Assembly: GCA_944324465.1 (NCBI GenBank)
Contig: CALUWI010000007.1
Coordinates: forward strand, 62,001 to 126,000
From: an uncultured Mucispirillum sp.
GTDB lineage: Bacteria; Chrysiogenota; Deferribacteres; Deferribacterales; Mucispirillaceae
Length of the DNA: 64,000 bases
Direction of reading: 5' to 3'
Part shown: positions 1 through 64,000 of the stretch, in pieces
How positions within the stretch are numbered: the first letter of the stretch is position 1
How the letters are laid out: each line of letters starts with the position of its first letter
Position numbers and translations under genes: made by a program
The notes under the pieces: model-generated
Told to the model about the DNA's origin: nothing
Seen by the model: only the letters and a program-made list of their open reading frames with translations
Database searches by the model: none

Positions 1-757
1 CATCTGGGTTTTTAACAAATTTTTGGCTTACAAGACAAGATTCTTGTTTAAATTTATTAACCTGACCTTCAACTATTTTTTCAATAATATTATCAGGTTT
101 GCCACTTTCTTTAGCTTTTTGGATATAGATAGCTTTTTCATGTTCAATAACAGCTGGGTCTAAATCTTTATCACTTACGCAAAGTGGGTTAGCTGCACAG
201 ATATGGAGAGCAACATCTCTGATAACTTCTTTATCGCTGTCTGTAACATTATCAAATTCAACTAATACACCGATTTTACCGCCTGCATGGATATAAGCTT
301 CTAATCTGCCAGCAGCATCATATTGAGCAAAACGGCGAACTTTAATATTTTCACCAATTTTTGCAACTTTTTCTGCGATAGTTTTTTCAACTGTAACACC
401 TTCATAGTCAAGAGCCATTAAAGCGTCCATATCAGCAGGTTTTTTATCAGCAATAAGTTTGCATATATCGTTAGAAAATTTTATAAAATCGTCAGTTTTA
501 GCAACGAAGTCTGTTTCGCAGTTTACTTCAACGATAGCACCATTTTTTAAATCATTAGAAAGGTAAGTAACAACTAAACCTTCAGCAGCAACTCTGCTTG
601 ATTTTTTAGCAGCATCAGCTAAACCTTTAGTGCGGAGGAAATCAACAGCTTTTTCTAAATCGCCACCAGTTTCTGCTAATGCTTTTTTGCAGTCCATCAT
701 GCCTGCGCCAGTTTTTTCACGAAGTTCTTTTACAAGTGATGCAGTAATTTCAGCCAT
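1..757 (-). CDS. tsf: Elongation factor Ts (3' end outside window)
   Basis: EF-Ts is the guanine nucleotide exchange factor that recycles EF-Tu-GDP during translation. Reading the minus strand from the ATG at 757 gives an open frame of 252 codons running off the window. The N-terminal UBA-like helix region carries LREKTGAGMMDCKKAL (residues 12-27), and the signature TDFVAKTDDF lies at residues 82-91, which contacts EF-Tu in this family. The start overlaps the rpsB stop as TAATG, so the two genes are translationally coupled in the usual rpsB-tsf order. Only the C-terminal end is missing. The identification is firm. Confidence 0.96.
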   Translation of the reverse strand, partial: MAEITASLVKELREKTGAGMMDCKKALAETGGDLEKAVDFLRTKGLADAAKKSSRVAAEGLVVTYLSNDLKNGAIVEVNCETDFVAKTDDFIKFSNDICKLIADKKPADMDALMALDYEGVTVEKTIAEKVAKIGENIKVRRFAQYDAAGRLEAYIHAGGKIGVLVEFDNVTDSDKEVIRDVALHICAANPLCVSDKDLDPAVIEHEKAIYIQKAKESGKPDNIIEKIVEGQVNKFKQESCLVSQKFVKNPD

Positions 758-1560
758 TATTTCACCTCATCTTCTGGTATATCATCAAGTTCAGCTTCTG
801 CCATAGAAACTATTTCATTTTCTTCTACATCTTCTTCTTTAGATGCTTCTCTAACTTCGCCAACAAGTTCATCTTCTCTTGACTGTCTGCCTTCGTTGAT
901 AGCATCAGCAAGTCTGCCTGCGATAAGCTGGCATGCTCTGATAGCATCATCGTTACCAGGGATAGGGAAGTCAACCATTTCTGGGTTGCAGTTAGTGTCA
1001 ACGATAGCAACTATAGGTATACCTAATTTGTGAGCTTCTAACACTGCATTTTGTTCCATATTAATGTCAACAATAAACATAACATCAGGGATATTTTTCA
1101 TATCCTTGATACCGCCTAAGTTTTTCTCTAATTTATCATATTCTTTTTTAAGAAGTGCAGCTTCTTTTTTAGTGAAGCGTTTGATAAAATCAGTAGCAAA
1201 CATTTCTTCTAATTCTTTAAGTCTTGCAACTCTGCCTTTAATAGTATTAAAGTTAGTAAGAGTGCCGCCTAACCAGCGGTTATTAATGTAGTATGCACCG
1301 CACTGCTCTGCAGCTGCTTTAATAGCATCTTGAGCTTGTTTTTTAGTGCCTACAAATAAGAAGTTACAGCCTTGTTTAGCCATATCTCTTGTAAATTCAA
1401 ATGCGTTGTTAAAGCATTGAACAGTTTTTTGAAGGTCAAGAATGTAGATACCATTTCTAGCACCAAAAACATATTTAGACATTTTAGGGTTCCAGCGGTT
1501 AGTTCTGTGACCAAAGTGAACACCTGCTTCTAACAGGCTTTTCATAGAAATATACGACAT
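757..1560 (-). CDS. rpsB: 30S ribosomal protein S2
   Basis: S2 is a structural protein of the small ribosomal subunit. The 267-residue product opens with [20 protein letters not shown] and contains [32 protein letters not shown] and the later block [20 protein letters not shown], all hallmark S2 segments. An acidic C-terminal tail (about residues 225-267) is typical of the longer bacterial forms. An AAGGAG ribosome-binding site lies just upstream of the ATG. It heads the rpsB-tsf operon, and the leader between promoter and start is about 100 nt. Confidence 0.98.
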
Positions 1561-1666
1561 ATTAAATCTCCTTTAGTTTTTTCTTCCACTGATAAGATTA
1601 AGCACCTTATTTTATAAGGAACACGCCGAGCTCTTATTTTGCCAGTGTGATAAGTCGCAGGGTATA

Positions 1667-1695
1667 TTTTTAATGAAATAATCAGCGATTGTCAA
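1667..1695 (-). promoter_or_regulatory. Probable rpsB promoter
   Basis: On the minus strand a perfect TTGACA (1690-1695) is followed after 17 bp by TAAAAA (1667-1672). The -10 match is weak, but position and spacing fit transcription of rpsB-tsf. The end of a repeat element lies only 15 bp upstream of the -35 box. Confidence 0.6.
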
Positions 1696-1709
1696 GTATT
1701 TTTTACTAT

Positions 1710-2206
1710 CTGGTGGTACCCCATTTTTTAAAACTGCATAGAAAAGTAATTATTTTACAGTAAAATTTGTGTTTTATATTTTCTAATAATATGTATTTTT
1801 ATGATATTTTACACTATCTAACCGCCGTAAATTTCATAAAGCAAACTTTTTGTTATTTCATTCCTTGTACTCCAATTCCTTAAACATTCGCTATTTTTTC
1901 TATCAGCCACTTTTTTTATTTCCTCCTTACTCAGTCGGAAAAAAGTGTCCTCGTAAAAAACACTCGCATAGCTGCAGCAACTCGCTATCGCTCAAAACTT
2001 TCTGACAGCTAAACATTCCAAAAAAACAGCTCATAAGAAATTTAGTCGCAAAGGTAATGAAATAACACGGGGCTCTCTAAAATGCGGAGAAAAAACATAT
2101 TAATATTATATTAATTTTAAAAGTCTCTTTTTATACTTATAAAGCACTTTCTTATTTATTATTAAATAGTTATAAATATTCTTACAAAAAAATGGGGTAC
2201 CCCCAG
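1710..2206. repeat. Inverted-repeat element, copy A (MITE-like)
   Basis: This roughly 497-bp stretch is bounded by near-perfect terminal inverted repeats. Read inward, both ends are CTGG, one variable base, then GGTACCCCATTTTT. Its interior closely matches positions 8264-8689 over long blocks, for example the segment after the left end (ACAGTAAAATTTGTG...) and the segment before the right end (TTATTAAATAGTTATAAA...). It encodes no transposase and no intact protein. On the minus strand it keeps a degenerate reading frame ending in RNEITKSLLYEIYGG, which copy B shares. A non-autonomous mobile element or a decayed repeated gene both fit. Confidence 0.75.
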
Positions 2207-2210
2207 AAAA

Positions 2211-2239
2211 AGGCTTGAATTTTATATTAATTCAAGCCT
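2211..2239. terminator. Hairpin beside repeat copy A
   Basis: AGGCTTGAAT and its exact complement form an 11-bp stem around a short AT loop. It is preceded by an A run and followed by TTTATATT, so it could act as a weak bidirectional terminator. Its right arm belongs to a roughly 47-bp direct repeat that recurs at 2571-2618. Confidence 0.5.
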
Positions 2240-2263
2240 TTATATTCATTTTTATAAAATTTT
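2217..2263 (+). repeat. Direct repeat flanking toxin locus, left copy
   Basis: The segment containing TTCAAGCCTTTATATTCATT reappears at 2571-2618 with only a handful of mismatches. The pair brackets the candidate toxin/antisense locus. Confidence 0.7.
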
Positions 2264-2391
2264 ACTTACTTGCCTTTTTGTTCTTTTTGGTGTTTATTCT
2301 TCTATGGCTATTTAGTTGAATGGTCTGCACAGGTGCGACTGGGTAGGTTGGCTCTCTTTTCTCAACTTTAAATGATAGAAAGGAGTAGCCT

Positions 2392-2469
2392 ATGATATAT
2401 TTTGATAATATCACATATTTATTGTGTGTGCTTTTTTTAGCAATCATAATTTTTTACATAAAAAAATAA
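2392..2469 (+). CDS. Small hydrophobic peptide, candidate type I toxin
   Basis: A 25-codon frame starts at ATG 2392, nine bases after a strong AAAGGAG site. The peptide begins MIYFDNIT, has a hydrophobic core of about 15 residues (LLCVLFLAIIIFYI) and ends in two lysines, the layout of Fst- or Hok-like membrane toxins. Its stop codon lies within the stem of a bidirectional terminator. A strong opposing promoter to the right would make an antisense RNA overlapping its 3' end. No family match is claimed; the call rests on size, hydrophobicity, ribosome-binding site and antisense arrangement. It could also be an unrelated small membrane peptide. Confidence 0.55.
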   Translation: MIYFDNITYLLCVLFLAIIIFYIKK

Positions 2470-2495
2470 CCACCTACGCCGAATAAGTGGTTATT
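2465..2495. terminator. Bidirectional terminator shared by toxin mRNA and antisense RNA
   Basis: A nine-base stem (AATAACCAC pairing with GTGGTTATT) is flanked by a run of T on each strand: ATTTTT going right and ATTTTTTT going left. It can therefore stop convergent transcripts from both sides, and both RNAs would contain it in complementary form. Confidence 0.7.
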
Positions 2496-2554
2496 TTTAG
2501 CTATATAGTTAATTAAATAGCCAGCGAGGACTGACCGCACCAGTCCCCTGTGCT
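2465..2554 (-). ncRNA. Candidate antisense (antitoxin) RNA
   Basis: A near-consensus promoter (TTGAAA, 17 bp, TATATT) directs leftward transcription from about 2554. No ORF of note follows. The transcript would run about 90 nt to the shared terminator and overlap the toxin mRNA 3' end. It contains a GGACTG/CAGTCC hairpin. Its existence is predicted from the promoter and terminator only. Confidence 0.5.
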
Positions 2555-2560
2555 ACTCTT

Positions 2561-2589
2561 AATATAATTAAAATTTTATATAATTTCAA
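2561..2589 (-). promoter_or_regulatory. Promoter of the antisense RNA
   Basis: On the minus strand TTGAAA (2584-2589) and TATATT (2561-2566) are separated by exactly 17 bp. There is no plausible protein-coding target to its left before the terminator. Confidence 0.65.
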
Positions 2590-2618
2590 GCCTTTATATT
2601 CATTCTTATAATATTTTA
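2571..2618 (+). repeat. Direct repeat flanking toxin locus, right copy
   Basis: Near-identical to 2217-2263. This copy contributes the -35 box of the antisense promoter. Confidence 0.7.
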
Positions 2619-2658
2619 TCGGATAAAATTTTATATATCAATACAGAACATACTTCCC

Positions 2659-2778
2659 TTATTCCATAAATGATTCTTTTTCTCTTTTCATATAATCTGA
2701 CATTTCTTGAAAAGTCATGCCATTTCCATCATAAGCAGCCTTAATTGCACAACAGATTGTAATAATATTGATACACAT
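2659..2778 (-). CDS. Short ORF or gene remnant (39 aa)
   Basis: A 39-codon minus-strand frame begins MCINIITICC and ends KREKESFME. No Shine-Dalgarno site is visible upstream. The C-terminal half looks like ordinary protein sequence (AAYDGNGMTFQEMSDYMKRE), so it may be the tail of a decayed gene. I do not recognise a family, and it may not be expressed. Confidence 0.25.
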   Translation of the reverse strand: MCINIITICCAIKAAYDGNGMTFQEMSDYMKREKESFME

Positions 2779-2846
2779 TTAAAATAAAAATAATAGCTTT
2801 ATATAAATAATTGCATATTTAAATATGGTATATATAATCTAAAATA

Positions 2847-2877
2847 TTGACATCTTCATTTTTTATATTAATATGAT
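2847..2877 (+). promoter_or_regulatory. Probable lgt promoter
   Basis: TTGACA at 2847-2852 and TATGAT at 2872-2877 are both strong boxes. The 19-bp spacer is longer than ideal. The lgt start lies 27 bp downstream. Confidence 0.5.
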
Positions 2878-2903
2878 AAAATTAAATTTTGGAGTTTTTT
2901 ATT

Positions 2904-3860
2904 ATGATGCCGTATCTTTTTAAAATAGGTAATTTTGAGCTGCGTATATACAGTCTTATGATAATTATTGGTCTTCTTATCTGCATATATATGGCAGGCA
3001 GGAAGATGGTTAAAATGGGGTATAAAAAAGAATACCTTGAAAATATGATAATAGTGGTATTCATTGCAGCATTAATTGGTGCAAGGATATATTATGTTAT
3101 ATTCTCATGGGAATATTATAAAGATAATCCACTTGAAATATTTGCAGTATGGCATGGCGGTCTTGCAATCCATGGTGGTGTTATAATGGGTTTTATTGCT
3201 GCCCTTATTTACTCTCACTATTTAAAAATAAAAGTTATGCTTTTTGGTGATTTAATTGCACCATGGCTTCTTTTTGGTCAAGGTTTAGGCAGGCTTGGCA
3301 ACTTTGCAAATGGGGAAGCCCATGGCGTGCCAACAATTACACCGCCGGAAATAATTTTCCAGTTTAAGCCTGTATTTATAGATTTTTGGAATACAGTATT
3401 GAATACATTTAATTTAAATAATACTCCAGAAAGTGTATCAAAATTAAATGAAATAGTGAAACAGGGGGCGGAAGTAACATTTCAAGGCAAAGTATATGAA
3501 TTAAAAGAATATGTGCCTTGGGGTATCAGCTTTACAGATAAATATATGGTGGCAGCATACAGAGATTTTGGCACACTTGCAGTGCACCCTACATTTTTTT
3601 ATGAAATGATTTTAAACTTTACTGCTGCTGCAATTATGTATTATTTTTGGCGTAACAGTAAAAATATTTCTACAGGTTTAATTTTTGGTATATATTTAGT
3701 ATCATACGGATTGATTCGCGGCTTTGTAACAATGTTCAGGGCAGATGATTTAATGCTTGGTTTTATCCGTGCACCACATGCAGCAAGCCTTGCATTTATA
3801 TGTGTTGGAATATTCTTAATCATTAGAGCAAAAAGAATATTAAAAGAAGATGTTAAATAA
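2904..3860 (+). CDS. lgt: Prolipoprotein diacylglyceryl transferase
   Basis: Lgt transfers diacylglycerol from phosphatidylglycerol to the lipobox cysteine of prolipoproteins in the inner membrane, the first lipoprotein-maturation step. The product is polytopic. It opens MMPYLFKIGNFELRIYSLM, has WHGGLAIHGG near residue 90 and the Lgt signature GRLGNFANGEAHG near residues 129-141. I chose ATG 2904 because GGAG sits nine bases upstream; an upstream TTG at 2889 precedes that site. At 318 residues it is longer than usual, mainly through an insertion around residues 160-205 in a periplasmic region. Several lipoproteins in this window would be substrates. Confidence 0.95.
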   Translation: MMPYLFKIGNFELRIYSLMIIIGLLICIYMAGRKMVKMGYKKEYLENMIIVVFIAALIGARIYYVIFSWEYYKDNPLEIFAVWHGGLAIHGGVIMGFIAALIYSHYLKIKVMLFGDLIAPWLLFGQGLGRLGNFANGEAHGVPTITPPEIIFQFKPVFIDFWNTVLNTFNLNNTPESVSKLNEIVKQGAEVTFQGKVYELKEYVPWGISFTDKYMVAAYRDFGTLAVHPTFFYEMILNFTAAAIMYYFWRNSKNISTGLIFGIYLVSYGLIRGFVTMFRADDLMLGFIRAPHAASLAFICVGIFLIIRAKRILKEDVK

Positions 3861-3882
3861 TTAAATAATATTGGAGGAAAAT

Positions 3883-4431
3883 ATGAAAAAAGCGGTTGTA
3901 TTTTTAGCAGACGGGTTTGAAGATATAGAAGCACTTGCACCTGTAGATGTATTACGCAGGGGCGGGGTTGATGTTACTATTGCTGGAGTAACTGGCATGC
4001 AGGTTGTAAGCTCCCACAATGTAAAAGTTATGGCAGATAAAGATGTAAAAGATATTAAGGCAGATGATTATGATGCATTTATATGCCCTGGTGGTATGCC
4101 GGGGGCAACTAACTTAAGAGACAGCAGCATAGTTACAGATATAATAATAGATGCTTATAATAAAGAAAAAATAGTTTCTGCAATATGTGCTGCCCCTATG
4201 GTTTTAGATAAAGCTGGTGTTTTAGCTGGTAAAGAATTTACAATGTATCCTGGTATGCAGAACTATGCTCCAAGTGGTAGATATATAAATAATGAGTATG
4301 TTGTAAAAGACGGCAGAGTTATTACAGGGGCTGGCCCTGCTGCTGCTTTTGAATATGCTTTTAATCTGCTTGCAGAGCTGCAGGGGGAAGAAATTACTTC
4401 GCAGGTTGCAGAAGGTATGCTTTTTAAATAG
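3883..4431 (+). CDS. DJ-1/PfpI (ThiJ/YajL-like) family protein
   Basis: This is a 182-residue member of the DJ-1/PfpI glutamine-amidotransferase-like fold, whose members act as chaperone/deglycase-like or stress proteins. Visible features are the start MKKAVVFLADGFEDIEALAP with the conserved Glu, the CPGGMPGA loop, and the nucleophile-elbow Cys at residue 102 in AICAAPMVL. ATG 3883 follows a perfect GGAGG, so it is preferred to the upstream TTG. It follows lgt by 22 bp and is probably co-transcribed. The YajL/DJ-1 subgroup is more likely than PfpI protease; the exact substrate is unknown. Confidence 0.85.
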   Translation: MKKAVVFLADGFEDIEALAPVDVLRRGGVDVTIAGVTGMQVVSSHNVKVMADKDVKDIKADDYDAFICPGGMPGATNLRDSSIVTDIIIDAYNKEKIVSAICAAPMVLDKAGVLAGKEFTMYPGMQNYAPSGRYINNEYVVKDGRVITGAGPAAAFEYAFNLLAELQGEEITSQVAEGMLFK

Positions 4432-4452
4432 CAGTTTGCTGCAAGGTTTAGT

Positions 4453-5436
4453 ATGTCAAACCATATCAAATATGAATTAAATAATAATCTGCCTTTATTA
4501 AAGGCAGATTTTCCAGGCAATATTTTAATTCAGGGCAGGTTTTCAAAAGATTTAAATAAAAAGAAAACTCATTTATTTAAAACTATCAGATGGCTTATAA
4601 AAAGTAACCCTCAGAAAGAAGATTTAATAAAAGAAAAATCTATAATAAAAGTAAATAAAATAAATAATTTTGAAGATAATAAAATTTACTGGCTTGGCCA
4701 TTCCTGCTTTTATATAAATATAGCAGGTATTTCATTTATTACTGACCCTGTTTTTTTTGATTTAATCACAAATAAAAGAGATACAGAACTTCCTTTTAAT
4801 ATAGATGATTTAAAAAATCTTTCATATCTGCTTATAAGCCATGACCATTATGACCATTTAAGTGTAAAAAGCATATCATCTCTTTTAAAAAATAATCCAG
4901 ATATGGAAGCACTGCTGCCACTTAGAACAGCAGAACTTTTTAACAGCTGCCCTTTAAAATGGATAGCAAGGCAGGAAGCTGGCTGGTATCAGTCATATAT
5001 TGATTTAAAAGAAGATGTTAAAGTTACATTTTTACCAGCAGACCACTGGTGCAGGCGTGGTTTATTAGACCAGAATAAAAGGCTCTGGGGCAGTTTTATG
5101 ATAGAATATAAGGGCAAAAAAATATTTTTTGCAGGTGATACTGCATATAATGAAGAAATGTATAAGGATATAAAAAATATTATGGGCAGCCCAGATATAT
5201 GCCTTATGCCTATAGGCAGTTACAGCCCCCATTATATGATGAGAGACCATCATGTAAACCCAGAAGAATCTGCAGCACTTTTTGAAATATTAGGCGGTAA
5301 AAAATTTATTCCTATGCATTACGGAACTTATACTATGAGCAGCGAGCCGGCAGGAGAACCAGTTCGCAGAATAAAAAAAGTAGTAGATAAAGATAAATTA
5401 ATTCTTTTAGAAATAGGTGGAGAATATAATTTATGA
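4453..5436 (+). CDS. Metallo-beta-lactamase-fold hydrolase (NAPE-PLD/UlaG-like)
   Basis: This 327-residue cytoplasmic hydrolase has the metal-binding motif HDHYDH at residues 130-135, GHSCFYI with ITDPVFF before it, then DHWCRRG, a GDTAYN block and a C-terminal PMHYGTY histidine. That pattern is the Lactamase_B_2 branch that includes NAPE-PLD and RomA-like proteins. The N-terminal 75 residues are lysine-rich and lack a signal peptide. It overlaps the following patatin gene by 4 bp (ATGA), suggesting coupled expression and perhaps related lipid chemistry. The substrate is not determinable from sequence alone. Confidence 0.85.
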   Translation: MSNHIKYELNNNLPLLKADFPGNILIQGRFSKDLNKKKTHLFKTIRWLIKSNPQKEDLIKEKSIIKVNKINNFEDNKIYWLGHSCFYINIAGISFITDPVFFDLITNKRDTELPFNIDDLKNLSYLLISHDHYDHLSVKSISSLLKNNPDMEALLPLRTAELFNSCPLKWIARQEAGWYQSYIDLKEDVKVTFLPADHWCRRGLLDQNKRLWGSFMIEYKGKKIFFAGDTAYNEEMYKDIKNIMGSPDICLMPIGSYSPHYMMRDHHVNPEESAALFEILGGKKFIPMHYGTYTMSSEPAGEPVRRIKKVVDKDKLILLEIGGEYNL

Positions 5437-6305
5437 GCATAATAAAAGATGTAATTGATAATAAAAAAATATCCCTTGCTCTTGATTCTGGCTCAGCAAA
5501 GGGAATGGCACATATTGGAGTAATAGAAACCCTTGAAAAAGAAGGATACCAGATTACAGCAGTAGCGGGCACTTCTATGGGCGCAATAGTTGCAGCCTAT
5601 TACTGTTTAGGAAAGCTGGATGTATTAAAATCATGGCTTACAGGCTTAAATAAAAAATCTACTTTTATGACACTTGATTTTTCCTTTTCAGGCGGTTTTA
5701 TTGGCGGCAAAAAATTAATGCAGGCCTTTGAGGAACATTTAGGGGATGCAACCTTTGCAGATGCTAAAATACCTTTATATATTATAGCCACTAATTTAGA
5801 TACAGGCAAAGAGCGTATTTTTTCAGAAGGAAGTATAATTCATGCAATAAGGGCAAGTATTTCTGTACCAGGTGTAATGCGTCCTTACTTATATGAAGGC
5901 AATTATTATGTGGATGGTGCAGTTACTAACCCGCTGCCTGTTGATGTGCTGCATAATAATAAGCATAAAAATATTGTAGCAGTTCATCTTCATGAATATA
6001 TAGAAGAAAGGGACAGCACATCTGCTCCAGGTGTACTTGAAACTATGAGCAGGTCTATGGGTATTGTATCACGATATCTTGCAAAAGCAAAAATGCAGGA
6101 AGCAATAGCAGTTATTGAGCCAAAAGTGGCAGGTATTGATATGTTTCACTTTTATCAGGCACAAGATGTGATTAACCGTGGTGCAAATGCTGCAAAAACA
6201 GCAGTAGAGCAGGGTGCATTAGACAGTATAGCTCTTAAAATATTAAATAACTTTAAAGAGAAAATAAGCGAAAGAATAGATTATATTATGAATAAGAAAA
6301 AATAG
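5433..6305 (+). CDS. Patatin-like phospholipase (RssA/NTE type)
   Basis: This 290-residue patatin-family serine acyl hydrolase shows an oxyanion-hole-like GSAKGMAHIGV, the nucleophile elbow GTSMG (Ser48) and the catalytic dyad Asp161 in VDGAVTNPLP. There is no signal peptide or transmembrane segment, as in RssA-type bacterial members. It starts inside the end of the metallo-hydrolase gene and ends at a convergent terminator. Likely a lysophospholipase or esterase on membrane lipids; the physiological role is unknown. Confidence 0.88.
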   Translation: MSIIKDVIDNKKISLALDSGSAKGMAHIGVIETLEKEGYQITAVAGTSMGAIVAAYYCLGKLDVLKSWLTGLNKKSTFMTLDFSFSGGFIGGKKLMQAFEEHLGDATFADAKIPLYIIATNLDTGKERIFSEGSIIHAIRASISVPGVMRPYLYEGNYYVDGAVTNPLPVDVLHNNKHKNIVAVHLHEYIEERDSTSAPGVLETMSRSMGIVSRYLAKAKMQEAIAVIEPKVAGIDMFHFYQAQDVINRGANAAKTAVEQGALDSIALKILNNFKEKISERIDYIMNKKK

Positions 6306-6327
6306 GAGCTGCTATATAACAGCCCCC
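6305..6327. terminator. Bidirectional terminator between convergent genes
   Basis: GGAGCTG pairs with CAGCCCC (one mismatch) across the 31-bp gap between the patatin gene and the convergent lipoprotein gene. T-rich tracts follow on both strands. Confidence 0.6.
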
Positions 6328-6336
6328 ATTTTATAT

Positions 6337-8184
<1,848 letters not shown>

Positions 8185-8216
8185 TTTTACCCTCCGTTTA
8201 AATATAGTGTATGGTG

Positions 8217-8245
8217 TATGTTATCACTGGGGGGGGGATTGTCAA
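8217..8245 (-). promoter_or_regulatory. Lipoprotein promoter with C9/G9 tract in spacer
   Basis: On the minus strand a perfect TTGACA (8240-8245) is followed by AT, nine C residues (G tract at 8229-8237 on the plus strand), then AGTGATAACATA. A -10-like TAACAT lies 16 bp after the -35 box, or AACATA at 17 bp. Change in tract length would alter promoter spacing, as in known poly-G/C phase-variable promoters. Box assignment for the -35 is clear; the -10 is weaker. Confidence 0.65.
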
Positions 8246-8263
8246 GTTATTTCTGCATTTGCC

Positions 8264-8689
8264 TTACCCCCATTTTTTTAAAACTGCATGGAACAGTCAT
8301 TATTTTACAGTAAAATTTGTGTTTTATATTTTCTAATAATATGTATTTTTATAATATTTTACACTATCTTACCGCCGCAAATCTCATAAAGCAAACTTTT
8401 TGTTATTTCATTCCTTATGCTCCGAATTGCATAATCATTCACAATTTTTTCTTCATTGCTGCAGCAACTCGCTTCACTCAAACAATCTGACAGCAAAACA
8501 TTACGAAAAAATTGCTCATATACAATTAAGTCGCAAAGATAATGAAATAACACGGGGGCTCTTTTAAATGCGGATAAAAAACATATTAATATTATATTAT
8601 TTTTTAAAAGTCTATTTTTATACTTATAAAACATTTTCTTGTTTATTATTAAATAGTTATAAATATTCTTGTAAAAAAAATGGGGGTAA
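8264..8689. repeat. Inverted-repeat element, copy B (MITE-like)
   Basis: This element of about 426 bp has 16-bp terminal inverted repeats (TTACCCCCATTTTTTT) and long near-identical blocks shared with 1710-2206. It is shorter than copy A because of internal deletions. A 91-codon minus-strand frame (8359-8634) ending RNEITKSLLYEICGGKIV spans most of it, but copy A has stops and frameshifts in the matching frame, so coding status is doubtful. It lies 18 bp upstream of the lipoprotein -35 box. Confidence 0.75.
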
Positions 8690-8862
8690 AGTAGAAAAAT
8701 AATCCTTGAAAATTAGTATATATTAATAATATTTCTGATTTTTAGAGATGTCCCAAATAATATTTATTTAATAAAATAATACTTATATTCTAATTATACA
8801 CTACCATTTATTATTGCCAAATTAATGGGTAATGCTGTTAATATATAAGCTCAGCTTTTATT

Positions 8863-9327
8863 TTATAAGCCTTTATATTCGTAGTTATAATAATCAGAAA
8901 GTCTTTTATCAGCGCCAAGCAGATGGCTGTGATACCAGTCAGTAATAAAATCTGCAATATCTGTTAAAACACCTTCTACCCCTCTTTCATCATATTCATC
9001 TGCAGGTACATTTGTTCTTTTAAGCAGAAGTCTTTTTTTCAGAAGTTTTGCAACACCTAAATTAAATTTTTTATGGTCTGCTTTGTGTTCATCAAGTGAT
9101 GGATAATGGATACGTTCCATTAAATCTTCCTGAGATGGAAAATGCTTGTGAGAGTATTCTGTCAGATTATTTAAAATATTATCAAGCTGTTCTTCCCCGT
9201 TGCCAACATTTTTTGCATCTATAAATATATTTGCAAATCGTAAAAACTCTTTTGTATGGTTATCAAGAGCATAATCACCTAATTTTAAATCATCTACCCA
9301 TTCTAATGGTTTTATAGTCTTACTCAA
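8863..9327 (-). CDS. Bacteriohemerythrin
   Basis: Hemerythrin-like proteins bind O2 reversibly at a carboxylate-bridged di-iron site. The 154-residue single-domain protein shows the family pattern in order: EWVDDLKLGDYALDNHTKEF (first His), YSHKHFPSQEDLM (HF-x2-xE block), YPSLDEHKADHKKF (two His) and DWYHSHLLGADKRL (final His and Asp). The usual HFxxEE has Gln then Glu here. It overlaps the upstream membrane-protein gene by 4 bp, so the two are probably one operon. Oxygen sensing, storage or delivery in a microaerophile is the likely role. Confidence 0.9.
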   Translation of the reverse strand: MSKTIKPLEWVDDLKLGDYALDNHTKEFLRFANIFIDAKNVGNGEEQLDNILNNLTEYSHKHFPSQEDLMERIHYPSLDEHKADHKKFNLGVAKLLKKRLLLKRTNVPADEYDERGVEGVLTDIADFITDWYHSHLLGADKRLSDYYNYEYKGL

Positions 9328-11093
9328 GGCAGCACCTCTTTCCTAGTATTTTTATCAGGCACTAAGGCTGATGAAATATATAAAACTGCAAAAAGCAGTA
9401 ATAATGGATATATATAAACTATAAAATTTATTGCAGCAGCCGTTAAATTGATTTCCGGCATATTAAAGCAGTGCTGAATAAGCATACCTTGTGAGTATGA
9501 CACAACAGGCAGCAGAAAATAGGAAAGTACTGAAAATATTGTGATAGTCTTGCCTATAAATCTAAATGCTGGGAATATCATCATTACAGCAGCAAAGCCT
9601 AATAGATACTGTAAAAGATAGCCGTTATTCATAAGCACATCAATGCCTTTTAATGAGCCGTAAAATGCTATTGCACTGCTTTTCATCATCGCTATAGAAG
9701 TTTGTACAATTTCACTTATCTGCTGGCCTTCTGCCGCTTCTATTTTATAATTTTGTATCATAGCAATTGCATTATTTGCTTCATTTAAAAATAAATCATT
9801 TAAAGGTCTAGGTAAAAGTGAAAAAAGTAACTGATAACCGCCAAATATAGCAATGATTGCAGTAAACCAGTAAAGTACAAATGGCGGAAAAAAGTCTTTT
9901 ATAATTCTGTTTAATTTATTTAATATATATACAGGCAGAAAAAATACTATACCTATAATATTTGCAGCAATTCTGCCTGGAACATCAAGCCATGATCTAT
10001 TCCTGTTTTCATAAGTATATTTTTCTGCTTCTTTTTCTCTTTTTTTAGCAAGTTTTGCCTGCTGTTTTTCTTCTTTAGCTTTTAATTTTGCAGCTTTTTT
10101 ATCAAGTACTTCATTAGTGCCTGCAGCTGCAGCGGCTGTGTTATCAGAAGCCATATCTTTTATTTCTTCTTCGCTTATGATGCCTTCTGGTATTTCATCA
10201 AGAGTTTTTTCAACAGGACCGCTTGTAGAAACTTCAATCTTATCTGCCTGCTCGTTTAGCAGTTTGCCGTATAAAAGCTCTGCCTCTGTTTCATCTTTTG
10301 GTGTATCATCTTCTTGAGCAGGTTTTAAAAGGTCAGATAAATCAATACTGTCTAATAATTCATCTTCTTCTTTATCTTCCTGTGTTTCTTCTGCATTATT
10401 TTTTTTGACTTTTATTTCTTCATTATCAGCAGATAAATTATTTAAATCTGTATCATCATCAGTTTTTGGTGTAACAAGTGGTGTTTCTGCATCAAAATTA
10501 TTCTTTTTTGGGGCAGATAAATCAATATCTTCTATACTGCTGTCTTCTTTTGGAGTAAAAACAGGTGCAATATCATCATCTTCTAAAAGAGAATCTGTAC
10601 TGTCTGCATATTTTTGATAAAGATTTATTAAATTATCTTCCATTCCTTTATCAAAAAATATAACTAAAAACTGCCCTTTTAAAGGCACTGTTTGGAATTT
10701 ATATGAATTGCTGCTTAAATAATCTTTAATTTCAGCACTGTTTTCTTCGCTTATAATAAGTGCAGATTTACAGTCAAGAGATGACAAGTCATCACTTTCA
10801 ATCATAAACTGGTTATTATTTTTACTAATGTCCTGACCAATTCTAAATAATGCATTTGCACTGTTTTTTGACAGGCTTGTATCTTCTGCAAGCTGAGAAA
10901 CAGAGGCTGCTATATTATTATCTATAGTTTGAACATCTGTTTCTGTAAAATAGTATGCTTTGCGTTTAGTATCTAGTAAAAGATAAGCAGGAAATGTGAT
11001 TTTATCATCATATCCTTCACCTTTTTTTATAAGGCGTACACCTGCTTTTTCAAAAAATTTAGATATAGACTGTTCAAACTCCTGCTGCTGCAT
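9324..11093 (-). CDS. Unknown membrane protein with acidic linker
   Basis: This 589-residue protein is not recognised. Residues 1-160 look like a soluble domain. Residues 165-330 are acidic and low-complexity with repeated SI(E)D(I/L)DLS-type segments. Residues 330-360 are Lys/Glu-rich and probably helical. The C-terminal 220 residues hold about five hydrophobic segments (for example near 375-395, 405-430, 495-515, 520-545 and 555-580). ATG 11093 follows a GGAGC site. It overlaps the bacteriohemerythrin gene, so a shared O2-related or envelope role is possible but unproven. Confidence 0.7.
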   Translation of the reverse strand: MQQQEFEQSISKFFEKAGVRLIKKGEGYDDKITFPAYLLLDTKRKAYYFTETDVQTIDNNIAASVSQLAEDTSLSKNSANALFRIGQDISKNNNQFMIESDDLSSLDCKSALIISEENSAEIKDYLSSNSYKFQTVPLKGQFLVIFFDKGMEDNLINLYQKYADSTDSLLEDDDIAPVFTPKEDSSIEDIDLSAPKKNNFDAETPLVTPKTDDDTDLNNLSADNEEIKVKKNNAEETQEDKEEDELLDSIDLSDLLKPAQEDDTPKDETEAELLYGKLLNEQADKIEVSTSGPVEKTLDEIPEGIISEEEIKDMASDNTAAAAAGTNEVLDKKAAKLKAKEEKQQAKLAKKREKEAEKYTYENRNRSWLDVPGRIAANIIGIVFFLPVYILNKLNRIIKDFFPPFVLYWFTAIIAIFGGYQLLFSLLPRPLNDLFLNEANNAIAMIQNYKIEAAEGQQISEIVQTSIAMMKSSAIAFYGSLKGIDVLMNNGYLLQYLLGFAAVMMIFPAFRFIGKTITIFSVLSYFLLPVVSYSQGMLIQHCFNMPEINLTAAAINFIVYIYPLLLLFAVLYISSALVPDKNTRKEVLP

Positions 11094-11133
11094 TTACTGC
11101 TCCGTATGTATAATTATAAAATACTACTTATAT

Positions 11134-11162
11134 ACTATACTACTAAAAAAATAATACTTCAA
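11134..11162 (-). promoter_or_regulatory. Promoter of membrane protein/bacteriohemerythrin operon
   Basis: On the minus strand TTGAAG (11157-11162) and TATAGT (11134-11139) are separated by 17 bp, about 40 bp before the gene start. Both boxes match the sigma-70 consensus at four or five of six positions. Confidence 0.65.
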
Positions 11163-11284
11163 TAAAAGATTTGCATAATTTTCTTAAATATTTTTAAGTG
11201 TAATTGATATAATTTTATGTGCTGTAAAAAATGATACAAAAATATTGTTATGAAAATATATATATTTTCATCAAAAGAGAGATA

Positions 11285-11394
11285 TGCCGCTGGGTCCAGT
11301 AACCGAAGCGGCAGTGTCATAAATATGTAAGAAAAATAAAGCCCTCATCCTGCCTAAAAGCTGTCTGATATATAATCAGCAGAATTTAGGCGGG
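11285..11394. other. Two strong hairpins in the 326-bp gap below rpmB
   Basis: The gap 11094-11419 has no gene. TGCCGCT/AGCGGCA (11285-11313) forms one hairpin with an inner GGT/ACC. A longer one (11349-11394) pairs CCTGCCTAAA with TTTAGGCGGG and then CTG-CTGAT with ATCAG-CAG around ATATA. Neither is followed directly by a T run, so they may be RNA-processing or stability structures after rpmB, or a small RNA, rather than plain terminators. Confidence 0.45.
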
Positions 11395-11419
11395 AAGAAT
11401 TGTATATAAAAAACTGTTA

Positions 11420-11611
11420 TTAAGCTTTTTTAACTTTACCGGCTTTAAGGCATTTTGCACAAACTTTTTTTCTTACAACAGTTCCATCTGCCTCAACAGT
11501 TTTTACGCTGTGAAGGTTAGGGTAGAACTTTCTTCTTGAAACATTGTGTGCATGGCTTACTAAGTTTCCACTTAATGGGCCTTTGCCACAAACATCGCAA
11601 CGTCTTGCCAT
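11420..11611 (-). CDS. rpmB: 50S ribosomal protein L28
   Basis: This 63-residue large-subunit protein begins [21 protein letters not shown] and ends with [14 protein letters not shown]. The two Cys pairs (CDVC and CAKC) identify the zinc-binding, 'C+' form of L28. A GGAGG ribosome-binding site precedes the ATG. It is monocistronic and divergent from the DUF1858 gene. L33, often adjacent, is not here. Confidence 0.97.
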
Positions 11612-11692
11612 ATCATTCCTCCTTGCTTTTTAGGGAGTAAAATGATAACCTATTTTTTATGAAAATAGCAAGTGTTTTTTTAAGGAGGAGCT

Positions 11693-11893
11693 ATGATTAT
11701 TACAAAAGATACTTTAACAGCTGATATTTTAAAAAATATTAATGGTGCAAAAGAGTTTTTTGAAAGCCTTAATATGGGCTGTCTTAGCTGTATGGGCATA
11801 CAAAATGAAACATTAGAAAAAAGCTGCCTTATGCACGGATTAAATATTGAAGAAATTATGGAGAAATTAAATAATTTACAAAATCAGCAGTAA
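11693..11893 (+). CDS. DUF1858 redox-disulfide protein
   Basis: This 66-residue protein matches the DUF1858 / hybrid-cluster-protein-associated disulfide family. It starts MIITKDTLTADILK and carries GCLSCMG (CxxC) followed by ETLEKSCLMHGLNIEEIMEKL. The CxxC plus third Cys pattern suggests redox or metal binding. A strong AAGGAGGAG site precedes ATG 11693. It leads a plus-strand run with trmB 11 bp downstream. Confidence 0.85.
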   Translation: MIITKDTLTADILKNINGAKEFFESLNMGCLSCMGIQNETLEKSCLMHGLNIEEIMEKLNNLQNQQ

Positions 11894-11904
11894 ATGAGAG
11901 TGGA

Positions 11905-12642
11905 ATGGAAGAAAAAAATTTAAGTGAAAATGAAAGACAACTGCCTGCATTTTTTTCATGGTGGCAGGGTGGTATCCGTTATGCAGAAAATATTGATAAA
12001 AACGGAGAGGTATTAAAACTGCCTTTTGAAAAAAATGCTCTTTATGGTGATGCTATTTGGAGCCAGCTTTATCCAAATATTAAGCTGAAGCCCATAACTT
12101 GCATGGAAATATTTGGCAATAATAACCCTCTTAACTTAGAGATAGGTATAGGAAATGGTGAGTTTATTGCAAAATATGCAGGTGAAAAACCAGAAGAAAA
12201 CTGGCTTGGGGTAGAAGTATTTAAAAAAATATTTAAACTGGCAGAAAAAAGGGCAAATAAAATAGAAACTAATAATATCCGTATTATTCAGTTTGATGCA
12301 GCCCTTATTTTAAGGCTTATGGAAGATGAATCATTAAGCAATGTTTATGTAAACTTTCCAGACCCATGGCCCAAGAAAAAACATAAAAGAAGAAGGCTTT
12401 TAAAACCTGAATTTATGCAGCTTATTGTTTCTAAACTGAAAAAAGGCGGCCTTATGCAGATTGCTACAGACCACGACGACTATGCAGAAGAAATAAATGA
12501 GAATTTAAAAGAAGTAACTGGAATAAAATCTATATATGATACAAGTTTTGTCCGCCATGTAGATGATTATTTCCCTACAAAATATTTTAGAAAATTTGTA
12601 AGCAGTGAAGGTGCTTATTTTTTTAGATATAAGAGAATATAA
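11905..12642 (+). CDS. trmB: tRNA (guanine-N7-)-methyltransferase
   Basis: TrmB makes m7G46 in tRNA variable loops using S-adenosylmethionine. The SAM-binding motif LEIGIGNGEFI lies near residue 77, and the family signature FPDPWPKKKHKRRRL, containing the catalytic Asp, lies near residue 151. At 245 residues it is slightly longer than E. coli TrmB owing to an N-terminal extension of about 40 residues. It is packed 11 bp after the DUF1858 gene and 2 bp before the NfeD gene. Confidence 0.95.
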   Translation: MEEKNLSENERQLPAFFSWWQGGIRYAENIDKNGEVLKLPFEKNALYGDAIWSQLYPNIKLKPITCMEIFGNNNPLNLEIGIGNGEFIAKYAGEKPEENWLGVEVFKKIFKLAEKRANKIETNNIRIIQFDAALILRLMEDESLSNVYVNFPDPWPKKKHKRRRLLKPEFMQLIVSKLKKGGLMQIATDHDDYAEEINENLKEVTGIKSIYDTSFVRHVDDYFPTKYFRKFVSSEGAYFFRYKRI

Positions 12643-12644
12643 TT

Positions 12645-13895
12645 ATGAAAAAAATAATTTTATTATTAATGATGATATTATGTTTTTCCCAAATATCTTT
12701 TGGAGAAACTGCTTATAATAAAATATACTCTTTCACTATTGACGGAGTTATTACAGATGCCACTGCATCTTTTATAGAAGCTAACATTAAAAAAGCAGAG
12801 CAGGATAATATACCTGTATTAATGTATATTGATACACCAGGGGGCGTGCTGGAATCTACTAGAAAAATAGTGCAGACACTTCTTTCTGCAAAAGTGCCTG
12901 TTATATCTTATGTTTATCCAAATGGTGCAAGAGCTGCATCTGCTGGTATATTTATTACTATGGCAGCAGAGTTTTCGGCAATGAGTGAAAGTTCAAATAT
13001 TGGAGCAGCTCACCCTGTATCTTCAAGTGGTGAAGATATAAAAGGGGATATGGCAGAAAAAGTTTTAAATGATACTACAGCTTTAATTAAAACTATTGCA
13101 GAAAAACGGGGTAAAAACATAGAAACTGCTGTCGGTATGGTTACAAAATCAAAAAGCTATACATCAAGTGAAGCATTAAAATTAAATATTATTGATGCAG
13201 TTGTAAACCATGATGAACTTATAAAAATAATTTCTAAAAAATATAATATTTCAGAAGATGCTGAAATCATTAATATAGAGCCTGATTTTAAGCAGGAAAT
13301 ATATAATATTATAGCCAACCCTAACTTTTTAGCAGCGGTGCTTTTCCTTGGCATTATTCTTATTATGCTGGAAGTTAAAATGCCTGGCACATTCGTTTTT
13401 GCAGGGCTTGGTATTATATGTTTAATAGTATTTGCTTTTGGTGCAAATATTATACCTATAAACTTTTTAGGCATTATGCTTATACTTTTAGGCTTTGGGC
13501 TTTTCATTGCAGAGATATTTATTACCAGCTTTGGTGCATTAACTGTTGCAGGGCTTGTAAGCCTTATTTTTGGACTTCGTATGCTATTTGACAGCGAGCA
13601 TTCTGCAGGTATATCTGTATCTTTATGGGTTATTCTTTTAATTACAGGTACAACATTATTAATAGCTTTATTAGTAGGCAGGCTTATAATAAAAGACTTT
13701 ACAAGAAGACCATCATCAGGTCCTGAAACTATGCTTGATAAAGAAGCTGTAGTTATAGAATGGGAAGAAAACAAAGGCAGAGTAAAAATATATGAAGAAA
13801 TATGGAATGCATATAGTGATGAAAACTTATCAGTAGATGATGCAGTAATTATTACAAATATAGAAGGCTTAAAACTTAAGGTAAAGAAAAAATAA
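12645..13895 (+). CDS. NfeD-type membrane serine protease (ClpP class)
   Basis: This 416-residue long-form NfeD protein has an N-terminal signal (MKKIILLLMMILCFSQISFG) and a ClpP-like protease domain with MYIDTPGGVLESTR and ARAASAGIFITMAAE (Ser nucleophile in ASAG). Four or five transmembrane segments follow at about residues 225-345. A C-terminal OB-fold-like domain (EAVVIEWEENKGRVKI) completes the family architecture. Such proteins usually work with SPFH/stomatin proteins in membrane quality control; no SPFH gene is adjacent here. Confidence 0.9.
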   Translation: MKKIILLLMMILCFSQISFGETAYNKIYSFTIDGVITDATASFIEANIKKAEQDNIPVLMYIDTPGGVLESTRKIVQTLLSAKVPVISYVYPNGARAASAGIFITMAAEFSAMSESSNIGAAHPVSSSGEDIKGDMAEKVLNDTTALIKTIAEKRGKNIETAVGMVTKSKSYTSSEALKLNIIDAVVNHDELIKIISKKYNISEDAEIINIEPDFKQEIYNIIANPNFLAAVLFLGIILIMLEVKMPGTFVFAGLGIICLIVFAFGANIIPINFLGIMLILLGFGLFIAEIFITSFGALTVAGLVSLIFGLRMLFDSEHSAGISVSLWVILLITGTTLLIALLVGRLIIKDFTRRPSSGPETMLDKEAVVIEWEENKGRVKIYEEIWNAYSDENLSVDDAVIITNIEGLKLKVKKK

Positions 13896-15056
13896 ATGAA
13901 AAGAGTAGTATTTGTAAGAGATAAAACTAATAAACACTCTATAAGAGCTCTTTTAGCTGCTTATGAAAAATGGTTTCCTGAAAAAGACTATTATGTATTA
14001 ACACCACAGGATGCTTTTGAATTTTTAGAAGAAGATGATTTAGCTTTATTTTCATTTTTAACAGGCACAAGCAGTGCTTATATTGATTATGTTACAAGGC
14101 TTAAAGCAAAACTGCCTAAAATAAATACAGTATGCGGCGGTGCTCATGCCAGTGCAAGAAGTGAATATATGCTTAAATATTTTGACGGTGTATGTACTGG
14201 TGAAGGCGAAGAAAGTATTAGAGATATTATAGATTTGGCTCATTCTGGCAGGGTGGAAGGTATAATTACTGGTAAAAAAGTATTAAATCTTGATGAATAC
14301 AGAGTATTTCCAAGAAAAATGGTATCATTAGGGCCAATAGAAATAGTCAGGGGATGTCCAAGCGGCTGTGCCTACTGCCAGACTCCACAGCTTTTCCGTG
14401 GAAAACTTAGGCACAGAAGTATAGATTTTATTGTGGAAGAAATAAAATTTGCATTAAGCAGAAAAGGTTTTGCAGATGTGCGTTTTATTGCACCAGATGC
14501 TTCATCGTATCAGTATAATAAAGGTATAAATTTAGAAGCAATAGAAAGCCTTTTATGTAATGTACGAAATACAATAGGTAATAAGGGCAAGCTGTTTTAC
14601 GGCACTTTTCCTTCAGAATTAGACCCGTCAGGTGTTTCAAAAGAGCTTGTAGATTTGCTTGTAAAATACTGTGATAATAAGCAGATAGTTTTAGGTCTGC
14701 AGTCAGCATCTCATGATATGCAGAAGATTATGCACAGGCGTTCAGGGCTTGCAGAAACTGAAAATGCTATTGAGCTTTTTTTAGATAAAAATTTTGAGAT
14801 AGTAGTAGATTTAATATTCGGTCTGCCTTATGAAACAGAAGAAACTTATGAAGAAACATATAAGTTTATAGAAAAATGGAAAGGCAGGGTTACTATACAT
14901 TCTCATCCATTTGACCCGCTTCCAGGCAGTAAGTGGCAGTATGAAAAAGCAACAGAAGTGCCTGCAAAATTAGTTAAGGCAGTAAAAAGTTTAGAAGGCA
15001 TAGGCAGAGTATTTGGCAGAGTAACAAAAGATAAGGAGAAAGTATGCAGAATATAG
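13896..15056 (+). CDS. B12-binding-type radical SAM protein
   Basis: This 386-residue protein has an N-terminal region of about 130 residues resembling a B12-binding fold (LFSFLTGTSSAYIDYV...CGGAHASARSEYML) followed by a radical SAM core with GCPSGCAYCQTP. Cys154, Cys158 and Cys161 would ligate the 4Fe-4S cluster. The layout fits the TIGR04013-like group of unknown function. It abuts the NfeD stop directly and overlaps the next gene by 13 bp. Substrate unknown; the cobalamin supply could come from the large cluster in this window. Confidence 0.82.
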   Translation: MKRVVFVRDKTNKHSIRALLAAYEKWFPEKDYYVLTPQDAFEFLEEDDLALFSFLTGTSSAYIDYVTRLKAKLPKINTVCGGAHASARSEYMLKYFDGVCTGEGEESIRDIIDLAHSGRVEGIITGKKVLNLDEYRVFPRKMVSLGPIEIVRGCPSGCAYCQTPQLFRGKLRHRSIDFIVEEIKFALSRKGFADVRFIAPDASSYQYNKGINLEAIESLLCNVRNTIGNKGKLFYGTFPSELDPSGVSKELVDLLVKYCDNKQIVLGLQSASHDMQKIMHRRSGLAETENAIELFLDKNFEIVVDLIFGLPYETEETYEETYKFIEKWKGRVTIHSHPFDPLPGSKWQYEKATEVPAKLVKAVKSLEGIGRVFGRVTKDKEKVCRI

Positions 15057-15319
15057 ACAATAATGGCAAAACATTAAAAGATTTACAAAAATTCCCAGAT
15101 TTATTTACATTTAAAATAATGGGAGATAATACAAATCAGTTTTCAGCTGATGCAAGAAAAATATTTGACGGAAGAAGTGATGTTACTTTTTCAGAAAATA
15201 TCAGCAGAACAGGTAAATATATAAGCATATCAGCAACAACAGAAGTATGGACTTATGAAGAATTAGAAAGCCTTTACACTGCTATCAGTAAACTTGAAGG
15301 CTTAAAATTTCATGTATAG
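15044..15319 (+). CDS. DUF493 (YbeD-like) protein
   Basis: A 91-residue protein with the DUF493 pattern: FPDLFTFKIMG near the N-terminus, a central SGKY-like strand (RTGKYISISATTEV) and the ending ELESLYTAISKLEGLKFHV. The fold is an ACT-like regulatory domain in YbeD. The ATG lies within the last codons of the radical SAM gene, implying translational coupling. Role unknown. Confidence 0.8.
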   Translation: MQNIDNNGKTLKDLQKFPDLFTFKIMGDNTNQFSADARKIFDGRSDVTFSENISRTGKYISISATTEVWTYEELESLYTAISKLEGLKFHV

Positions 15320-15328
15320 GAGTAGTAT

Positions 15329-15940
15329 ATGAAAGAGCTGGAAACAAAACTTTATAATGCTGTAACAGATAATGATACAGAGTTATTATCAGAGCTTTTA
15401 AAGGAACAGAAAATAGACATTAATTTTAAAGTGCAGAATGGGGGTACACTGCTTCATTATGCAAAATCAAAAGAAGCAGTGGAAATATTAATGAGTGCAG
15501 GAATAGACTGGACTTTACAGGATAATGATGGCATGACTGCCTTTGCTAAAAATTTTGAAAGAGTTTATATAAAAACTTATGAAGATATACTGCTTGCTAT
15601 GCTAAAAGTTGGGGTAAATATTAATGCTCCCGCATATTTTGATGAAGCACCAGTAATAAAAATATCCAATAATGCTACAACTTTAAGTGCAAATATAGAG
15701 CAGCTGCAGTTTTTGGCAAAAAATGGGGCAGATTTAAACATAAAGAACAGTCAGGGTTATACTCCATTAATGCTTGCTGTATTAAAAAATAATATAGATA
15801 TGGTGCGTGCATTATTAGAAGCAGGGGCAGATACTTCTATAACAGATAATAAGGGCAGAACAGCAAAAGAGATAGGCCAGTCATTAATTAATTCTGGATA
15901 TTTTATTCCTGCATTAAAAACTGTTATAAATGATATTTAA
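15329..15940 (+). CDS. Ankyrin-repeat protein
   Basis: This 203-residue protein is built of about four ankyrin repeats. The clearest are GGTLLHYAKSKEAVEILMSAG (around residues 39-58) and QGYTPLMLAVLKNNIDMVRALLEAGADTSITDNKGRTA (around residues 142-178). There is no signal peptide, so it is probably a cytoplasmic protein-binding scaffold. It is last in the plus-strand run and followed by a shared terminator. Partner unknown. Confidence 0.88.
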   Translation: MKELETKLYNAVTDNDTELLSELLKEQKIDINFKVQNGGTLLHYAKSKEAVEILMSAGIDWTLQDNDGMTAFAKNFERVYIKTYEDILLAMLKVGVNINAPAYFDEAPVIKISNNATTLSANIEQLQFLAKNGADLNIKNSQGYTPLMLAVLKNNIDMVRALLEAGADTSITDNKGRTAKEIGQSLINSGYFIPALKTVINDI

Positions 15941-15957
15941 TAATTGAAAATAAAAAA

Positions 15958-15992
15958 GCCTGAATTTAGATTTAATTTACCTAAATTCAGGC
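15958..15992. terminator. Bidirectional terminator, ankyrin gene / dxr
   Basis: A 12-bp perfect stem (GCCTGAATTTAG with its complement) sits between convergent genes, with an A run on the left serving as a U tract for the minus strand and ATAATTCTT on the right. Confidence 0.8.
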
Positions 15993-15999
15993 ATAATTC

Positions 16000-17112
16000 T
16001 TATAATCTTCCTGTGATTTCTTCGGCAGCTTTTTGATATTTTATGATATTTTCTTCTGCTTCATCAATAGTTTTAGCATCTTGAATATCTACTTTTCCTA
16101 AAACTTCTTCTATAACATTAGGTATATCTTTAAACACAATTTTTTCTTTTAAAAATGCATAAACTGCCTGTTCGTTGGCTGCATTCATAGCTGTCATTAA
16201 TGCATTAGAGTCAGTTTTTAATACATCCATGGCTATTTTTAAGCACTTAAATTTCTGCAGGTCTGGTTTAAAGAATGTAAGTGATTTCTGCTCCCATATA
16301 TTAACAGGATTAACAGTAGAATTTATCCTGTCGGGGTATCCTAATGCAACCGCAATAGGTGTTTTCATATCAGGCACACCAAGCTGAGCGATTGTAGAGC
16401 CGTCTGTAAAAGTAATATATGAATGAACAATACTTTCTGGATGTATTATAACATCTAGTTTTTCTGGCTCTATATCAAATAAAAACCTAGCCTCTATAAG
16501 TTCTAAGCCTTTATTCATCATAGATGCTGAATCTATTGTGATTTTAGAACCCATAGACCAGTTAGGATGTTTTAATGCTTCTTCTTTATTAATATAGTCA
16601 AAGGCTTCTTTTGGTCTGTATCTAAATGGTCCGCCGCTTGCTGTTAAGGTGATTTTTGAAACATACTGTTTTCGCTGCCCTAAAAGGCATTGAAATATTG
16701 CAGAATGTTCACTGTCAACAGGCAGTATTTTTGCACCGTTATTTTTTGCTTCGCTGATTATAAGGCTTCCTGCAGTAACTATAGATTCTTTATTAGCAAG
16801 GGCAATATGTGTACCGCTTTTTACAATATCATATACAAGGCGGACAACTGAAACACCAGCTGCAGCAAAAAGCACTATGTCTACCATTTCTTTTTTAATT
16901 ATATCTAATATCTGATTGTGGCTTTCTGGGCTGTTTGTAAGTACAGCATATTTTGCATTAAGCAGATTTTTTGCTTTTTCAAGCCCCTGCACATTCTGGT
17001 GGGCTGTTACAAATACTGTTTCAAATAAATCACTGTTTGCAGAAACTACTTCTACACCAGAAGAACCAACTGAGCCTGTAACACCAATTATACCTATTTT
17101 CTTTTTATTCAT
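16000..17112 (-). CDS. dxr: 1-deoxy-D-xylulose 5-phosphate reductoisomerase
   Basis: Dxr converts DXP to 2-C-methyl-D-erythritol 4-phosphate with NADPH, the committed step of the MEP isoprenoid pathway. The 370-residue product shows the NADPH motif GVTGSVGSSG at residues 10-19, NKESIVTAG, PVDSEHSAIFQ (metal-binding Asp and Glu), ASGGPFR, HPNWSMGSKITIDSASMMNKGLE and IHPESIVHS, all diagnostic. It follows cdsA by 2 bp in a pyrH-frr-uppS-cdsA-dxr run, linking isoprenoid, undecaprenyl and phospholipid synthesis. Confidence 0.98.
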   Translation of the reverse strand: MNKKKIGIIGVTGSVGSSGVEVVSANSDLFETVFVTAHQNVQGLEKAKNLLNAKYAVLTNSPESHNQILDIIKKEMVDIVLFAAAGVSVVRLVYDIVKSGTHIALANKESIVTAGSLIISEAKNNGAKILPVDSEHSAIFQCLLGQRKQYVSKITLTASGGPFRYRPKEAFDYINKEEALKHPNWSMGSKITIDSASMMNKGLELIEARFLFDIEPEKLDVIIHPESIVHSYITFTDGSTIAQLGVPDMKTPIAVALGYPDRINSTVNPVNIWEQKSLTFFKPDLQKFKCLKIAMDVLKTDSNALMTAMNAANEQAVYAFLKEKIVFKDIPNVIEEVLGKVDIQDAKTIDEAEENIIKYQKAAEEITGRL

Positions 17113-17114
17113 AA

Positions 17115-17930
17115 CTATTTGCCTGCAATATATATAAGATAAAAGTAAAGAACAGGGCCTGCAATCATTAAAGAATCAAACCTGTCTAAAATGCCGCCGT
17201 GGCCTGGAAGCAGTGTGCCGCTGTCTTTTACATTTGCACTGCGTTTTATCATAGATTCTATTAAATCACCAATTACCCCTGCCACAATAACATCTACTAA
17301 AATAATAATCATAATTATCCAGTTTTCATGCAGAAGATAATAGTTAAAAAATGCTCCAACTATTAATGCACCGATTGTACCGCCAATTAATCCTTCTATA
17401 GATTTGCCCGGGCTTACTTTTGGAATCAGCTTATGTTTACCGCAGGCAACACCTGTAAAATATGCAAAAGAATCGCTTGCCCATACTACAAAGCATAAAA
17501 ATAATACCCATTCATAGCCTATGTTTTTTAAAAGAGCAAGAAATGTAAGCATAAAAGGAACAAACATTACAGCAAAAAAGTTATATGATACTTCTTCCAT
17601 AACTTTTTCTGTAGGGTTTGCAGAAAACATTTTTAAAAGGAATAATATAAAAAGGATAACAAAAGCATAGGCAGTAAAAGCTGTAAAGCCTAAAAAGTAA
17701 ATGATAAACGGCACAGCCACTGAAGATATCCACATGAGTGGAGTATATAAACGGATATTATCCTGCTTCATAATTTTTATAAATTCATGAGTGCCAAGTA
17801 TAGAAATGACAGCAACAACAGTTAAAAATATATGGGAATGTGCTTTTATAATTAAAAATAGTGCAAGTGGAATAAGTATTAATGCTACAATTATCCGCAT
17901 AAACATTTCTTTTGCTTTTTTGCTGTCCAT
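17115..17930 (-). CDS. cdsA: Phosphatidate cytidylyltransferase
   Basis: CdsA makes CDP-diacylglycerol from phosphatidate and CTP in the inner membrane. The roughly 271-residue protein has about eight transmembrane segments and the C-terminal signature [16 protein letters not shown]...[18 protein letters not shown]...[13 protein letters not shown] chose ATG 17930 because GAGGG lies just upstream of it; an in-frame TTG at 17942 overlaps the uppS stop. With uppS and dxr it forms the classic lipid-precursor gene block. Confidence 0.96.
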
Positions 17931-17938
17931 AACTTCCC

Positions 17939-18667
17939 TCAATTATTATTTAGCTGTTCATCAGTTTTGCCAAACCTGCGAACTCTTTTATTAAATTCAT
18001 CTACTGCTTTGTCAAAATCTTTTTCATCAAAATCAGGCCAAAGTTTATCTGTAAAATAAAGCTCAGCATAAGATATACGCCATAACATAAAGTTGCTTAT
18101 ACGCTGCTCACCGCTTGTGCGTATAAGTAAATCTACATCAGGCAGTTCACTGTTATAAAGATTTTCTCTAATAGTATCTTTTGATATATTATCAATACTA
18201 AGTCTTCCTTCCTGCACTTTTTGTGCAATCTGTTTCATACAGTCTACAAGTTCGTCTTGTGCACTGTAGCTTAAAGCCATATTTAAAAGCAGACCAGTAT
18301 TATTTTTTGTTTCTTCTTTAAGTTTTAAAAGAGACTGTCGTGTTTTTTCTGGTATCAGCTCAACTTTACCAGATAATATAAAGCGAATGTTATTTTTAGT
18401 AATACTTTCCCATTCTGAAGCAACATACTCATCAAGCAGGTTCATTAAAAAAGAAACTTCTTCTTTTGGACGGAGCCAGTTTTCTGCAGAAAAAGCAAAT
18501 ATACTTAATGCTTTTAAATGGTTTTCTGCAGCATGGGTGATAATTTTTTTAACAGCTTTCACACCCTCTTTATGACCTAAAAAACGAGGAAGTCCCCGTT
18601 TTTTAGCCCATCTGCCGTTACCGTCCATAATTATTGCAATATGGAGATTTTCTAAGCCTTTTGGCAT
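17939..18667 (-). CDS. uppS: Undecaprenyl diphosphate synthase
   Basis: UppS is the cis-prenyltransferase that makes undecaprenyl diphosphate, the lipid carrier for peptidoglycan and glycans. The 242-residue protein has the catalytic [12 protein letters not shown] near residues 14-25, GHKEG, FSAENW, and the C-terminal [23 protein letters not shown] block. It overlaps the frr stop by one base and is coupled to cdsA downstream. Confidence 0.97.
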
Positions 18668-19221
18668 TATATCTCCATAACTTCTTTTTCTTTTACTGCT
18701 GTAATTTCATCTATTTTTTTAACAGCATCATCAGTTACTTTTTGAACATCGTCCTGCAGTTTTTTTGCATCATCTTCACTGATTTCTTTATCTTTTTCCT
18801 GCTTTTTTATTTTATCGTTAGCATCACGCCTTTCATTACGGATAGCTACTTTTGCATCTTCGCCCATTTTTTTAACTATTTTAACAAGTTCTTTTCTTCT
18901 TTCTTCTGTAAGCTGTGGAAAAGGAACGCGGATAACTTTACCATCGTTTGATGGATTAAAGCCCATCTGGCTGTTTTGTATAGCTTTTTCAATAGCTGGT
19001 ATCTGGCTTGCATCCCATGGGGAGATAGTAACAAGTCTTGGTTCTGGTGCAGAAAGAGAAGCAACCCCGGTTAATGGAGTAGGTGTGCCGTAATAGTCAA
19101 CTTTAATATTTTCAAACATAGCAACACTTGCTCTGCCTGTTCTAACACCTTTTAATTCTTCTTTATAAAAGCTGATAGATTTTTCAACTGAATTTTTAAA
19201 TTCCTTAACAACTTCGCTCAT
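18667..19221 (-). CDS. frr: Ribosome recycling factor
   Basis: RRF, with EF-G, splits post-termination ribosomes. The 184-residue product is the usual length and carries LKGVRTGRASVAMFENIKVDYYG near the N-terminus, then LVTISPWDASQIPAIEKAIQ, GKVIRVPFPQLTEERRKELVK and AKVAIRNERRDANDKIKK. It sits between pyrH and uppS as in many bacteria. Confidence 0.98.
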   Translation of the reverse strand: MSEVVKEFKNSVEKSISFYKEELKGVRTGRASVAMFENIKVDYYGTPTPLTGVASLSAPEPRLVTISPWDASQIPAIEKAIQNSQMGFNPSNDGKVIRVPFPQLTEERRKELVKIVKKMGEDAKVAIRNERRDANDKIKKQEKDKEISEDDAKKLQDDVQKVTDDAVKKIDEITAVKEKEVMEI

Positions 19222-19249
19222 AGATTCTCCTAATTATTTTCTTTATCTT

Positions 19250-19960
19250 TTATTTTACAAGAGTGCCTATTGGCTCTCCCTTAACTATTTTCATTAAATT
19301 ATCTTTGCCAAACATATCAAATACTATTAAAGGTATCTGGTTATCCATGCACATGCTTATAGCTGTTGCATCCATTACTTTTAAGCCTTTTGTAAGTACA
19401 TCAATATAGCTTATTTCGTCATATTTAGTAGCTGTCGCATCTTTTTTAGGGTCAGCAGTATATACACCGTCTACTTTTGTAGCTTTTAATACTACATCGG
19501 CATTTATTTCTGATGCTCTAAGTGTTGCAGTAGTATCAGTAGTAAAGTAAGGGTTGCCTGTACCACCTGCAAAAATAACAACTCTGCCTTTTTCTAAATG
19601 ACGCATAGCTCTGCGTCTGATATAAGGCTCTGCAATCTGACGCATTTCAACAGCAGACTGCACTCTTGTTTCTATACCGTTCATTTCAAGTGCATTCTGC
19701 ACAGCAAGGCAGTTAATAACTGTTGCAAGCATACCCATATGGTCTGCTGTAACTCTATCCATCCCTTTTGCAGCAGGAGAAACTCCGCGGAAAATGTTGC
19801 CGCCTCCAATAACAATGCCTATTTTTACACCTAAGTCATAAATAGGTTTGATTTCTGATGCAATAAATTTAACTGTTTCTGCATCAATTCCGTACTGAGC
19901 ATTGCCCATTAAGGCTTCACCGCTTAGTTTTAATAAAATTCTGTTGTACTTTAAATTCAT
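19250..19960 (-). CDS. pyrH: Uridylate kinase
   Basis: PyrH phosphorylates UMP to UDP and is usually a GTP-activated, UTP-inhibited hexamer. Starting at ATG 19960, after a GGAGG site, the 236-residue protein begins [19 protein letters not shown]. It has [26 protein letters not shown], the [18 protein letters not shown] motif and [16 protein letters not shown]. An in-frame extension upstream to 20101 is rejected because it precedes the ribosome-binding site. A candidate promoter with TTGATT and TATTCT boxes lies just upstream. It leads the pyrH-frr-uppS-cdsA-dxr operon. Confidence 0.97.
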
Positions 19961-20063
19961 ATATACCTCCGCTGCATTTAAACATTTTAGAATACTATAA
20001 TAATAGAATATAATCAAGTGGAATAATTTTTTATACAAGTATTGTGTAGTAATAAAATTTTTC

Positions 20064-20094
20064 TTGACATTTTGCAAGCGGGGGGGGGTATGAT
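20064..20094 (+). promoter_or_regulatory. Promoter with G9 tract in spacer
   Basis: A perfect TTGACA (20064-20069) and a strong TATGAT (20089-20094) are separated by 19 bp, the last nine of which are G (20080-20088). At the optimal 17 bp the tract would be G7, so slippage should tune expression. It drives the small gene at 20125 and probably the lipoprotein at 20356. Confidence 0.75.
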
Positions 20095-20124
20095 GAGTCA
20101 TTAAATCCTAAAAGGAGGTATTAT

Positions 20125-20307
20125 ATGGCTGACAAAATTAAACCAGAGGATAATGTATCAAATATGCAAAATCCTAATCCTGACACTGATGGCATAAATG
20201 AACAGTTTAAAGCAGCTCAGGACAACAGGTCAAATCAGTTAAATCCTAATAATCCAGCATACTGGAAAAGCAGGGGAATTGAGCCTGAAGATAAAGCTGG
20301 TAAATAG
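20125..20307 (+). CDS. Small hydrophilic protein, putatively phase-variable
   Basis: This 60-residue protein is very polar and rich in Asn, Asp and Pro. It lacks a signal peptide and Cys, and ends with NPNNPAYWKSRGIEPEDK. It has an ideal AAGGAGG site before ATG 20125. No family is recognised. Its promoter contains the G9 tract, and the small lipoprotein gene follows by 48 bp. Confidence 0.7.
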   Translation: MADKIKPEDNVSNMQNPNPDTDGINEQFKAAQDNRSNQLNPNNPAYWKSRGIEPEDKAGK

Positions 20308-20355
20308 TAAAAGCATAGTATGTTTATGCTAAAAAATTTAAAAAAGGGGAATGAA

Positions 20356-20664
20356 ATGAAACTTAAATTATTAACTGCTGCATTATTATTTGCTATGATT
20401 GCAGGCTGTTCATCAGTTGTGCCTGTAAATTCTACTTTACCTGTAACAGTTACACTTTCTGCTAACGATTTAAAAATAGGGGATAAAATTACTCACACAA
20501 TACCATACAATAAAAAAGACCCTAATATATATGCAAAAGTGTATAGAGAAGCTCTTGTAAAATCAGGCTATGATTTTATACTTCTTCCACAGTATGAAAT
20601 AAAAGATTCTGTTTTTAAAAGCACTATTACAATCATCGGCTATGGTGCAAATGTAAGAAGATAG
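20356..20664 (+). CDS. Small lipoprotein of unknown function
   Basis: The 102-residue product starts MKLKLLTAALLFAMIAGCSS with a clear lipobox (IAGC), so it is a predicted lipoprotein. The mature part is about 85 residues, contains KIGDKITHTIPYNKKD and ends in a strand-rich segment. I chose ATG 20356 for the signal peptide and the AAAAGGGGA site upstream; an in-frame ATG at 20320 would spoil the signal. It probably shares the poly-G promoter of the previous gene. Confidence 0.75.
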   Translation: MKLKLLTAALLFAMIAGCSSVVPVNSTLPVTVTLSANDLKIGDKITHTIPYNKKDPNIYAKVYREALVKSGYDFILLPQYEIKDSVFKSTITIIGYGANVRR

Positions 20665-20699
20665 TATTTGTTAAAAGTATTATATAACTGTATAAGAAA

Positions 20700-20937
20700 A
20701 GCGGGTTTTTATACCCGCTGCAGACTGTCAAAAAAGTTATTGATTATTTTAAACTTATGATAAGAAATATTATCTACATTAAAATTAATTTGTTTAACTA
20801 AACTTGGAGCGTGTATCCAAGTTTAGTCACCCTTATAGCCTAATAAAATGCAGCGAGCATTATTAGGCTCATCAAAAGACTGGCGAAAAAATGTATTTTT
20901 TCGACAATCTAAAGCGGGTTTTTATGCCCGCTTTTTT
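20700..20937. repeat. Palindrome-rich element with terminal inverted repeats
   Basis: This intergenic strip holds five hairpins. The outer two (20700-20719 and 20911-20933) have AGCGGG/CCCGCT stems. Beyond the stem, each continues inward with a similar segment (CAGACTGTCAAAAAA on the left, TTAGATTGTCGAAAAAA on the opposite strand at the right), making imperfect terminal inverted repeats. Inside are CTAAACTTGGA (20798-20826), AGCCTAATAA (20837-20869) and CGAAAAAA (20884-20903) palindromes. The outer hairpins can act as terminators for the small lipoprotein gene and lepB. Confidence 0.6.
20911..20933. terminator. Terminator downstream of lepB
   Basis: AAAGCGGG pairs with CCCGCTTT and is followed by TTTT on the plus strand. 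On the minus strand the hairpin follows the lepB stop and an AGATT tail. Confidence 0.7.
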
Positions 20938-20950
20938 ACGATATTTTGTA

Positions 20951-21538
20951 TTAATGAATTAAATTAAACAGTCTTGAAAATCTAGGTCCGTTTTCGCCCC
21001 ATGACCAGTATATTATAAATGCTTTGCCTACAATCGCATCTTCTTTCACATATCCCCAAAAGCGGCTGTCTGCACTGTTATCTCTGTTATCGCCCATCAT
21101 AAAATAAAAGCCTTCTGGAACAGTGAATTTTTCCACATTATCAGCTATTGCAAGATGATAGCCTTCTTCATAGCGGACATAATCCGGCTCTAATTTTTCG
21201 CCGTTTCTATAAACTATCTTGTCTTTTATTTCTATAACATCACCAGGCACACCTATAACCCTTTTAATATAATCTACTTTAGGATTAAGCGGGTATTCAA
21301 ATACAACTATATCATCATGCTCTGGTTTAGAAAATTTATAAGAGAGCTTATTTACAAGTATAAAATCGCCTATCTGTAGAGTTTCAAGCATAGAGCCTGT
21401 AGGGATTGTATATACACCTAAAAAGAAAGTTCTTATAAATATAGCTATAACAAATGCAACAACAATACTGTCTATAATCTCTTTTGAAGAATTTTTAGGT
21501 TTTTCTTCTGTATTTTTATCTTTTTCTTTTTCGCTCAT
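20951..21538 (-). CDS. lepB: Signal peptidase I
   Basis: LepB cleaves secretory signal peptides at the outer face of the inner membrane. The 195-residue protein has a charged cytoplasmic N-terminus and one transmembrane segment (about residues 22-42). The catalytic Ser lies in TIPTGSMLETLQIGD and the Lys in DYIKRVIGVPGD, with the family block MGDNRDNSADSRFWG. A single transmembrane segment is the Gram-positive-like short form also found in many Gram-negatives. It follows lepA by one base, as in the common lepA-lepB operon. Confidence 0.96.
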   Translation of the reverse strand: MSEKEKDKNTEEKPKNSSKEIIDSIVVAFVIAIFIRTFFLGVYTIPTGSMLETLQIGDFILVNKLSYKFSKPEHDDIVVFEYPLNPKVDYIKRVIGVPGDVIEIKDKIVYRNGEKLEPDYVRYEEGYHLAIADNVEKFTVPEGFYFMMGDNRDNSADSRFWGYVKEDAIVGKAFIIYWSWGENGPRFSRLFNLIH

Positions 21539-21539
21539 A

Positions 21540-23345
21540 CTACTTATCTTCTCCTATACGCAGCACTGCTAAAAATGCTTCCTGCGGCAGCTCAACAGAG
21601 CCTATTTGTTTCATTCGTTTTTTACCTTCTTTCTGTTTCTCTAAAAGTTTTCTTTTACGAGATATATCACCGCCGTAACATTTTGCAATAACATCTTTTC
21701 TAAATGCTTTTACAGTGCTTCTGGCTATTACTTTATTACCTATTGCAGCCTGAATTGCTACTTCAAACATCTGCCTAGGGATAACTTCTTTCATTTTTTC
21801 AACCAGCTCTCTGCCCTTATAGTCTGCCTGGTCTCTATGCACTATAATAGATAATGCATCAACAGGCTCTTTATTTATAAGAATATCAAGTTTTACCAGC
21901 TTACTTTCTCTGTATTCTGCAAATTCATAATCAAAAGAGGCATAACCTCTTGAGCATGACTTTAATTTATCATAGAAATCCATTACAACTTCCATTAAAG
22001 GCAGCATATATTCTAATATTACACGGCTTTGTGATAAAAACTTCATATTAGTCTGCCAGCCCCTTCTTTGCTGTAAAAGCTGTATTACTGCACCCACATA
22101 TTCAGAAGGCAGAATTAATGTGGCAGAAATGTAAGGTTCTTCTATTTTTGTATAGTTATTAGGGTCTGGCAAATCTGCAGGGTTATCTACTTCCACGCAT
22201 GTGCCGTCAGTTTTATATATTTTATAAATAACAGTAGGGGCAGTAGAAATAAGGTTTAAATTAAACTCTCTTTCAAGCCTTTCCTGTACAATTTCCATGT
22301 GTAAAAGACCTAAGAAACCGCATCTGAAACCAAAGCCTAATGCTGCAGAACTTTCTGGCTCAAATGTGATAGCACTGTCATTTAATATGAGTTTTTCTAT
22401 AGCATCACGCAGGTCCTGGTACTGGTTTGGGTCAATTGGATAAAGACCACAGAAAACAACCGGCTTAACATTTTTAAAGCCAGGAAACGGGTCTTTAGTA
22501 GGGTTTTTAGAATGTGTTACAGTATCGCCGATTTTTACTTCATGTACATCTTTAATACTTGCAGATATAAAGCCAACTTCTCCCGGTCCTAATTCTTCTA
22601 CCTGAGTAGCCTGTGGCAGAAATTTACCTATTTCTATAACTTCATATTCTTTACCTGTTGCCATAAACTGCACTTTATCGCCTTTTCTGATAATGCCGTC
22701 CATTACACGGATAAGGATAATAATACCACGGTATGAATCATACCATGAGTCAAAAATCATAGCTTTTAAGTTTTTATCTGCATCGCCTTTTGGTGCAGGT
22801 ACATGTTTTACAATAGCTTCAAGTATTTCTTTTGTGCCAATATTCTCTTTTGCACTGGCTGGTATCGCACCGCTTGCATCTATGCCGATAGAATCTTCTA
22901 TTTCTGCTTTTACTCTTTCTACATCAGCAGAAGGCAGGTCAATTTTATTAATAACTGGAATAAGCTCTAAATTCTGATCAACTGCCATAAATGTATTTGC
23001 AATAGTCTGAGCTTCTACACCTTGGGAAGCATCTACAACAACTAATGCACCTTCGCATGCAGCTAAACTTCTTGAAACTTCATAAGTAAAGTCCACATGT
23101 CCTGGAGTATCAATCAAGTTAATTATATAATCATTTCCGTCATCGGCTTTATAGTTTAAGCATACTGTCTGGGCTTTAATAGTAATGCCCCTTTCTCTTT
23201 CTATATCCATAGAATCAAGCACCTGTGCTTTCATCTGCCTTTTTTCAAGTGCACCTGTATATTCTATAAGCCTGTCTGCAATAGTAGATTTACCATGGTC
23301 AATATGAGCAATAATACTAAAATTGCGGATAAATTCAGTTTTCAT
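21540..23345 (-). CDS. lepA: Elongation factor 4 (LepA)
   Basis: LepA is a ribosome-associated GTPase that affects elongation and ribosome assembly. The 601-residue product is full length. The G1 motif AHIDHGKST is near residues 13-21, followed by DTPGHVDF and NKIDLP. The LepA-specific C-terminal block [20 protein letters not shown] and [17 protein letters not shown] closes the protein. It forms a two-gene operon with lepB. Confidence 0.98.
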
Positions 23346-23414
23346 TAAATATTCCTGTCCTTAAATTCTTTATATCTATATTTATTCTTAAAATATGTAA
23401 CAGAAAATATAAAA

Positions 23415-23456
23415 TTTAGCAATAAAAAAAGCCCACACAGTGTATGTATGGGCTTT
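23415..23456. repeat. Terminator-bearing direct repeat, left copy
   Basis: This 42-bp segment contains an AAAGCCCA/TGGGCTTT hairpin and is identical, except for one A, to 25980-26020. On the minus strand it terminates the restriction endonuclease transcript. The two copies bound the restriction-modification island. Confidence 0.9.
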
Positions 23457-24004
23457 TATGGTATACTATTTGAGTTTTTTAAACAATCCATTTTCTATAT
23501 CTTTTAAGTTATATAAATGTTCCATGTGTTTAAATGTATCTTCAAGATTATTCTTTGAAGATAACCAGCCTTTGCCATCTGTAATCCAAATAAATGAGAA
23601 ATTTTGAATATTTTTTGTTTCTATTGCTATTTCTTTGTAACTTCTAGCTGTTTCATTAAGTTTTGATCCTTGGCTATTATAAAAGTTAACTTCTATTGCA
23701 TAAAGATTGCTGTCTTTTTTTATTACGAAATCAAACTTTTTGTTTGCATTTGTTTTTGTATATGATGATAAATTTATACCAAATTTAGCATCAAAATTAA
23801 CAATACTAACTTGTTTAAAGTATGTTATATTTTTTTTATAACCTTCATGCTGTATATAACTTTCTATAAGATTTTCCATCGTTTTACCCATTCGATTTTT
23901 ACGAGCATTTGAATCTAAACCTACTTCAACACCTGTAACATAATCTTGTAAAGATTTGATTTTTGAGTTTGCAAGTAAATCAAAAAGTCCAGTTTCTTGC
24001 ATAA

Positions 24005-24732
24005 ATTTAATAGGCTCTTGACTAGTATCTTTTATGTAGATATAAGAAAAGAGTATGAAATACAATAGGTTAAGCAAATATAAGATAAAAAAAATTATTA
24101 AATGTTTTTCAGAGGATTTAACAGCCAGTTCAACAGCTAGAATACTGGGTATTAATCGCAATACGATAAACACGTATTATGATGAATTTCGTAAAAAATT
24201 ATTATTGTATTCCATAGAAGTAACAAAGCAAGAGTATGGAGAATTTGAACTTGACGAAAGTTACTTTGGAGCAAAAAGAATTAGGGGTAAGAGAGGTAGG
24301 GGAGCAGCAGGTAAAACACCAGTATTTGGCTTACTAAAACGAAATGGCAAGGTTTATGTTACAATTGTTCCTAATTGCACTAGAGAAGAATTAATGCCTA
24401 TTATACAAGGAAAAATACTTGAAGGTAGTACAATTCATACTGATGGATGGAGAGCATATGATGGGCTTATTTTGAATGGGTATACACACCATAGGGTATT
24501 TCATAATGAGAATGAATTTGCAAGAGGAAAATCTCATGTTAATGGTATTGAAAGCTTTTGGAGTTTTGCTAAAAGAAGGTTGGCAAAATTTAATGGTCTG
24601 ACTGATGAAAAATTTATCTTGCATTTAAAAGAAAGTGAGGTTAGATTTAATTATAGACATGATAATTTCTATAACCTCATAGAAAAAATTTTTTTTGAAA
24701 AATAAAAGATACTAGTCTAGACCCATTTAATA
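24005..24732 (+). mobile_element. IS1595-family insertion sequence with 8-bp target duplication
   Basis: The IS itself spans 24013-24724 (712 bp). Its 22-bp terminal inverted repeats, beginning GGCTCTTG on the left and GGGTCTAG on the right, then ACTAGTATCTTTTA in both, differ at only two positions. The flanking ATTTAATA is duplicated exactly at 24005-24012 and 24725-24732. The 8-bp duplication and GG-starting ends fit the IS1595 family. It carries one transposase gene on the plus strand, opposite to the host gene. All parts are intact, so it may still be mobile. Confidence 0.94.
24055..24705 (+). CDS. IS1595-family (ISXO2-like) transposase
   Basis: This 216-residue DDE-type transposase opens with a helix-turn-helix-like region (KCFSEDLTASSTARILGINRNTINTYYDEF). 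The ISXO2-like catalytic domain follows: ELDESYFG (first Asp, around residue 64), GRGAAGKTPVFGLL, IHTDGWRAYDGL (second Asp) and HVNGIESFWSFAKRRL (final acidic residue). The N-terminal zinc ribbon of some relatives is absent. A weak AAAAGAG precedes ATG 24055. No frameshift is seen. Confidence 0.92.
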   Translation: MKYNRLSKYKIKKIIKCFSEDLTASSTARILGINRNTINTYYDEFRKKLLLYSIEVTKQEYGEFELDESYFGAKRIRGKRGRGAAGKTPVFGLLKRNGKVYVTIVPNCTREELMPIIQGKILEGSTIHTDGWRAYDGLILNGYTHHRVFHNENEFARGKSHVNGIESFWSFAKRRLAKFNGLTDEKFILHLKESEVRFNYRHDNFYNLIEKIFFEK

Positions 24733-25050
24733 TATAATTTAATATCTGTATTTTTAAATTTTTTGAAATTAATTATGTGCTTACCTATAGTATCATTTAC
24801 TATAATTTCCTGCTGTCTAATGGCAAGTAGAATGGGAATACATTTTAGTGTTTCTGGATATTTGTTGACGATATTAGTAAAATCTTGTTCAATGCTTTGA
24901 CTACCTATTAAAGAATTTAATATATTTAATTCTACTTTAATATTGTTTATATTTTCATATACTTTTTTAAAATCAGTGAAAAAATCATAAGTATAAATGC
25001 AATCGCTAAAAGTTTCAAGCCATGTATTAAAATTTCTCATTTATAGCTCC

Positions 25051-25932
25051 TTAATAATTGCTGATAAGTAGTTCACTTATATGCCCTCTATTATTTCCTT
25101 TACTATTAATCATTCTAGGGGCATAAATTCTATTAATTTTTTTTGTATGATATAGATTATCAAAAAACATATCATTTGAATCTATGTTATGAGGGTCGGA
25201 GTTACTTAATAAAATATATGCCCCTTTTTTTTCTATTTTTTCGATAAATTCAGCCAATAAAATTTGCTCTTTATCATCAAAACTATTCTCTGCATATGAT
25301 GTAAAAGATGAAGTGCTTGTTAAAGGTCTGTATGGAGGATCAAAATATATAAATGTTTTTTCATCTGCAAAGTTATATACATTTGTATAACTGCCTGCAA
25401 TAATATCTATGTGTGCTAATGCTTTTGCGATTGCTGATATATTTTCTAAGGTGTATATTTTAGGATTTTTGTATTTACCAGCAGGAACATTAAATATATT
25501 ATTTTTATTAACTCTGTATAATCCATTAAAACATGTTTTGTTTAAAAAGATAAATAAAGCAGCTTTGTATGTATCATATTGATTAATCATATTATTATAT
25601 TCATTTCTTTTATGATAATAAAATTCACTCTGCCTTTCAGAATCAAGAGATACATATTGAGCTTCGATATATGATAATATTTCTATTAATTCCTGATGAT
25701 TATTTTTAATTGTATTATATGTATTTATTAGATTTCTATTAATATCACCAATGTATATTTGGTCTAATCTATATGACGATATAATATCAAATAATACTGC
25801 ACCGCCTCCAACAAAAGGCTCTGCATATTTAGTTATTGTATTCCCAAGACCCTGTGGATACATGCGACGAATTTGCGGAAGAAGCTGCCCTTTGCCACCA
25901 GCCCATTTTATAAAAGGTTTAAGTTGTATCAT
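25051..25932 (-). CDS. dam: GATC-specific adenine DNA methyltransferase (Dam/DpnM type)
   Basis: This 293-residue class alpha N6-adenine methylase should protect GATC sites. The SAM motif FIKWAGGKGQLLPQI is at residues 6-20, YAEPFVGGGAVLFDI near residue 37, and the catalytic DPPY in FIYFDPPYRPLTSTSSFTSY near residue 190. The C-terminal NRGHISELLISNY motif is typical. It is intact and sits 10 bp upstream of the broken endonuclease gene. A second, single-strand methylase (DpnA) is not present. It can now act as an orphan methylase, altering GATC methylation without restriction. Confidence 0.94.
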   Translation of the reverse strand: MIQLKPFIKWAGGKGQLLPQIRRMYPQGLGNTITKYAEPFVGGGAVLFDIISSYRLDQIYIGDINRNLINTYNTIKNNHQELIEILSYIEAQYVSLDSERQSEFYYHKRNEYNNMINQYDTYKAALFIFLNKTCFNGLYRVNKNNIFNVPAGKYKNPKIYTLENISAIAKALAHIDIIAGSYTNVYNFADEKTFIYFDPPYRPLTSTSSFTSYAENSFDDKEQILLAEFIEKIEKKGAYILLSNSDPHNIDSNDMFFDNLYHTKKINRIYAPRMINSKGNNRGHISELLISNY

Positions 25933-25979
25933 ATGTCCTCGTTTGTAATTTTAATCTAATTTTATAATACATTCAAATT

Positions 25980-26020
25980 TTTAGCAATAAAAAAGCCCAC
26001 ACAGTGTATGTATGGGCTTT
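25980..26020. repeat. Terminator-bearing direct repeat, right copy
   Basis: Matches 23415-23456 over 41 bp apart from one A. Here the AAAGCCCA/TGGGCTTT hairpin lies just below the convergently irrelevant cpoB stop on the minus strand and serves as the cheV-cpoB terminator. Confidence 0.9.
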
Positions 26021-26042
26021 AAAATGTATTATATTATTATTT

Positions 26043-26864
26043 TTATGCACCTAAAGTCTGCAGTTTCTGCCTTGCAAGTGTTGCAGGTTTAGATTTAGGA
26101 TATTTTTTTAATAAATTCTGGAATGTAGCAACTGCTTCCTGTTTTTTGCCCTGTTTTTCCTGTACATAGCCTATTTTAAGCATTGCATCAGGTATTTTGT
26201 TTGATTTAGGGAATTTATTTATAACATCTTGAAATGCTTTTATTGCATTATTCATATCATTTACTGAATAATAAGTTTCCCCTATCCAGTACTGAGCATT
26301 GCCTGCAAGCTGGTCTTTTGGGTATTTTTTAATAAATTCCTGAAATTTTGCTCTTGCTTCGTTATATTTTTTCTGTCTGTTTAATTCTATAGCATAAGAA
26401 TAAAGGCTGTTTTTTGCAGCACCAGAATCTTCTATAACTACTATTTGTGGAGCTTCTTCTTTTGGTGCAGCAGGAGCTTTCTCATCAAGAATAATAATAT
26501 TATTTAATGGTGCAGAATTGCCTTTTGATGTAGTAGTAGAGCTTACATTTTTACTGTTTGTATCCTGCACAGGTGCTGCTGTTGCCCCTTTGTTGCCTTT
26601 TAATACTAATATTTCATTATTAAGATATGCTATTTCTGAACGAAGCTCTGCAATAGCATCTGCATTTGTAGTAACATCATTCTGCAGGTTTCCGTTAGCA
26701 GACTGCACATCTTCCATATTCATTTGAGTATCAGTTAAAGATTTTTGAATAACAACAAGTTCTTCATTAATGTTAGTTAAACTTTTCTTAACAGCATCGT
26801 TGCCTGTGGATGCACATGATGCAGCAAGTAAAGCAATTAAAGTAGAAAATAATACTTTTTTCAT
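26043..26864 (-). CDS. CpoB/YbgF-like TPR lipoprotein
   Basis: YbgF/CpoB proteins work with Tol-Pal to coordinate peptidoglycan synthesis and outer-membrane constriction. The 273-residue protein has the lipobox LLAASC (Cys near residue 17), a coiled coil (about residues 25-90) and an Ala/Pro linker. Three TPR repeats fill residues 150-273 (SYAIELNRQKKYNEARAKFQEFIKKYP, YWIGETYYSVNDMNNAIKAFQDVINKFP, GYVQEKQGKKQEAVATF). The other tol-pal genes are not nearby. E. coli CpoB is periplasmic; the lipobox predicts membrane anchoring here. Confidence 0.88.
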   Translation of the reverse strand: MKKVLFSTLIALLAASCASTGNDAVKKSLTNINEELVVIQKSLTDTQMNMEDVQSANGNLQNDVTTNADAIAELRSEIAYLNNEILVLKGNKGATAAPVQDTNSKNVSSTTTSKGNSAPLNNIIILDEKAPAAPKEEAPQIVVIEDSGAAKNSLYSYAIELNRQKKYNEARAKFQEFIKKYPKDQLAGNAQYWIGETYYSVNDMNNAIKAFQDVINKFPKSNKIPDAMLKIGYVQEKQGKKQEAVATFQNLLKKYPKSKPATLARQKLQTLGA

Positions 26865-26879
26865 TAATATACCTCTATT

Positions 26880-27821
26880 TTATCGTTGAGCTATGTTTTT
26901 ATATATAATAGTGCCTTTATGGTCAAGAACAAAGTCATCAACAGCCTGTATTAAGTCGCTTAAATCAGGTTTGCCGATAAATCTTGATGCTCCAATGCTT
27001 AAAAGTTTTCTTTCATTTTCTATACTTACCATAGATGAGAAAACTAATATAGGTACATCATTGAATACTTCTTTTTCTCTAGTTTTTCTAACAACATAGT
27101 CACCACTGCCGCCAGGCATTTCAAGGTCTGTAATTATAAGGGCAGGTTTTTCTTTTCTAAGTCTTGTAAGTAAATCTATACCGTTTTCAAAAGCAATAGT
27201 ATGATAGCCTGCACGAGTAAAGCTGCCCTGCAGAAGTTTTCTGATAGTAGGAGAGTCTTCTGCTAAAAAGATTGTTTTACCGTTTCTGTCATAATAGCGG
27301 GACATATCTATTTCAGTTGTTTCTCTAACCATAGTAATAGGGTTAATTTCTGCAACTATTTTTTCAAAGTCAAGCATTTGAATAAGTCTGCCGTCAATAG
27401 TAACAACACCTAAAACAGAATCTACTATGTTTAAATCACTCATAGCAGAATAATCTTTAATATCGCTCCATGTGATACGGTGAATACGAACAACTTCATC
27501 AACTAAAAAGCCGTTATATGCACCATTAAAATAAGTAACGATTACTTTAGATTTGCTGAAATCTGGGTCCTGCTGACGAACACCTATCCACTGACCAAGA
27601 TTAATAATAGGTACAAGGTTTTGGCGGATATTTGCTGTGCCTATGATTGCAGGGTGTGCATCTGGCACTTGAACAGTAGTTTCTGGAAATACTATTACTT
27701 CACGCACTTTTGCAACATTTATGCAGAAATGGTATGGCATATTTCCATTATTAATAATAAACTCCACGATTTCAAATTCATTTGTTCCTGTTTCTAATAA
27801 TATACCATGATTTAGAGCCAT
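26880..27821 (-). CDS. cheV: Chemotaxis coupling/response protein CheV
   Basis: CheV fuses a CheW-like coupling domain (residues 1-165, with CINVAKVREVIVFPETTVQVPDAHPAIIGTANIRQNLVPIINL) to a receiver domain (residues 180-313). The phosphorylation site lies in ALIITDLEMPGG, the early acidic pair in FLAEDSPT and the conserved Lys in RFIGKPDL. It couples chemoreceptors to CheA and may act as a phosphate sink. It precedes cpoB by 15 bp. TGGAG sits before ATG 27821. It implies a motile, chemotactic cell. Confidence 0.95.
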   Translation of the reverse strand: MALNHGILLETGTNEFEIVEFIINNGNMPYHFCINVAKVREVIVFPETTVQVPDAHPAIIGTANIRQNLVPIINLGQWIGVRQQDPDFSKSKVIVTYFNGAYNGFLVDEVVRIHRITWSDIKDYSAMSDLNIVDSVLGVVTIDGRLIQMLDFEKIVAEINPITMVRETTEIDMSRYYDRNGKTIFLAEDSPTIRKLLQGSFTRAGYHTIAFENGIDLLTRLRKEKPALIITDLEMPGGSGDYVVRKTREKEVFNDVPILVFSSMVSIENERKLLSIGASRFIGKPDLSDLIQAVDDFVLDHKGTIIYKNIAQR

Positions 27822-28071
27822 AAATTATCTCCATTTGTAAATACTATTATTTTTATCACATGTTTAAATCTTTTGCAATAAGGAAAATAAAATATTATAC
27901 CATATATAATAAAAATCAAGACTTTTGTAAGCCGTAAATATAAAAATATCTTTAATATATTTTTTAAATGTATATATGTTTATAAAAACTGATAGAAAAA
28001 AATATAAAAAAATAATAAATATATTAAACTTTTTCTTGTAATATTATTGAAAATATGTACTATTATGTATT

Positions 28072-30711
28072 ATGATGAGAAAGTTATGTTTAGTAATAAT
28101 TATCCTTATGATTAGCTTCAGCAGTTTATATGCTCAGCAGCTTTTTTTAAGAAAGGATAAATATTTTACAGAAGTATATTTAAAACTTGATAAAGAAAAT
28201 ATCAAAAACATTGAAAAAGGCACAAATCAGGTAATTATATCTTTTCACAATAATATTAAGCAGCCTTTTTCTCAGGATATTAATGATGACTATGTATCAA
28301 GCATACAGGGCAGCGGCAGTAGTTTTGTAATCAATATTAAGCCTGATGCAGAGTTTTCTATTGTTAATGATGCTGCAGGTGTAAAAGTTGTAGCCACTAA
28401 ATCTAAAACTAATGAAGATACTCTTTCCAGCTACGGAGTGGCAAAACCACTGCTTTCTACAAATTCTCAAGGGCTTGAAGATAAAAATATGCAGGATATG
28501 CTTGACCAGGCAGATAGATATATTGCATCAAAACAGTTTGGGCAGGGAGCACAGGTGCTGCAGCAGATACTTGCTTCTACTCAAAATGAGTTTTACAAAC
28601 AGGAAGCTATGTATAAACTTGGTGAAACATATCTTTTAATGGGACAGTATGACGGCCTTTATTATGCCAGTGCTTATGAAATATTTGATGAGTTTGTTAA
28701 GCAGTATCCAGATAACTTCCGCACTCCAGATGCACTTTTAAAATCTGCACAGGCAAAAGAAGATGCAAACCAGCAGTTTGAAGCTATCAATACTTACTTA
28801 AAAATATATAATACAGTGCCTGATTTAGAAACAAAAAGAGATGCTTTGAAAAAAATGGCAGAACTTTATAAAAAAGTAGGTCAGGTTGACAAGGCAATAG
28901 AAACATATCTTTCATATCTTCGCAACTTTAAAACAGACCAGGATATTATTAACGGCGAAGTTGGCCAGATGTATTATGATATGAATGAAGAAAATTTAGC
29001 ATTTGAATATTTTTCTACATTAAATCTTGATGAACTTTTAAACAGCCCGGATACTAATCTTGCAAGGCTTAATTCTGTGGCAGATACTTTTTATAAAAAG
29101 AACAGGTTAGAGCCTGCTTTAAAACTTTATACATATATATATGAAAAATATCCAGATGATGCGTCAGCTAATACTGCAATTTTCAGAGCAGCATCTATTC
29201 TGCATAATACGGGCAGGGATACAGATGCAGACCAGCTTTTATTAAGACTTAAACAACTTTATCCTGACAGGGAAGGCGGCCAGAGAGCCACTATTGAGTA
29301 TGCAGAAAAATACTTAAATACAAAACCTTATGAATACTGGAACAATTTTTTTGAAGATTTATTTACAAGACCTGATTCTTACGGACTTCATGAACAGGCG
29401 AAATATATGCTTATAAAAACATTATATAAAGAAAACAGAATGGCAGAAGCTGTTGAAATGATATCAAACTTTTTAGGAATGTATCCTGAAAGTAAATATT
29501 ATGATGAACTAAACACTATAAAAGAAGATTATATGTTTGCTCAGCTTTCAGATGTATATAATAAAAAAGATTATGTTACAGCAGAGCCGCTTATAAACAG
29601 GTTTAATGCAGAATATCCAAACTCTAAATACAAACCTAGAACAGATATTATGCTTAATGAAATAAAATACGGCAAAATTGACGGCATTTATAAAAATAAT
29701 GATTATAAAAGTGTAATCTCTTTTGCCGAGGCACAGCTTGCATCCCCTGACCCTGCAAAATACGGCGATAAAGCAAGGTGGGAAGCATTGCTTGATGAAG
29801 CAACATATAAAGATATTAATGTAATATACGGCTCTAAAAACTATCCTGCAGCAAGAGCGGGAGCAAAAGAATATCTTGATAAGTTTAAAAACGGCAAATA
29901 CAGGAAAGAAGTTTCTGCAATATTAGAAAATTCTGTGCTTAAACCTATGGAAGAATCATACAAGGCTCTTGATTATCCATCAGTTGTACAGCTTTATGAT
30001 GCAAATTCTGACTGGATAAGCACATGGAATAATAAAGCATTTCAAGATAAAGTAAAAACTATGGTTGCAATGAGTGTTTACAGGCTTGGCTCTCCAAGCA
30101 AGGCAAGAACTTTTTATGCTGAAATTACACCAAACCCTGCAAATATGGACTATGCAGTCCTAGGCTATCTTTTAGGTGATAAAAACTTAAAAGCTGATGT
30201 AAACAGTTTTGATAAAGATACATTTAAATATATTATCGGCGAACTGGAACAGCTTGATACCGATATGGCTGTATCACTGCTTGATAAATATACAAGAGAT
30301 AAAAAATATGCACTTAGCTTAAAATATTCTCTTGCTAAAAATATACCAAGTGATGCAAAACGCCAGCAGATACTTATGAGCATATATGATACTATCAGGC
30401 AGGATGCTGGAGCAAGGTTTGAAGGCAGTAACAATGTTTATATGGATATAGGTTTAATTTTTTACAGGAAAAACGACTTTAAAAATGCTGTACTTCCATT
30501 AAAACAATTTACTGATAACTATAAGGAAAAAGATGACAGGCGGGCAGAAGCTCTATATTATCTTGGTAAATCATTTATTAATATGGGCGATGTTCAGCGT
30601 GGATATAATTATTATAACGATATAATATCAAATATTCCAACAAGTATATATGCAGGTATAGCAAAAGGCGAGATGGAAGAAGATGAATGGCGTAAAAACC
30701 TTAATAAATAA
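28072..30711 (+). CDS. Large periplasmic TPR-repeat protein
   Basis: This 879-residue protein has a signal peptide (MRKLCLVIIILMISFSSLYAQ) and an N-terminal domain of about 120 residues. A long series of tetratricopeptide-like repeats follows, for example LDQADRYIASKQFGQGAQVL, AYEIFDEFVKQYPDNFRTPDALL and EALYYLGKSFINMGDVQRGY. Spacing and YP-D/N motifs recall BamD/YbgF-type TPRs. ATG 28072 and ATG 28075 are both possible; no good Shine-Dalgarno is seen. It precedes a kinase/regulator pair by 19 bp. Likely an envelope scaffold; exact role unknown. Confidence 0.8.
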   Translation: MMRKLCLVIIILMISFSSLYAQQLFLRKDKYFTEVYLKLDKENIKNIEKGTNQVIISFHNNIKQPFSQDINDDYVSSIQGSGSSFVINIKPDAEFSIVNDAAGVKVVATKSKTNEDTLSSYGVAKPLLSTNSQGLEDKNMQDMLDQADRYIASKQFGQGAQVLQQILASTQNEFYKQEAMYKLGETYLLMGQYDGLYYASAYEIFDEFVKQYPDNFRTPDALLKSAQAKEDANQQFEAINTYLKIYNTVPDLETKRDALKKMAELYKKVGQVDKAIETYLSYLRNFKTDQDIINGEVGQMYYDMNEENLAFEYFSTLNLDELLNSPDTNLARLNSVADTFYKKNRLEPALKLYTYIYEKYPDDASANTAIFRAASILHNTGRDTDADQLLLRLKQLYPDREGGQRATIEYAEKYLNTKPYEYWNNFFEDLFTRPDSYGLHEQAKYMLIKTLYKENRMAEAVEMISNFLGMYPESKYYDELNTIKEDYMFAQLSDVYNKKDYVTAEPLINRFNAEYPNSKYKPRTDIMLNEIKYGKIDGIYKNNDYKSVISFAEAQLASPDPAKYGDKARWEALLDEATYKDINVIYGSKNYPAARAGAKEYLDKFKNGKYRKEVSAILENSVLKPMEESYKALDYPSVVQLYDANSDWISTWNNKAFQDKVKTMVAMSVYRLGSPSKARTFYAEITPNPANMDYAVLGYLLGDKNLKADVNSFDKDTFKYIIGELEQLDTDMAVSLLDKYTRDKKYALSLKYSLAKNIPSDAKRQQILMSIYDTIRQDAGARFEGSNNVYMDIGLIFYRKNDFKNAVLPLKQFTDNYKEKDDRRAEALYYLGKSFINMGDVQRGYNYYNDIISNIPTSIYAGIAKGEMEEDEWRKNLNK

Positions 30712-30730
30712 TGTGAAGTAAGGTGATAAA

Positions 30731-31843
30731 TTGTCAGACATACAGAATATAGATGTAAATTTATTAAAAGAAGTTGTTGATGCAGTAAACAGAACAACAG
30801 AAAGTTTAAAAGAATCTTATGCTCTTTTGCAGAAAAAATTAGAGCAGACTCAAGGTCTATTAGATTCTGTGCTTGATAATACAAACTCAGCTATTATTGC
30901 TCAGGATAATAAAAACGGCGTGTTTTTAAAAAACAGGCGGGCAAAAGAATTAATAGAAGAACTTGGATATGATAAAGTTTTTGGCATATTAAGTTCATTT
31001 AATACAACAGGCGTTCATGATTATGATGATGAAGGCAGAAGATATTTCAGGCTCAGCGTCAGTGCTTTAAAATCAGAAGATTCTGAAGGCTTTGTATATG
31101 TAATGGATGATATTACAAGGCTTAAAAAGTTTGAGCAGGAAAAACAGAGAAATGAAAGGCTTCGTATTATGGGTGAGATGGCTGCAAATATTGCCCATGA
31201 AGTAAGAAACCCTCTTGGCTCTATTGAGCTTTATGCATCACTTTTAGCCAGGGATTTAGAGCAGGAGCCTGATAAGAAAAGGCTTACAACCTCTATAATA
31301 AAAGGTGTCCGCACTATTAATGCAGTTATAAGCAATACACTGCTTTTTGCAAAGGAAATTAAAATAAACCCTTCTAAGCATGTGCTTGTAGATATTGTTG
31401 ATGAAGTAGTTCTTTATCTGCAGCATATAATAAGAGATAAAAAAGTCAGAGTTATAAACAAGCTGGATGAAGAACATATTGTTTTTTGTGATGAAGATAT
31501 GTATAAGCAGGTTATAATGAACTTAATAGGCAATGCAGTAGATGCTGTAAATGTTGGCGGCGAGATTACTGTTACTTCTGAAATGACAGAAAAGGAAACT
31601 GTTCTGCATATTAGAGATAACGGCTGTGGGATAGATGAAGATATGCTTTCCCGCCTTTTTATGCCATTTCAAACAACAAAAGCAAAAGGCACTGGCTTAG
31701 GTCTTTCTATATCATATAAAATTATAAAAGCCCATGGTGGAGATATTACTGCAGAAAGCAATGGCAGAGATTATACAATGTTTACTGTAACACTGCCTTC
31801 TGCTGAATATGCTGCAGTATCTGGTGGAGAAAATAATGATTGA
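30731..31843 (+). CDS. Soluble PAS-containing sensor histidine kinase (NtrB/FlgS-like)
   Basis: This 370-residue kinase has no transmembrane segment. A coiled coil and PAS-like domain fill residues 20-135. The HisKA box contains the phosphorylated His156 in NIAHEVRNPLGSIELYASLL, followed by N, G1 and G2 boxes (NLIGNAVDAVNVGG, IRDNGCGIDEDM, KGTGLGLSISYKI). TTG 30731 is the likely start, after AAGGTGA. It overlaps the sigma-54 activator gene. The pair resembles cytoplasmic FlgS/FleS-FlgR/FleR flagellar regulators; that specific role is inferred. Confidence 0.9.
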   Translation: MSDIQNIDVNLLKEVVDAVNRTTESLKESYALLQKKLEQTQGLLDSVLDNTNSAIIAQDNKNGVFLKNRRAKELIEELGYDKVFGILSSFNTTGVHDYDDEGRRYFRLSVSALKSEDSEGFVYVMDDITRLKKFEQEKQRNERLRIMGEMAANIAHEVRNPLGSIELYASLLARDLEQEPDKKRLTTSIIKGVRTINAVISNTLLFAKEIKINPSKHVLVDIVDEVVLYLQHIIRDKKVRVINKLDEEHIVFCDEDMYKQVIMNLIGNAVDAVNVGGEITVTSEMTEKETVLHIRDNGCGIDEDMLSRLFMPFQTTKAKGTGLGLSISYKIIKAHGGDITAESNGRDYTMFTVTLPSAEYAAVSGGENND

Positions 31844-33296
31844 TAAGAATATTTTAATAGTTGATGATGATGACAATATGCGGGAAGCCATGAAAGAAAC
31901 TGTGTTAAGGCTTGGTGTATCAGTTGACACAGCAGAAAATGGCCGCATTGGTTTTGAAAAAGCAACGAAGAAAGTATATGATTTAATCATAAGCGATATG
32001 CGTATGCCTGAAATTGATGGGCTTTCTATGTTTGAAATGTTAAAGGCAACAGGTATAAAAACACCAGTATGCTTTGTAACAGCTTACGGCTCAGTAACAG
32101 GGGCTGTAGAAGCCTTAAAAATAGGTGCTTATGACTATATATTAAAGCCGTTTTCACCAGAAGTTATTGAAGAATTAATCAGAAGAACTTTTGAACTGGC
32201 AGGAAGTACAAGCAGTGCTGCAGGAAATATGCCTGCAGAAGAAAATGCACAAAAAGGTACTGTATATAAAAGTGCATATATGGAGCATATTTTTTCTTTG
32301 GCAAAAGATGTGGCAGAAAGCGAAGCAACAGTTTTAATTACTGGTGAATCTGGAACAGGTAAAGAAGTGCTTGCAAGGTTTATTCATGAAAATTCAGGTC
32401 ATGCAAAAGGTCCATTTGTTGCCGTAAACTGTGCAGCAATACCAGAAAACTTAATAGAAAGTGAGCTTTTTGGTTATGAAAAAGGTGCATTTACTGGTGC
32501 AGTTAATAAAAAAATAGGTAAATTTGAAGCAGCTGACGGCGGTACAATTTTACTTGATGAAATAGGTGAAATTCCTATACATTTACAGGCAAAACTTTTA
32601 AGGGTGCTGCAGGAAAGAGAAGTGGAAAGGCTTGGTGCATTAAAGCCATCTAAAATAAATACACGAGTGCTTGCTACTACTAACAGAAACTTAAAGGCTA
32701 TGAGTGAAGAAGGCACTTTCAGAGAAGATTTATATTACAGGCTTAATGTTATAAGTATGGAACTTCCGCCTTTAAGGGACAGAAAAGAAGATGTGGCAGA
32801 TTTATCATCATTTTTTATAAAAAAATATTCAGAGATAAATAAAAAACCAGTTAAGCCACTTTCAGATGAGGCATTAAAAACACTGCAGAGTTATGAATGG
32901 CCTGGCAATGTAAGGGAGCTTGAACACACTATTGAAAGAGCTGTTGTTCTTTCAAAAACTGCAGAGATTACTTCAAAAGATTTATTTCTGCATGGTATAA
33001 CTATTGCAGATTTTAAATCAAGCCCTAAAGAAGAAATAAAAGATATAGTAAAAGAAGACAGGGAAGAAAAAGATGTAAAAGAAGTAAAAAATAATGCAGA
33101 AGAAAGCAAAGTTGATAATGCAGTAGGCAGAACTATTGCAGATGTAGAGCAGGAATTAATACTTAAAACTCTGCAGGATGTAGCAGGAAACAGAACAAAA
33201 GCTGCCGAAATATTAGGCATAACTGTAAGAACTTTAAGAAATAAATTAAATGAATACAGAGATGCGGGCATTGATGTTGAAGAATATTTAAAATAA
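31836..33296 (+). CDS. Sigma-54-dependent response regulator (NtrC/FlgR/FleR type)
   Basis: This 486-residue protein has a receiver domain (residues 1-120; Asp54 in IISDMRMPEIDG), an AAA+ sigma-54 interaction domain with Walker A GESGTGKE and the sigma-54-contacting GAFTGA loop, and a C-terminal Fis-type HTH (GNRTKAAEILGITVRTLRNKL). A Lys/Glu-rich linker separates the last two. ATG 31836 follows GGTGGAG and lies eight bases before the kinase stop. Targets are not visible here; the RTLRNKL-type HTH is common in flagellar activators. Confidence 0.93.
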   Translation: MIDKNILIVDDDDNMREAMKETVLRLGVSVDTAENGRIGFEKATKKVYDLIISDMRMPEIDGLSMFEMLKATGIKTPVCFVTAYGSVTGAVEALKIGAYDYILKPFSPEVIEELIRRTFELAGSTSSAAGNMPAEENAQKGTVYKSAYMEHIFSLAKDVAESEATVLITGESGTGKEVLARFIHENSGHAKGPFVAVNCAAIPENLIESELFGYEKGAFTGAVNKKIGKFEAADGGTILLDEIGEIPIHLQAKLLRVLQEREVERLGALKPSKINTRVLATTNRNLKAMSEEGTFREDLYYRLNVISMELPPLRDRKEDVADLSSFFIKKYSEINKKPVKPLSDEALKTLQSYEWPGNVRELEHTIERAVVLSKTAEITSKDLFLHGITIADFKSSPKEEIKDIVKEDREEKDVKEVKNNAEESKVDNAVGRTIADVEQELILKTLQDVAGNRTKAAEILGITVRTLRNKLNEYRDAGIDVEEYLK

Positions 33297-33326
33297 TAAT
33301 CATATACATATATAAGGAGTATATTC

Positions 33327-34982
33327 TTGAAAGAAAAACTTACATTAATAATTGATGAAATAGTAAAAGATATGCTTAGTAATGCAGGGGTTTCAGAAGA
33401 AGTATCTTTTACACTTGTTATACCAGAGAAAGAAGAACATGGGGATTTTGCATGCAATGCGGCTATGCAGCTTGTGCGTCATTTAAAGAAAAATCCTAAA
33501 ATGATAGCAGAAGAAATATGCACATCATTAGTTGAAAAAATGAATGGTCAGGTAACTGTAGAGATTGCTGGTCCTGGATTTATAAATATAAAAATATCAA
33601 AGAGCTTTTTTGCTGAAACTGTTATAGATATTATTAATGATAAAAAATATTTCCACAATAATACAGGTAAAGGAAAAAAAGCAATGGTAGAGTTTGTAAG
33701 TGCAAACCCTACAGGACCGCTGCATATAGGACATGGCAGAGGAGCAGCTTATGGTGATTCTGTTGCAAGAGTGCTTTCTATGTCTGGATATGATGTAACG
33801 AGAGAATATTATGTTAATGATGCAGGCAACCAGATGAATAATCTGGCATTAAGTGTGTATTCCAGATATGCAGAACTTTTAGGCAGGGCAGAAGATGCAC
33901 CATTTCCAGAAGCTGGATACCATGGTGATTATATAAAAGATATATCTGCAGAGCTTTTAAAAGAAAGAAAAGATATACTAGATATTGATAAAAAAGAGGC
34001 ATTAGAAATATGCCTTGATATAGCTGTGAAAACTATTCAGAAAGATATAGATGATGATTTAAAAGCTTTCAGAGTAGAATTTCATAACTATTTCAGTGAA
34101 AAAAGCCTTTATAAACAGGGCTTGATAGATAAAGCACTTGAAAAATTAAGCAGGTCTGGCAAAACTTTTGAGCAGGATGGAGCATTATGGCTTAATACTT
34201 CAAGTATGGGCGATGATAAAGACAGAGTATTAAGAAAATCTACAGGCGAATTTACTTACTTTACACCAGATATTGCATACCACCAGAATAAATATGACAG
34301 AGGATATGAGTATTTAGTAGATATATGGGGAGCAGACCACCACGGTTATATTAAAAGAATGCAGTGTGCTTTAGAGTGTTTAAACCATGATTTATCTACA
34401 TTTAAAGTGTCATTAATTCAGATGGTGAATTTAATACAGAATGGAGAAAAAATCAGTATGTCTACTAGAAGCGGTGAATTTATCCCACTTTCATGGCTTA
34501 TAGATGAAGTAGGCATTGATGCTGCTAGGTTTTTCTATAATATGAGAAGTCATGATGCACAGTTTGATTTTGATATAGATTTAGCGAAATCAAAGTCAAA
34601 TGACAACCCTGTATATTATATTCAGTATGCACATGCAAGGGTGCACAGCTTAATTGCAAATGCTGAAGATAAAGGTATAAAATATAAAAGAGGCAAAGGC
34701 TTGGAACATGCTCTTGGAACAGAAGAAATACAGCTTATTAAAAATATGATAAGGTTAAAATATGTTATTGAGCTTGCAGCAATTCATTTAGAGCCTCATA
34801 GAGTTGCTTATCATTTACAGGAGCTTGCATCATCATTCCATTCATATTATTACAGTAATAAAATATTAAATCCTGAAGATAAAGAGCTTACAACAGGCAG
34901 GCTTACTTTGTGTGAGGCTGTTGCTGTAACTATTAAAACAGGGCTTGAAATATTAGGTGTTTCTGCACCTGAAAAAATGTAG
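33327..34982 (+). CDS. argS: Arginyl-tRNA synthetase
   Basis: ArgRS charges tRNA-Arg. The 551-residue class I enzyme has the N-terminal additional domain, the HIGH motif in NPTGPLHIGHGRGAAYGD (around residue 128), YYVNDAGNQM, DIWGADHHGYIKRM, a KMSKS-equivalent ISMSTRSGEF, and the C-terminal anticodon-binding HEPxRVAYHLQELASSFHSYY-like block. The start is TTG 33327, preceded by AAGGAG. It precedes the SPOR gene by 7 bp. Confidence 0.97.
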   Translation: MKEKLTLIIDEIVKDMLSNAGVSEEVSFTLVIPEKEEHGDFACNAAMQLVRHLKKNPKMIAEEICTSLVEKMNGQVTVEIAGPGFINIKISKSFFAETVIDIINDKKYFHNNTGKGKKAMVEFVSANPTGPLHIGHGRGAAYGDSVARVLSMSGYDVTREYYVNDAGNQMNNLALSVYSRYAELLGRAEDAPFPEAGYHGDYIKDISAELLKERKDILDIDKKEALEICLDIAVKTIQKDIDDDLKAFRVEFHNYFSEKSLYKQGLIDKALEKLSRSGKTFEQDGALWLNTSSMGDDKDRVLRKSTGEFTYFTPDIAYHQNKYDRGYEYLVDIWGADHHGYIKRMQCALECLNHDLSTFKVSLIQMVNLIQNGEKISMSTRSGEFIPLSWLIDEVGIDAARFFYNMRSHDAQFDFDIDLAKSKSNDNPVYYIQYAHARVHSLIANAEDKGIKYKRGKGLEHALGTEEIQLIKNMIRLKYVIELAAIHLEPHRVAYHLQELASSFHSYYYSNKILNPEDKELTTGRLTLCEAVAVTIKTGLEILGVSAPEKM

Positions 34983-34989
34983 GTGTATT

Positions 34990-35778
34990 ATGGCAGAAGA
35001 TAATAAAAATTCATTCAGGGATATGCTTTTAATCATATTTGTAGTACTTATATGTTTTGGCATTACAATATACGGTATAGCATATTTAACAGGTAAAGTA
35101 TTTTCCAGCAGTCCAGAGCCTGAGATTGCAGAAAATGAAAGACCAAAAGAAGTAACAACTAACCCTCAGGAAGGTGATACATTAACTTTTACATCAATGG
35201 GGGAAACGGCTGATGAAGTTATGCCTGATGAAGATAATATTCGCACAACAGTTACACCGCCAAAGCAGAATAATACAGAAATGGCAGCATTAGAGCAAAA
35301 TAATACAGATACTGCACCAATTCCTGCACCAGTAGTGGAAGAAAAACCAGTACAGGTAGCAGCTGAACCTGTTAAACAGCAGGAAATAAAAGAAACTGCA
35401 AAGCAAAAAGAAGAAGTGCAGAAAACTACACCTGCTAAAAAAGTGGAGCAGGCACAGCCAAAACAGGAAGCTAAACCAAAACCTGCACCTAAAAAAGAAG
35501 AACCTAAAAAAGAAGCTGTAAAAACAGCACCGCCTGCTCAGACTGGTGCTTATGTAGTGCAGCTTTTAGCTGTTCAGTCAAGAGATGCAGCAGAGAAAGA
35601 GGCAGCAAAATACAGAAGTAAATATCCAGATGTATTTATAAAACAGGTAGTAATAAACGGCAAAACATGGTACAGAGTGCGGCTTGGAGTAAGTGCCACA
35701 AAAGAACAGGCACAGCAGAAAGCTAATAAGGTTGCATCTGAATTTAAAATAAAACCTATTGTTACTAAAAATAACTAA
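34990..35778 (+). CDS. SPOR-domain membrane protein
   Basis: This 262-residue protein has a short cytoplasmic N-terminus and one transmembrane segment (about residues 12-33). A long Pro/Lys/Glu-rich periplasmic linker follows, then a C-terminal SPOR domain (AYVVQLLAVQSRDAAEKEAAKYR...WYRVRLGVSATKEQAQQKANKV). SPOR domains bind denuded glycan strands at the septum, so a FtsN- or DedD-like division role is likely. I chose ATG 34990 after AGGTG rather than the in-frame ATG at 34957, which lies inside argS. Confidence 0.88.
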   Translation: MAEDNKNSFRDMLLIIFVVLICFGITIYGIAYLTGKVFSSSPEPEIAENERPKEVTTNPQEGDTLTFTSMGETADEVMPDEDNIRTTVTPPKQNNTEMAALEQNNTDTAPIPAPVVEEKPVQVAAEPVKQQEIKETAKQKEEVQKTTPAKKVEQAQPKQEAKPKPAPKKEEPKKEAVKTAPPAQTGAYVVQLLAVQSRDAAEKEAAKYRSKYPDVFIKQVVINGKTWYRVRLGVSATKEQAQQKANKVASEFKIKPIVTKNN

Positions 35779-35781
35779 TAT

Positions 35782-36942
35782 ATGAAGAAACTGACAGTAT
35801 TAATATTTGTTTTTGTATTTTACAGTGCAGCTTACAGTGAAACTGTAATTTCCAGTGAAGATATATATTTAATCAATGGAGCACAGGTATTTGTTCTTGA
35901 TGAAAAATACAAGGGCAATCTTGACTTATTCTTTAAGGAAGTAAAATCAAAGGGTATTAATACTGTTTTTTTCAGAGTTTTCCATAACAGTAAAGACAGA
36001 AGCCATTTAAATATGCCTATAAACTGCGAAAGCGGTGTATATTTTGAAACAAAGCATGCCTGCACTATCAATAATCTTTTAAAAGATATGGTAGATTATG
36101 CTCATAAAAATAATATTAAACTTTATGCCTGGATGGCAACCCGTTCACTTTCTTTTTTAAAAACAGCAGACAATATGAGTATGAGTTTAAGTGCAGAAGG
36201 CAGTGATGTATCAGGCTATGGAGCAAATATATTTAAAAAAGAAGTTCGTGATACTTTGCTTAATCTTTTTGAAGATTTAGCAAAATATGAAATAGATGGC
36301 ATACTTTTTCAGGATGATTTTATTATAAAATATACAGAGGGCAGCGATAAATATGCGGCTGCACTTTTTAAGAAAGAAACAGGAATAGATGTAAAAAAAG
36401 AAAACTTTTTTAAGAGTATAAAAGAATATAACGGCAGGAAAGTTTTTTCTGAATATAAAGATGAATTTTATGTATGGGCAGAGTGGAAAAGCAGCCAGCT
36501 TGCTTTATTATTTAAGGAATTAAAAGAGCGGGCAAAAACAGTAAACCCTAAAATAAAATTTGCAGCAAATGTATATTATGAAACACCAGTAGATGAGGCG
36601 GCAGCACTTGCATGGTATTCTCAAAAATTATCCACATTAAAATCTGCAGGGGCAGATTATTTTGCAGTTATGGGATATTTTGAGCAGATAAGCAGTGAGC
36701 AGAAATTATCAAGAGCAGAAACAGCCTCACTTATTGGCAGTATTGCAGAAAATGCAGTGAAAGTAATGGGCAGTGAAAAGGCAGTGATTATGAAACTGCA
36801 GTCCAGGTCATTTTTAGGAAAAGGAATGCTTTCTTATGATGACTATAAACTGGTATGCAGGCAGGTGAAACTTGCAGGCAATGTAAGCTATGCTGTAGTA
36901 CCAGTGTTTTCTTCTGTTGATATTTATGTGTGTCCAAAGTAA
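35782..36942 (+). CDS. Secreted GHL13/PgaB-C-terminal-like glycosidase domain protein
   Basis: This 386-residue protein has a signal peptide (MKKLTVLIFVFVFYSAAYS). The rest resembles the GHL13 domain of PgaB: a TIM-barrel pattern with VKSKGINTVFFRVF, MVDYAHKNNIKLYAWMATRS, IDGILFQDDFIIKYTE (paired Asp) and FAANVYYETPVDE. The N-terminal deacetylase domain of PgaB is absent, and no pgaACD genes are nearby. It may hydrolyse an exopolysaccharide or peptidoglycan-like glycan. Family assignment is from motif pattern only. Confidence 0.7.
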   Translation: MKKLTVLIFVFVFYSAAYSETVISSEDIYLINGAQVFVLDEKYKGNLDLFFKEVKSKGINTVFFRVFHNSKDRSHLNMPINCESGVYFETKHACTINNLLKDMVDYAHKNNIKLYAWMATRSLSFLKTADNMSMSLSAEGSDVSGYGANIFKKEVRDTLLNLFEDLAKYEIDGILFQDDFIIKYTEGSDKYAAALFKKETGIDVKKENFFKSIKEYNGRKVFSEYKDEFYVWAEWKSSQLALLFKELKERAKTVNPKIKFAANVYYETPVDEAAALAWYSQKLSTLKSAGADYFAVMGYFEQISSEQKLSRAETASLIGSIAENAVKVMGSEKAVIMKLQSRSFLGKGMLSYDDYKLVCRQVKLAGNVSYAVVPVFSSVDIYVCPK

Positions 36943-37131
36943 ATAATATAAGATAAATTTTGTCTTTGTTGAAGAAAATGTGATGAATTATTTTAATAAA
37001 TTAATTTTATTTATAAATATGTTATGTCTATTTTGATAAAATAAAACACTTTTTTATAAAAATATTTCTTGCAAAATTCTAAAAAAAGTTTATTCAATAA
37101 TAATAACAACAATATAAAAAAGGAGCAATCT

Positions 37132-38499
37132 ATGAAAGTTGGGGTAATAGGTGGAGGTATTTCTGGCGTATCTCTTGCATTAAAACTTGGTTTATTAAAA
37201 GAACAGGGAAAAGATATTGATATTACACTGCTGGAAGCATCAAATAGATTAGGCGGCACAATAGATTCTGTTCATAAAGAAGGCTATGTAATAGAATCTG
37301 GTACAAATGGATTTTTAGACAGCAAACCATTTACATTAGAAGTTTTTGAAGAAGCTGGCTTAAAAGATAAACTTGTTAGAAGCAATGATAATGCAAGAAT
37401 CAGATATATTCAAAGATATGGTGCATTACAAAGACTTCCTGAAGGAGCTGGTGCATTCCTTACATCAAAACTTTTAAGTTTTGGCGGCAAAATGCGTTTA
37501 GCAAAAGAGTTTTTTGTTCCGCAGAAAAAAGATGATAGTGATGAAACACTGGCACATTTTGCAGAAAGAAGGCTTGGCAGAGAGGCTCTTGATTATTTAA
37601 TAGGACCTATGGTATCAGGTGTGTTTGCAGGGGACCCAGAAAAAATGAGCTTACAGTCTTGTTTTCCAGTAATATATGATTTAGAAAAAACGTATGGTGG
37701 CTTAATAAAAGGTATGATTAAAAAGCCTAAAAAGAAAAGCGGCCCTGCAGGTCCTGGTGGAGCATTAACAAGCTATGAAGGCGGTATGGGAGAATCTGTT
37801 AAAGATTTAGCCCGCGTTGCAGAAAGCAAAGGTGTAAAAATATATTTAGAAACACCAGTAGAAAAAGTTGTAAAAAAAGACGGTAAATATATAGTAACAA
37901 GCAGCAATAAAGAATATGAATTTGATGTACTTGCAGTATGTGCCCCAGCCTATGCAGGCGGTAAATTCTTAAAAGAATTAGACAGCGAGCTTGCAGATAC
38001 TTTATCAAGCATACCTTATGCACCAATGTTTGTTGCAGGCTTAGGCTTTAACAGCGAAGATATAGAAGATGATATTCACGGCTTTGGTTACCTTATACCT
38101 AAAAAAGAAAATATGCGTATATTAGGTGCATTATTTACATCAAGTATGTTTCCAGTGCAGGCTCCACAAGGTAAAAAATTCCTTAGAATTATGGCAGGCG
38201 GCGATACTAACCATGAACTTATGCAGAAAAGCGAAGAAGAACTGCTTAAAATATGTATAGAAGATGTAACTAAAGTTTTAGGTGTTAAAAAAGAGCCTTA
38301 TATGGTACAGACATTTAAAGTAATGAGAGCAATACCTCAATACCATACAGGCCACCGTGAAAAAGTAGCAAAAATAGAAGAAATTACTTCAAAATTAGGC
38401 AATATTTATATCGGCGGTAATGTACTTTATGGTATAGGCTTAAATGACTGTACAAAAACAAGTAAAATGATTGCTGAAAAAATAGCAGAAAAATTATAA
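37132..38499 (+). CDS. hemY: Protoporphyrinogen oxidase (HemY type)
   Basis: This FAD-dependent enzyme oxidises protoporphyrinogen IX or coproporphyrinogen III late in heme synthesis. The 455-residue product begins MKVGVIGGGISGVSLALKLG (dinucleotide-binding GxGxxG). It has LLEASNRLGGTIDS, YVIESGTNGFL and a C-terminal YIGGNVLYGIGLNDC FAD-binding block. I chose ATG 37132, after AAGGAG; an in-frame ATG at 37069 adds an Asn-rich stretch and is unlikely. No other heme genes adjoin it. Proto- versus copro-substrate cannot be settled here. Confidence 0.92.
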   Translation: MKVGVIGGGISGVSLALKLGLLKEQGKDIDITLLEASNRLGGTIDSVHKEGYVIESGTNGFLDSKPFTLEVFEEAGLKDKLVRSNDNARIRYIQRYGALQRLPEGAGAFLTSKLLSFGGKMRLAKEFFVPQKKDDSDETLAHFAERRLGREALDYLIGPMVSGVFAGDPEKMSLQSCFPVIYDLEKTYGGLIKGMIKKPKKKSGPAGPGGALTSYEGGMGESVKDLARVAESKGVKIYLETPVEKVVKKDGKYIVTSSNKEYEFDVLAVCAPAYAGGKFLKELDSELADTLSSIPYAPMFVAGLGFNSEDIEDDIHGFGYLIPKKENMRILGALFTSSMFPVQAPQGKKFLRIMAGGDTNHELMQKSEEELLKICIEDVTKVLGVKKEPYMVQTFKVMRAIPQYHTGHREKVAKIEEITSKLGNIYIGGNVLYGIGLNDCTKTSKMIAEKIAEKL

Positions 38500-38507
38500 A
38501 ATATTTA

Positions 38508-38527
38508 AAGGGGGCTTATGCCCCCTT
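38508..38527. terminator. Hairpin after hemY
   Basis: AAGGGGGC and GCCCCCTT form an eight-bp GC-rich stem with a TTAT loop, nine bases after the hemY stop. No long T run follows, so termination strength is uncertain. The rest of the 287-bp gap to 38786 holds only the next promoter. Confidence 0.6.
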
Positions 38528-38751
38528 AATACTCAAAATTTTACTGATAACTTCTTCTATCAGCCTATAATCTGTATACCTGTATGCAATTTAGTTGTTT
38601 AAAAATACATTTTCATTTTTATTATAAAACTTCTTTTGTTTCACTCTCTCATGAAGACATAGTTTGTGTTTTGCATAATATTTATAGCTTGTATATAAGC
38701 AATTTTTTTGAACAAATTTACTTTATTTTTAATATCATTTTTCATTTCTGC

Positions 38752-38780
38752 TTGACATTTTTAGTAAAATAAAAATAAAT
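38752..38780 (+). promoter_or_regulatory. Promoter placing the start site at the ATG
   Basis: TTGACA (38752-38757) is followed after 17 bp by ATAAAT (38775-38780). Transcription would begin at about 38787, the A of the next gene's ATG, so the mRNA may be leaderless. There is no Shine-Dalgarno site. Confidence 0.5.
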
Positions 38781-38786
38781 ACAAGT

Positions 38787-39623
38787 ATGAATAAAGTAAA
38801 AACTATATTATTAATTACAGTTTTATTATTACTTGCAGGTTGTGAGAAATATTTTTTCTTTCCTAAACAGCAGCTTTTTTATATGCCTGAAACTTGTGCA
38901 CACAATCCTGAAAATATCCTTGTAGAAACAAACGAAGGTAAACTTCTTCACGGCTGGTATTTTAAAACAAAAGTAAAAAATCCTAAAGGCACAGTTTTTT
39001 TTCTCCATGGCAATTCAAATAATATAAGCACAGAAAGTGTTGCAATGATGTGGCTTGTAGATAAAGGCTATAATGTATTAACCTTTGACTACAGAGGATA
39101 TGGCATATCTCAAGGGAAGCCTGATATAAAAGGCGTTCTGCAGGACGGTTTAGAGTATACAGAGGCAGTCTTTAAAGACAACAAAGTAGATAAGAGAAAT
39201 ATGGTGCTTTATGGGCAGAGTTTAGGCGGGGCAGTAGCTGCTCATATTGCAAGGTATTCACCTTATGCAGATAAATTTAAAGTGCTTGTATTAGAATCAA
39301 CATTTACTTCCTGGAGAAGTATTGCAAAAGAAGTGGCAGCAAGTAATTTTTTTACATATATTTGGCAGTACCCTGTAAGTTGGAGTATACCAAAAGAATA
39401 TTCTACTATTGATAATATTAAATACAGTAAAATAAAAAATACAATTATAATACACTCAGAGGCAGATAATCTTGTAAAATTTGATAATGGAGATGCTATT
39501 TATCAAATGGCACATGAACCAAAAATTTTCTTGAAAGATAATATATCAAACCATGCACAAATTATGAGTAACCCACGGGTTAGAAAAGAATTTTTAAATG
39601 CATTAGATACTTATTTAAATTAA
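38787..39623 (+). CDS. Alpha/beta-hydrolase lipoprotein
   Basis: This 278-residue protein has a lipoprotein signal (ILLITVLLLLAGC). The alpha/beta-hydrolase (serine aminopeptidase S33-like) domain shows FFLHGNSNNIS (oxyanion), the YGQSLGGAVA nucleophile elbow (GxSxG), and late acidic and His residues in HSEADNLVKFD and NHAQIM. It resembles YqkD/BEM46-type hydrolases anchored to a membrane. Substrate unknown. It lacks a ribosome-binding site and may be translated from a leaderless message. Confidence 0.85.
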   Translation: MNKVKTILLITVLLLLAGCEKYFFFPKQQLFYMPETCAHNPENILVETNEGKLLHGWYFKTKVKNPKGTVFFLHGNSNNISTESVAMMWLVDKGYNVLTFDYRGYGISQGKPDIKGVLQDGLEYTEAVFKDNKVDKRNMVLYGQSLGGAVAAHIARYSPYADKFKVLVLESTFTSWRSIAKEVAASNFFTYIWQYPVSWSIPKEYSTIDNIKYSKIKNTIIIHSEADNLVKFDNGDAIYQMAHEPKIFLKDNISNHAQIMSNPRVRKEFLNALDTYLN

Positions 39624-39686
39624 ATTATTTATTTTAATGAAAAATTTAAAGTAAAACTTAAAATTTATATGTTTTTATATAATAAC

Positions 39687-39715
39687 TTGACAAAATATAT
39701 TTTTTATGTTAAACA
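39687..39715 (+). promoter_or_regulatory. Probable promoter of the DUF3015 gene
   Basis: TTGACA (39687-39692), 17 bp, then TAAACA (39710-39715). A GGAGGAG ribosome-binding site and ATG 39747 follow. Confidence 0.55.
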
Positions 39716-39746
39716 AAAGTATAACATCTTTTATGGAGGAGTATAT

Positions 39747-40205
39747 ATGAAAAAAGTTTTATTAGTTTTCATTATTGTGTCAATGATGGCGCCAGCTGCT
39801 TTTGCAGGAGCAGTAAGAAATAATGTTGGCTGCGGTATAGGAACATTATTATTTGAATCTGTTGGTAAACCAAATGGGGGTTGGTTATTACAAATAACTG
39901 CTGCTTGGACTAATAATGCATTATCAAACACATTTTCTATGACTACTGGTACTATTAACTGTGCTGGTAACATTAACAAAGCTGTTAGCATAGAAGTTTA
40001 TGAGTTTGTTACTGCAAATATGGACAACCTTGCTAAAGATATTGCTATGGGTCACGGGGACACTATCAATTCTTTAGGCACTATGCTTGCTGTTAAAGAT
40101 GTTGATGCATTCGCAAGCAAATTACAAGCTAATTTCAGCGACATTTTCCCAAATGCTGAAGTTCAATCTGACTCAGTTGCTAATAAAATTATAGCACTCA
40201 GCTAA
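39747..40205 (+). CDS. DUF3015 secreted protein
   Basis: This 152-residue protein has a signal peptide cut after AAFA (about residue 19). The mature part starts GAVRNNVGCGIGTLLFES and has NTFSMTTGTINC, matching the DUF3015 pattern of GCG-x-GS and TTGT-C. ATG 39747 follows GGAGGAG; an upstream in-frame ATG at 39669 lies in promoter DNA. A tight hairpin ends it. Periplasmic or surface role unknown. Confidence 0.85.
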   Translation: MKKVLLVFIIVSMMAPAAFAGAVRNNVGCGIGTLLFESVGKPNGGWLLQITAAWTNNALSNTFSMTTGTINCAGNINKAVSIEVYEFVTANMDNLAKDIAMGHGDTINSLGTMLAVKDVDAFASKLQANFSDIFPNAEVQSDSVANKIIALS

Positions 40206-40216
40206 TTAAACATAAT

Positions 40217-40236
40217 GAGGGCATTTTTATGCCCTC
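40217..40236 (+). terminator. Terminator overlapping the next start codon
   Basis: GAGGGCAT and ATGCCCTC form a perfect eight-bp stem with a TTTT loop, followed by TTTATTTT. It lies 12 bp after the DUF3015 stop, and the ATG at 40229 of the next gene is part of its right arm. Confidence 0.75.
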
Positions 40237-42157
40237 TTTATTTTCTATGACATATAAGAAATTTCCACTAATTATTTTTGTATTTATTATCTATTTATTT
40301 CCAGTGTATTCTCAAGCAGAGCCAAGCCAGTATGGTAAAAAAATGGCAGAAAAAGCACTAAATGAAAAAATATACGATGAAAGAATGTGGCATGTGCTTA
40401 TGCAGTATAAAAAACCTGGCGGTAGAAAGCTGCGGAGTTTAGTAGATGATGAAAAATTCTTTTTAGCAGAAAACGGTAAATATTCCCCAAAAGATGAGCT
40501 GAAAGCAACAATATATGCTTTATTTGATGATGATTTATCTAAAAATGATGATAATAATCACCCAGTATGCGTTTTCTCTGGCAGGCGTGAATGGTTAGTG
40601 GAAAGACTTGATATTGATAGAAATAAACTGCCTAAAAAATCATGTACTAAATATAATGAATTTAAAGAAAAGCTGGACCCATCCAGTGTAACAGTAATAT
40701 TTCCATTTATGTATCTTAAAAACCCTGCTAGTATGTTTGGCCATACTATGCTTAGGATAAATAATTCAAGAAACGACCCTCTTACATCATACAGTGTTAC
40801 CTTTGCAGCAAATGTTCCAGAAGATGTAAGTTCTTTTGACTATATAACAAAAGGTCTTTTTGGTGGCTATTATGGTTATTTTACAGTTAAGCAGTATTAT
40901 AAAACTATTTTTGAATATGGCAATATGGAAAACAGAGATATATGGGAGTATGACTTAAACCTGACAAAAGAAGAAACAATGAAACTTTTTAATCACTTAT
41001 GGGAGATGCAGGGTATAGGCAGTGATTACTATTTTTTTGATGAAAACTGTTCGTATAATATGCTTATGCTTTTAGAATCAGCACGACCTGATTTATATTT
41101 ATCTACAAGCATATTATGGGAAGCGCCAACTGACACTATTAAAAAGGTTAAAAAAAGCGGCTTAATAGATGATAAAAAATACAGACCGTCCCATATAAAG
41201 ATACTGGAAATATATTCTAAAGGACTTTCAAGTAAAGCTATTAATCTTGCTCAGGATGTGGCAAAGGGTAAAAAAACTATTGATGATATAAATAACAGCA
41301 GCTACTCAGCTGAAGAAAAGGCTGCCATATATGATTTAGCCATTGAGGCTATGCGGTTTATATTTTTACAGCAAACAGTTTTAACAGAACAAATGGTAAA
41401 AGATTACCAAAAAAATACAATAGATATACTTGCAAACAGGGCAAAGCTTGGGGTGAAAAGCCATAAAAAGATAGATGAGCCAGGCTCACCAGATGAGGGC
41501 CATGCAATAACACGCATAAAAATAGGTGTGGGAGCAGAAAATTTTAAAGATTTTTATACTGAAGCAGGCTTTAAGTTAGGGTTTCATGGATTAGATGATA
41601 TAGATAAAGGATTTATCCAGAACAGTCAGCTTGATGCAATAGATGTAAATGTCAGGTGGAATACACGTACAAATGAAGTTACAGTGCCTGAAGCTGCTTT
41701 ATTAAGATATGCATCGTATTCTCCTATAAAACGAATGACAAAATCACTTTCATGGAAAATAGAGATAGCAGGAGAAGAAAAAGATTATAAAAAGGGCAGT
41801 TTTTTCACTCCATATTTAAGGGGCGGGGTAGGTGTTACTTTTGCAGCAGGCGGGTTTTCTTCATGGATTATGGCAGATGTAGATTTAGCATTTTCTGAAG
41901 GGTATAATCCTTACTGGACAGGGCTTGGCTTTGGCGGTGATGCTGGCTTAATGTATAGTTTTATTGGCGGTAAATTTTTAGCCCGCGGTTATTACAGATA
42001 TTTTGTTTTAGAAAATCTTGGTGCAGAATTTGGCGGTAATTTTACATATACTATCCCTGTAACACAAAACAACTCAATAGAAATAAAATATGCATATAAA
42101 AACCACTGGGAAATAGAAAACCATGATATAGGTGTATCATGGCGTTTCTATTTCTAA
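40229..42157 (+). CDS. DUF4105 protein with probable C-terminal beta-barrel
   Basis: This 642-residue protein has a signal peptide (FPLIIFVFIIYLFPVYSQA). A DUF4105 (Lnb-like) domain at about residues 145-310 carries FPFMYLKNPASMFGHTMLRI and YYFFDENCSYNMLMLLE. The last 200 residues are strand-rich, end in an aromatic residue and look like an outer-membrane beta-barrel. Two starts are possible: ATG 40229, within a terminator stem, and ATG 40247. The GAGG for the first also lies in that stem, so read-through could make translation structure-sensitive. Function unknown. Confidence 0.82.
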   Translation: MPSLFSMTYKKFPLIIFVFIIYLFPVYSQAEPSQYGKKMAEKALNEKIYDERMWHVLMQYKKPGGRKLRSLVDDEKFFLAENGKYSPKDELKATIYALFDDDLSKNDDNNHPVCVFSGRREWLVERLDIDRNKLPKKSCTKYNEFKEKLDPSSVTVIFPFMYLKNPASMFGHTMLRINNSRNDPLTSYSVTFAANVPEDVSSFDYITKGLFGGYYGYFTVKQYYKTIFEYGNMENRDIWEYDLNLTKEETMKLFNHLWEMQGIGSDYYFFDENCSYNMLMLLESARPDLYLSTSILWEAPTDTIKKVKKSGLIDDKKYRPSHIKILEIYSKGLSSKAINLAQDVAKGKKTIDDINNSSYSAEEKAAIYDLAIEAMRFIFLQQTVLTEQMVKDYQKNTIDILANRAKLGVKSHKKIDEPGSPDEGHAITRIKIGVGAENFKDFYTEAGFKLGFHGLDDIDKGFIQNSQLDAIDVNVRWNTRTNEVTVPEAALLRYASYSPIKRMTKSLSWKIEIAGEEKDYKKGSFFTPYLRGGVGVTFAAGGFSSWIMADVDLAFSEGYNPYWTGLGFGGDAGLMYSFIGGKFLARGYYRYFVLENLGAEFGGNFTYTIPVTQNNSIEIKYAYKNHWEIENHDIGVSWRFYF

Positions 42158-42167
42158 AAATATAATA

Positions 42168-43379
42168 TTATCCTTTTTTTCTTTTTAAATAAATTTTAAC
42201 TGTAAAGAAAACTATAAAAACTAAGACAGCGGCTGTAAATATCCACTTAATAATGCTTACAGGATAGTTAACTGATACAGCAGGCATATTAGGTTTTAAA
42301 CCGTCAGAAGTTCTGATTATCGGGTTAAAATAAGCTATTGAACCGTTATCAAAATAAACTGTTGCTCTAGCATAGCTGTCATTATCTTCTATATTATATG
42401 ATGCTTCAGCCACATTATCATATTCTGCCTTTACAGCTCCATTATCTGCAGAAAAAACAATTTTATCTACCATTCTATTTAACTTAATGTTTAAAGTATT
42501 GTTCTGCACCTGCATAGATAAAAGCTGTGGGTGAGTATCTAATACTTTTACTTTTTCGCTTCTATCAAGTACAGCAATAGTGTGTGGCACAGTTATGCCG
42601 TAAGCTGCACCGCTTTTTAATGTATCATATAACTTATCAGCTTCTTTTTCTGGGTTTAGTGGTATCATAGTGATATTTCTGCCAATATCTGTGTTTTTAA
42701 ATACATTGTGAGTGTCATCACTTGCCAGTAAAAAGGCAGGTCTTCCGCTTGAAAGAGCAGTGTCCCAGTGAGAAACAGAGTGAGCAAATGTATTTACTAC
42801 TTCCATTAAGTCATAACCTGTAAGTTTTGCCATATATTCTACTTTTATACCGTTTAAAAATGCAGGGTGAGCAAGAGTAACTATTTCGTTATAAGGCTTA
42901 ACTCTGTTAATACGGTATTGTATAGTATTTGCTCCCTGCCATAAGGGCTGGTCAAAATATTCTTTTCTTTTAGTGCCTATAAGCAGCATGTGGGTTTTAA
43001 AAATATTTACACCGTATTCCTGAGCAGGCACATAAGGGAAACCATAATATGGCGGTCTGCTTGTAATATGATGATAATTAGAAACTGTGGCAAAGCCGTA
43101 ATTTAAATCACGGTATGCTTTAAACACATCTTCTTCACTGTTTGCTCTGCCGTTAGTTAATCCGCCCCCAAGCCTTGAATGGCCATGAAAGTTTGCCCGC
43201 GTATAGTGAATATTGTCGTAATCTTTATAAGGGTTATAAAATTTGTCACCGCTAAAAGATATGCTTTCAGGAAATTTATATACAGGAGTAATACCCCACA
43301 CAACAAAACATATTAATAATGCAAATAAAATAATACCTGCAAGGGTACAAAGAAAATATTTTAAAACTTTTTTTATCAT
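42168..43379 (-). CDS. Membrane-anchored PHP-domain protein
   Basis: This 403-residue protein starts MIKKVLKYFLCTLAGIILFALLICFVVWG (first transmembrane segment) and ends with another (SIIKWIFTAAVLVFIVFFTVKIY). Between them lies a PHP-like phosphoesterase domain with ANFHGHSRLGGG (HxH), VSNYHH, LAHPAF and ASDDTHN metal-binding motifs. I chose ATG 43379 because GGAG precedes it; an in-frame upstream ATG does not have one. The topology puts the enzyme outside the inner membrane. Substrate unknown. Confidence 0.82.
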   Translation of the reverse strand: MIKKVLKYFLCTLAGIILFALLICFVVWGITPVYKFPESISFSGDKFYNPYKDYDNIHYTRANFHGHSRLGGGLTNGRANSEEDVFKAYRDLNYGFATVSNYHHITSRPPYYGFPYVPAQEYGVNIFKTHMLLIGTKRKEYFDQPLWQGANTIQYRINRVKPYNEIVTLAHPAFLNGIKVEYMAKLTGYDLMEVVNTFAHSVSHWDTALSSGRPAFLLASDDTHNVFKNTDIGRNITMIPLNPEKEADKLYDTLKSGAAYGITVPHTIAVLDRSEKVKVLDTHPQLLSMQVQNNTLNIKLNRMVDKIVFSADNGAVKAEYDNVAEASYNIEDNDSYARATVYFDNGSIAYFNPIIRTSDGLKPNMPAVSVNYPVSIIKWIFTAAVLVFIVFFTVKIYLKRKKG

Positions 43380-43466
43380 AACTTCTCCAATAAATTTATT
43401 GAAATATATTATCAAAAAGAGTGTTGAAAGTCAATAAAATTACAGCACAATTTAATATCCATTGTT

Positions 43467-43495
43467 ATTTTATTAATATAGATAATTCTTGTCAA
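43467..43495 (-). promoter_or_regulatory. Promoter of the PHP gene
   Basis: On the minus strand TTGACA (43490-43495) and TAAAAT (43467-43472) are exactly 17 bp apart. About 88 bp separate the -10 box from the PHP start. Confidence 0.75.
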
Positions 43496-43564
43496 GAATT
43501 ATGCTCTAAATTATACTAATAAGCTTCTTAACTAACAACACATATGTTACACTTTTAAAAAAAT

Positions 43565-43793
43565 AGTAAAATCTAAAAACGACTGCTTAAAATGTTGCAA
43601 TCGTTTTTAGAATTTACTCTTATAACACTCACTTGCATTTAAATGTTTATTTTTTCTTAAAATTGGTGTACTATCCATTCGTGGTTGTGAACTCCTTAGT
43701 TATTTTTTTCGCTAAAAAATATTATTTTATTTAAGGAGTTCTAACAACCACTTTTTTTATAGCTTTTTTTCGCAATCGTTTTTAGATTTTACT
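43565..43793. repeat. Small inverted-repeat element with nested palindromes
   Basis: The ends (43565-43586 and 43772-43793) are 22-bp inverted repeats with one mismatch, each holding TAAAATCTAAAAACGA. A third copy of the right-end sequence lies inside at 43597-43619, so the left end can also fold locally. In the centre, GTGGTTGTGAACTCCTTA (43681-43698) pairs with TAAGGAGTTCTAACAACCAC (43732-43751), followed by seven T. No ORF is present. A MITE-like element or a structured RNA/terminator are both possible. Confidence 0.65.
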
Positions 43794-43819
43794 CAAGAAT
43801 AAAATGTTTGCATATTAAT

Positions 43820-43848
43820 TTGACAAGCTAAATGATATGTGATATTTT
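43820..43848 (+). promoter_or_regulatory. Promoter of the cobalamin operon
   Basis: TTGACA (43820-43825) and TATTTT (43843-43848) with a 17-bp spacer. The start site falls about 15 bp before the riboswitch P1 stem. Confidence 0.8.
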
Positions 43849-43867
43849 TAGTTTAATTTAATAGCTG

Positions 43868-44041
43868 AATATCGGTTTGAAAAGATTAAAAGGGAAGCAG
43901 GTGTAAATCCTGCGCAGTCTTGCTGCCGTGTTGATGAGAATGTTTTCACAGGTATTAAAAAGTGTATAGTTTAATACTTAGCCACTACTAAGGGAAGGCG
44001 AAAACAAACTTTGATTCTTAGCCGGAAGACCTGCCGATATT
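43868..44041 (+). promoter_or_regulatory. Cobalamin riboswitch
   Basis: The region is closed by an eight-bp P1 stem (AATATCGG 43868-43875 with CCGATATT 44034-44041). Between are the cobalamin-riboswitch landmarks: GGGAAGCAGGTGTAAATCCTGC, the GCCACT core (43981-43986), AAGGGAAGG, and the B12 box AGCCGGAAGACCTGCC ending at 44035. It lies before cbiM and should repress the operon when adenosylcobalamin or a related form binds. It is the only such motif seen in the cluster. Confidence 0.95.
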
Positions 44042-44042
44042 T

Positions 44043-44069
44043 GCCGCATACTATTAGGACTTATGCGGC
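44043..44069 (+). promoter_or_regulatory. Hairpin in the riboswitch expression platform
   Basis: GCCGCATA pairs with TATGCGGC right after P1. No T run follows, so it is probably not an intrinsic terminator. Control through translation or a longer alternative fold in the 100-nt stretch before cbiM is likely. Confidence 0.55.
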
Positions 44070-44175
44070 TGATTATAAAAGCACAATGAATGCTTTGTAT
44101 AATTTGCTTTAATTGCTTATGCAGTTTGTCCTTTATGCTTTTTAAAGCACACTATTAAATAGGAGGTTATCGCTT

Positions 44176-44913
44176 ATGATAACAAAAAATCTTTTTGCAG
44201 GCATTTTCCCTGCTCTTTTATCTTTTTTTCTCACTCTACCAGAAAAATCTTATGCAATGCATATTATGGAAGGCTACCTTTCACCATCCTGGTCTATTTT
44301 TTGGATAGTTTTAGCTGTACCTTTTATAATTTACGGTTTTTTTGCAATAAGGAAGAAAATTTCAGAAAACACTAAATTTTTTATACTGCTTGCAATGTGC
44401 GGAGCATTTGCTTTTGTACTTTCTTCTTTAAAAATACCATCAGTTACAGGAAGCTGTTCTCACCCAACAGGTGTTGGCTTAGGTGCTGTACTTTTTGGAC
44501 CTACCCCTATGGCAGTAATAGGCTTTATAATACTTTTATTTCAGTCACTTTTACTTGCTCACGGCGGGCTTACCACTATTGGTGCTAATATATTTTCTAT
44601 GGCAGTAGTTGGACCATTTGCAGCTTATGGAGTATTTAAAGGTGCATTAAAAGCAGGTATCTCAAGTGGTATTGCTGTATTTTTAGCAGCTTTTGCTGGA
44701 GATATTTTAACTTATGTAACTACATCTATCCAGCTTGCCTTAGCTTATCCAGATGCAGTAGGCGGGTTTATGACTTCTTTATGGAAATTTATGGGCATTT
44801 TCGCTGTAACTCAAATACCTTTAGCCATAAGCGAAGGTTTACTGTCAGTTATTGTTTATAATGTTTTACTTAAATATTCATATAAAGAATTAAATCTTTT
44901 AAAAGCTGTATAG
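44176..44913 (+). CDS. cbiM: Cobalt ECF transporter S component CbiM
   Basis: CbiM is the substrate-binding membrane subunit of the cobalt energy-coupling-factor transporter. The 245-residue product has a cleavable N-terminal signal ending in [12 protein letters not shown]; the mature N-terminal MHIMEG, with its metal-binding His, is the family hallmark. Later motifs are [12 protein letters not shown] and [18 protein letters not shown] perfect AGGAGG site precedes ATG 44176. It is the first gene after the riboswitch. Confidence 0.97.
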
Positions 44914-44923
44914 GGGGTATATT

Positions 44924-45202
44924 ATGGCACTTTGGAAAAAAAATCTTATATTATCAATTATTGTAATAGCTTTGGCAGTGCTGCCTCTTGTTACATTAAA
45001 AAATGCTGAGTTTGCAGGTGCAGATGGACTGGCAGAAACTGCTATTACTGAAATCGACCCAGATTATAAGCCTTGGTTTACATCTTTGTATGAACCTGCA
45101 AGCGGTGAAATAGAATCACTTCTTTTTGCTGTACAGGCTGCTATCGGTGCAGGTGTAGTAGGCTTTGTATTAGGCAGAATTACTGCTAAAAAGGGAGAAT
45201 AA
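44924..45202 (+). CDS. cbiN: Cobalt ECF transporter component CbiN
   Basis: CbiN is a small two-transmembrane auxiliary subunit that loads cobalt into CbiM. The 92-residue protein has membrane segments at about residues 7-24 and 68-86, with the family loop EFAGADGLAETAI and YKPWFTSLYEPASGEIESLLFA between them. It lies between cbiM and cbiQ in the usual order. Confidence 0.95.
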   Translation: MALWKKNLILSIIVIALAVLPLVTLKNAEFAGADGLAETAITEIDPDYKPWFTSLYEPASGEIESLLFAVQAAIGAGVVGFVLGRITAKKGE

Positions 45203-45204
45203 TT

Positions 45205-45966
45205 TTGCTTGTAACTGACAAATACGCATATACTTCAAAGCTGGCTAAAAAAGACCCGCTGGCAAAGGTAATATTTACTTTTGCTGCACTGTTTTTATGC
45301 TTGATTTTAAATAGTGTATTTGTCAGTATATTTATATTAATATTTTTTGCAGGGTTTACCATTATTTCAAACCCTGCTGTATCTTTTATAAAATATATAA
45401 AATTTATGCTTATCCCATTTTCATTTTTAATTATGGGTATTATTCCGGTGCTTATTACATTTGTTAAAGATGAAAGTATTATTATATTGATAGAACGGTT
45501 TAATATAGGCATAACTTACCAGTCTTTATCTGCATCTGTAAACCTTTTTTTCAGAGCATTATCAGCTGTCAGCATCACTTATTTTCTTGCTCTTTCTACT
45601 CCAATGGTCAGTTTTTTTGAAAGTCTTTATAAATTAAAACTTCCTAAACTTTTTATATCACTTATGGAGCTTATATATAGATATATTTTTATATTAATAG
45701 ATGAAGCAGAAGCTATGTATAAAGCACAGAAATTAAGGCTTGGATACAGGAATTTTAAATCCAGCTTATATTGTATATCAGAACTTGCGGCTATGCTTTT
45801 TATAAGAGCTTATAAAAGAGCAGATTTCAGTTATCAGGCATTATTATCAAGAGGTTATGACGGTGAAATTACTACTATAAGTCAGGAATATGAAAAAGCA
45901 TATATATTTTATGTTTTAATATTTTTTATTGCAGGCTTCTGCATTACTTTAAAGGCAGTATTATGA
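45205..45966 (+). CDS. cbiQ: Cobalt ECF transporter T component CbiQ
   Basis: CbiQ is the transmembrane coupling subunit linking CbiM to the ATPase. The 253-residue protein has DPLAKVIFTFAALFLCL and several membrane segments. The coupling motifs are MYKAQKLRLGY and ADFSYQALLSRGYDGE near the C-terminus (Ala-Arg-Gly-like signatures of EcfT proteins). It overlaps cbiO by 4 bp. Confidence 0.94.
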   Translation: MLVTDKYAYTSKLAKKDPLAKVIFTFAALFLCLILNSVFVSIFILIFFAGFTIISNPAVSFIKYIKFMLIPFSFLIMGIIPVLITFVKDESIIILIERFNIGITYQSLSASVNLFFRALSAVSITYFLALSTPMVSFFESLYKLKLPKLFISLMELIYRYIFILIDEAEAMYKAQKLRLGYRNFKSSLYCISELAAMLFIRAYKRADFSYQALLSRGYDGEITTISQEYEKAYIFYVLIFFIAGFCITLKAVL

Positions 45967-46814
45967 GTGAAAGTATATTAAAGTGCGAAAATTTATGTTT
46001 TTCTTATGAAGATGAATTATCACTTAATAACATATCCCTTGATATAAAAAGGGGCAGTATTGCAGCCATACTTGGCAGAAATGGTGCAGGCAAATCAACC
46101 CTTTTTCTAACATTAAACGGCATAAATATAAAAGATAAGGGCAGTGTATATTTTAATGATAAGTTAGTAGAATATAATAAAAAAGGTATAGCAGAAATCC
46201 GCAGGAATATAGGCATAGTTTTTCAAGACCCAAATGACCAGCTTTTTTCTGCAAGTGTAATTAAAGATGTTTCTTTTGGTGCATTAAATTTAGGTTTATC
46301 TCAGGATGAAGCAAGAAAACGGGCAGAAAAAGCATTAAAAGAAGTGGAAATGTATGACTATATGGAAAGGCCAACTCATGCATTAAGCTATGGTCAGAAA
46401 AAAAGGGTGGCAATAGCTGGAGTGCTTGTAATGGAGCCAGAGCTTATTATTTTAGATGAGCCTACAGCAGGGCTTGACCCTATGGGAGCAAATGAAATAC
46501 TTGTGCTGCTTAAAAAAATAAATAAAGAAAAAGGCACAACAATAATTATAGCAACTCATGAAATGGATATTGTGCCACTTTACTGTGATTATGCTTATGT
46601 ACTTGATAAAGGCAGTGTTGTAATGCAGGGAAGTCCTGAAGAAATATTCTGCCATGCTGATGAATTAAGAAAGTATGATTTACGACTTCCTCGTATTGCT
46701 CATCTTATGGAAATACTTAAAAAATATGATAATATTGCAGTAGATGAAAGTATAGATACTATTTCTAAAGCACGCAGGGCTATAAAAGAGCTGATTAATG
46801 GAAAAAGTAATTAA
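45963..46814 (+). CDS. cbiO: Cobalt ECF transporter ATPase CbiO
   Basis: This 283-residue ABC ATPase powers cobalt uptake. Walker A is GRNGAGKST (near residues 38-46), the Q-loop VFQDPNDQLFSASV, the signature LSYGQKKRVAIAG, Walker B ELIILDEPTAGLDP and the switch His in IIATHEMD. Its end overlaps the cbiD start by 17 bp, tying transport to synthesis. Confidence 0.97.
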   Translation: MSESILKCENLCFSYEDELSLNNISLDIKRGSIAAILGRNGAGKSTLFLTLNGINIKDKGSVYFNDKLVEYNKKGIAEIRRNIGIVFQDPNDQLFSASVIKDVSFGALNLGLSQDEARKRAEKALKEVEMYDYMERPTHALSYGQKKRVAIAGVLVMEPELIILDEPTAGLDPMGANEILVLLKKINKEKGTTIIIATHEMDIVPLYCDYAYVLDKGSVVMQGSPEEIFCHADELRKYDLRLPRIAHLMEILKKYDNIAVDESIDTISKARRAIKELINGKSN

Positions 46815-47922
46815 AAAAGGCAGAACATTAGAAAAAGGATATACAACAGGAACATGTGCTCAGGCTGCAGCAAAAGCAGCAGCCATATATTTATTTACTG
46901 GTATAAAGCAGAACTATGTGGAAGTAAATATTCCTGCAGGAAAACTTTTAAAAATAAAAATAAAAAGTTTAGAAAAATATGATGACTATGCAGAATGTTC
47001 TGTAATTAAAGAAAGCGGCGATGACCCAGATGTTACAAATGGCATAGAGATAAAAGCAGCAGTATATAAAGGATATGATGAATTAATCATAGACGGCGGT
47101 AAAGGTATAGGCAGAGTAACAAAGCCTGGGCTTAAAGTACCTGTTGGAGAAGCTGCCATAAACCCTGTGCCTAGGAAAATGATAGCTTATGAAATGGAAA
47201 AAATATGCTTAGATTTTGGCTATGATAAGAGCTTTAAAGTTATTATTTCAGCAGATGAAGGCATAGAAGCTGCCAAAAAAACATTTAATGAAAAACTTGG
47301 CATTATAGGTGGCATATCTATTCTTGGTACAACTGGGATAGTAGAGCCAATGAGTGAAAAAGCATTGATAGATACAATATATCTTGAAATAGACAGCCAG
47401 ATGGAGCAGGGCAGGAAAAATATACTTTTAACCCCCGGCAATTACGGCAGAAATGCAGCACTGGAAAAATTTGGCATAGATATAGAAAAAGGCATAAAAA
47501 TATCAAACTATATAGGTGATACTCTTGATTACCTTTTATATAAACAGCCTGAAAAGGTACTGATTATAGGTCATGCTGGCAAGCTGTCAAAAGTAGCAGG
47601 GGGCATAATGAATACCCATTCAAGTTATGCAGACTGCCGCCATGAAATATTTGCATCTTATGCTGCCCTTTGTGGAGCTGATAAAAAAGTTATAGAAGAA
47701 ATTTTTAATGCTGTTTCTTCTGATGAAATAGATTATATTTTAATGCAGTATAATCTGCACGAAGAAGTGTGGGATATAATTATAAATAAGATTATGGAAA
47801 ATATTGAAAGACGGCTTCAAAATAAAATTCAATGCGAAGTTATGGTGTTTACAAATAAAGAAAATACATGGAAATACAGCAGTAATGCATTAGAATTTAT
47901 AAAATATTTTAAGGACATATAA
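46798..47922 (+). CDS. cbiD: Cobalt-precorrin-5B C1-methyltransferase
   Basis: CbiD methylates C1 of cobalt-precorrin-5B in the anaerobic pathway. The 374-residue protein opens with RTLEKGYTTGTCAQAAAKAAA (family signature GYTTGTCA). It has SGDDPDVTNG, GGKGIGRVTKPGL, GEAAINPVPRKMI and GHAGKLSKVAGGIMNTHS. The next gene follows with no gap. Confidence 0.96.
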   Translation: MEKVIKKGRTLEKGYTTGTCAQAAAKAAAIYLFTGIKQNYVEVNIPAGKLLKIKIKSLEKYDDYAECSVIKESGDDPDVTNGIEIKAAVYKGYDELIIDGGKGIGRVTKPGLKVPVGEAAINPVPRKMIAYEMEKICLDFGYDKSFKVIISADEGIEAAKKTFNEKLGIIGGISILGTTGIVEPMSEKALIDTIYLEIDSQMEQGRKNILLTPGNYGRNAALEKFGIDIEKGIKISNYIGDTLDYLLYKQPEKVLIIGHAGKLSKVAGGIMNTHSSYADCRHEIFASYAALCGADKKVIEEIFNAVSSDEIDYILMQYNLHEEVWDIIINKIMENIERRLQNKIQCEVMVFTNKENTWKYSSNALEFIKYFKDI

Positions 47923-48606
47923 ATGGAAAAAGGAAAATTATATGGTGTAGGAATAGGTCCTGGAGATAAAGAGCTTATTACACTAAAAGCAGTAAATACA
48001 ATAAAAAATGCTGATGTTATAGCACTGCCAGACAGTTTTTCTGGTAAAAACAGAGCTTATGAAATAGTAAAGGAATATATTGATGATAAGGAAACAATTT
48101 ATCTTCCTATGCCTATGACAAAAGATAAAGAGCATTTAAAGGCAAGCCATGAAAGTGGTGCAGAGCTTATTATAAGCTATTTAGATAAAGGTAAAAATAC
48201 TGCATTTGTTACTTTAGGAGACCCGTCAGTTTATTCTACATATATGTATGTACATAGAATAGTGGAAAGTAAAGGCTATAATGTGGAAATGGTGCCGGGA
48301 GTTACTTCATTCTGTGCTAGTGCTGCTCGCCTTAATATATCACTTTGTGACGGCAATGAGCCACTAATCATAATCCCTGCAAATTATAAAGACAATAAAG
48401 AGCTTTTAAAGTTATCAGGAAATAAAGTGCTTATGAAAAGCGGTAAAAAAATAGCAAAAGTAAAAACAGAAATAGAAGAATGCAACTTAACTGATAAAAC
48501 ATATATGGTAGAAAACTGCGGCATGGAAGAAGAAAAAATATATAAAGATTTTTCTAAAATATCAGATGAAAGCAGTTATTTTTCATTAATAATAGTAAAG
48601 GGGTAA
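47923..48606 (+). CDS. cbiL: Cobalt-precorrin-2 C20-methyltransferase
   Basis: CbiL (CobI) methylates C20 of cobalt-precorrin-2. The 227-residue SAM-dependent tetrapyrrole methylase starts MEKGKLYGVGIGPGDKELITLKAV, has the TLGDPSVYSTYMYV loop and GVTSFCASAARLNISL, all typical for the C20 enzyme. It follows cbiD directly. Confidence 0.93.
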   Translation: MEKGKLYGVGIGPGDKELITLKAVNTIKNADVIALPDSFSGKNRAYEIVKEYIDDKETIYLPMPMTKDKEHLKASHESGAELIISYLDKGKNTAFVTLGDPSVYSTYMYVHRIVESKGYNVEMVPGVTSFCASAARLNISLCDGNEPLIIIPANYKDNKELLKLSGNKVLMKSGKKIAKVKTEIEECNLTDKTYMVENCGMEEEKIYKDFSKISDESSYFSLIIVKG

Positions 48607-48610
48607 AGAT

Positions 48611-49369
48611 ATGGTGTATTTTGTAGGAGCAGGTCCTGGTGCTGTAGATTTAATAACAGTCCGTGGAGCAGAGCTTTTAAAAAAAGCAGATGTTATTATA
48701 TATGCAGGCTCACTTGTTAATCCTGAGCTTTTAAATTATGCTAAAAAAGAATGTATTATATATAACAGTGCTTCTATGACATTAGAAGAAGTAATAAATG
48801 TAATGGAAGAAAGTTATAAAAATAATAAAATGGTTGTGCGTCTTCATACTGGAGATATGAGTATATATGGAGCAGTAAGAGAGCAGTCTGATATATTAAA
48901 AAGTAAAAACATACCTTTTGAAAGTGTGCCGGGAGTCAGCTCATTTTTAGGGGCGGCTGCAGCTTTAAATGCTGAATATACTCTGCCTGCAGTTTCTCAG
49001 ACTGTAATACTTACAAGAATGGCTGGCAGAACAGGAGTACCTGAAAAAGAAGATATTAAACTTTTAGCATCACACAAAGCATCTATGGTAATCTTTTTAA
49101 GTTCATCTATGCTTGGAAAGTTATCTGAAGAATTAATATCTGGCGGCTACATGAAAGATACACCTTGTGCAATAGTATATAAAGCCACATGGGATGATGA
49201 AATAAAAGTGGTTACAACACTGGAAAATTTAGAAAATGCAGGAAAAGAAAATAATATTTCTAAAACTGCACTTGTGCTTGTTGGCGATTTTTTAGGTGAT
49301 ATATATGACCGCTCAAAACTTTATGACGGTACATTTTCCCATGAATTTAGAAAAGGCACTAATGGATAA
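48611..49369 (+). CDS. cbiF: Cobalt-precorrin-4 C11-methyltransferase
   Basis: CbiF (CobM) methylates C11. The 252-residue protein has VYFVGAGPGAVDLITVRGAELL at the N-terminus, YAGSLVNPELL, RLHTGDMSIYGAVREQ, PGVSSFLGAAAAL and LPAVSQTVILTRMAGRTGVPE, the last being specific to this subgroup. Its end overlaps the cbiG start by 8 bp. Confidence 0.95.
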   Translation: MVYFVGAGPGAVDLITVRGAELLKKADVIIYAGSLVNPELLNYAKKECIIYNSASMTLEEVINVMEESYKNNKMVVRLHTGDMSIYGAVREQSDILKSKNIPFESVPGVSSFLGAAAALNAEYTLPAVSQTVILTRMAGRTGVPEKEDIKLLASHKASMVIFLSSSMLGKLSEELISGGYMKDTPCAIVYKATWDDEIKVVTTLENLENAGKENNISKTALVLVGDFLGDIYDRSKLYDGTFSHEFRKGTNG

Positions 49370-50378
49370 AATATATATAGTATCATTTACTCAAAAAGGG
49401 GCAGAGTTAAGTTTAAAACTACAGAATATATTTCCTGATGCTAAGCTTTACAGTAAATACCCTGCTGAAAATATAAATATGCTTGAAAAAGATATAAAAT
49501 CTTTCACGGCAGATATTTTTAGTGAAAGTAAAGCTGTAATATTTATATCAGCTATAGGGATAGCTGTGCGTGCAGTTGCTCCATTAATTGTATCTAAAAA
49601 TAAAGATGCAGCAGTTATTGTGTTAGATGATACTGGAAAATATGTAATACCAGTGCTTTCAGGGCATATTGGCGGTGCAAACGAAATGGCTTTAAAGATT
49701 GCAGAATATATAAATGCAGAGCCTGTTATAACTACTGCAACAGACAGAAATAATAAATTTGCAGTAGATGTGTGGGCAGAAAAAAATAATTTATATATTG
49801 ATGATATTACTATGATAAAAGAAGTGTCATCAAGGCTTTTGCATAATGAAAAAGTAGGCTTTATTTCAGATTATGAAGTAAAGGGAATATTTCCTGAAGG
49901 ATTAATTTCCGATGTGCAGCAGGAATGCGGAATTGTAATAGCTGATAAAATAGATATTCAGCCTTTTCCATATACAATGCAGCTTATACCAAAAGAATAT
50001 GTTTTAGGTATAGGTGCAAGAAAAGGGGCAGAATACAGATACTTAAAAGACTTTGTAGAAAAAGTTTTAAAAGAGAATAATATAGATAAACGAAAAATAC
50101 TTAGTGTTGCAAGTATTGATATAAAAAAAGATGAAAAAGCCATAAATATGCTTGCAAAAGAATTAAGTGTGCCTTTTATAACATATTCATCTGACGAACT
50201 TGCAAATGTGCAGGGAGATTTTACTTCTTCAAATTTTGTAAAAAGTGTAACAGGTGTAGATAATGTGTGTGAAAGGGCAGTGAAATGTTTTACAGGCAGT
50301 GAAATTATAGTAAAGAAGTTATGTGAAAATGGATTTACTTTATCTATAGGCTGTATAAAATGGCATGGAAGTTTTTAA
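49362..50378 (+). CDS. cbiG: Cobalt-precorrin-5A hydrolase
   Basis: CbiG opens the delta-lactone and releases acetaldehyde for ring contraction. The 338-residue product has FISAIGIAVRAVAPLIVSK, DDTGKYVIPVLSGHIGGANEMAL and ITTATDRNNKFAVDVWA in its N-terminal part, and the CobE/GbiG C-terminal domain with LGIGARKGAEYRYLKDFV and VASIDIKKDEKAI. ATG 49362 is used because longer in-frame starts run back into cbiF. Confidence 0.94.
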   Translation: MDKIYIVSFTQKGAELSLKLQNIFPDAKLYSKYPAENINMLEKDIKSFTADIFSESKAVIFISAIGIAVRAVAPLIVSKNKDAAVIVLDDTGKYVIPVLSGHIGGANEMALKIAEYINAEPVITTATDRNNKFAVDVWAEKNNLYIDDITMIKEVSSRLLHNEKVGFISDYEVKGIFPEGLISDVQQECGIVIADKIDIQPFPYTMQLIPKEYVLGIGARKGAEYRYLKDFVEKVLKENNIDKRKILSVASIDIKKDEKAINMLAKELSVPFITYSSDELANVQGDFTSSNFVKSVTGVDNVCERAVKCFTGSEIIVKKLCENGFTLSIGCIKWHGSF

Positions 50379-50390
50379 AAAGAGGATAAT

Positions 50391-51122
50391 ATGAAAGGAA
50401 AAATATACTGTATAGGCACAGGGCCTGGTAAAGAAGACTTAATATCAGAAAGAGCATTAAAAGCTATAGAAGAAAGTGATGTTATTGCAGGCTATGGAGT
50501 ATATACTGATTTAATATCTCACTTAATAAAAGATAAAGAATTAATTGTAACACCTATGAAGCAGGAAAAAGCAAGGTGTGAAAAAGCACTTGAAAAGGCA
50601 GAGGAAGGAAAAACAGTATCACTTATTTCAAGCGGCGATGCAGGAGTTTACGGCATGGCAGGACTTTTAATAGAAGTGGCAGAAAAAAGTGATGTGGAAG
50701 TGGAAGTAATACCTGGAATTAGTGCCGTTTTAGCAGCTGCTGCAAAACTTGGAGCACCACTTACTCATGATTTTGCAGTTATATCATTAAGTGATTTGCT
50801 TACTCCATGGGAAAAAATAGAAAAAAGGTTAATAAGTGCTGCTTCTGCTGAATTTATTATTGCAATATATAACCCGTCCAGCAAAAAACGGGCAGACTAT
50901 TTAAGAAAAGCATGCGAAATTATGTCCCCATATATAGATGAAAATACCTTATGCGGCTATGTGAGAAACTGTGAAAGAGAGCAGGAAGAAAAAGGGATTT
51001 TAACATTTAAGGAATTAAAAGACTTTCAGGCAGATATGTTTACTTTAATTATTATAGGCAACAGCACAACAAAGTTAATAAAAAATCAAATGGTTACACC
51101 AAGGGGATATAAAGGATTATGA
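50391..51122 (+). CDS. cbiH: Cobalt-precorrin-3B C17-methyltransferase
   Basis: CbiH (CobJ) methylates C17 and drives ring contraction. The 243-residue protein has IYCIGTGPGKEDLISERALKAI, GYGVYTDLI, MKQEKARCEKALEKAEEGK, SSGDAGVYGMAGLL, PGISAVLAAAAKLGAPLTHDF and YNPSSKKRADYLRKA, all C17-type. It overlaps cbiJ by 4 bp. Confidence 0.95.
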   Translation: MKGKIYCIGTGPGKEDLISERALKAIEESDVIAGYGVYTDLISHLIKDKELIVTPMKQEKARCEKALEKAEEGKTVSLISSGDAGVYGMAGLLIEVAEKSDVEVEVIPGISAVLAAAAKLGAPLTHDFAVISLSDLLTPWEKIEKRLISAASAEFIIAIYNPSSKKRADYLRKACEIMSPYIDENTLCGYVRNCEREQEEKGILTFKELKDFQADMFTLIIIGNSTTKLIKNQMVTPRGYKGL

Positions 51123-51877
51123 TACACCCCCTTATATTTGCAGGCACAACAGAAGGCAGAGAGATTGCATTATTTTTTAATGAAAATAAAATAACAGCTG
51201 ATGTATATACGGCTACAGAATACGGCGTTCAGGTACTGCCTGAAATGGAATATATAAATACACATGCTGGAAGGCTCACTTATGATGATATAAATAATAT
51301 GCTTAAAAGCCGAAAAGATGAAAATATTATTATCATTGATGCAACCCACCCATATGCTGCACTTGTAACAGAAAATTTATATAAAAGTGCAGAAAATAAT
51401 AATATTAAATATTTCAGACTATTAAGACCATCTACCTATACAGGGAGCGGCATAATGTTTGAAAGTATAGAAAAAGCAGCAGAATATTTAAAAAATACTA
51501 CTGGTAATATATTACTTGCAACAGGCAGTAAAGAGCTTGCAAAATATAAAGCAATAGGTGATATGTCAAGGCTTTATCCAAGAGTGCTGCCAGATAGTGA
51601 TGTTATAAAAAATATATTAGATTTAGGCTATCCACTTAAAAACATTATATGTATGCAGGGACCTTTTTCAAAAGATATGAATACTGCCACATTAAAGCAT
51701 ATAAAGGCAGAGTTCCTTGTAACAAAGGATACAGGTAAAACAGGCGGATTTGATGAAAAATTAGAGGCTGCAAAATCAGCAGGTGCAGAGCTTATTGTAA
51801 TAGGCAGACCGGAAGAAAAATCAAAGGGTTATACTTTTGAAGAACTTAAAAAAATAATGCTGGAAGAATATTTATAA
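51119..51877 (+). CDS. cbiJ: Cobalt-precorrin-6A reductase
   Basis: CbiJ (CobK) reduces the macrocycle with NAD(P)H. The 252-residue protein has IFAGTTEGREIALFF, ATEYGVQVLPEM, HAGRLTYDDI, IIDATHPYAALVTENLYKS, YFRLLRPST, LLATGSKELAKY and the C-terminal TKDTGKTGGFDEKLEAAK, matching CbiJ/CobK order. It lies between cbiH and the precorrin-2 dehydrogenase gene. Confidence 0.94.
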   Translation: MIHPLIFAGTTEGREIALFFNENKITADVYTATEYGVQVLPEMEYINTHAGRLTYDDINNMLKSRKDENIIIIDATHPYAALVTENLYKSAENNNIKYFRLLRPSTYTGSGIMFESIEKAAEYLKNTTGNILLATGSKELAKYKAIGDMSRLYPRVLPDSDVIKNILDLGYPLKNIICMQGPFSKDMNTATLKHIKAEFLVTKDTGKTGGFDEKLEAAKSAGAELIVIGRPEEKSKGYTFEELKKIMLEEYL

Positions 51878-51888
51878 AAGAGATAAAC

Positions 51889-52323
51889 ATGGCATATTTT
51901 CCAATTTTTATAGATATAGAACACATGAAAGTATTAGTTATAGGTTTAGGAAATATTGCTGCAAGGCGAATAAATGTGCTTAAAAATTTTGGTGCAGAAA
52001 TATTTGTTATTACAAAAGAAGTGAAAACTGATGTGGAAAATATAAATATAGAAATTAAAGAATTTGAAGCAGATGATATTAAAGATATATATGATATTGT
52101 AATAGCTGCAACTGATAATAATGAAGTTAATAAAAATATTATAAAAGAAGCAAAGGAAAAAGGCATTAAGTATTACAATAATATAAGTGATAAAAATGAT
52201 AATAATTTTTTCTTTCCAGCAGTTACCCAAAATAATGAAGCAGTATGCGGTTTAATATCTAAAAACGGATTAAATCATAAAATTGCAAAAAAATATGCTG
52301 ATATTTTAAGGAATACATTATGA
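51889..52323 (+). CDS. Precorrin-2 dehydrogenase (SirC/CysG N-terminal type)
   Basis: This 144-residue protein is the NAD-binding module that turns precorrin-2 into sirohydrochlorin. It begins MAYFPIFIDIEHMKVLVIGLGNIAARRINVL, with a Rossmann GLGNIA (normally GGG-x-VA), then VIAATDNNEVNKNI and the FFPAVTQ motif (FxPA). At 144 residues it lacks most of the C-terminal helical domain of Met8p/CysG. It overlaps cobA-hemD by 4 bp, giving a logical uroporphyrinogen III to sirohydrochlorin pair. Confidence 0.85.
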   Translation: MAYFPIFIDIEHMKVLVIGLGNIAARRINVLKNFGAEIFVITKEVKTDVENINIEIKEFEADDIKDIYDIVIAATDNNEVNKNIIKEAKEKGIKYYNNISDKNDNNFFFPAVTQNNEAVCGLISKNGLNHKIAKKYADILRNTL

Positions 52324-53813
52324 GCGAAAAAAAAGGCAGAGTAATATTAATAGGTGCAGGCCCTGGGGATAAAGGACTTATCACTGTAAAAGGACTTGAA
52401 TATTTAAAGCAGGCTGATGTTGTAGTATATGACAGGCTTGTATCTAGTGATGTGTTGTCATTAAGTCCTGAAGGGGCAGAATTTATAAATGTGGGAAAAG
52501 TTATGAACCACCATAATATTCCACAGCCAGAAATTAATAAAATACTTTTAAATAAAGCATTAGAAGGTAAAAATGTAGTCAGGTTAAAAGGGGGCGACCC
52601 ATTTGTATTTGGCAGGGGCGGCGAAGAACTGGAGCTTTTAATTGAAAATAATATAGAATATGAAGTTGTGCCAGGTATTACATCTGCTGTTTCTGCCCTT
52701 GCTTATGCTGGTATCCCTGTAACTCACAGAGATTTTGCATCATCTATTCATTTTGTAACAGGTCATGCAAAAGACGGACTTGTAGAAAATATTGATTTTA
52801 AAGCATTAGTGGCATCAAAAGGTACTATCCTTTTTTATATGGGAGTTTCTACTTTAAGCCAGTTAATTAATGGGCTGATTGAAGCAGGCATAGATAAAAA
52901 TACACCATGTGCAGCAGTAGAAAACGGCACAAGGAGCAATATGCGTACTCTTATTTCAACAGTTGAAAATATGGTATCAGATGCAGAAAAATTTCAGCTT
53001 AGAAGTCCTGCCGTTATTGCTGTAGGTAAGGTATGCTCTCTTGGTGATAAATTTGCCTGGTATACTAAATCAAAAATCTTCTCTAAAAAGATTATTGTTA
53101 CAAGACCAGTTGTATCAAATAATATATTAACTGACAGGCTTAAAAACCTTGGTGCAGAAGTAATTGATTATCCATGTATAAAAATAAATGAAATAGAAAA
53201 TAATGAAAGTTTATTTAGCTTAATTAAAAATCTTGATAAATATAATATGCTTGTATTTGCAAGTAAAAATAGTGCTGCATATTTCTTTAAAACACTTAAT
53301 GAAAATAATAAAGACTCAAGAGCATTAAGCCATTTAGTAATAGGTGCATTAGGTAAATCTACTTATGATGAACTTAAAAAATACGGAATATGTGCAGATA
53401 TAATGCCTGCAGATTATACATTTACTGCTTTTGCTAAATCTTTAAAAATGGCAGAAATTCATGGAAATATTGCTGTGCTTGAAGCTGTGCAGGATAAAAG
53501 GCTCTCTGATGAATTAAAAAACAATGGCTTTAATGTTACATCATATAATGCTTATGATATAAAGTATCTGCCGCTTGATTATATAAAACCAATGCATGAA
53601 TATATAGATAATGGAGCAATGGCAGCATTTACAAGCAGTGCAGCAGTCCATGGGTTTGTTCGTGGTAATAAAATAGATGATTTAAGTAAAATAAAAGCTG
53701 TATGCATTGGAAAATTAACTTATGAAACAGCTCTAAATTATAAAATGAAAGTTTATATGGCAGAAAAGCCAACAATAGACAGTCTAATAGAAAAGTTAAA
53801 AGAAATGGAGTAA
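52320..53813 (+). CDS. cobA-hemD: Uroporphyrinogen-III C-methyltransferase / synthase fusion
   Basis: This 497-residue fusion makes and then bis-methylates uroporphyrinogen III to precorrin-2. Residues 1-245 are the SUMT domain (VILIGAGPGDKGLITVKG, DVVVYDRLVS, RLKGGDPFVFGRGGEEL, PGITSAVSALAYAGIPVTHR, YMGVSTLSQLI). Residues 255-497 are a HemD domain (IIVTRPVVSNNILTDRLKNLGAEV, FASKNSAAYFF, AAFTSSAAVHGF, CIGKLTYETA). It supplies both heme-type and corrin routes. The symbol cobA here means SUMT, not the adenosyltransferase. Confidence 0.94.
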   Translation: MSEKKGRVILIGAGPGDKGLITVKGLEYLKQADVVVYDRLVSSDVLSLSPEGAEFINVGKVMNHHNIPQPEINKILLNKALEGKNVVRLKGGDPFVFGRGGEELELLIENNIEYEVVPGITSAVSALAYAGIPVTHRDFASSIHFVTGHAKDGLVENIDFKALVASKGTILFYMGVSTLSQLINGLIEAGIDKNTPCAAVENGTRSNMRTLISTVENMVSDAEKFQLRSPAVIAVGKVCSLGDKFAWYTKSKIFSKKIIVTRPVVSNNILTDRLKNLGAEVIDYPCIKINEIENNESLFSLIKNLDKYNMLVFASKNSAAYFFKTLNENNKDSRALSHLVIGALGKSTYDELKKYGICADIMPADYTFTAFAKSLKMAEIHGNIAVLEAVQDKRLSDELKNNGFNVTSYNAYDIKYLPLDYIKPMHEYIDNGAMAAFTSSAAVHGFVRGNKIDDLSKIKAVCIGKLTYETALNYKMKVYMAEKPTIDSLIEKLKEME

Positions 53814-53818
53814 TTAAA

Positions 53819-54181
53819 ATGAAAGGAATATTAATAATAGCTCACGGCAGCAGAAGAAAAGAAACTCTTGATACAATGGAGCAGGTGTTTAAAATGGTGC
53901 AGGATAATATGCCTGATATAATAGTGGAGCATGCATATATGGAATTCTGCGATGTAAATTTAGAAAAAGGTCTTGATTTATTAAGAGAAAAAGGTGTAAC
54001 AGAAATAGTTGTAGTGCCTTATTTTCTTTTTGACGGTATGCATATTATAAAAGATATACCAGAAGAAATTGCAGCATATCTTGAAAACCATAAAGATATG
54101 AAAATATCTATGGGTAAAACTCTTGGTGCAGATAAAAGAATAGCAGATGTGCTTTGTGATAGAATAAAGGAAGTGTTATAG
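53819..54181 (+). CDS. cbiX: Sirohydrochlorin cobaltochelatase, short form
   Basis: CbiX inserts cobalt into sirohydrochlorin at the start of the anaerobic branch. The 120-residue protein is the single-domain small form. It has ILIIAHGSRRKETLDTM with the metal-site His, HAYMEFCDVNLEKGLDLL, and VVVPYFLFDGMHIIKDIP with the second His. The presence of CbiX rather than CobNST shows the early-cobalt, oxygen-independent route. Confidence 0.93.
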   Translation: MKGILIIAHGSRRKETLDTMEQVFKMVQDNMPDIIVEHAYMEFCDVNLEKGLDLLREKGVTEIVVVPYFLFDGMHIIKDIPEEIAAYLENHKDMKISMGKTLGADKRIADVLCDRIKEVL

Positions 54182-54185
54182 AAAA

Positions 54186-55373
54186 ATGCAGAATTTATAT
54201 ATAATTGGTGCAGGAATGGGGCATATTTCTGATTTAACAGAGTATGCTGCAGATATTATAAAAAATGCAGATATAGTTTATGGAAGTGCAAGGCTTTATG
54301 AACAGTATAAAGTATTAAATACAAATATTTCTGCACCAAAATATTCTGAAATAGAAAGTGTGCTTGAAAAAGATACATTAAAAAACACTGTACTTTTAGT
54401 ATCCGGCGATGTACTTTTTTACAGCATTGCAAAAAAAATACAGGAAAAATTTAATGAAAAATATAATATAGAGCTTGTGCCTGGCATCAGCTCTATGCAG
54501 TATTTTTTATCAAAATTAAATATTATAGATTATAATGTAAAAGCAGTATCAATGCATGGAAGAAATAATTCCTGTCTTGGCCCTGTAAGTTATAATGAAT
54601 ATACTTTTATGCTGACAGGCGGCGATAAAAAGGCAGATAATATTATAAATGAATTATATAATGCAGGGCTTGATTATGTATATGTTTATGCTGGGGAAAA
54701 CCTGCACTCTGATGATGAAAGAATAGTATCTGGCAAAATTTCTGAGATGCTTGATTATAAATTTTCAAGTTTAACAGTTCTGCTTATTCATAATAAAGAA
54801 TATGTAAACCCTAAGACTAATTTAAGAGATAATGATTTTATCCGCGGGAAAGCACCTATGACAAAAGAAGATATCAGGTGGCTTTCTGCCTGTTATTTAG
54901 GTATAGAAGATAATGATACAGTATATGATGTAGGGGCTGGTACAGGAAGCTGTGCAATAGAATTTGCAGGCCATGCAAAAGAGGGCTTAGTATATGCAGT
55001 AGAAAAAGAAGATGAGGCATTTGAACTTATAAACACTAATAAGAAAAATCTTAAAAGGCATAATGTTATAAGTATAAAAGGCAGTGCCCCAGAAATACTC
55101 ATAAATCTTCCTGCACCAGATAAAGTGTTTATTGGTGGCAGTTCTAAAACTATGAAAGATATTTTTAAAATAGTATATGAAAAGAATAACCATGTAAAAA
55201 TAACTGTAACAGCTATCACTTTAGAAACAATCGTGGCAGCCACTGACGCTTTTAAGGATTACAATATAGAGCCTGATATTGTATGTATTAACAGTGCAAA
55301 ATCAAAAAAAGCAGGACCATATCATATGATGATGGGAAATAACCCTGTATATATTATAACAGGCAGGTTATAA
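54186..55373 (+). CDS. cbiET: Cobalt-precorrin-7 C5-methyltransferase / C15-methyltransferase-decarboxylase fusion
   Basis: This 395-residue fusion methylates C5 and C15 and removes the C12 acetate carboxyl. CbiE covers about residues 1-200 (LYIIGAGMGHISDLTEYAA, GSARLYEQYKV, LLVSGDVLFYSIAKKI, PGISSMQYFLSKL, VSMHGRNN). CbiT covers residues 215-395 with the SAM motif VYDVGAGTGSCAIEFA and KVFIGGSSKTMKDI. It follows cbiX by 4 bp. The E-T fusion is common (CobL-like). Confidence 0.94.
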   Translation: MQNLYIIGAGMGHISDLTEYAADIIKNADIVYGSARLYEQYKVLNTNISAPKYSEIESVLEKDTLKNTVLLVSGDVLFYSIAKKIQEKFNEKYNIELVPGISSMQYFLSKLNIIDYNVKAVSMHGRNNSCLGPVSYNEYTFMLTGGDKKADNIINELYNAGLDYVYVYAGENLHSDDERIVSGKISEMLDYKFSSLTVLLIHNKEYVNPKTNLRDNDFIRGKAPMTKEDIRWLSACYLGIEDNDTVYDVGAGTGSCAIEFAGHAKEGLVYAVEKEDEAFELINTNKKNLKRHNVISIKGSAPEILINLPAPDKVFIGGSSKTMKDIFKIVYEKNNHVKITVTAITLETIVAATDAFKDYNIEPDIVCINSAKSKKAGPYHMMMGNNPVYIITGRL

Positions 55374-56717
55374 GTGAAGAAAAAAGTAAGTCGTATTTTA
55401 ATATCAGCTTTCAGCAGCGGCAGTGGTAAAACTACATTTACCATGGGGCTTTTAAGGCTTTTGCAGAAAAAAGGCATAAAAGTTTCATCATATAAATGCG
55501 GGCCTGATTATATTGACACCATGTTCCATGCAAAAGCATTAGGGATACCTTCAAGAAATATTGATTTATTTTTATCCAGTGATAACACAGTAAAAAATAT
55601 ATTAGCAGAAGCAGAAAATATGGCAGTAATAGAAGGTGTTATGGGTTTTTATGACGGCATAGCCTTTACAGATTCAGCATCAGCCAGCCATATAAGCAGT
55701 GTAACAGATACTCCATGTATATTAATTGTGGATGTAAAAGGAAAATCTGCCACATTAAAAGCACTTATTACAGGTATGCTTCATTACAGGAAAAATAATA
55801 TTAAAGGTATTATTTTAAATAGAATATCAAAAGCATCATACCCAGTATATAAAAATATGATAGAATCAGAGCTGCCTGTAAAAGTTTTTGGATATATGCC
55901 TGAACTGAATAAAGAATGTACACTTAAAAGCCGCCATTTAGGGCTTATAACTGCAGAAGAAATGGCAGATATTAACAGCATTATAGATAAAGTATCAGAA
56001 GAACTTGAAAAAAGCATAGATTTAGACTGTATTATAGATTTAGCAGAAAAAACACCTGATTTAGAATATGATGAACAGAAAATAAACCTTATAGGCAGAT
56101 GCAGAATAGGCATAGCTTATGATAAAGCATTCTGCTTTCATTATGCAGATAACATAAAAGTATTAGAAAAAATGGGGGCAGAAATTGTTTATTTTTCCCC
56201 GCTTGAAGATAAAGCACTTCCTGAAAATTTAGACGGACTTATATTTTACGGCGGATACCCTGAGCTTTATTTAGAAAAATTAAGTGCTAATAAAAGTTTT
56301 ATAGAAAGCTTTAAAAAAGTATATAATAATAAAATACCGCTTATTGCAGAATGCGGCGGGTTTATGTATATAAGCCAGAGTATAGATAATGTGGAAATGG
56401 CAGCTTTAATAAAAGGCAGATGTACCATGACTAATAAACTGCAAAACTTTGGATATGTAGAGATTACAGCACATAAAGACAGTATGCTTTTTAAAAAAGG
56501 GGAAAGTATGCCTGCCCATGAGTTTCATTATTCTGTAATAGATGAACCATATTCTGACTGCATTATGCGAAAACCTAAAAGCCTTAAAAGCTGGCAGGGA
56601 GTTTATTTATCAGACCATGTATATGCAGGATACCCTCATTTATATTTCTTATCTAACTTAAAACCTGCTGAAAGATTTATTATAAAAGCAATCCACTATA
56701 ATAGAGATATAGAATGA
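55374..56717 (+). CDS. cbiA: Cobyrinate a,c-diamide synthase
   Basis: CbiA amidates the a and c side chains using glutamine and ATP. The 447-residue enzyme has a DTBS-like ATPase domain (ISAFSSGSGKTTFTMGLL P-loop, KCGPDYIDTMFH, NIDLFL, EGVMGFYDG). A class I glutaminase domain follows with the nucleophile Cys in PLIAECGGFMYIS and the late His in HLYF. The start is GTG 55374. It overlaps cobU by 4 bp. Confidence 0.95.
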   Translation: MKKKVSRILISAFSSGSGKTTFTMGLLRLLQKKGIKVSSYKCGPDYIDTMFHAKALGIPSRNIDLFLSSDNTVKNILAEAENMAVIEGVMGFYDGIAFTDSASASHISSVTDTPCILIVDVKGKSATLKALITGMLHYRKNNIKGIILNRISKASYPVYKNMIESELPVKVFGYMPELNKECTLKSRHLGLITAEEMADINSIIDKVSEELEKSIDLDCIIDLAEKTPDLEYDEQKINLIGRCRIGIAYDKAFCFHYADNIKVLEKMGAEIVYFSPLEDKALPENLDGLIFYGGYPELYLEKLSANKSFIESFKKVYNNKIPLIAECGGFMYISQSIDNVEMAALIKGRCTMTNKLQNFGYVEITAHKDSMLFKKGESMPAHEFHYSVIDEPYSDCIMRKPKSLKSWQGVYLSDHVYAGYPHLYFLSNLKPAERFIIKAIHYNRDIE

Positions 56718-57217
56718 TATATTTAATATCTGGCGGCTCAGGCAGTGGCAAGTCAAAATTTGCAGAAGATGAAGCATTAAAATATAATGGCAGAAAGTTA
56801 TATATTGCTACAATGGAAAATAAAAGCAGCAGTGCAAAAGAAAGAATACTAAAACATAGGAATATGCGGCAGGGCAAAGGCTTTGAAACGCTGGAAAAAG
56901 AGAAATATTTTAAAGATATAAATTTATCAGCTTATGAAATAGTGCTGCTTGAATGTCTGCCAAACTTAACTGCAAACCATATTTATGGTGGCGGAAATAT
57001 TAATATGCTTTATGATGATGTAGAATATCTTCTGCAGAAAGCAGAGAATTTAATAATAGTAACAAATGATATTTCATCATGTGCTTTGCATTATGATGAA
57101 GAAGTTTATAAATATATAAAAATATTAAACCAGCTTGCATGCAGTATTGCAGAGCGTGCTGATAAAGTTATAGAAGTAACAGCTGGTATTCCAATATATC
57201 ATAAAGGTGTAAAATGA
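56714..57217 (+). CDS. cobU: Adenosylcobinamide kinase / guanylyltransferase
   Basis: CobU phosphorylates adenosylcobinamide and adds GMP for nucleotide-loop assembly. The 167-residue protein has the P-loop SGGSGSGKSKFAE near residues 5-17, YIATMENK with the second-site motif, and KHRNMRQGKGFETLE (the guanylylated-His region). The C-terminal half contains LLECLPNLTANH and SIAERADKVIEVTAGIP. It overlaps cobS by 4 bp. A shorter P-loop-less paralogue lies just after cobS. Confidence 0.93.
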   Translation: MIYLISGGSGSGKSKFAEDEALKYNGRKLYIATMENKSSSAKERILKHRNMRQGKGFETLEKEKYFKDINLSAYEIVLLECLPNLTANHIYGGGNINMLYDDVEYLLQKAENLIIVTNDISSCALHYDEEVYKYIKILNQLACSIAERADKVIEVTAGIPIYHKGVK

Positions 57218-57990
57218 GCTTTATAAAAAGTTTTTTTATATGCTTATCAATGTATACAACAATACCTGTACCACAGATTATATGGGAAGAAAAAAATATG
57301 AAATATATTTTTTATAACCTTCCATTCATTGGTATAATGCTTGGGTTAATAGAATATTTGCTGTATCTTCTTTCAATATATTTAGGGTTTTCAAGTGTTT
57401 TATATGCTGCTCTTTCTGTTGCTGTTATTGTGCTTTTAACAGGCGGTATTCATTTAGACGGATATGCAGATACAATAGATGCCCTATTCTGCCACGGCGA
57501 TATTGAAAAACGCAGGCAGGTATTAAGTGATGCTCATACTGGAGCATTCGCTGTAATATATACTATTCTTTACTTTTTAGTGATTTTTGCCAGTTTTGAA
57601 AATATGTATGGTGAAAATATTTCCGTATTTATATTTATCCTTGTTTTTACAGTCAGCAGAATTTTAAGTCTTGTTTTAATATCATTAGTGCCATCATCTG
57701 TTAACCGTGGTCTTTTATACATTTTCTCATCAAAAGAGAATAAAAAATCATTATTAATATATGCTTTTTCTTTTTTATTAATATTTATTTTTTTAACTTA
57801 TATATTAATGGGTTATAAATTCTTGATAATCCTTTTATTGATTTTGCTGATAATATCTATTATACTTACAAAATATTTTAATAAAGTGTTTGGCGGTATT
57901 TCTGGTGATTTGGCAGGCTTTAGTATATGTATATATGAAATATCTATACTTTTAACTTGCACTATAAGCAGGCTGGTATTGTGGAACTAA
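57214..57990 (+). CDS. cobS: Adenosylcobinamide-GDP ribazoletransferase
   Basis: CobS joins alpha-ribazole (or its phosphate) to adenosylcobinamide-GDP in the membrane. The 258-residue protein has about six transmembrane segments and the family blocks MYTTIPVP, LTGGIHLDGYADTIDALFCHG, RRQVLSDAHTGAFAV and NKVFGGISGDLAGFS, which carries the conserved GDxxG-type Asp. Its end overlaps the CobU-like gene by 10 bp. Confidence 0.95.
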   Translation: MSFIKSFFICLSMYTTIPVPQIIWEEKNMKYIFYNLPFIGIMLGLIEYLLYLLSIYLGFSSVLYAALSVAVIVLLTGGIHLDGYADTIDALFCHGDIEKRRQVLSDAHTGAFAVIYTILYFLVIFASFENMYGENISVFIFILVFTVSRILSLVLISLVPSSVNRGLLYIFSSKENKKSLLIYAFSFLLIFIFLTYILMGYKFLIILLLILLIISIILTKYFNKVFGGISGDLAGFSICIYEISILLTCTISRLVLWN

Positions 57991-58373
57991 TTATTGGCGG
58001 AGCATATAACTCAAAACTTAATTTTGCTTTAAAATATTACAACTTAAAGCAGGAAGATTTTCAAAATGGTGCAGAATGTAACCTAAATGATGCTTTTAAT
58101 AAAAAAGGCATATATAACCTGCATTTACTTATAAGACGGTTTATTATATCAGGCATTAATGATTATAATAAAATTATAGAAAAAATACTTTTATCAAATA
58201 CAGAAATTATAATATGTACCGAAGTGGGAAATGGTGTTGTGCCCCTTGATAGAATAGATAATCAGATGCGTGAATATGTAGGCAGAATATTATCTATAAT
58301 CAGTGAAAAAAGCACTAGAGTAATAAGGATTTATTACGGTATACCTTCTGTAATAAAGGGGATGGATATATGA
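57981..58373 (+). CDS. CobU-like protein lacking the P-loop
   Basis: This 130-residue protein resembles the CobU C-terminal fold. It starts with LIIGGAYNSKLNFALKYY where CobU has GGSGSGKS, so the nucleotide-binding Lys-Ser is missing. It has IIICTEVGNGVVPLDRIDNQMREYVGR, matching CobU's EVG-x-GIVP-x(n)-R-RE-GR, and ends GIPSVIKG. GTG 57981 is the likely start; an in-frame TTG at 57957 is possible. It overlaps cobS and the phosphatase gene. Similar small CobU-like genes occur in other anaerobic cobalamin clusters; function unproven. Confidence 0.72.
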   Translation: MELIIGGAYNSKLNFALKYYNLKQEDFQNGAECNLNDAFNKKGIYNLHLLIRRFIISGINDYNKIIEKILLSNTEIIICTEVGNGVVPLDRIDNQMREYVGRILSIISEKSTRVIRIYYGIPSVIKGMDI

Positions 58374-58960
58374 AAACTATTTATTTTATCCGTCATGGCC
58401 AGACAAAATATAATGTAGAGGGCAGGTTTGTAGGCTCTACAGATTTACCATTATCTGAAGACGGAAGAAAGCAGATTTTTAATAAGTGGGACGGTGCACA
58501 GGAGCACATTGAAAGAGATATTATTTTTACAAGTCCTATGAAAAGATGTGTGGAAACAACAGGCATTATATTTCCTTATGACAGCTTTGAAGTGCTTAAA
58601 AATATGCGGGAAATGAACTTTGGCATGTTTGAAGGCAAAACCCATGATGAGCTGGAATATTTAGAAGAATACAGATATTTCAGAGAAACAAAAGGCAGAG
58701 CAAAAATACCGAAAGGGGAAAGCGGTATAGAGTTCAGCATGCGTGTATTAAAAGCATTTTTTGAAATGATTGCATACATGGATAAAAAGGATGCTAATAA
58801 TGCAGTTCTTGTGTGCCACGGTGGTGTTATTATGTCGCTTTTTTCTATGCTTTGTAATGAAAGTGATGATATTTACTACTACCATGTAGATAACGGTTCA
58901 GGGTATAAGGCTCATTATAACCAGTATACAAAAGAATTAATTATTATAGAAAAATTATAG
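58370..58960 (+). CDS. cobC: Alpha-ribazole phosphatase (histidine phosphatase)
   Basis: CobC removes phosphate from alpha-ribazole 5'-phosphate or adenosylcobalamin phosphate. The 196-residue phosphoglycerate-mutase-like protein has the catalytic IYFIRHGQTKYNVEGRFVG near the N-terminus. It also has TSPMKRCVETT, MREMNFGMFEGKTHDEL and LVCHGGVIMSLFSML, the second His. Its place in the cobalamin cluster supports CobC over a general phosphatase. Confidence 0.87.
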   Translation: MKTIYFIRHGQTKYNVEGRFVGSTDLPLSEDGRKQIFNKWDGAQEHIERDIIFTSPMKRCVETTGIIFPYDSFEVLKNMREMNFGMFEGKTHDELEYLEEYRYFRETKGRAKIPKGESGIEFSMRVLKAFFEMIAYMDKKDANNAVLVCHGGVIMSLFSMLCNESDDIYYYHVDNGSGYKAHYNQYTKELIIIEKL

Positions 58961-58985
58961 CACACATTGTGCAAGGCGAGTTTTT

Positions 58986-59963
58986 ATGAAAATAGGATTT
59001 ATGCTTATTATTGCTTTTATTTTAGATTTAATATTTAAAGACCCAAAAGGTATCCCGCATCCTGTTATAATGATTGGCAAAATAATTAAATACGGCGAAA
59101 TAACTCTGCGTAAAATCTTTAGGAAAGGGGCAGTATCTGAAACTATTGCAGGCACTCTGCTTACTTTATTTGTTGTTATAATATCATTTATTGTTCCATA
59201 TATTATATTAAGTATATGCTACAGCATTAATATGATACTTGGTATATTAGTGGAAATATTTATATGTTTCCAAATACTTGCTCTTGGTTCATTAAAAGAA
59301 GCAGCTATGAAAATTTATACTGAGCTTTCTACAGGCTCACTTAATGGAGCAAGGAAAAGTTTAAGCCATATAGTTGGCAGAGATACAGAAAATTTAGAAG
59401 AAAAAGGTGTTGTAAAAGCAACTGTTGAAAGTGTTGCAGAAAACACAAGCGATGGAGTTATTGCACCGCTTTTTTATATGCTTATAGGTGGAGCAAGTTT
59501 TGGTATGCTTTATAAGGCAGTGAATACTCTTGATTCTATGATAGGATATAAAAATAAAAAATATCAATATTTTGGAAAAGTGGCAGCAAGGCTTGATGAT
59601 ATACTAAATATTATTCCTGCCCGTATTACTGGCTTTATGTATGTGCTTGCTGCACTGCTTTCTGGGTTTAATTATAAAAAATCTTATGAAATACTGCTTA
59701 GAGACAGGTGGAATCATTCAAGTCCAAACAGTGGATATCCAGAAGCTGCAATGTCTGGAGCATTAGGTATTCAGCTTGGGGGCCCTGCATCATATTTTGG
59801 CGAAATGGTTGATAAAAAGTATATTGGCGATGATGATAAAGAGCCAAATATGGAAGATATTCCAAAAGCATGTATGCTTATGACTATCGTTTCAGTGCTT
59901 GCGTTAGTATTAATGATTTTAGCAAAATTTGCGGTTTTAACTATTATTAATTTTGGCTTATAA
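58986..59963 (+). CDS. cbiB: Adenosylcobinamide-phosphate synthase
   Basis: CbiB attaches (R)-1-amino-2-propanol phosphate to adenosylcobyric acid in the membrane. The 325-residue product has IFKDPKGIPHPVIMIGKII near the N-terminus, the ARKSLSHIVGRDTENLEEKGVVKATVESVAENTSDGV-type block (around residues 118-155) and PNSGYPEAAMSGALGIQLGGP. It precedes cobD, which supplies the amino-propanol phosphate. Confidence 0.95.
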   Translation: MKIGFMLIIAFILDLIFKDPKGIPHPVIMIGKIIKYGEITLRKIFRKGAVSETIAGTLLTLFVVIISFIVPYIILSICYSINMILGILVEIFICFQILALGSLKEAAMKIYTELSTGSLNGARKSLSHIVGRDTENLEEKGVVKATVESVAENTSDGVIAPLFYMLIGGASFGMLYKAVNTLDSMIGYKNKKYQYFGKVAARLDDILNIIPARITGFMYVLAALLSGFNYKKSYEILLRDRWNHSSPNSGYPEAAMSGALGIQLGGPASYFGEMVDKKYIGDDDKEPNMEDIPKACMLMTIVSVLALVLMILAKFAVLTIINFGL

Positions 59964-59968
59964 TCCTA

Positions 59969-61015
59969 ATGAGTAAAACATATACACATGGCGGTGATAT
60001 ATACAGCTATTATGAAAAATACGGCAGATACCCTGTAGATTTTTCCAGCAGCTTAAACCCGCTTAATGCACCTCTTGAAGTAACAAATGCTTATGTGGAA
60101 GCATATAAGTACAGCTTTGCATATCCGCCTCATAATTATAAAGAGTTACGGGGAAAAATAGCAGAAAAAGAGAATATTTCTATTGAAAATATATGTGTAT
60201 CAAATGGAGCCGGGGAGCTTATAAGATATATTCCTGTTATTTTTAAGCCAAAAAATGCTTTAATTACAGCACCAGCTTTCAGCGAATATAAAAAATCACT
60301 TTTAGAATGTAATGTAGAAGAATACTTATTAAAAAAAGAAAATAATTTTATGCTGCAGCAGGATTTTTTAGAGAATATTGCTCATAAAGATATGGTATTT
60401 TTAACAAACCCTGATAATCCGGCTGGCAACATTATAAATATAGAATTTATAGAAAAAACAGCTGCAAAATGCAGGCAGGAAAATGCTGTTTTAGTGCTTG
60501 ATGAATGTTTTATTGATTTAGCAGAAAATGGAGAAAGTGCCGTTCCGCTGATAAAAAATTACGATAATATTATTATTATAAAAGCATTTACAAAAACTTA
60601 TTCTTTTGCAGGGCTTAGGCTTGGGTATGCTTTAGCAAATGAAAAAATTATAGATATGATAGATAATATGCTTCCAGAATGGCGGGTATCTATGCCTGCT
60701 AATATGTGCGGAATAGCTGCATTAAGTGATAAATCTTTTATTAATTCATCTATAGAGTATATCAAAAAAGAAAAAGAATATCTTATAAGTAACTTAAAAA
60801 TATTTGATTTTATTATATACGGTTCAGAAGCAAACTATATATTTTTTTATACTGATATTTTTGATTTAAAAGAAAGGCTTGAAAAATATAATATATTAAT
60901 AAGAGACTGTTCAAATTACAGCGGACTTGAAAAAGGATATTACAGAGTGGCAGTAAAAAAACATGATGATAATGAAAAGCTGATAAATGCATTAAAGGAA
61001 ATAATAAATGGCTAA
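59969..61015 (+). CDS. cobD: Threonine-phosphate decarboxylase
   Basis: CobD is a PLP enzyme converting L-threonine phosphate to (R)-1-amino-2-propanol phosphate. The 348-residue class I/II aminotransferase-fold protein begins with THGGDIYSYYEKYGRYPVDFSSSLNPL and has YPPHNYKELR, FLTNPDNPAGN, VLDECFIDL, and the PLP-lysine segment IIKAFTKTYSFAGLRLGYAL. It overlaps cbiP by 8 bp. A PduX threonine kinase gene is not seen here. Confidence 0.93.
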   Translation: MSKTYTHGGDIYSYYEKYGRYPVDFSSSLNPLNAPLEVTNAYVEAYKYSFAYPPHNYKELRGKIAEKENISIENICVSNGAGELIRYIPVIFKPKNALITAPAFSEYKKSLLECNVEEYLLKKENNFMLQQDFLENIAHKDMVFLTNPDNPAGNIINIEFIEKTAAKCRQENAVLVLDECFIDLAENGESAVPLIKNYDNIIIIKAFTKTYSFAGLRLGYALANEKIIDMIDNMLPEWRVSMPANMCGIAALSDKSFINSSIEYIKKEKEYLISNLKIFDFIIYGSEANYIFFYTDIFDLKERLEKYNILIRDCSNYSGLEKGYYRVAVKKHDDNEKLINALKEIING

Positions 61016-62498
61016 ATGTATCATGGTGCAGGGCACTTCATCAAATGTGGGAAAAAGTCTTATTAGTGCAGGCTTATGCAGAATATTTGCTAATGCTGGA
61101 TATAAAACTGCTCCATTTAAATCTCAAAATATGGCACTTAATTCATACATTACAAAAGACGGCTTTGAAATAGGCAGAGCACAGGCTGTTCAGGCAGAAT
61201 GTGCATATCAGCATATTGATGTAAGGTTTAATCCTATTTTATTAAAACCAACAGGCAATAAAACAAGCCAGATTATAATAAACGGTGAAGTATACGGCAA
61301 TATGACGGCTTCTGAATATTTTGCAGAAAAGCATAAGTTTATTAAATATGTAAAAGAAAGCTATGAAAGTTTAAATAAAGAATATGATGTAATAGTTATA
61401 GAAGGGGCAGGAAGCCCTGCAGAAATAAACTTAAACCATAAAGATTTTGTTAATATGGGTATGGCTCAAATTGCTCAAGCTCCTGTGCTTTTAGCTGGAG
61501 ATATTGACAGGGGCGGGGTGTTTGCATCACTTTACGGTACAGTTGAGCTTTTAAAAGAATATAAAAATTATTTTAAAGGCTTTATTATTAATAAATTCCG
61601 TGGGGATAAAAGCATATTAGAGCCGGGGCTTGTGCAGTTAGAAAAATTAACAGGCATAGCTGTATTAGGTGTGCTGCCCTATGAAAAATTTAATATAGAT
61701 GAGGAAGACAGCTTAGCAGAAACATTGAAAAATACAGACAAAGGCTTAATAGATATAGCTGTTATTAAACTTCCAAGAATATCAAACTTTACTGATTTTG
61801 CAGTATTTGAATATTATGATGGAGTAAAAGTAAGGTATATCAGCAGTATTTCAGATTTTGGAGAGCCTGATTTACTGATTATTCCAGGCACAAAAAATAC
61901 TATTGATGATATGCGGTATCTTCGCTCATCAGGGCTTATTACAAAAATAATGCAGTATGCTGAAACTGGTAAAGGAATTATTGGTGTATGCGGCGGTTAT
62001 CAGTTGTTAACAAGCATAATCAAAGACCCAGATAATATGGAAGCAGGCGGAGATATGCAGGGACTTGGTTTAATAAAAGCAGAAACCATATTTGAAAAAG
62101 AAAAAATAAGAACAGTAGTGCAGGGCAGATTTAATAATATAAGAGGCTATTTTTCATTTTTAAATGGTGCAGAATTTGCAGGCTATGAAATACACATGGG
62201 AAAAACTTATTCTAATAATGGCTGTATTTCTGAAATAAAAGATACATTTGGTAATGTAAAAAATGACGGACTTGCTGAAAATAATATATTAGGCACATAT
62301 ATTCATGGTGTTTTTGATGCAGGTGATGTGGTTAAAAGAATAATAGATAAGTTAAAACAGGAAAAAGGAATAGATAAAATCACAGAAGAAAAAGATATAA
62401 ATGAATTAAAAAATATGGAATATGAAAAGCTATCAGATATGCTTATGAATTATTTAAATATTCCTAAAATATATGAAATAATGGAAAAAGGAGTGTAA
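61008..62498 (+). CDS. cbiP: Cobyric acid synthase
   Basis: CbiP (CobQ) amidates side chains b, d, e and g of adenosylcobyrinate a,c-diamide. The 496-residue protein has an N-terminal dethiobiotin-synthetase-like domain (IMVQGTSSNVGKSLISAGLCRI, PFKSQNMALNSYIT, EIGRAQAVQAECA, EGAGSPAEINL, LLAGDIDRGGVFASLYGT). A glutaminase domain follows with the nucleophile Cys in GIIGVCGGYQLL and the late His in GTYIHGVFD. It follows cobD and precedes the adenosyltransferase. Confidence 0.96.
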   Translation: MAKCIMVQGTSSNVGKSLISAGLCRIFANAGYKTAPFKSQNMALNSYITKDGFEIGRAQAVQAECAYQHIDVRFNPILLKPTGNKTSQIIINGEVYGNMTASEYFAEKHKFIKYVKESYESLNKEYDVIVIEGAGSPAEINLNHKDFVNMGMAQIAQAPVLLAGDIDRGGVFASLYGTVELLKEYKNYFKGFIINKFRGDKSILEPGLVQLEKLTGIAVLGVLPYEKFNIDEEDSLAETLKNTDKGLIDIAVIKLPRISNFTDFAVFEYYDGVKVRYISSISDFGEPDLLIIPGTKNTIDDMRYLRSSGLITKIMQYAETGKGIIGVCGGYQLLTSIIKDPDNMEAGGDMQGLGLIKAETIFEKEKIRTVVQGRFNNIRGYFSFLNGAEFAGYEIHMGKTYSNNGCISEIKDTFGNVKNDGLAENNILGTYIHGVFDAGDVVKRIIDKLKQEKGIDKITEEKDINELKNMEYEKLSDMLMNYLNIPKIYEIMEKGV

Positions 62499-62499
62499 T

Positions 62500-63033
62500 A
62501 TGGCAAAAAATAAAGGACTTATACATATATACTGTGGAGAAAATAAAGGCAAAACTACTGCAGCAGTTGGGCTTGCTGTCCGCAGTTTTGGCAGCGGCTT
62601 TAAAATAATATTTTCCCAGTTTTTAAAAACTTCTCCAAGTGGCGAATTAGTGAGCTTTGAAAAACTTGGCATAAAAGTTTACAGAATAACACAACCAAAA
62701 GGCTTTACATGGGAAATGAATGAAGAAGAATTATCACTTTTAAAAGAAGAACATAATAAATTATTTAAAGAAGTTACTTCTTTAGTGGAAGGTGATGGGG
62801 ATAAAACACTTCTTGTATGTGATGAGCTTGTGGGAGCTTATGTGGGCGGTCATATTGATAAAGAAATGGTTATGGACTTTTTAAATAATAAGCCTGCAAA
62901 TTTAGAAGTAGTATTAACTGGCAGAAACCCAAGTGAAGAATTAATGGAGATTGCTGATTATATTACTGAAATGAAAAAAATAAAACACCCTATGGATAAA
63001 GGGATAAATGCAAGAAAAGGTATAGAGATGTAA
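62500..63033 (+). CDS. cobO: Corrinoid adenosyltransferase (BtuR/CobA type)
   Basis: This 177-residue ATP:co(I)rrinoid adenosyltransferase adds the upper 5'-deoxyadenosyl ligand. It has a modified P-loop (YCGENKGKTTAAVGLAVRSFG), SQFLKTSPSGEL, the WDE-like ellipse LLVCDELVGAYVGG and LTGRNPSEELMEIADYITEMKKIKHPMDKGI. The RKGIEM end is typical. It lies 1 bp after cbiP. Confidence 0.95.
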   Translation: MAKNKGLIHIYCGENKGKTTAAVGLAVRSFGSGFKIIFSQFLKTSPSGELVSFEKLGIKVYRITQPKGFTWEMNEEELSLLKEEHNKLFKEVTSLVEGDGDKTLLVCDELVGAYVGGHIDKEMVMDFLNNKPANLEVVLTGRNPSEELMEIADYITEMKKIKHPMDKGINARKGIEM

Positions 63034-63041
63034 GGTGAAGT

Positions 63042-63668
63042 ATGCAGGAAATATTAAAACCTATGGATATAGAAAAAAGAAGTTTTGAAATAATATCAAG
63101 TGAGTTAGGTGATACAGATTTAAATGAACAGGAACTGCTTGTTTTAAAGCGGGTAATACATACTACTGCTGATTTTGATTATAAAGAAAACCTTGTATTT
63201 AAACATAATCCCGTAGAAAAAGGCATAGAAGCATTAAAAAATGGATGTGTTATTGTAACAGATACTAATATGGCTCTTGCTGGCATTAATAAACCAATAC
63301 TTAAAAAAGGCGGAAACAGTGCAGTATGCTATATAAGTGATGAAGATGTGGCACTTGCTGCAAAAGAAAAAGGTGTTACAAGAGCTCAAATGGCAGTTGA
63401 AAAAGCAGCCAGATTAAATGAGCCTGTTATTTTTGCAATAGGTAATGCACCTACTGCACTTATTAAAATAGATGAGCTTATAAATAAGGGCGAATTAAAC
63501 CCAGTATTAATTATTGCCTGCCCTGTAGGCTTTGTAAATGTGGTGGAAAGTAAAGAGTTAATCTTAAAACATAATATTCCAAGTATTATAGCATTAGGGA
63601 GAAAAGGCGGCTCAAATGTGGCAGCATCAATAATTAATGCTATGCTTTATCAGGCATTTCCAAGGTGA
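63042..63668 (+). CDS. cbiC: Cobalt-precorrin-8 methylmutase
   Basis: CbiC (CobH) moves the C11 methyl to C12, giving cobyrinate. The 208-residue enzyme has IEKRSFEIISSEL, VLKRVIHTTADFDYKENLVF with the catalytic His, VTDTNMALAGI, AIGNAPTALIKIDELI and ACPVGFVNVVESKELIL, and ends in GRKGGSNVAASIINAM. Its late position in the operon does not follow pathway order. Confidence 0.96.
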   Translation: MQEILKPMDIEKRSFEIISSELGDTDLNEQELLVLKRVIHTTADFDYKENLVFKHNPVEKGIEALKNGCVIVTDTNMALAGINKPILKKGGNSAVCYISDEDVALAAKEKGVTRAQMAVEKAARLNEPVIFAIGNAPTALIKIDELINKGELNPVLIIACPVGFVNVVESKELILKHNIPSIIALGRKGGSNVAASIINAMLYQAFPR

Positions 63669-63671
63669 TAT

Positions 63672-64000
63672 ATGAAAGATATTGAAAAAATAATAAGTGA
63701 AATAAAAGGTGCAGATATTTCTGCAGTAGAAAAAGCACAAATCAGGCAGGATAACCTTTTAAAACCAAAGGGGAGTTTAGGCACTCTTGAAAAAATAAGT
63801 GTAAAACTTGCAGGCATTACTGGTAAAATTAATAATAATGCAGATAAAAGAATACTTTTTCTTTTTGGAGCAGATAACGGTATTTATGAAGAAGGAGTGG
63901 CTGCAACACCACAGCATTTTACAAAAACATTAATCTTAAGTTATGCAGATAATGTAGGCACAGGTATTAATACTATTACAAAAAGCTGCAATACAGACTT
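63672..64000 (+). CDS. cobT: Nicotinate-nucleotide-dimethylbenzimidazole phosphoribosyltransferase (3' end outside window)
   Basis: CobT makes alpha-ribazole phosphate from the lower-ligand base and nicotinate mononucleotide. From ATG 63672, 109 complete codons are visible before the window ends. The family motifs are KPKGSLGTLEKISVKLAGI (around residues 35-53), LFLFGADNGIYEEGVAATPQHFT, and the following helix LILSYADNVGTGINTI. It sits 3 bp after cbiC. Confidence 0.93.
   Translation, partial: MKDIEKIISEIKGADISAVEKAQIRQDNLLKPKGSLGTLEKISVKLAGITGKINNNADKRILFLFGADNGIYEEGVAATPQHFTKTLILSYADNVGTGINTITKSCNTD

Follow-up and report, generated by a model that had tools for sequence, protein, structure and literature searches.

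Results and Discussion

A C tract in the promoter of a predicted lipoprotein gene

The window, by which we mean the whole 64-kb stretch of DNA analyzed here, carries on its minus strand an open reading frame (6337-8184, GTG start at 8184) whose translation is a predicted surface lipoprotein of 615 amino acids. The predicted surface location is based on a signal peptide and the lipobox VVYGC (Cys18). A tandem repeat search identified an 18-bp repeat of 20.9 copies (7704-8079, minus strand), which encodes an (NTGDGG)n stalk of 21 units; the orthologue in genome G013 has 20 units. The earlier note described the target as a predicted lipoprotein with a long repetitive stalk, and the signal peptide, the lipobox and the (NTGDGG)21 stalk agree with that description. 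The 615-residue protein matched no Pfam family, and its sole NCBIfam matches were far below the cut-off and rested on the repeat and the N-terminus. A terminator-like hairpin, identified solely by consensus match, lies 3′ of the gene (6299-6332, minus strand).

The promoter and the Shine-Dalgarno sequence GGAGGG (8190-8195) lie on the same strand. Read along the minus strand, the promoter consists of TTGACA (8245-8240), AT (8239-8238), a run of nine C (8237-8229), AGTGA (8228-8224) and TAACAT (8223-8218). The -35 box agrees with the consensus at all six positions, and the C9 tract was also recovered in the run search of the window and the genome. TAACAT matches the -10 consensus at only four of six positions, and the promoter scan places a TG one base 5′ of it, which forms an extended -10 element, TGA (8224-8226). 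The two boxes are separated by 16 bp, and 33 nt lie between the promoter and the GTG start codon. It had been claimed that nine C residues fill the spacer between TTGACA and TAACAT. The perfect -35 box, the 16-bp distance and the C9 run are all as claimed, but the run takes up most of the spacer rather than all of it. The alternative -10 box, AACATA, gives a 17-bp spacer, as had also been stated.

A 426-bp repeated element (8264-8689), found by repeat comparison, ends 18 bp 5′ of the -35 box. Its 16-bp perfect terminal inverted repeats have the sequence TTACCCCCATTTTTTT, and partial or full matches to the element occur across the genus, with 44 in the host genome, 66 in G011 and 19 in G007.

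G/C tracts in the window and in the host genome

The window has more runs of at least eight C or G than chance predicts: a search returned four overlapping octamer rows, equivalent to two runs, where 0.20 octamer matches were expected. The only run besides the C9 tract is a G9 tract on the plus strand (20080-20088), and it also lies in the spacer of a promoter-like sequence, between TTGACA (20064-20069) and TATGAT (20089-20094), where 10 nt plus G9 make a 19-bp spacer. Downstream is a gene for a hydrophilic protein of 60 amino acids (MADKIKPEDN..., 20125-20307, plus strand), identified by ORF translation and comparison, which is divergent from pyrH. TTGACA-N10-G9-TATGAT is kept at 31 nt in five genomes, all five with the 19-bp spacer, while the letters of N10 vary. 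The genes behind it are of at least two kinds, a hydrophilic protein of 60-64 amino acids in two genomes and a secreted proline-rich protein in two others.

We place the host in or beside Mucispirillum, in the phylum Deferribacterota (Deferribacteres in PMC5285517). Its genome (2.42 Mb in 31 contigs) has 35 G/C runs of at least eight, of which 2, 24, 8 and 1 are of length 8, 9, 10 and 11, respectively. Six of these runs are flanked by TTGACA and TANNNT, compared with 0.07 expected when random 9-nt blocks are placed in the same DNA. Five C-tract promoters are present in this genome, and all five are located 5′ of lipobox-bearing genes. Perfect TTGACA/TATAAT pairs, searched in the host genome to obtain the housekeeping spacing, were uninformative (22 matches versus 35 in the reversed control).

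C-tract promoters recur throughout the genus

The pattern TTGACA-N0-6-C7-N0-8-TANNNT is present in 10 of the 15 genomes of the family, while reversed-pattern controls gave zero or one match per genome. It was found in nine of ten genomes of the host's genus (the host genome included), in the single genome of a third genus and in none of the four genomes of a second genus; the one same-genus genome lacking it is 57% complete. The stricter C8 pattern was found in 10 of 50 Deferribacterota genomes, and in none of the 35 that lie outside the family. The common form of the promoter is TTGACA-(T/A)T-C9-(A/G)TGATA(T/A)AAT.

Among 71 parsed promoters, tracts of 7, 8, 9, 10 and 11 occur 3, 6, 54, 7 and 1 times, in genomes that are mostly assembled from metagenomes, so that a given tract length may reflect a consensus or an error. 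Spacers of 13, 14, 15, 16, 17 and 19 bp occur 1, 8, 45, 10, 2 and 5 times; these counts depend on a -10 box chosen by script score, which gave L268 a 19-bp spacer when TAAAAT at 12 bp is equally plausible, accepted poor boxes at L222 and L271, and read the G013 copy of the window promoter (L259) as TATAAC at 14 bp and the window copy as TAACAT at 16 bp. The 15-bp spacer is shared by 43 of the 54 C9 promoters. Such uniformity would be expected if the C9 run were a fixed promoter element, kept by selection for the DNA shape of the spacer or for a bound regulator, with expression that is not phase variable. The constant 31 nt of the G9 version, despite its changing N10 letters, could be read in the same way.

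The first genes mostly start 23-50 nt after the -10 box (commonest, 28-32 nt), which is the distance expected of real promoters. A lipobox is found in 43 of 64 scored targets, the corresponding figure for window ORFs being 4 of 54. The 64 exclude, from the 71 promoters, six without an ORF by the rule used and one with a target shorter than 50 amino acids, and lipoboxes were recognized by a regular expression; the four window ORFs that pass include the target itself and one that seems, on inspection, to be a false match. The targets (n = 65) form 37 protein groups, of which 24 are singletons. Thus, the promoter is common to unrelated lipoproteins and has not descended with a single family. Relatives of the window protein lead to the same view: of 13 examined, the eight with a placeable start lack both TTGACA and a tract in their upstream regions, which are AT-rich; this rules out inheritance of the promoter along with the protein family.

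Similar promoters in other taxa

At least 111 stretches matching TTGACA-N1-4-C8-N0-3-TGNTANAAT were found in GTDB species genomes, which rules out a pattern unique to Mucispirillum. Among the matches listed are many from gut Clostridia with small genomes, and some from Treponema, Planctomycetota, Bipolaricaulota, WOR-3 and others. All such counts for taxa beyond the family are minimum values. The 91 rows first assigned to outside taxa included some from Mucispirillum, and 80 were left after their removal; a 16-bp spacer is found in 44 of these 80 promoters among the matches listed. Fifteen such genomes, picked because they matched and with overlapping rows counted, have between 1 and 14 occurrences of the pattern each, and reversed controls gave none. 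Promoters sharing a linker within one genome differ in tract length, as in G051 and G060 (C8 and C9), G056 (C9 and C10) and G061 (C9 and C11). G061, the genome behind L201, which is labelled as candidate division WOR-3, an uncultured phylum, has many C-tract promoters with the common linker AAAACAT and tracts from C9 to C11.

Tract length differs between near-identical promoters

The difference between spacer and tract length is 6 in 53 of the 71 promoters and is nearly uncorrelated with tract length (correlation, -0.12). It follows that linkers do not compensate for the tract, and that a change of the tract shifts the spacing of the boxes. We then compared flanking sequences: 19 promoter pairs share at least 72% identity (some within one locus), and the six pairs with at least 98% identity, five from Mucispirillaceae and one from Clostridia, were used. 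Tract length differs in two of the six pairs and is equal in four. L053 (C9) and L252 (C7), from two species, show no substitution in 120 flanking positions, and L054 (C8) and L269 (C9) show 2 in 114.

These comparisons bear on whether the C9 run is a fixed element. The window promoter might seem to speak for it, being C9 in both genomes that have the gene, but lengths of 7, 8, 10 and 11 exist without compensating linkers, identical flanks hold C9 and C7, and similar promoters inside one genome differ, as described for G051, G056, G060 and G061. Nine is also the commonest length among the coding tracts of the host genome, where there is no promoter. We therefore consider a fixed element unlikely, and a slippage-prone tract the better explanation.

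The window site itself shows no length change. Its sole orthologue is in G013, and the two promoters differ by 1 substitution in 120 positions, which turns the extended -10 element from TGA into TTA. The similarity is concentrated in a block some 820 bp long (approximately 8051-8870) that takes in the signal peptide and the promoter as well as the repeated element. In 50-base bins between 8900 and 8051 there are three differences, one of them a gap, whereas bins outside the block are identical at 34 to 47 of 50 positions (68-94%). This block looks like a recent exchange between species that included the promoter, judging from the pattern of identity. A recent exchange would have left little time for the tract to change in length.

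Mismatch repair influences how fast such tracts change, and mononucleotide slippage is slower where it is present than in organisms lacking it. Profile searches found both MutS1 (922 bits) and MutL (425 bits) intact in the host genome. Loss of mismatch repair is thus ruled out as a driver, and mononucleotide slippage should be slower here.

A model for phase-variable expression and its alternatives

The earlier note read the locus as a slippage-prone lipoprotein promoter, and this remains the best reading, since the architecture recurs genus-wide, the spacing changes along with the tract, and the tracts are of unequal length in two pairs of near-identical promoters. We infer from these observations that the two boxes are used, that tract length changes within populations and that levels of expression follow; we give a probability of about 0.8 to the C9 tract being the slippage-prone spacer of a sigma-70-type promoter that makes lipoprotein expression phase variable. 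Replication slippage would add or remove one or two bases of the C run, the changed run length would widen or narrow the gap between the -35 and -10 boxes, and the altered spacing would raise or lower transcription of the surface lipoprotein gene. The window promoter would then act as one of a genus-wide set, mostly placed before unrelated lipoprotein genes, and a population would present a changing mix of surface lipoproteins.

Sigma-70 promoters work with spacers of 16-18 bp. The window promoter, at 16 bp and with an extended -10 element and a weak -10 box, is thus probably weakly on at C9; on this analysis, it should be strongest at C10 (17 bp) and near off at C8 or fewer. The 15-bp (C9) and 19-bp (G9) spacers are both one base outside the working range, so that slippage by one base, if in the right direction, would turn the gene on.

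A second alternative accepts that the tract is prone to slippage, but holds that most transcription of the lipoprotein gene starts at a different promoter within the 600 bp upstream or reads through from the hemerythrin-like gene, in which case slippage would matter little. There is a strong same-strand sigma-70-like match at 8820-8793 (TTGGCA, 16 nt, TATAAT); however, the promoter scan of this region returned 26 promoter-like matches against 20.0 expected, which makes any single match weak evidence. The eight relatives without TTGACA or tract indicate that the protein family can be expressed without such a promoter. Nevertheless, the tract promoter of the window is at the standard 33 nt from its start codon, and the genus-wide set keeps the same spacing to different genes, so we consider expression mainly from elsewhere quite improbable. 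An accidental C run near box-like letters, or an assembly artefact of the kind to which homopolymer lengths are generally open, is hardly credible, as the recurrence in ten genomes with controls near zero and the six promoter-spacer tracts of the host genome contradict both, and the random-block and reversed-pattern controls rule out chance as the origin.

More tentatively, the slippage-prone promoters may together form a random surface regulon across the genus, poised mostly off, in which the promoter acts as a plug-in unit and is spread by recombination; given its recurrence in gut Clostridia with small genomes, Treponema, WOR-3 and others, it may even represent a widespread and little-noticed class in uncultured bacteria. 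We hold this wider reading to be somewhat less probable than not. The notion of a plug-in unit derives from the near-identical block of about 820 bp in two species and from the eight relatives without the promoter.

Comparison with known phase-variable systems

In Neisseria, the promoter-homopolymer architecture is found at few unrelated genes per genome, whereas here it is repeated at many lipoprotein genes and in another phylum. Homopolymers between the -10 and -35 boxes are established for porA, fetA and opc according to PMC2791445, which bears out the earlier statement that promoter-spacer homopolymers are a known cause of phase variation, as in porA and fetA. The likeness is close in that a surface-protein promoter there has a G/C homopolymer between its -35 and -10 boxes (PMC2791445), and the window promoter has its run of at least about eight in that very place. 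Length-dependent expression has been demonstrated for opc, porA and fetA, whereas it is a prediction for the promoters described here.

In Treponema pallidum, a poly-G tract lies between the -35 and -10 boxes of tp0126, with an optimum spacer of 17, and the poly-G tract of tprL has lengths of 7-11, mostly 9, as described in PMC7864442. Those are G tracts at outer-membrane proteins, whereas here the tracts are mostly sense-strand C at lipoprotein genes, but the mode of nine is shared with tprL. A mode of nine common to promoter tracts, coding tracts and tprL is more readily explained by a slippage equilibrium than by a fixed promoter element, although it is not proof. The vlp genes of Mycoplasma hyorhinis each have their own promoter homopolymer and encode proteins with size-variable repeats (PMC10502178). 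Likewise, several lipoprotein genes in the host genome each have their own promoter homopolymer; the vlp tracts, however, are poly-A and serve one homologous lipoprotein family, whereas the tracts here are poly-C and precede many unrelated families.

Mucispirillum dwells in rodent gut mucus and has been tied to inflammation in mouse models (PMC5285517). We found no report of phase variation in Mucispirillum in the open-access literature, as judged mostly from titles and the starts of abstracts; the main text of PMC5285517 does not contain "phase" or "slipped", and that of PMC9600240 does not contain "phase" or "homopolymer". The slippage mechanism is already known, and it is the genus-wide scale and the uniformity, in a little-studied phylum, that look new. 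If the tracts switch, each population would mix surface-lipoprotein states, with consequences for immune recognition, for sensitivity to phages and for comparisons between strains, and the clonal cultures of different laboratories would not be alike. The constant architecture also means that a rule relating tract length to expression could be tested on dozens of natural promoters together.

Other G/C tracts in the host genome

The number of tracts in the host genome (35 of at least eight) is similar to that in Campylobacter jejuni NCTC11168, which has 29 poly-G/C loci of at least seven (PMC4965091). The abstract of that study concerns reading-frame switching, whereas here 6 of the 35 tracts lie in promoter spacers, and MutS and MutL are present. 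The other 29 tracts of the host genome look like classical contingency loci by their sequence context. In a frame comparison, 12 of the 29 are in frame, near the one third expected if frames were random, with the count uncertain for tracts very near a start codon. Pfam matches among the tract genes include glycan-related families (RgpF twice, GT2, GT9, MBOAT and FdtA), type I specificity, two N6/N4 DNA methylases, a sulfatase-family enzyme, regulators, six molybdopterin oxidoreductases and others, while several tract genes have no Pfam match.

Six tracts are located at the 5′ end of genes for Tat-signal molybdopterin oxidoreductases that are DmsA-like (L031, L034, L046, L051, L057 and L058; for example, L046:4019-4027 and L058:4047-4056). 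Two of them, L046 and L057, are in frame, and the remaining four are out of frame. This pattern suggests that respiratory reductases are switched at random. Tracts in three further genes, two for DNA methylases and one for type I specificity (L032, L049 and L055), suggest phase-variable restriction-modification. Finally, seven G/C tracts lie inside 14 kb of a glycan region with RgpF, FdtA, GT2, MBOAT and GT9 (L043 and L044; contig C9 of the host genome, 111667-125330), which by its sequence is a dense cluster of putative contingency loci.

Follow-up and report, generated by a model that had tools for sequence, protein, structure and literature searches.

A G9 tract in a promoter spacer as a predicted transcriptional phase-variation switch in Mucispirillum, with related tract promoters across the genus

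The promoter at positions 20064–20094 (+) of the window (the whole 64-kb stretch of Mucispirillum DNA analysed here) is predicted to be a transcriptional phase-variation switch that operates by slippage, a reading to which we assign, from sequence comparisons, a probability of roughly three in four. Its -35 box TTGACA (20064–20069, a perfect match) is followed by a fixed 10-bp part of the spacer, TTTTGCAAGC (20070–20079), by the presumed slippage tract, the G9 homopolymer GGGGGGGGG (20080–20088), and, directly abutting the latter, by the -10 box TATGAT (20089–20094, one mismatch). The spacer is exactly as an earlier note on this DNA had described it, 19 bp long with G9 at its 3' end, and the homopolymer lies entirely between recognisable -35 and -10 boxes, as in phase variation of the porA, fetA and tp0126 type. 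Promoter geometry places the predicted transcription start at 20101 (+), about 7 nt past the -10 box; downstream lie a Shine-Dalgarno sequence AAGGAGG (20112–20118, +), the gene of a 60-aa Asn/Asp/Pro-rich protein without a signal peptide (20125–20307, +, ATG at 20125) and, as the second ORF, the gene of a 102-aa predicted lipoprotein with a leader ending in AMIAGC (20356–20664, +), which is probably co-transcribed with the first. The lack of a signal peptide in the first protein of the operon speaks against the switch reading. Neither protein matches a family in Pfam or NCBIfam, in agreement with the earlier note, which had called them undescribed; for the 102-aa lipoprotein, a comparison with PDB sequences also gave no match worth using, and its structure model is poor (mean pLDDT 55). 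The neighbouring genes, with names read from their translations, are pyrH (divergent) and lepB (convergent).

The 2.42-Mb genome of the window contains 35 runs of G or C of at least 8 (one of 11, eight of 10, two of 8 and the remainder of 9) and none of exactly 7. The genome-wide search proposed in the earlier note, for runs of eight or more between the two promoter boxes, found six of these 35 between TTGACA and a -10-like box; the number expected for all 35 tracts was 0.02 in a simulation that used AT-rich flanks (3.4 × 10-4 per tract orientation). It is highly improbable that the G9 tract has no promoter role and either arose by chance or belongs to an extension of the divergent pyrH frame at its N-terminus. 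The minus-strand frame is indeed open through the C9 in the window's genome (G000) and in G008, up to position 20101; however, pyrH has a start with its own ribosome-binding site near 19961, its orthologue in G002 has no extension, promoter boxes flank tracts of this kind throughout the genus, and the chance expectation for the window's genome is 0.02, so both readings were rejected.

A survey of ten Mucispirillum genomes revealed two classes of tract promoters. The C-class comprises 65 distinct promoters with the consensus TTGACATT-C9-RTGATAWAAT, in which the tract is 7–11 long (C9 in 49 of the 65) and the fixed part of the spacer mostly stays at 6 bp while the tract varies; the spacer measures 15 bp in 40 promoters, 14 bp in nine, 16 bp in nine and 19 bp in four. 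The G-class comprises seven promoters of the form TTGACA-N10-G9-TATGATG, all with exactly G9 running directly into TATGATG, and six of them share both the 10-bp fixed part and the 19-bp spacer. An extended -10 element (TG one base 5' of the -10 box) is present in 46 of the 65 C-class promoters and in none of the G-class. The G9/19-bp type is rare, with one copy in the window's genome, whereas the C9/15-bp type dominates in the genus. Matches to a loose G-oriented pattern show no enrichment relative to the backward control (6 against 4 in the genus), so that it is the shared architecture of the G-class and its conservation in four species that support it. The window's other tract promoter (8218–8245, -) is of the C-class, TTGACA-AT-C9-AGTGA-TAACAT, with a 16-bp spacer and its C9 (gene strand) at 8229–8237; it lies upstream of a lipoprotein gene (6337–8184, -) and has a counterpart in G008 with identical C9 and 16-bp spacer. 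In the lipoprotein itself, the leader is followed by a TGDGGN motif repeated about 20 times. Thus, of the proposal that the window holds two promoters of the same design, the second promoter is real and the common design is not (C-tract and 16 bp), while the idea of a genome-wide strategy holds well: the genome has six spacer tracts and the design extends across the genus, although its dominant form, a C-tract with a 15-bp spacer, is unlike the one claimed.

Beyond the genus, a pattern scan of named genomes found such promoters in Mucispirillum, in one uncultured Deferribacterales MAG and in one Clostridia MAG; the last match (L191), the sole one outside Deferribacterota, was treated as chance. 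Within the phylum, the C-class is confined to Mucispirillum and one sister genus (G048), apart from two chance-like matches. Runs of G9 are also carried by other Deferribacterota, and G047 has about as many as Mucispirillum.

The textbook optimum for a promoter spacer is 17 bp, which would correspond to G7. Among 108 ordinary, tract-free TTGACA/TATAAT promoters of the genus, spacers of 15, 16 and 17 bp occur 21, 28 and 20 times (together 69 of 108, mode 16), the other spacings 2–11 times each. The optimum of 17 bp and G7 given in the earlier note was therefore close, the genus promoters being centred on 16 bp (15–17), which gives G6–G7. Since 19 bp exceeds the range of 15–17 bp of ordinary promoters, the G9 promoter is probably weak or off as sequenced, and the G9/19-bp form would represent the weak state, with an optimum probably at G6–G7. 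The G-class would need G6–G8 for 16–18 bp, and G9 is the only length observed; in the C-class, C9–C11 correspond to 15–17 bp and span the optimum. Judged from the ordinary spacers, C9 (15 bp) would be near the optimum, C10 at it, and C8 and C7 below it.

In the proposed mechanism, the promoter would be of the sigma-70 type and the slippage-prone G9 tract would set the distance between its boxes. Slipped-strand mispairing during replication would add or remove one G, changing how far apart the -35 and -10 boxes lie and how they are phased on the helix, and hence the binding of RNA polymerase. G8, G7 and G6 would give spacers of 18, 17 and 16 bp with rising output, the output being the small hydrophilic protein and the lipoprotein. 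In C-class promoters (TTGACATT-C9-RTGATAWAAT, 15 bp, extended -10), C10 would bring the spacer to its optimum of 16 bp, and with C8 or C7 it would be poor. Every cell would then express a set of surface lipoproteins of its own.

The tracts do vary in length between orthologous promoters. One promoter has C9 in the window's genome and C7 in G006, with about 200 bp of flanking sequence almost identical; another set has C8 in G000, C8 in G006 and C9 in G009, again with near-identical flanks, and additional orthologous pairs also differ in tract length. The tracts are also pure: a search seeded with CCC only returned 62 matches, of which 54 contain an uninterrupted C7–C11, and the remaining eight are about as many as the backward control yields (7), i.e. 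interrupted or short forms are hardly present. Both observations bear on an alternative in which G9 or C9 serves a conserved promoter class as a fixed element, either structural or bound by a regulator: RNA polymerase would be assisted at a spacer of unfavourable length by a factor or by the stiffness of the G:C run, and changes in length would be incidental. We regard it as unlikely. It would account for the bunching of spacers at 15 bp (C-class) and 19 bp (G-class) around an ordinary centre of 16 bp, for the 19 bp retained in G002 with an interrupted tract, and for the slightly greater uniformity of promoter tracts, 56 of 69 of which have length 9, as compared with 53 of 82 other tracts (p=0.03). 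On the other hand, C-tracts range from 7 to 11 over a mostly constant fixed part, some promoters with near-identical flanks are distinguished by the tract alone, interruptions are scarce although a binding site should accept some, and 9 is the commonest length in non-promoter tracts too, which lie beyond the action of any such factor. In the orthologous promoters at L054, L132 and L146 the core (tract and -10 box) differs between species, but about 100 bp on its downstream side and 50 bp on its upstream side are essentially the same, as if the core were evolving faster than its surroundings.

At the G9 locus itself, compared in one genome per species, the promoter is kept in four species: G000, G008, G009 and G002. 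The -35 box is TTGACA in G008 and G002 and ATGACA in G009; the tract is G9 in G000, G008 and G009 and GGGGGGAGG (G6AG2) in G002, where the spacer nevertheless still measures 19 bp. With one genome per species, no variation in tract length at 20080–20088 was seen among the three species with a pure tract. The lipoprotein has orthologues in G008 (94% identical) and G009 (92%) and none in the other seven Mucispirillum genomes; the 60-aa protein is 95% identical in G008 and 50% in G009, and the small protein at the same place in G002 is a different one. Such a pattern might be expected if phase variation held for the C-class and the G9/19-bp copy were locked or decaying, with constant low expression, a possibility that we consider quite improbable. 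The constancy of G9 in three species and its interruption in the fourth, the rapid divergence of the first gene and the lack of a G9-type promoter in the pyrH–lepB gap of G001 agree with it; the strong conservation of the -35 box, tract and -10 box in G000, G008 and G009, together with that of the lipoprotein, argues against it, and an uninterrupted G9 is no less prone to slippage than the coding tracts of this genome. The phase-variation reading, which we prefer, implies that the G9 locus would itself switch. That expression follows tract length, as the earlier note expected, is suggested for the class by the differences between orthologues in the tract alone, by tract purity and by published analogues, but not by this locus, where G9 is constant across three species.

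The genes downstream of tract promoters are strongly biased in type: a lipoprotein leader is encoded by at least 44 of the 70, compared with 10 of 149 background ORFs (p=1.5 × 10-18). Their products fall into 29 sequence families, and the lipoproteins include RCC1-repeat, MORN-repeat and PKD-domain types as well as many without a known family. The sister genus G048 has six promoters, four of them with a clear downstream gene, which encodes a lipoprotein-like protein in three cases and a protein with a cleavable signal in one. One stereotyped slippery promoter thus appears to have been placed before many lipoprotein families across a gut-commensal genus and its sister genus, and the surface of Mucispirillum is probably varied at random. 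Mucispirillum is well known from the mouse gut and has been linked to inflammation; if our prediction is correct, large differences in surface composition should exist from cell to cell, and the benefit may lie in surface diversity and in avoidance of phages or the immune system. The roughly 70 natural spacer variants would also allow the tuning of promoters by spacer length to be tested in vivo. Lipoproteins under a C9 promoter are found at L056, L080, L084, L124 and L147, and the one scanned (L056) consists of RCC1 repeats, which are more typical of eukaryotes.

A more speculative extension, which we consider doubtful, is that the two classes form a two-sided stochastic surface coat, with the large C9/15-bp class just short of the optimum and the small G9/19-bp class past it. 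An insertion of one base would then turn the C-class up and the G-class down, a deletion would do the reverse, and each cell would wear its own combination of lipoproteins. If so, a shifted slippage bias would move both sets of genes in opposite directions.

Phase variation through promoter spacers has been described for a small number of individual genes of pathogens. The slippage mechanism has been shown for the poly-C of fetA and the poly-G of porA in Neisseria (PMC5320596) and for the poly-G of tp0126 in Treponema (PMC7864442). In fetA (frpB), as in our C-class, a C-tract lies between the -35 and -10 boxes, and its length alters their spacing and the transcription of an outer-membrane protein gene; however, a single gene with C10–C14 is involved there (PMC5320596), as opposed to tens of Mucispirillum promoters, most of them before lipoproteins, that follow one consensus and have C9 (or G9) as their commonest tract. 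The porA promoter of Neisseria meningitidis resembles the one studied here in having a G-tract in its spacer (compare 20080–20088), and its transcription drops when the 17-bp spacing is lost (PMC7864442, discussion), whereas the spacer is 19 bp long in every sequenced copy but one of the Mucispirillum G-class. Poly-G tracts are likewise found in promoters of surface-protein genes of Treponema pallidum: that of tp0126 (OmpW) works best with a 17-bp spacer, and those of tprE/G/J are active only with 8 Gs or fewer (PMC7864442). That system differs in concerning few genes, in the tprL tract, which overlaps the -10 region instead of lying wholly in the spacer, and in belonging to an unrelated phylum. 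In Campylobacter jejuni, tracts are mainly G9–G10 and are kept so by opposite biases, insertion at G8 and deletion at G11 and above (PMC8355987); Mucispirillum has the same length profile, and also tracts in polysaccharide, restriction and methylase genes. The tracts of C. jejuni are, however, mostly inside genes, with an intergenic minority, in contrast to the recurrent spacer-type promoter of Mucispirillum, and functional mismatch repair is absent there, whereas Mucispirillum has mutS1. The working principle is most likely that of fetA, porA and tp0126, membership being assigned by structure. What differs is the scale and standardisation, i.e. one design before many families of surface proteins in a commensal genus. 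A literature search found no earlier report of phase variation for Mucispirillum or its phylum, and the words 'phase' and 'homopolymer' are absent from the M. schaedleri genome paper.

Slippage through loss of mutS was considered and rejected, as mutS1 is intact in the window's genome. Most of the non-promoter tracts of this genome lie within coding sequence, where they leave the frame intact in some cases and shift it in others; among paralogues, coding tracts of equal length are found in either state. Six molybdopterin oxidoreductase genes (PF00384), on other contigs of the window's genome, have a G9 or G10 tract just past the leader (L031, L034, L046, L051, L057 and L058); as assembled, the frame is open in L046 and L057 and shifted in L034 and L058. 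Phase-variable anaerobic respiratory enzymes, if that is what they are, would be unusual. G9 tracts were also found in one type I restriction specificity gene, one DNA methylase gene and glycosyltransferase/MBOAT genes clustered on contig C9 (L049, L055, L043 and L044), and these are likely to be further contingency loci.
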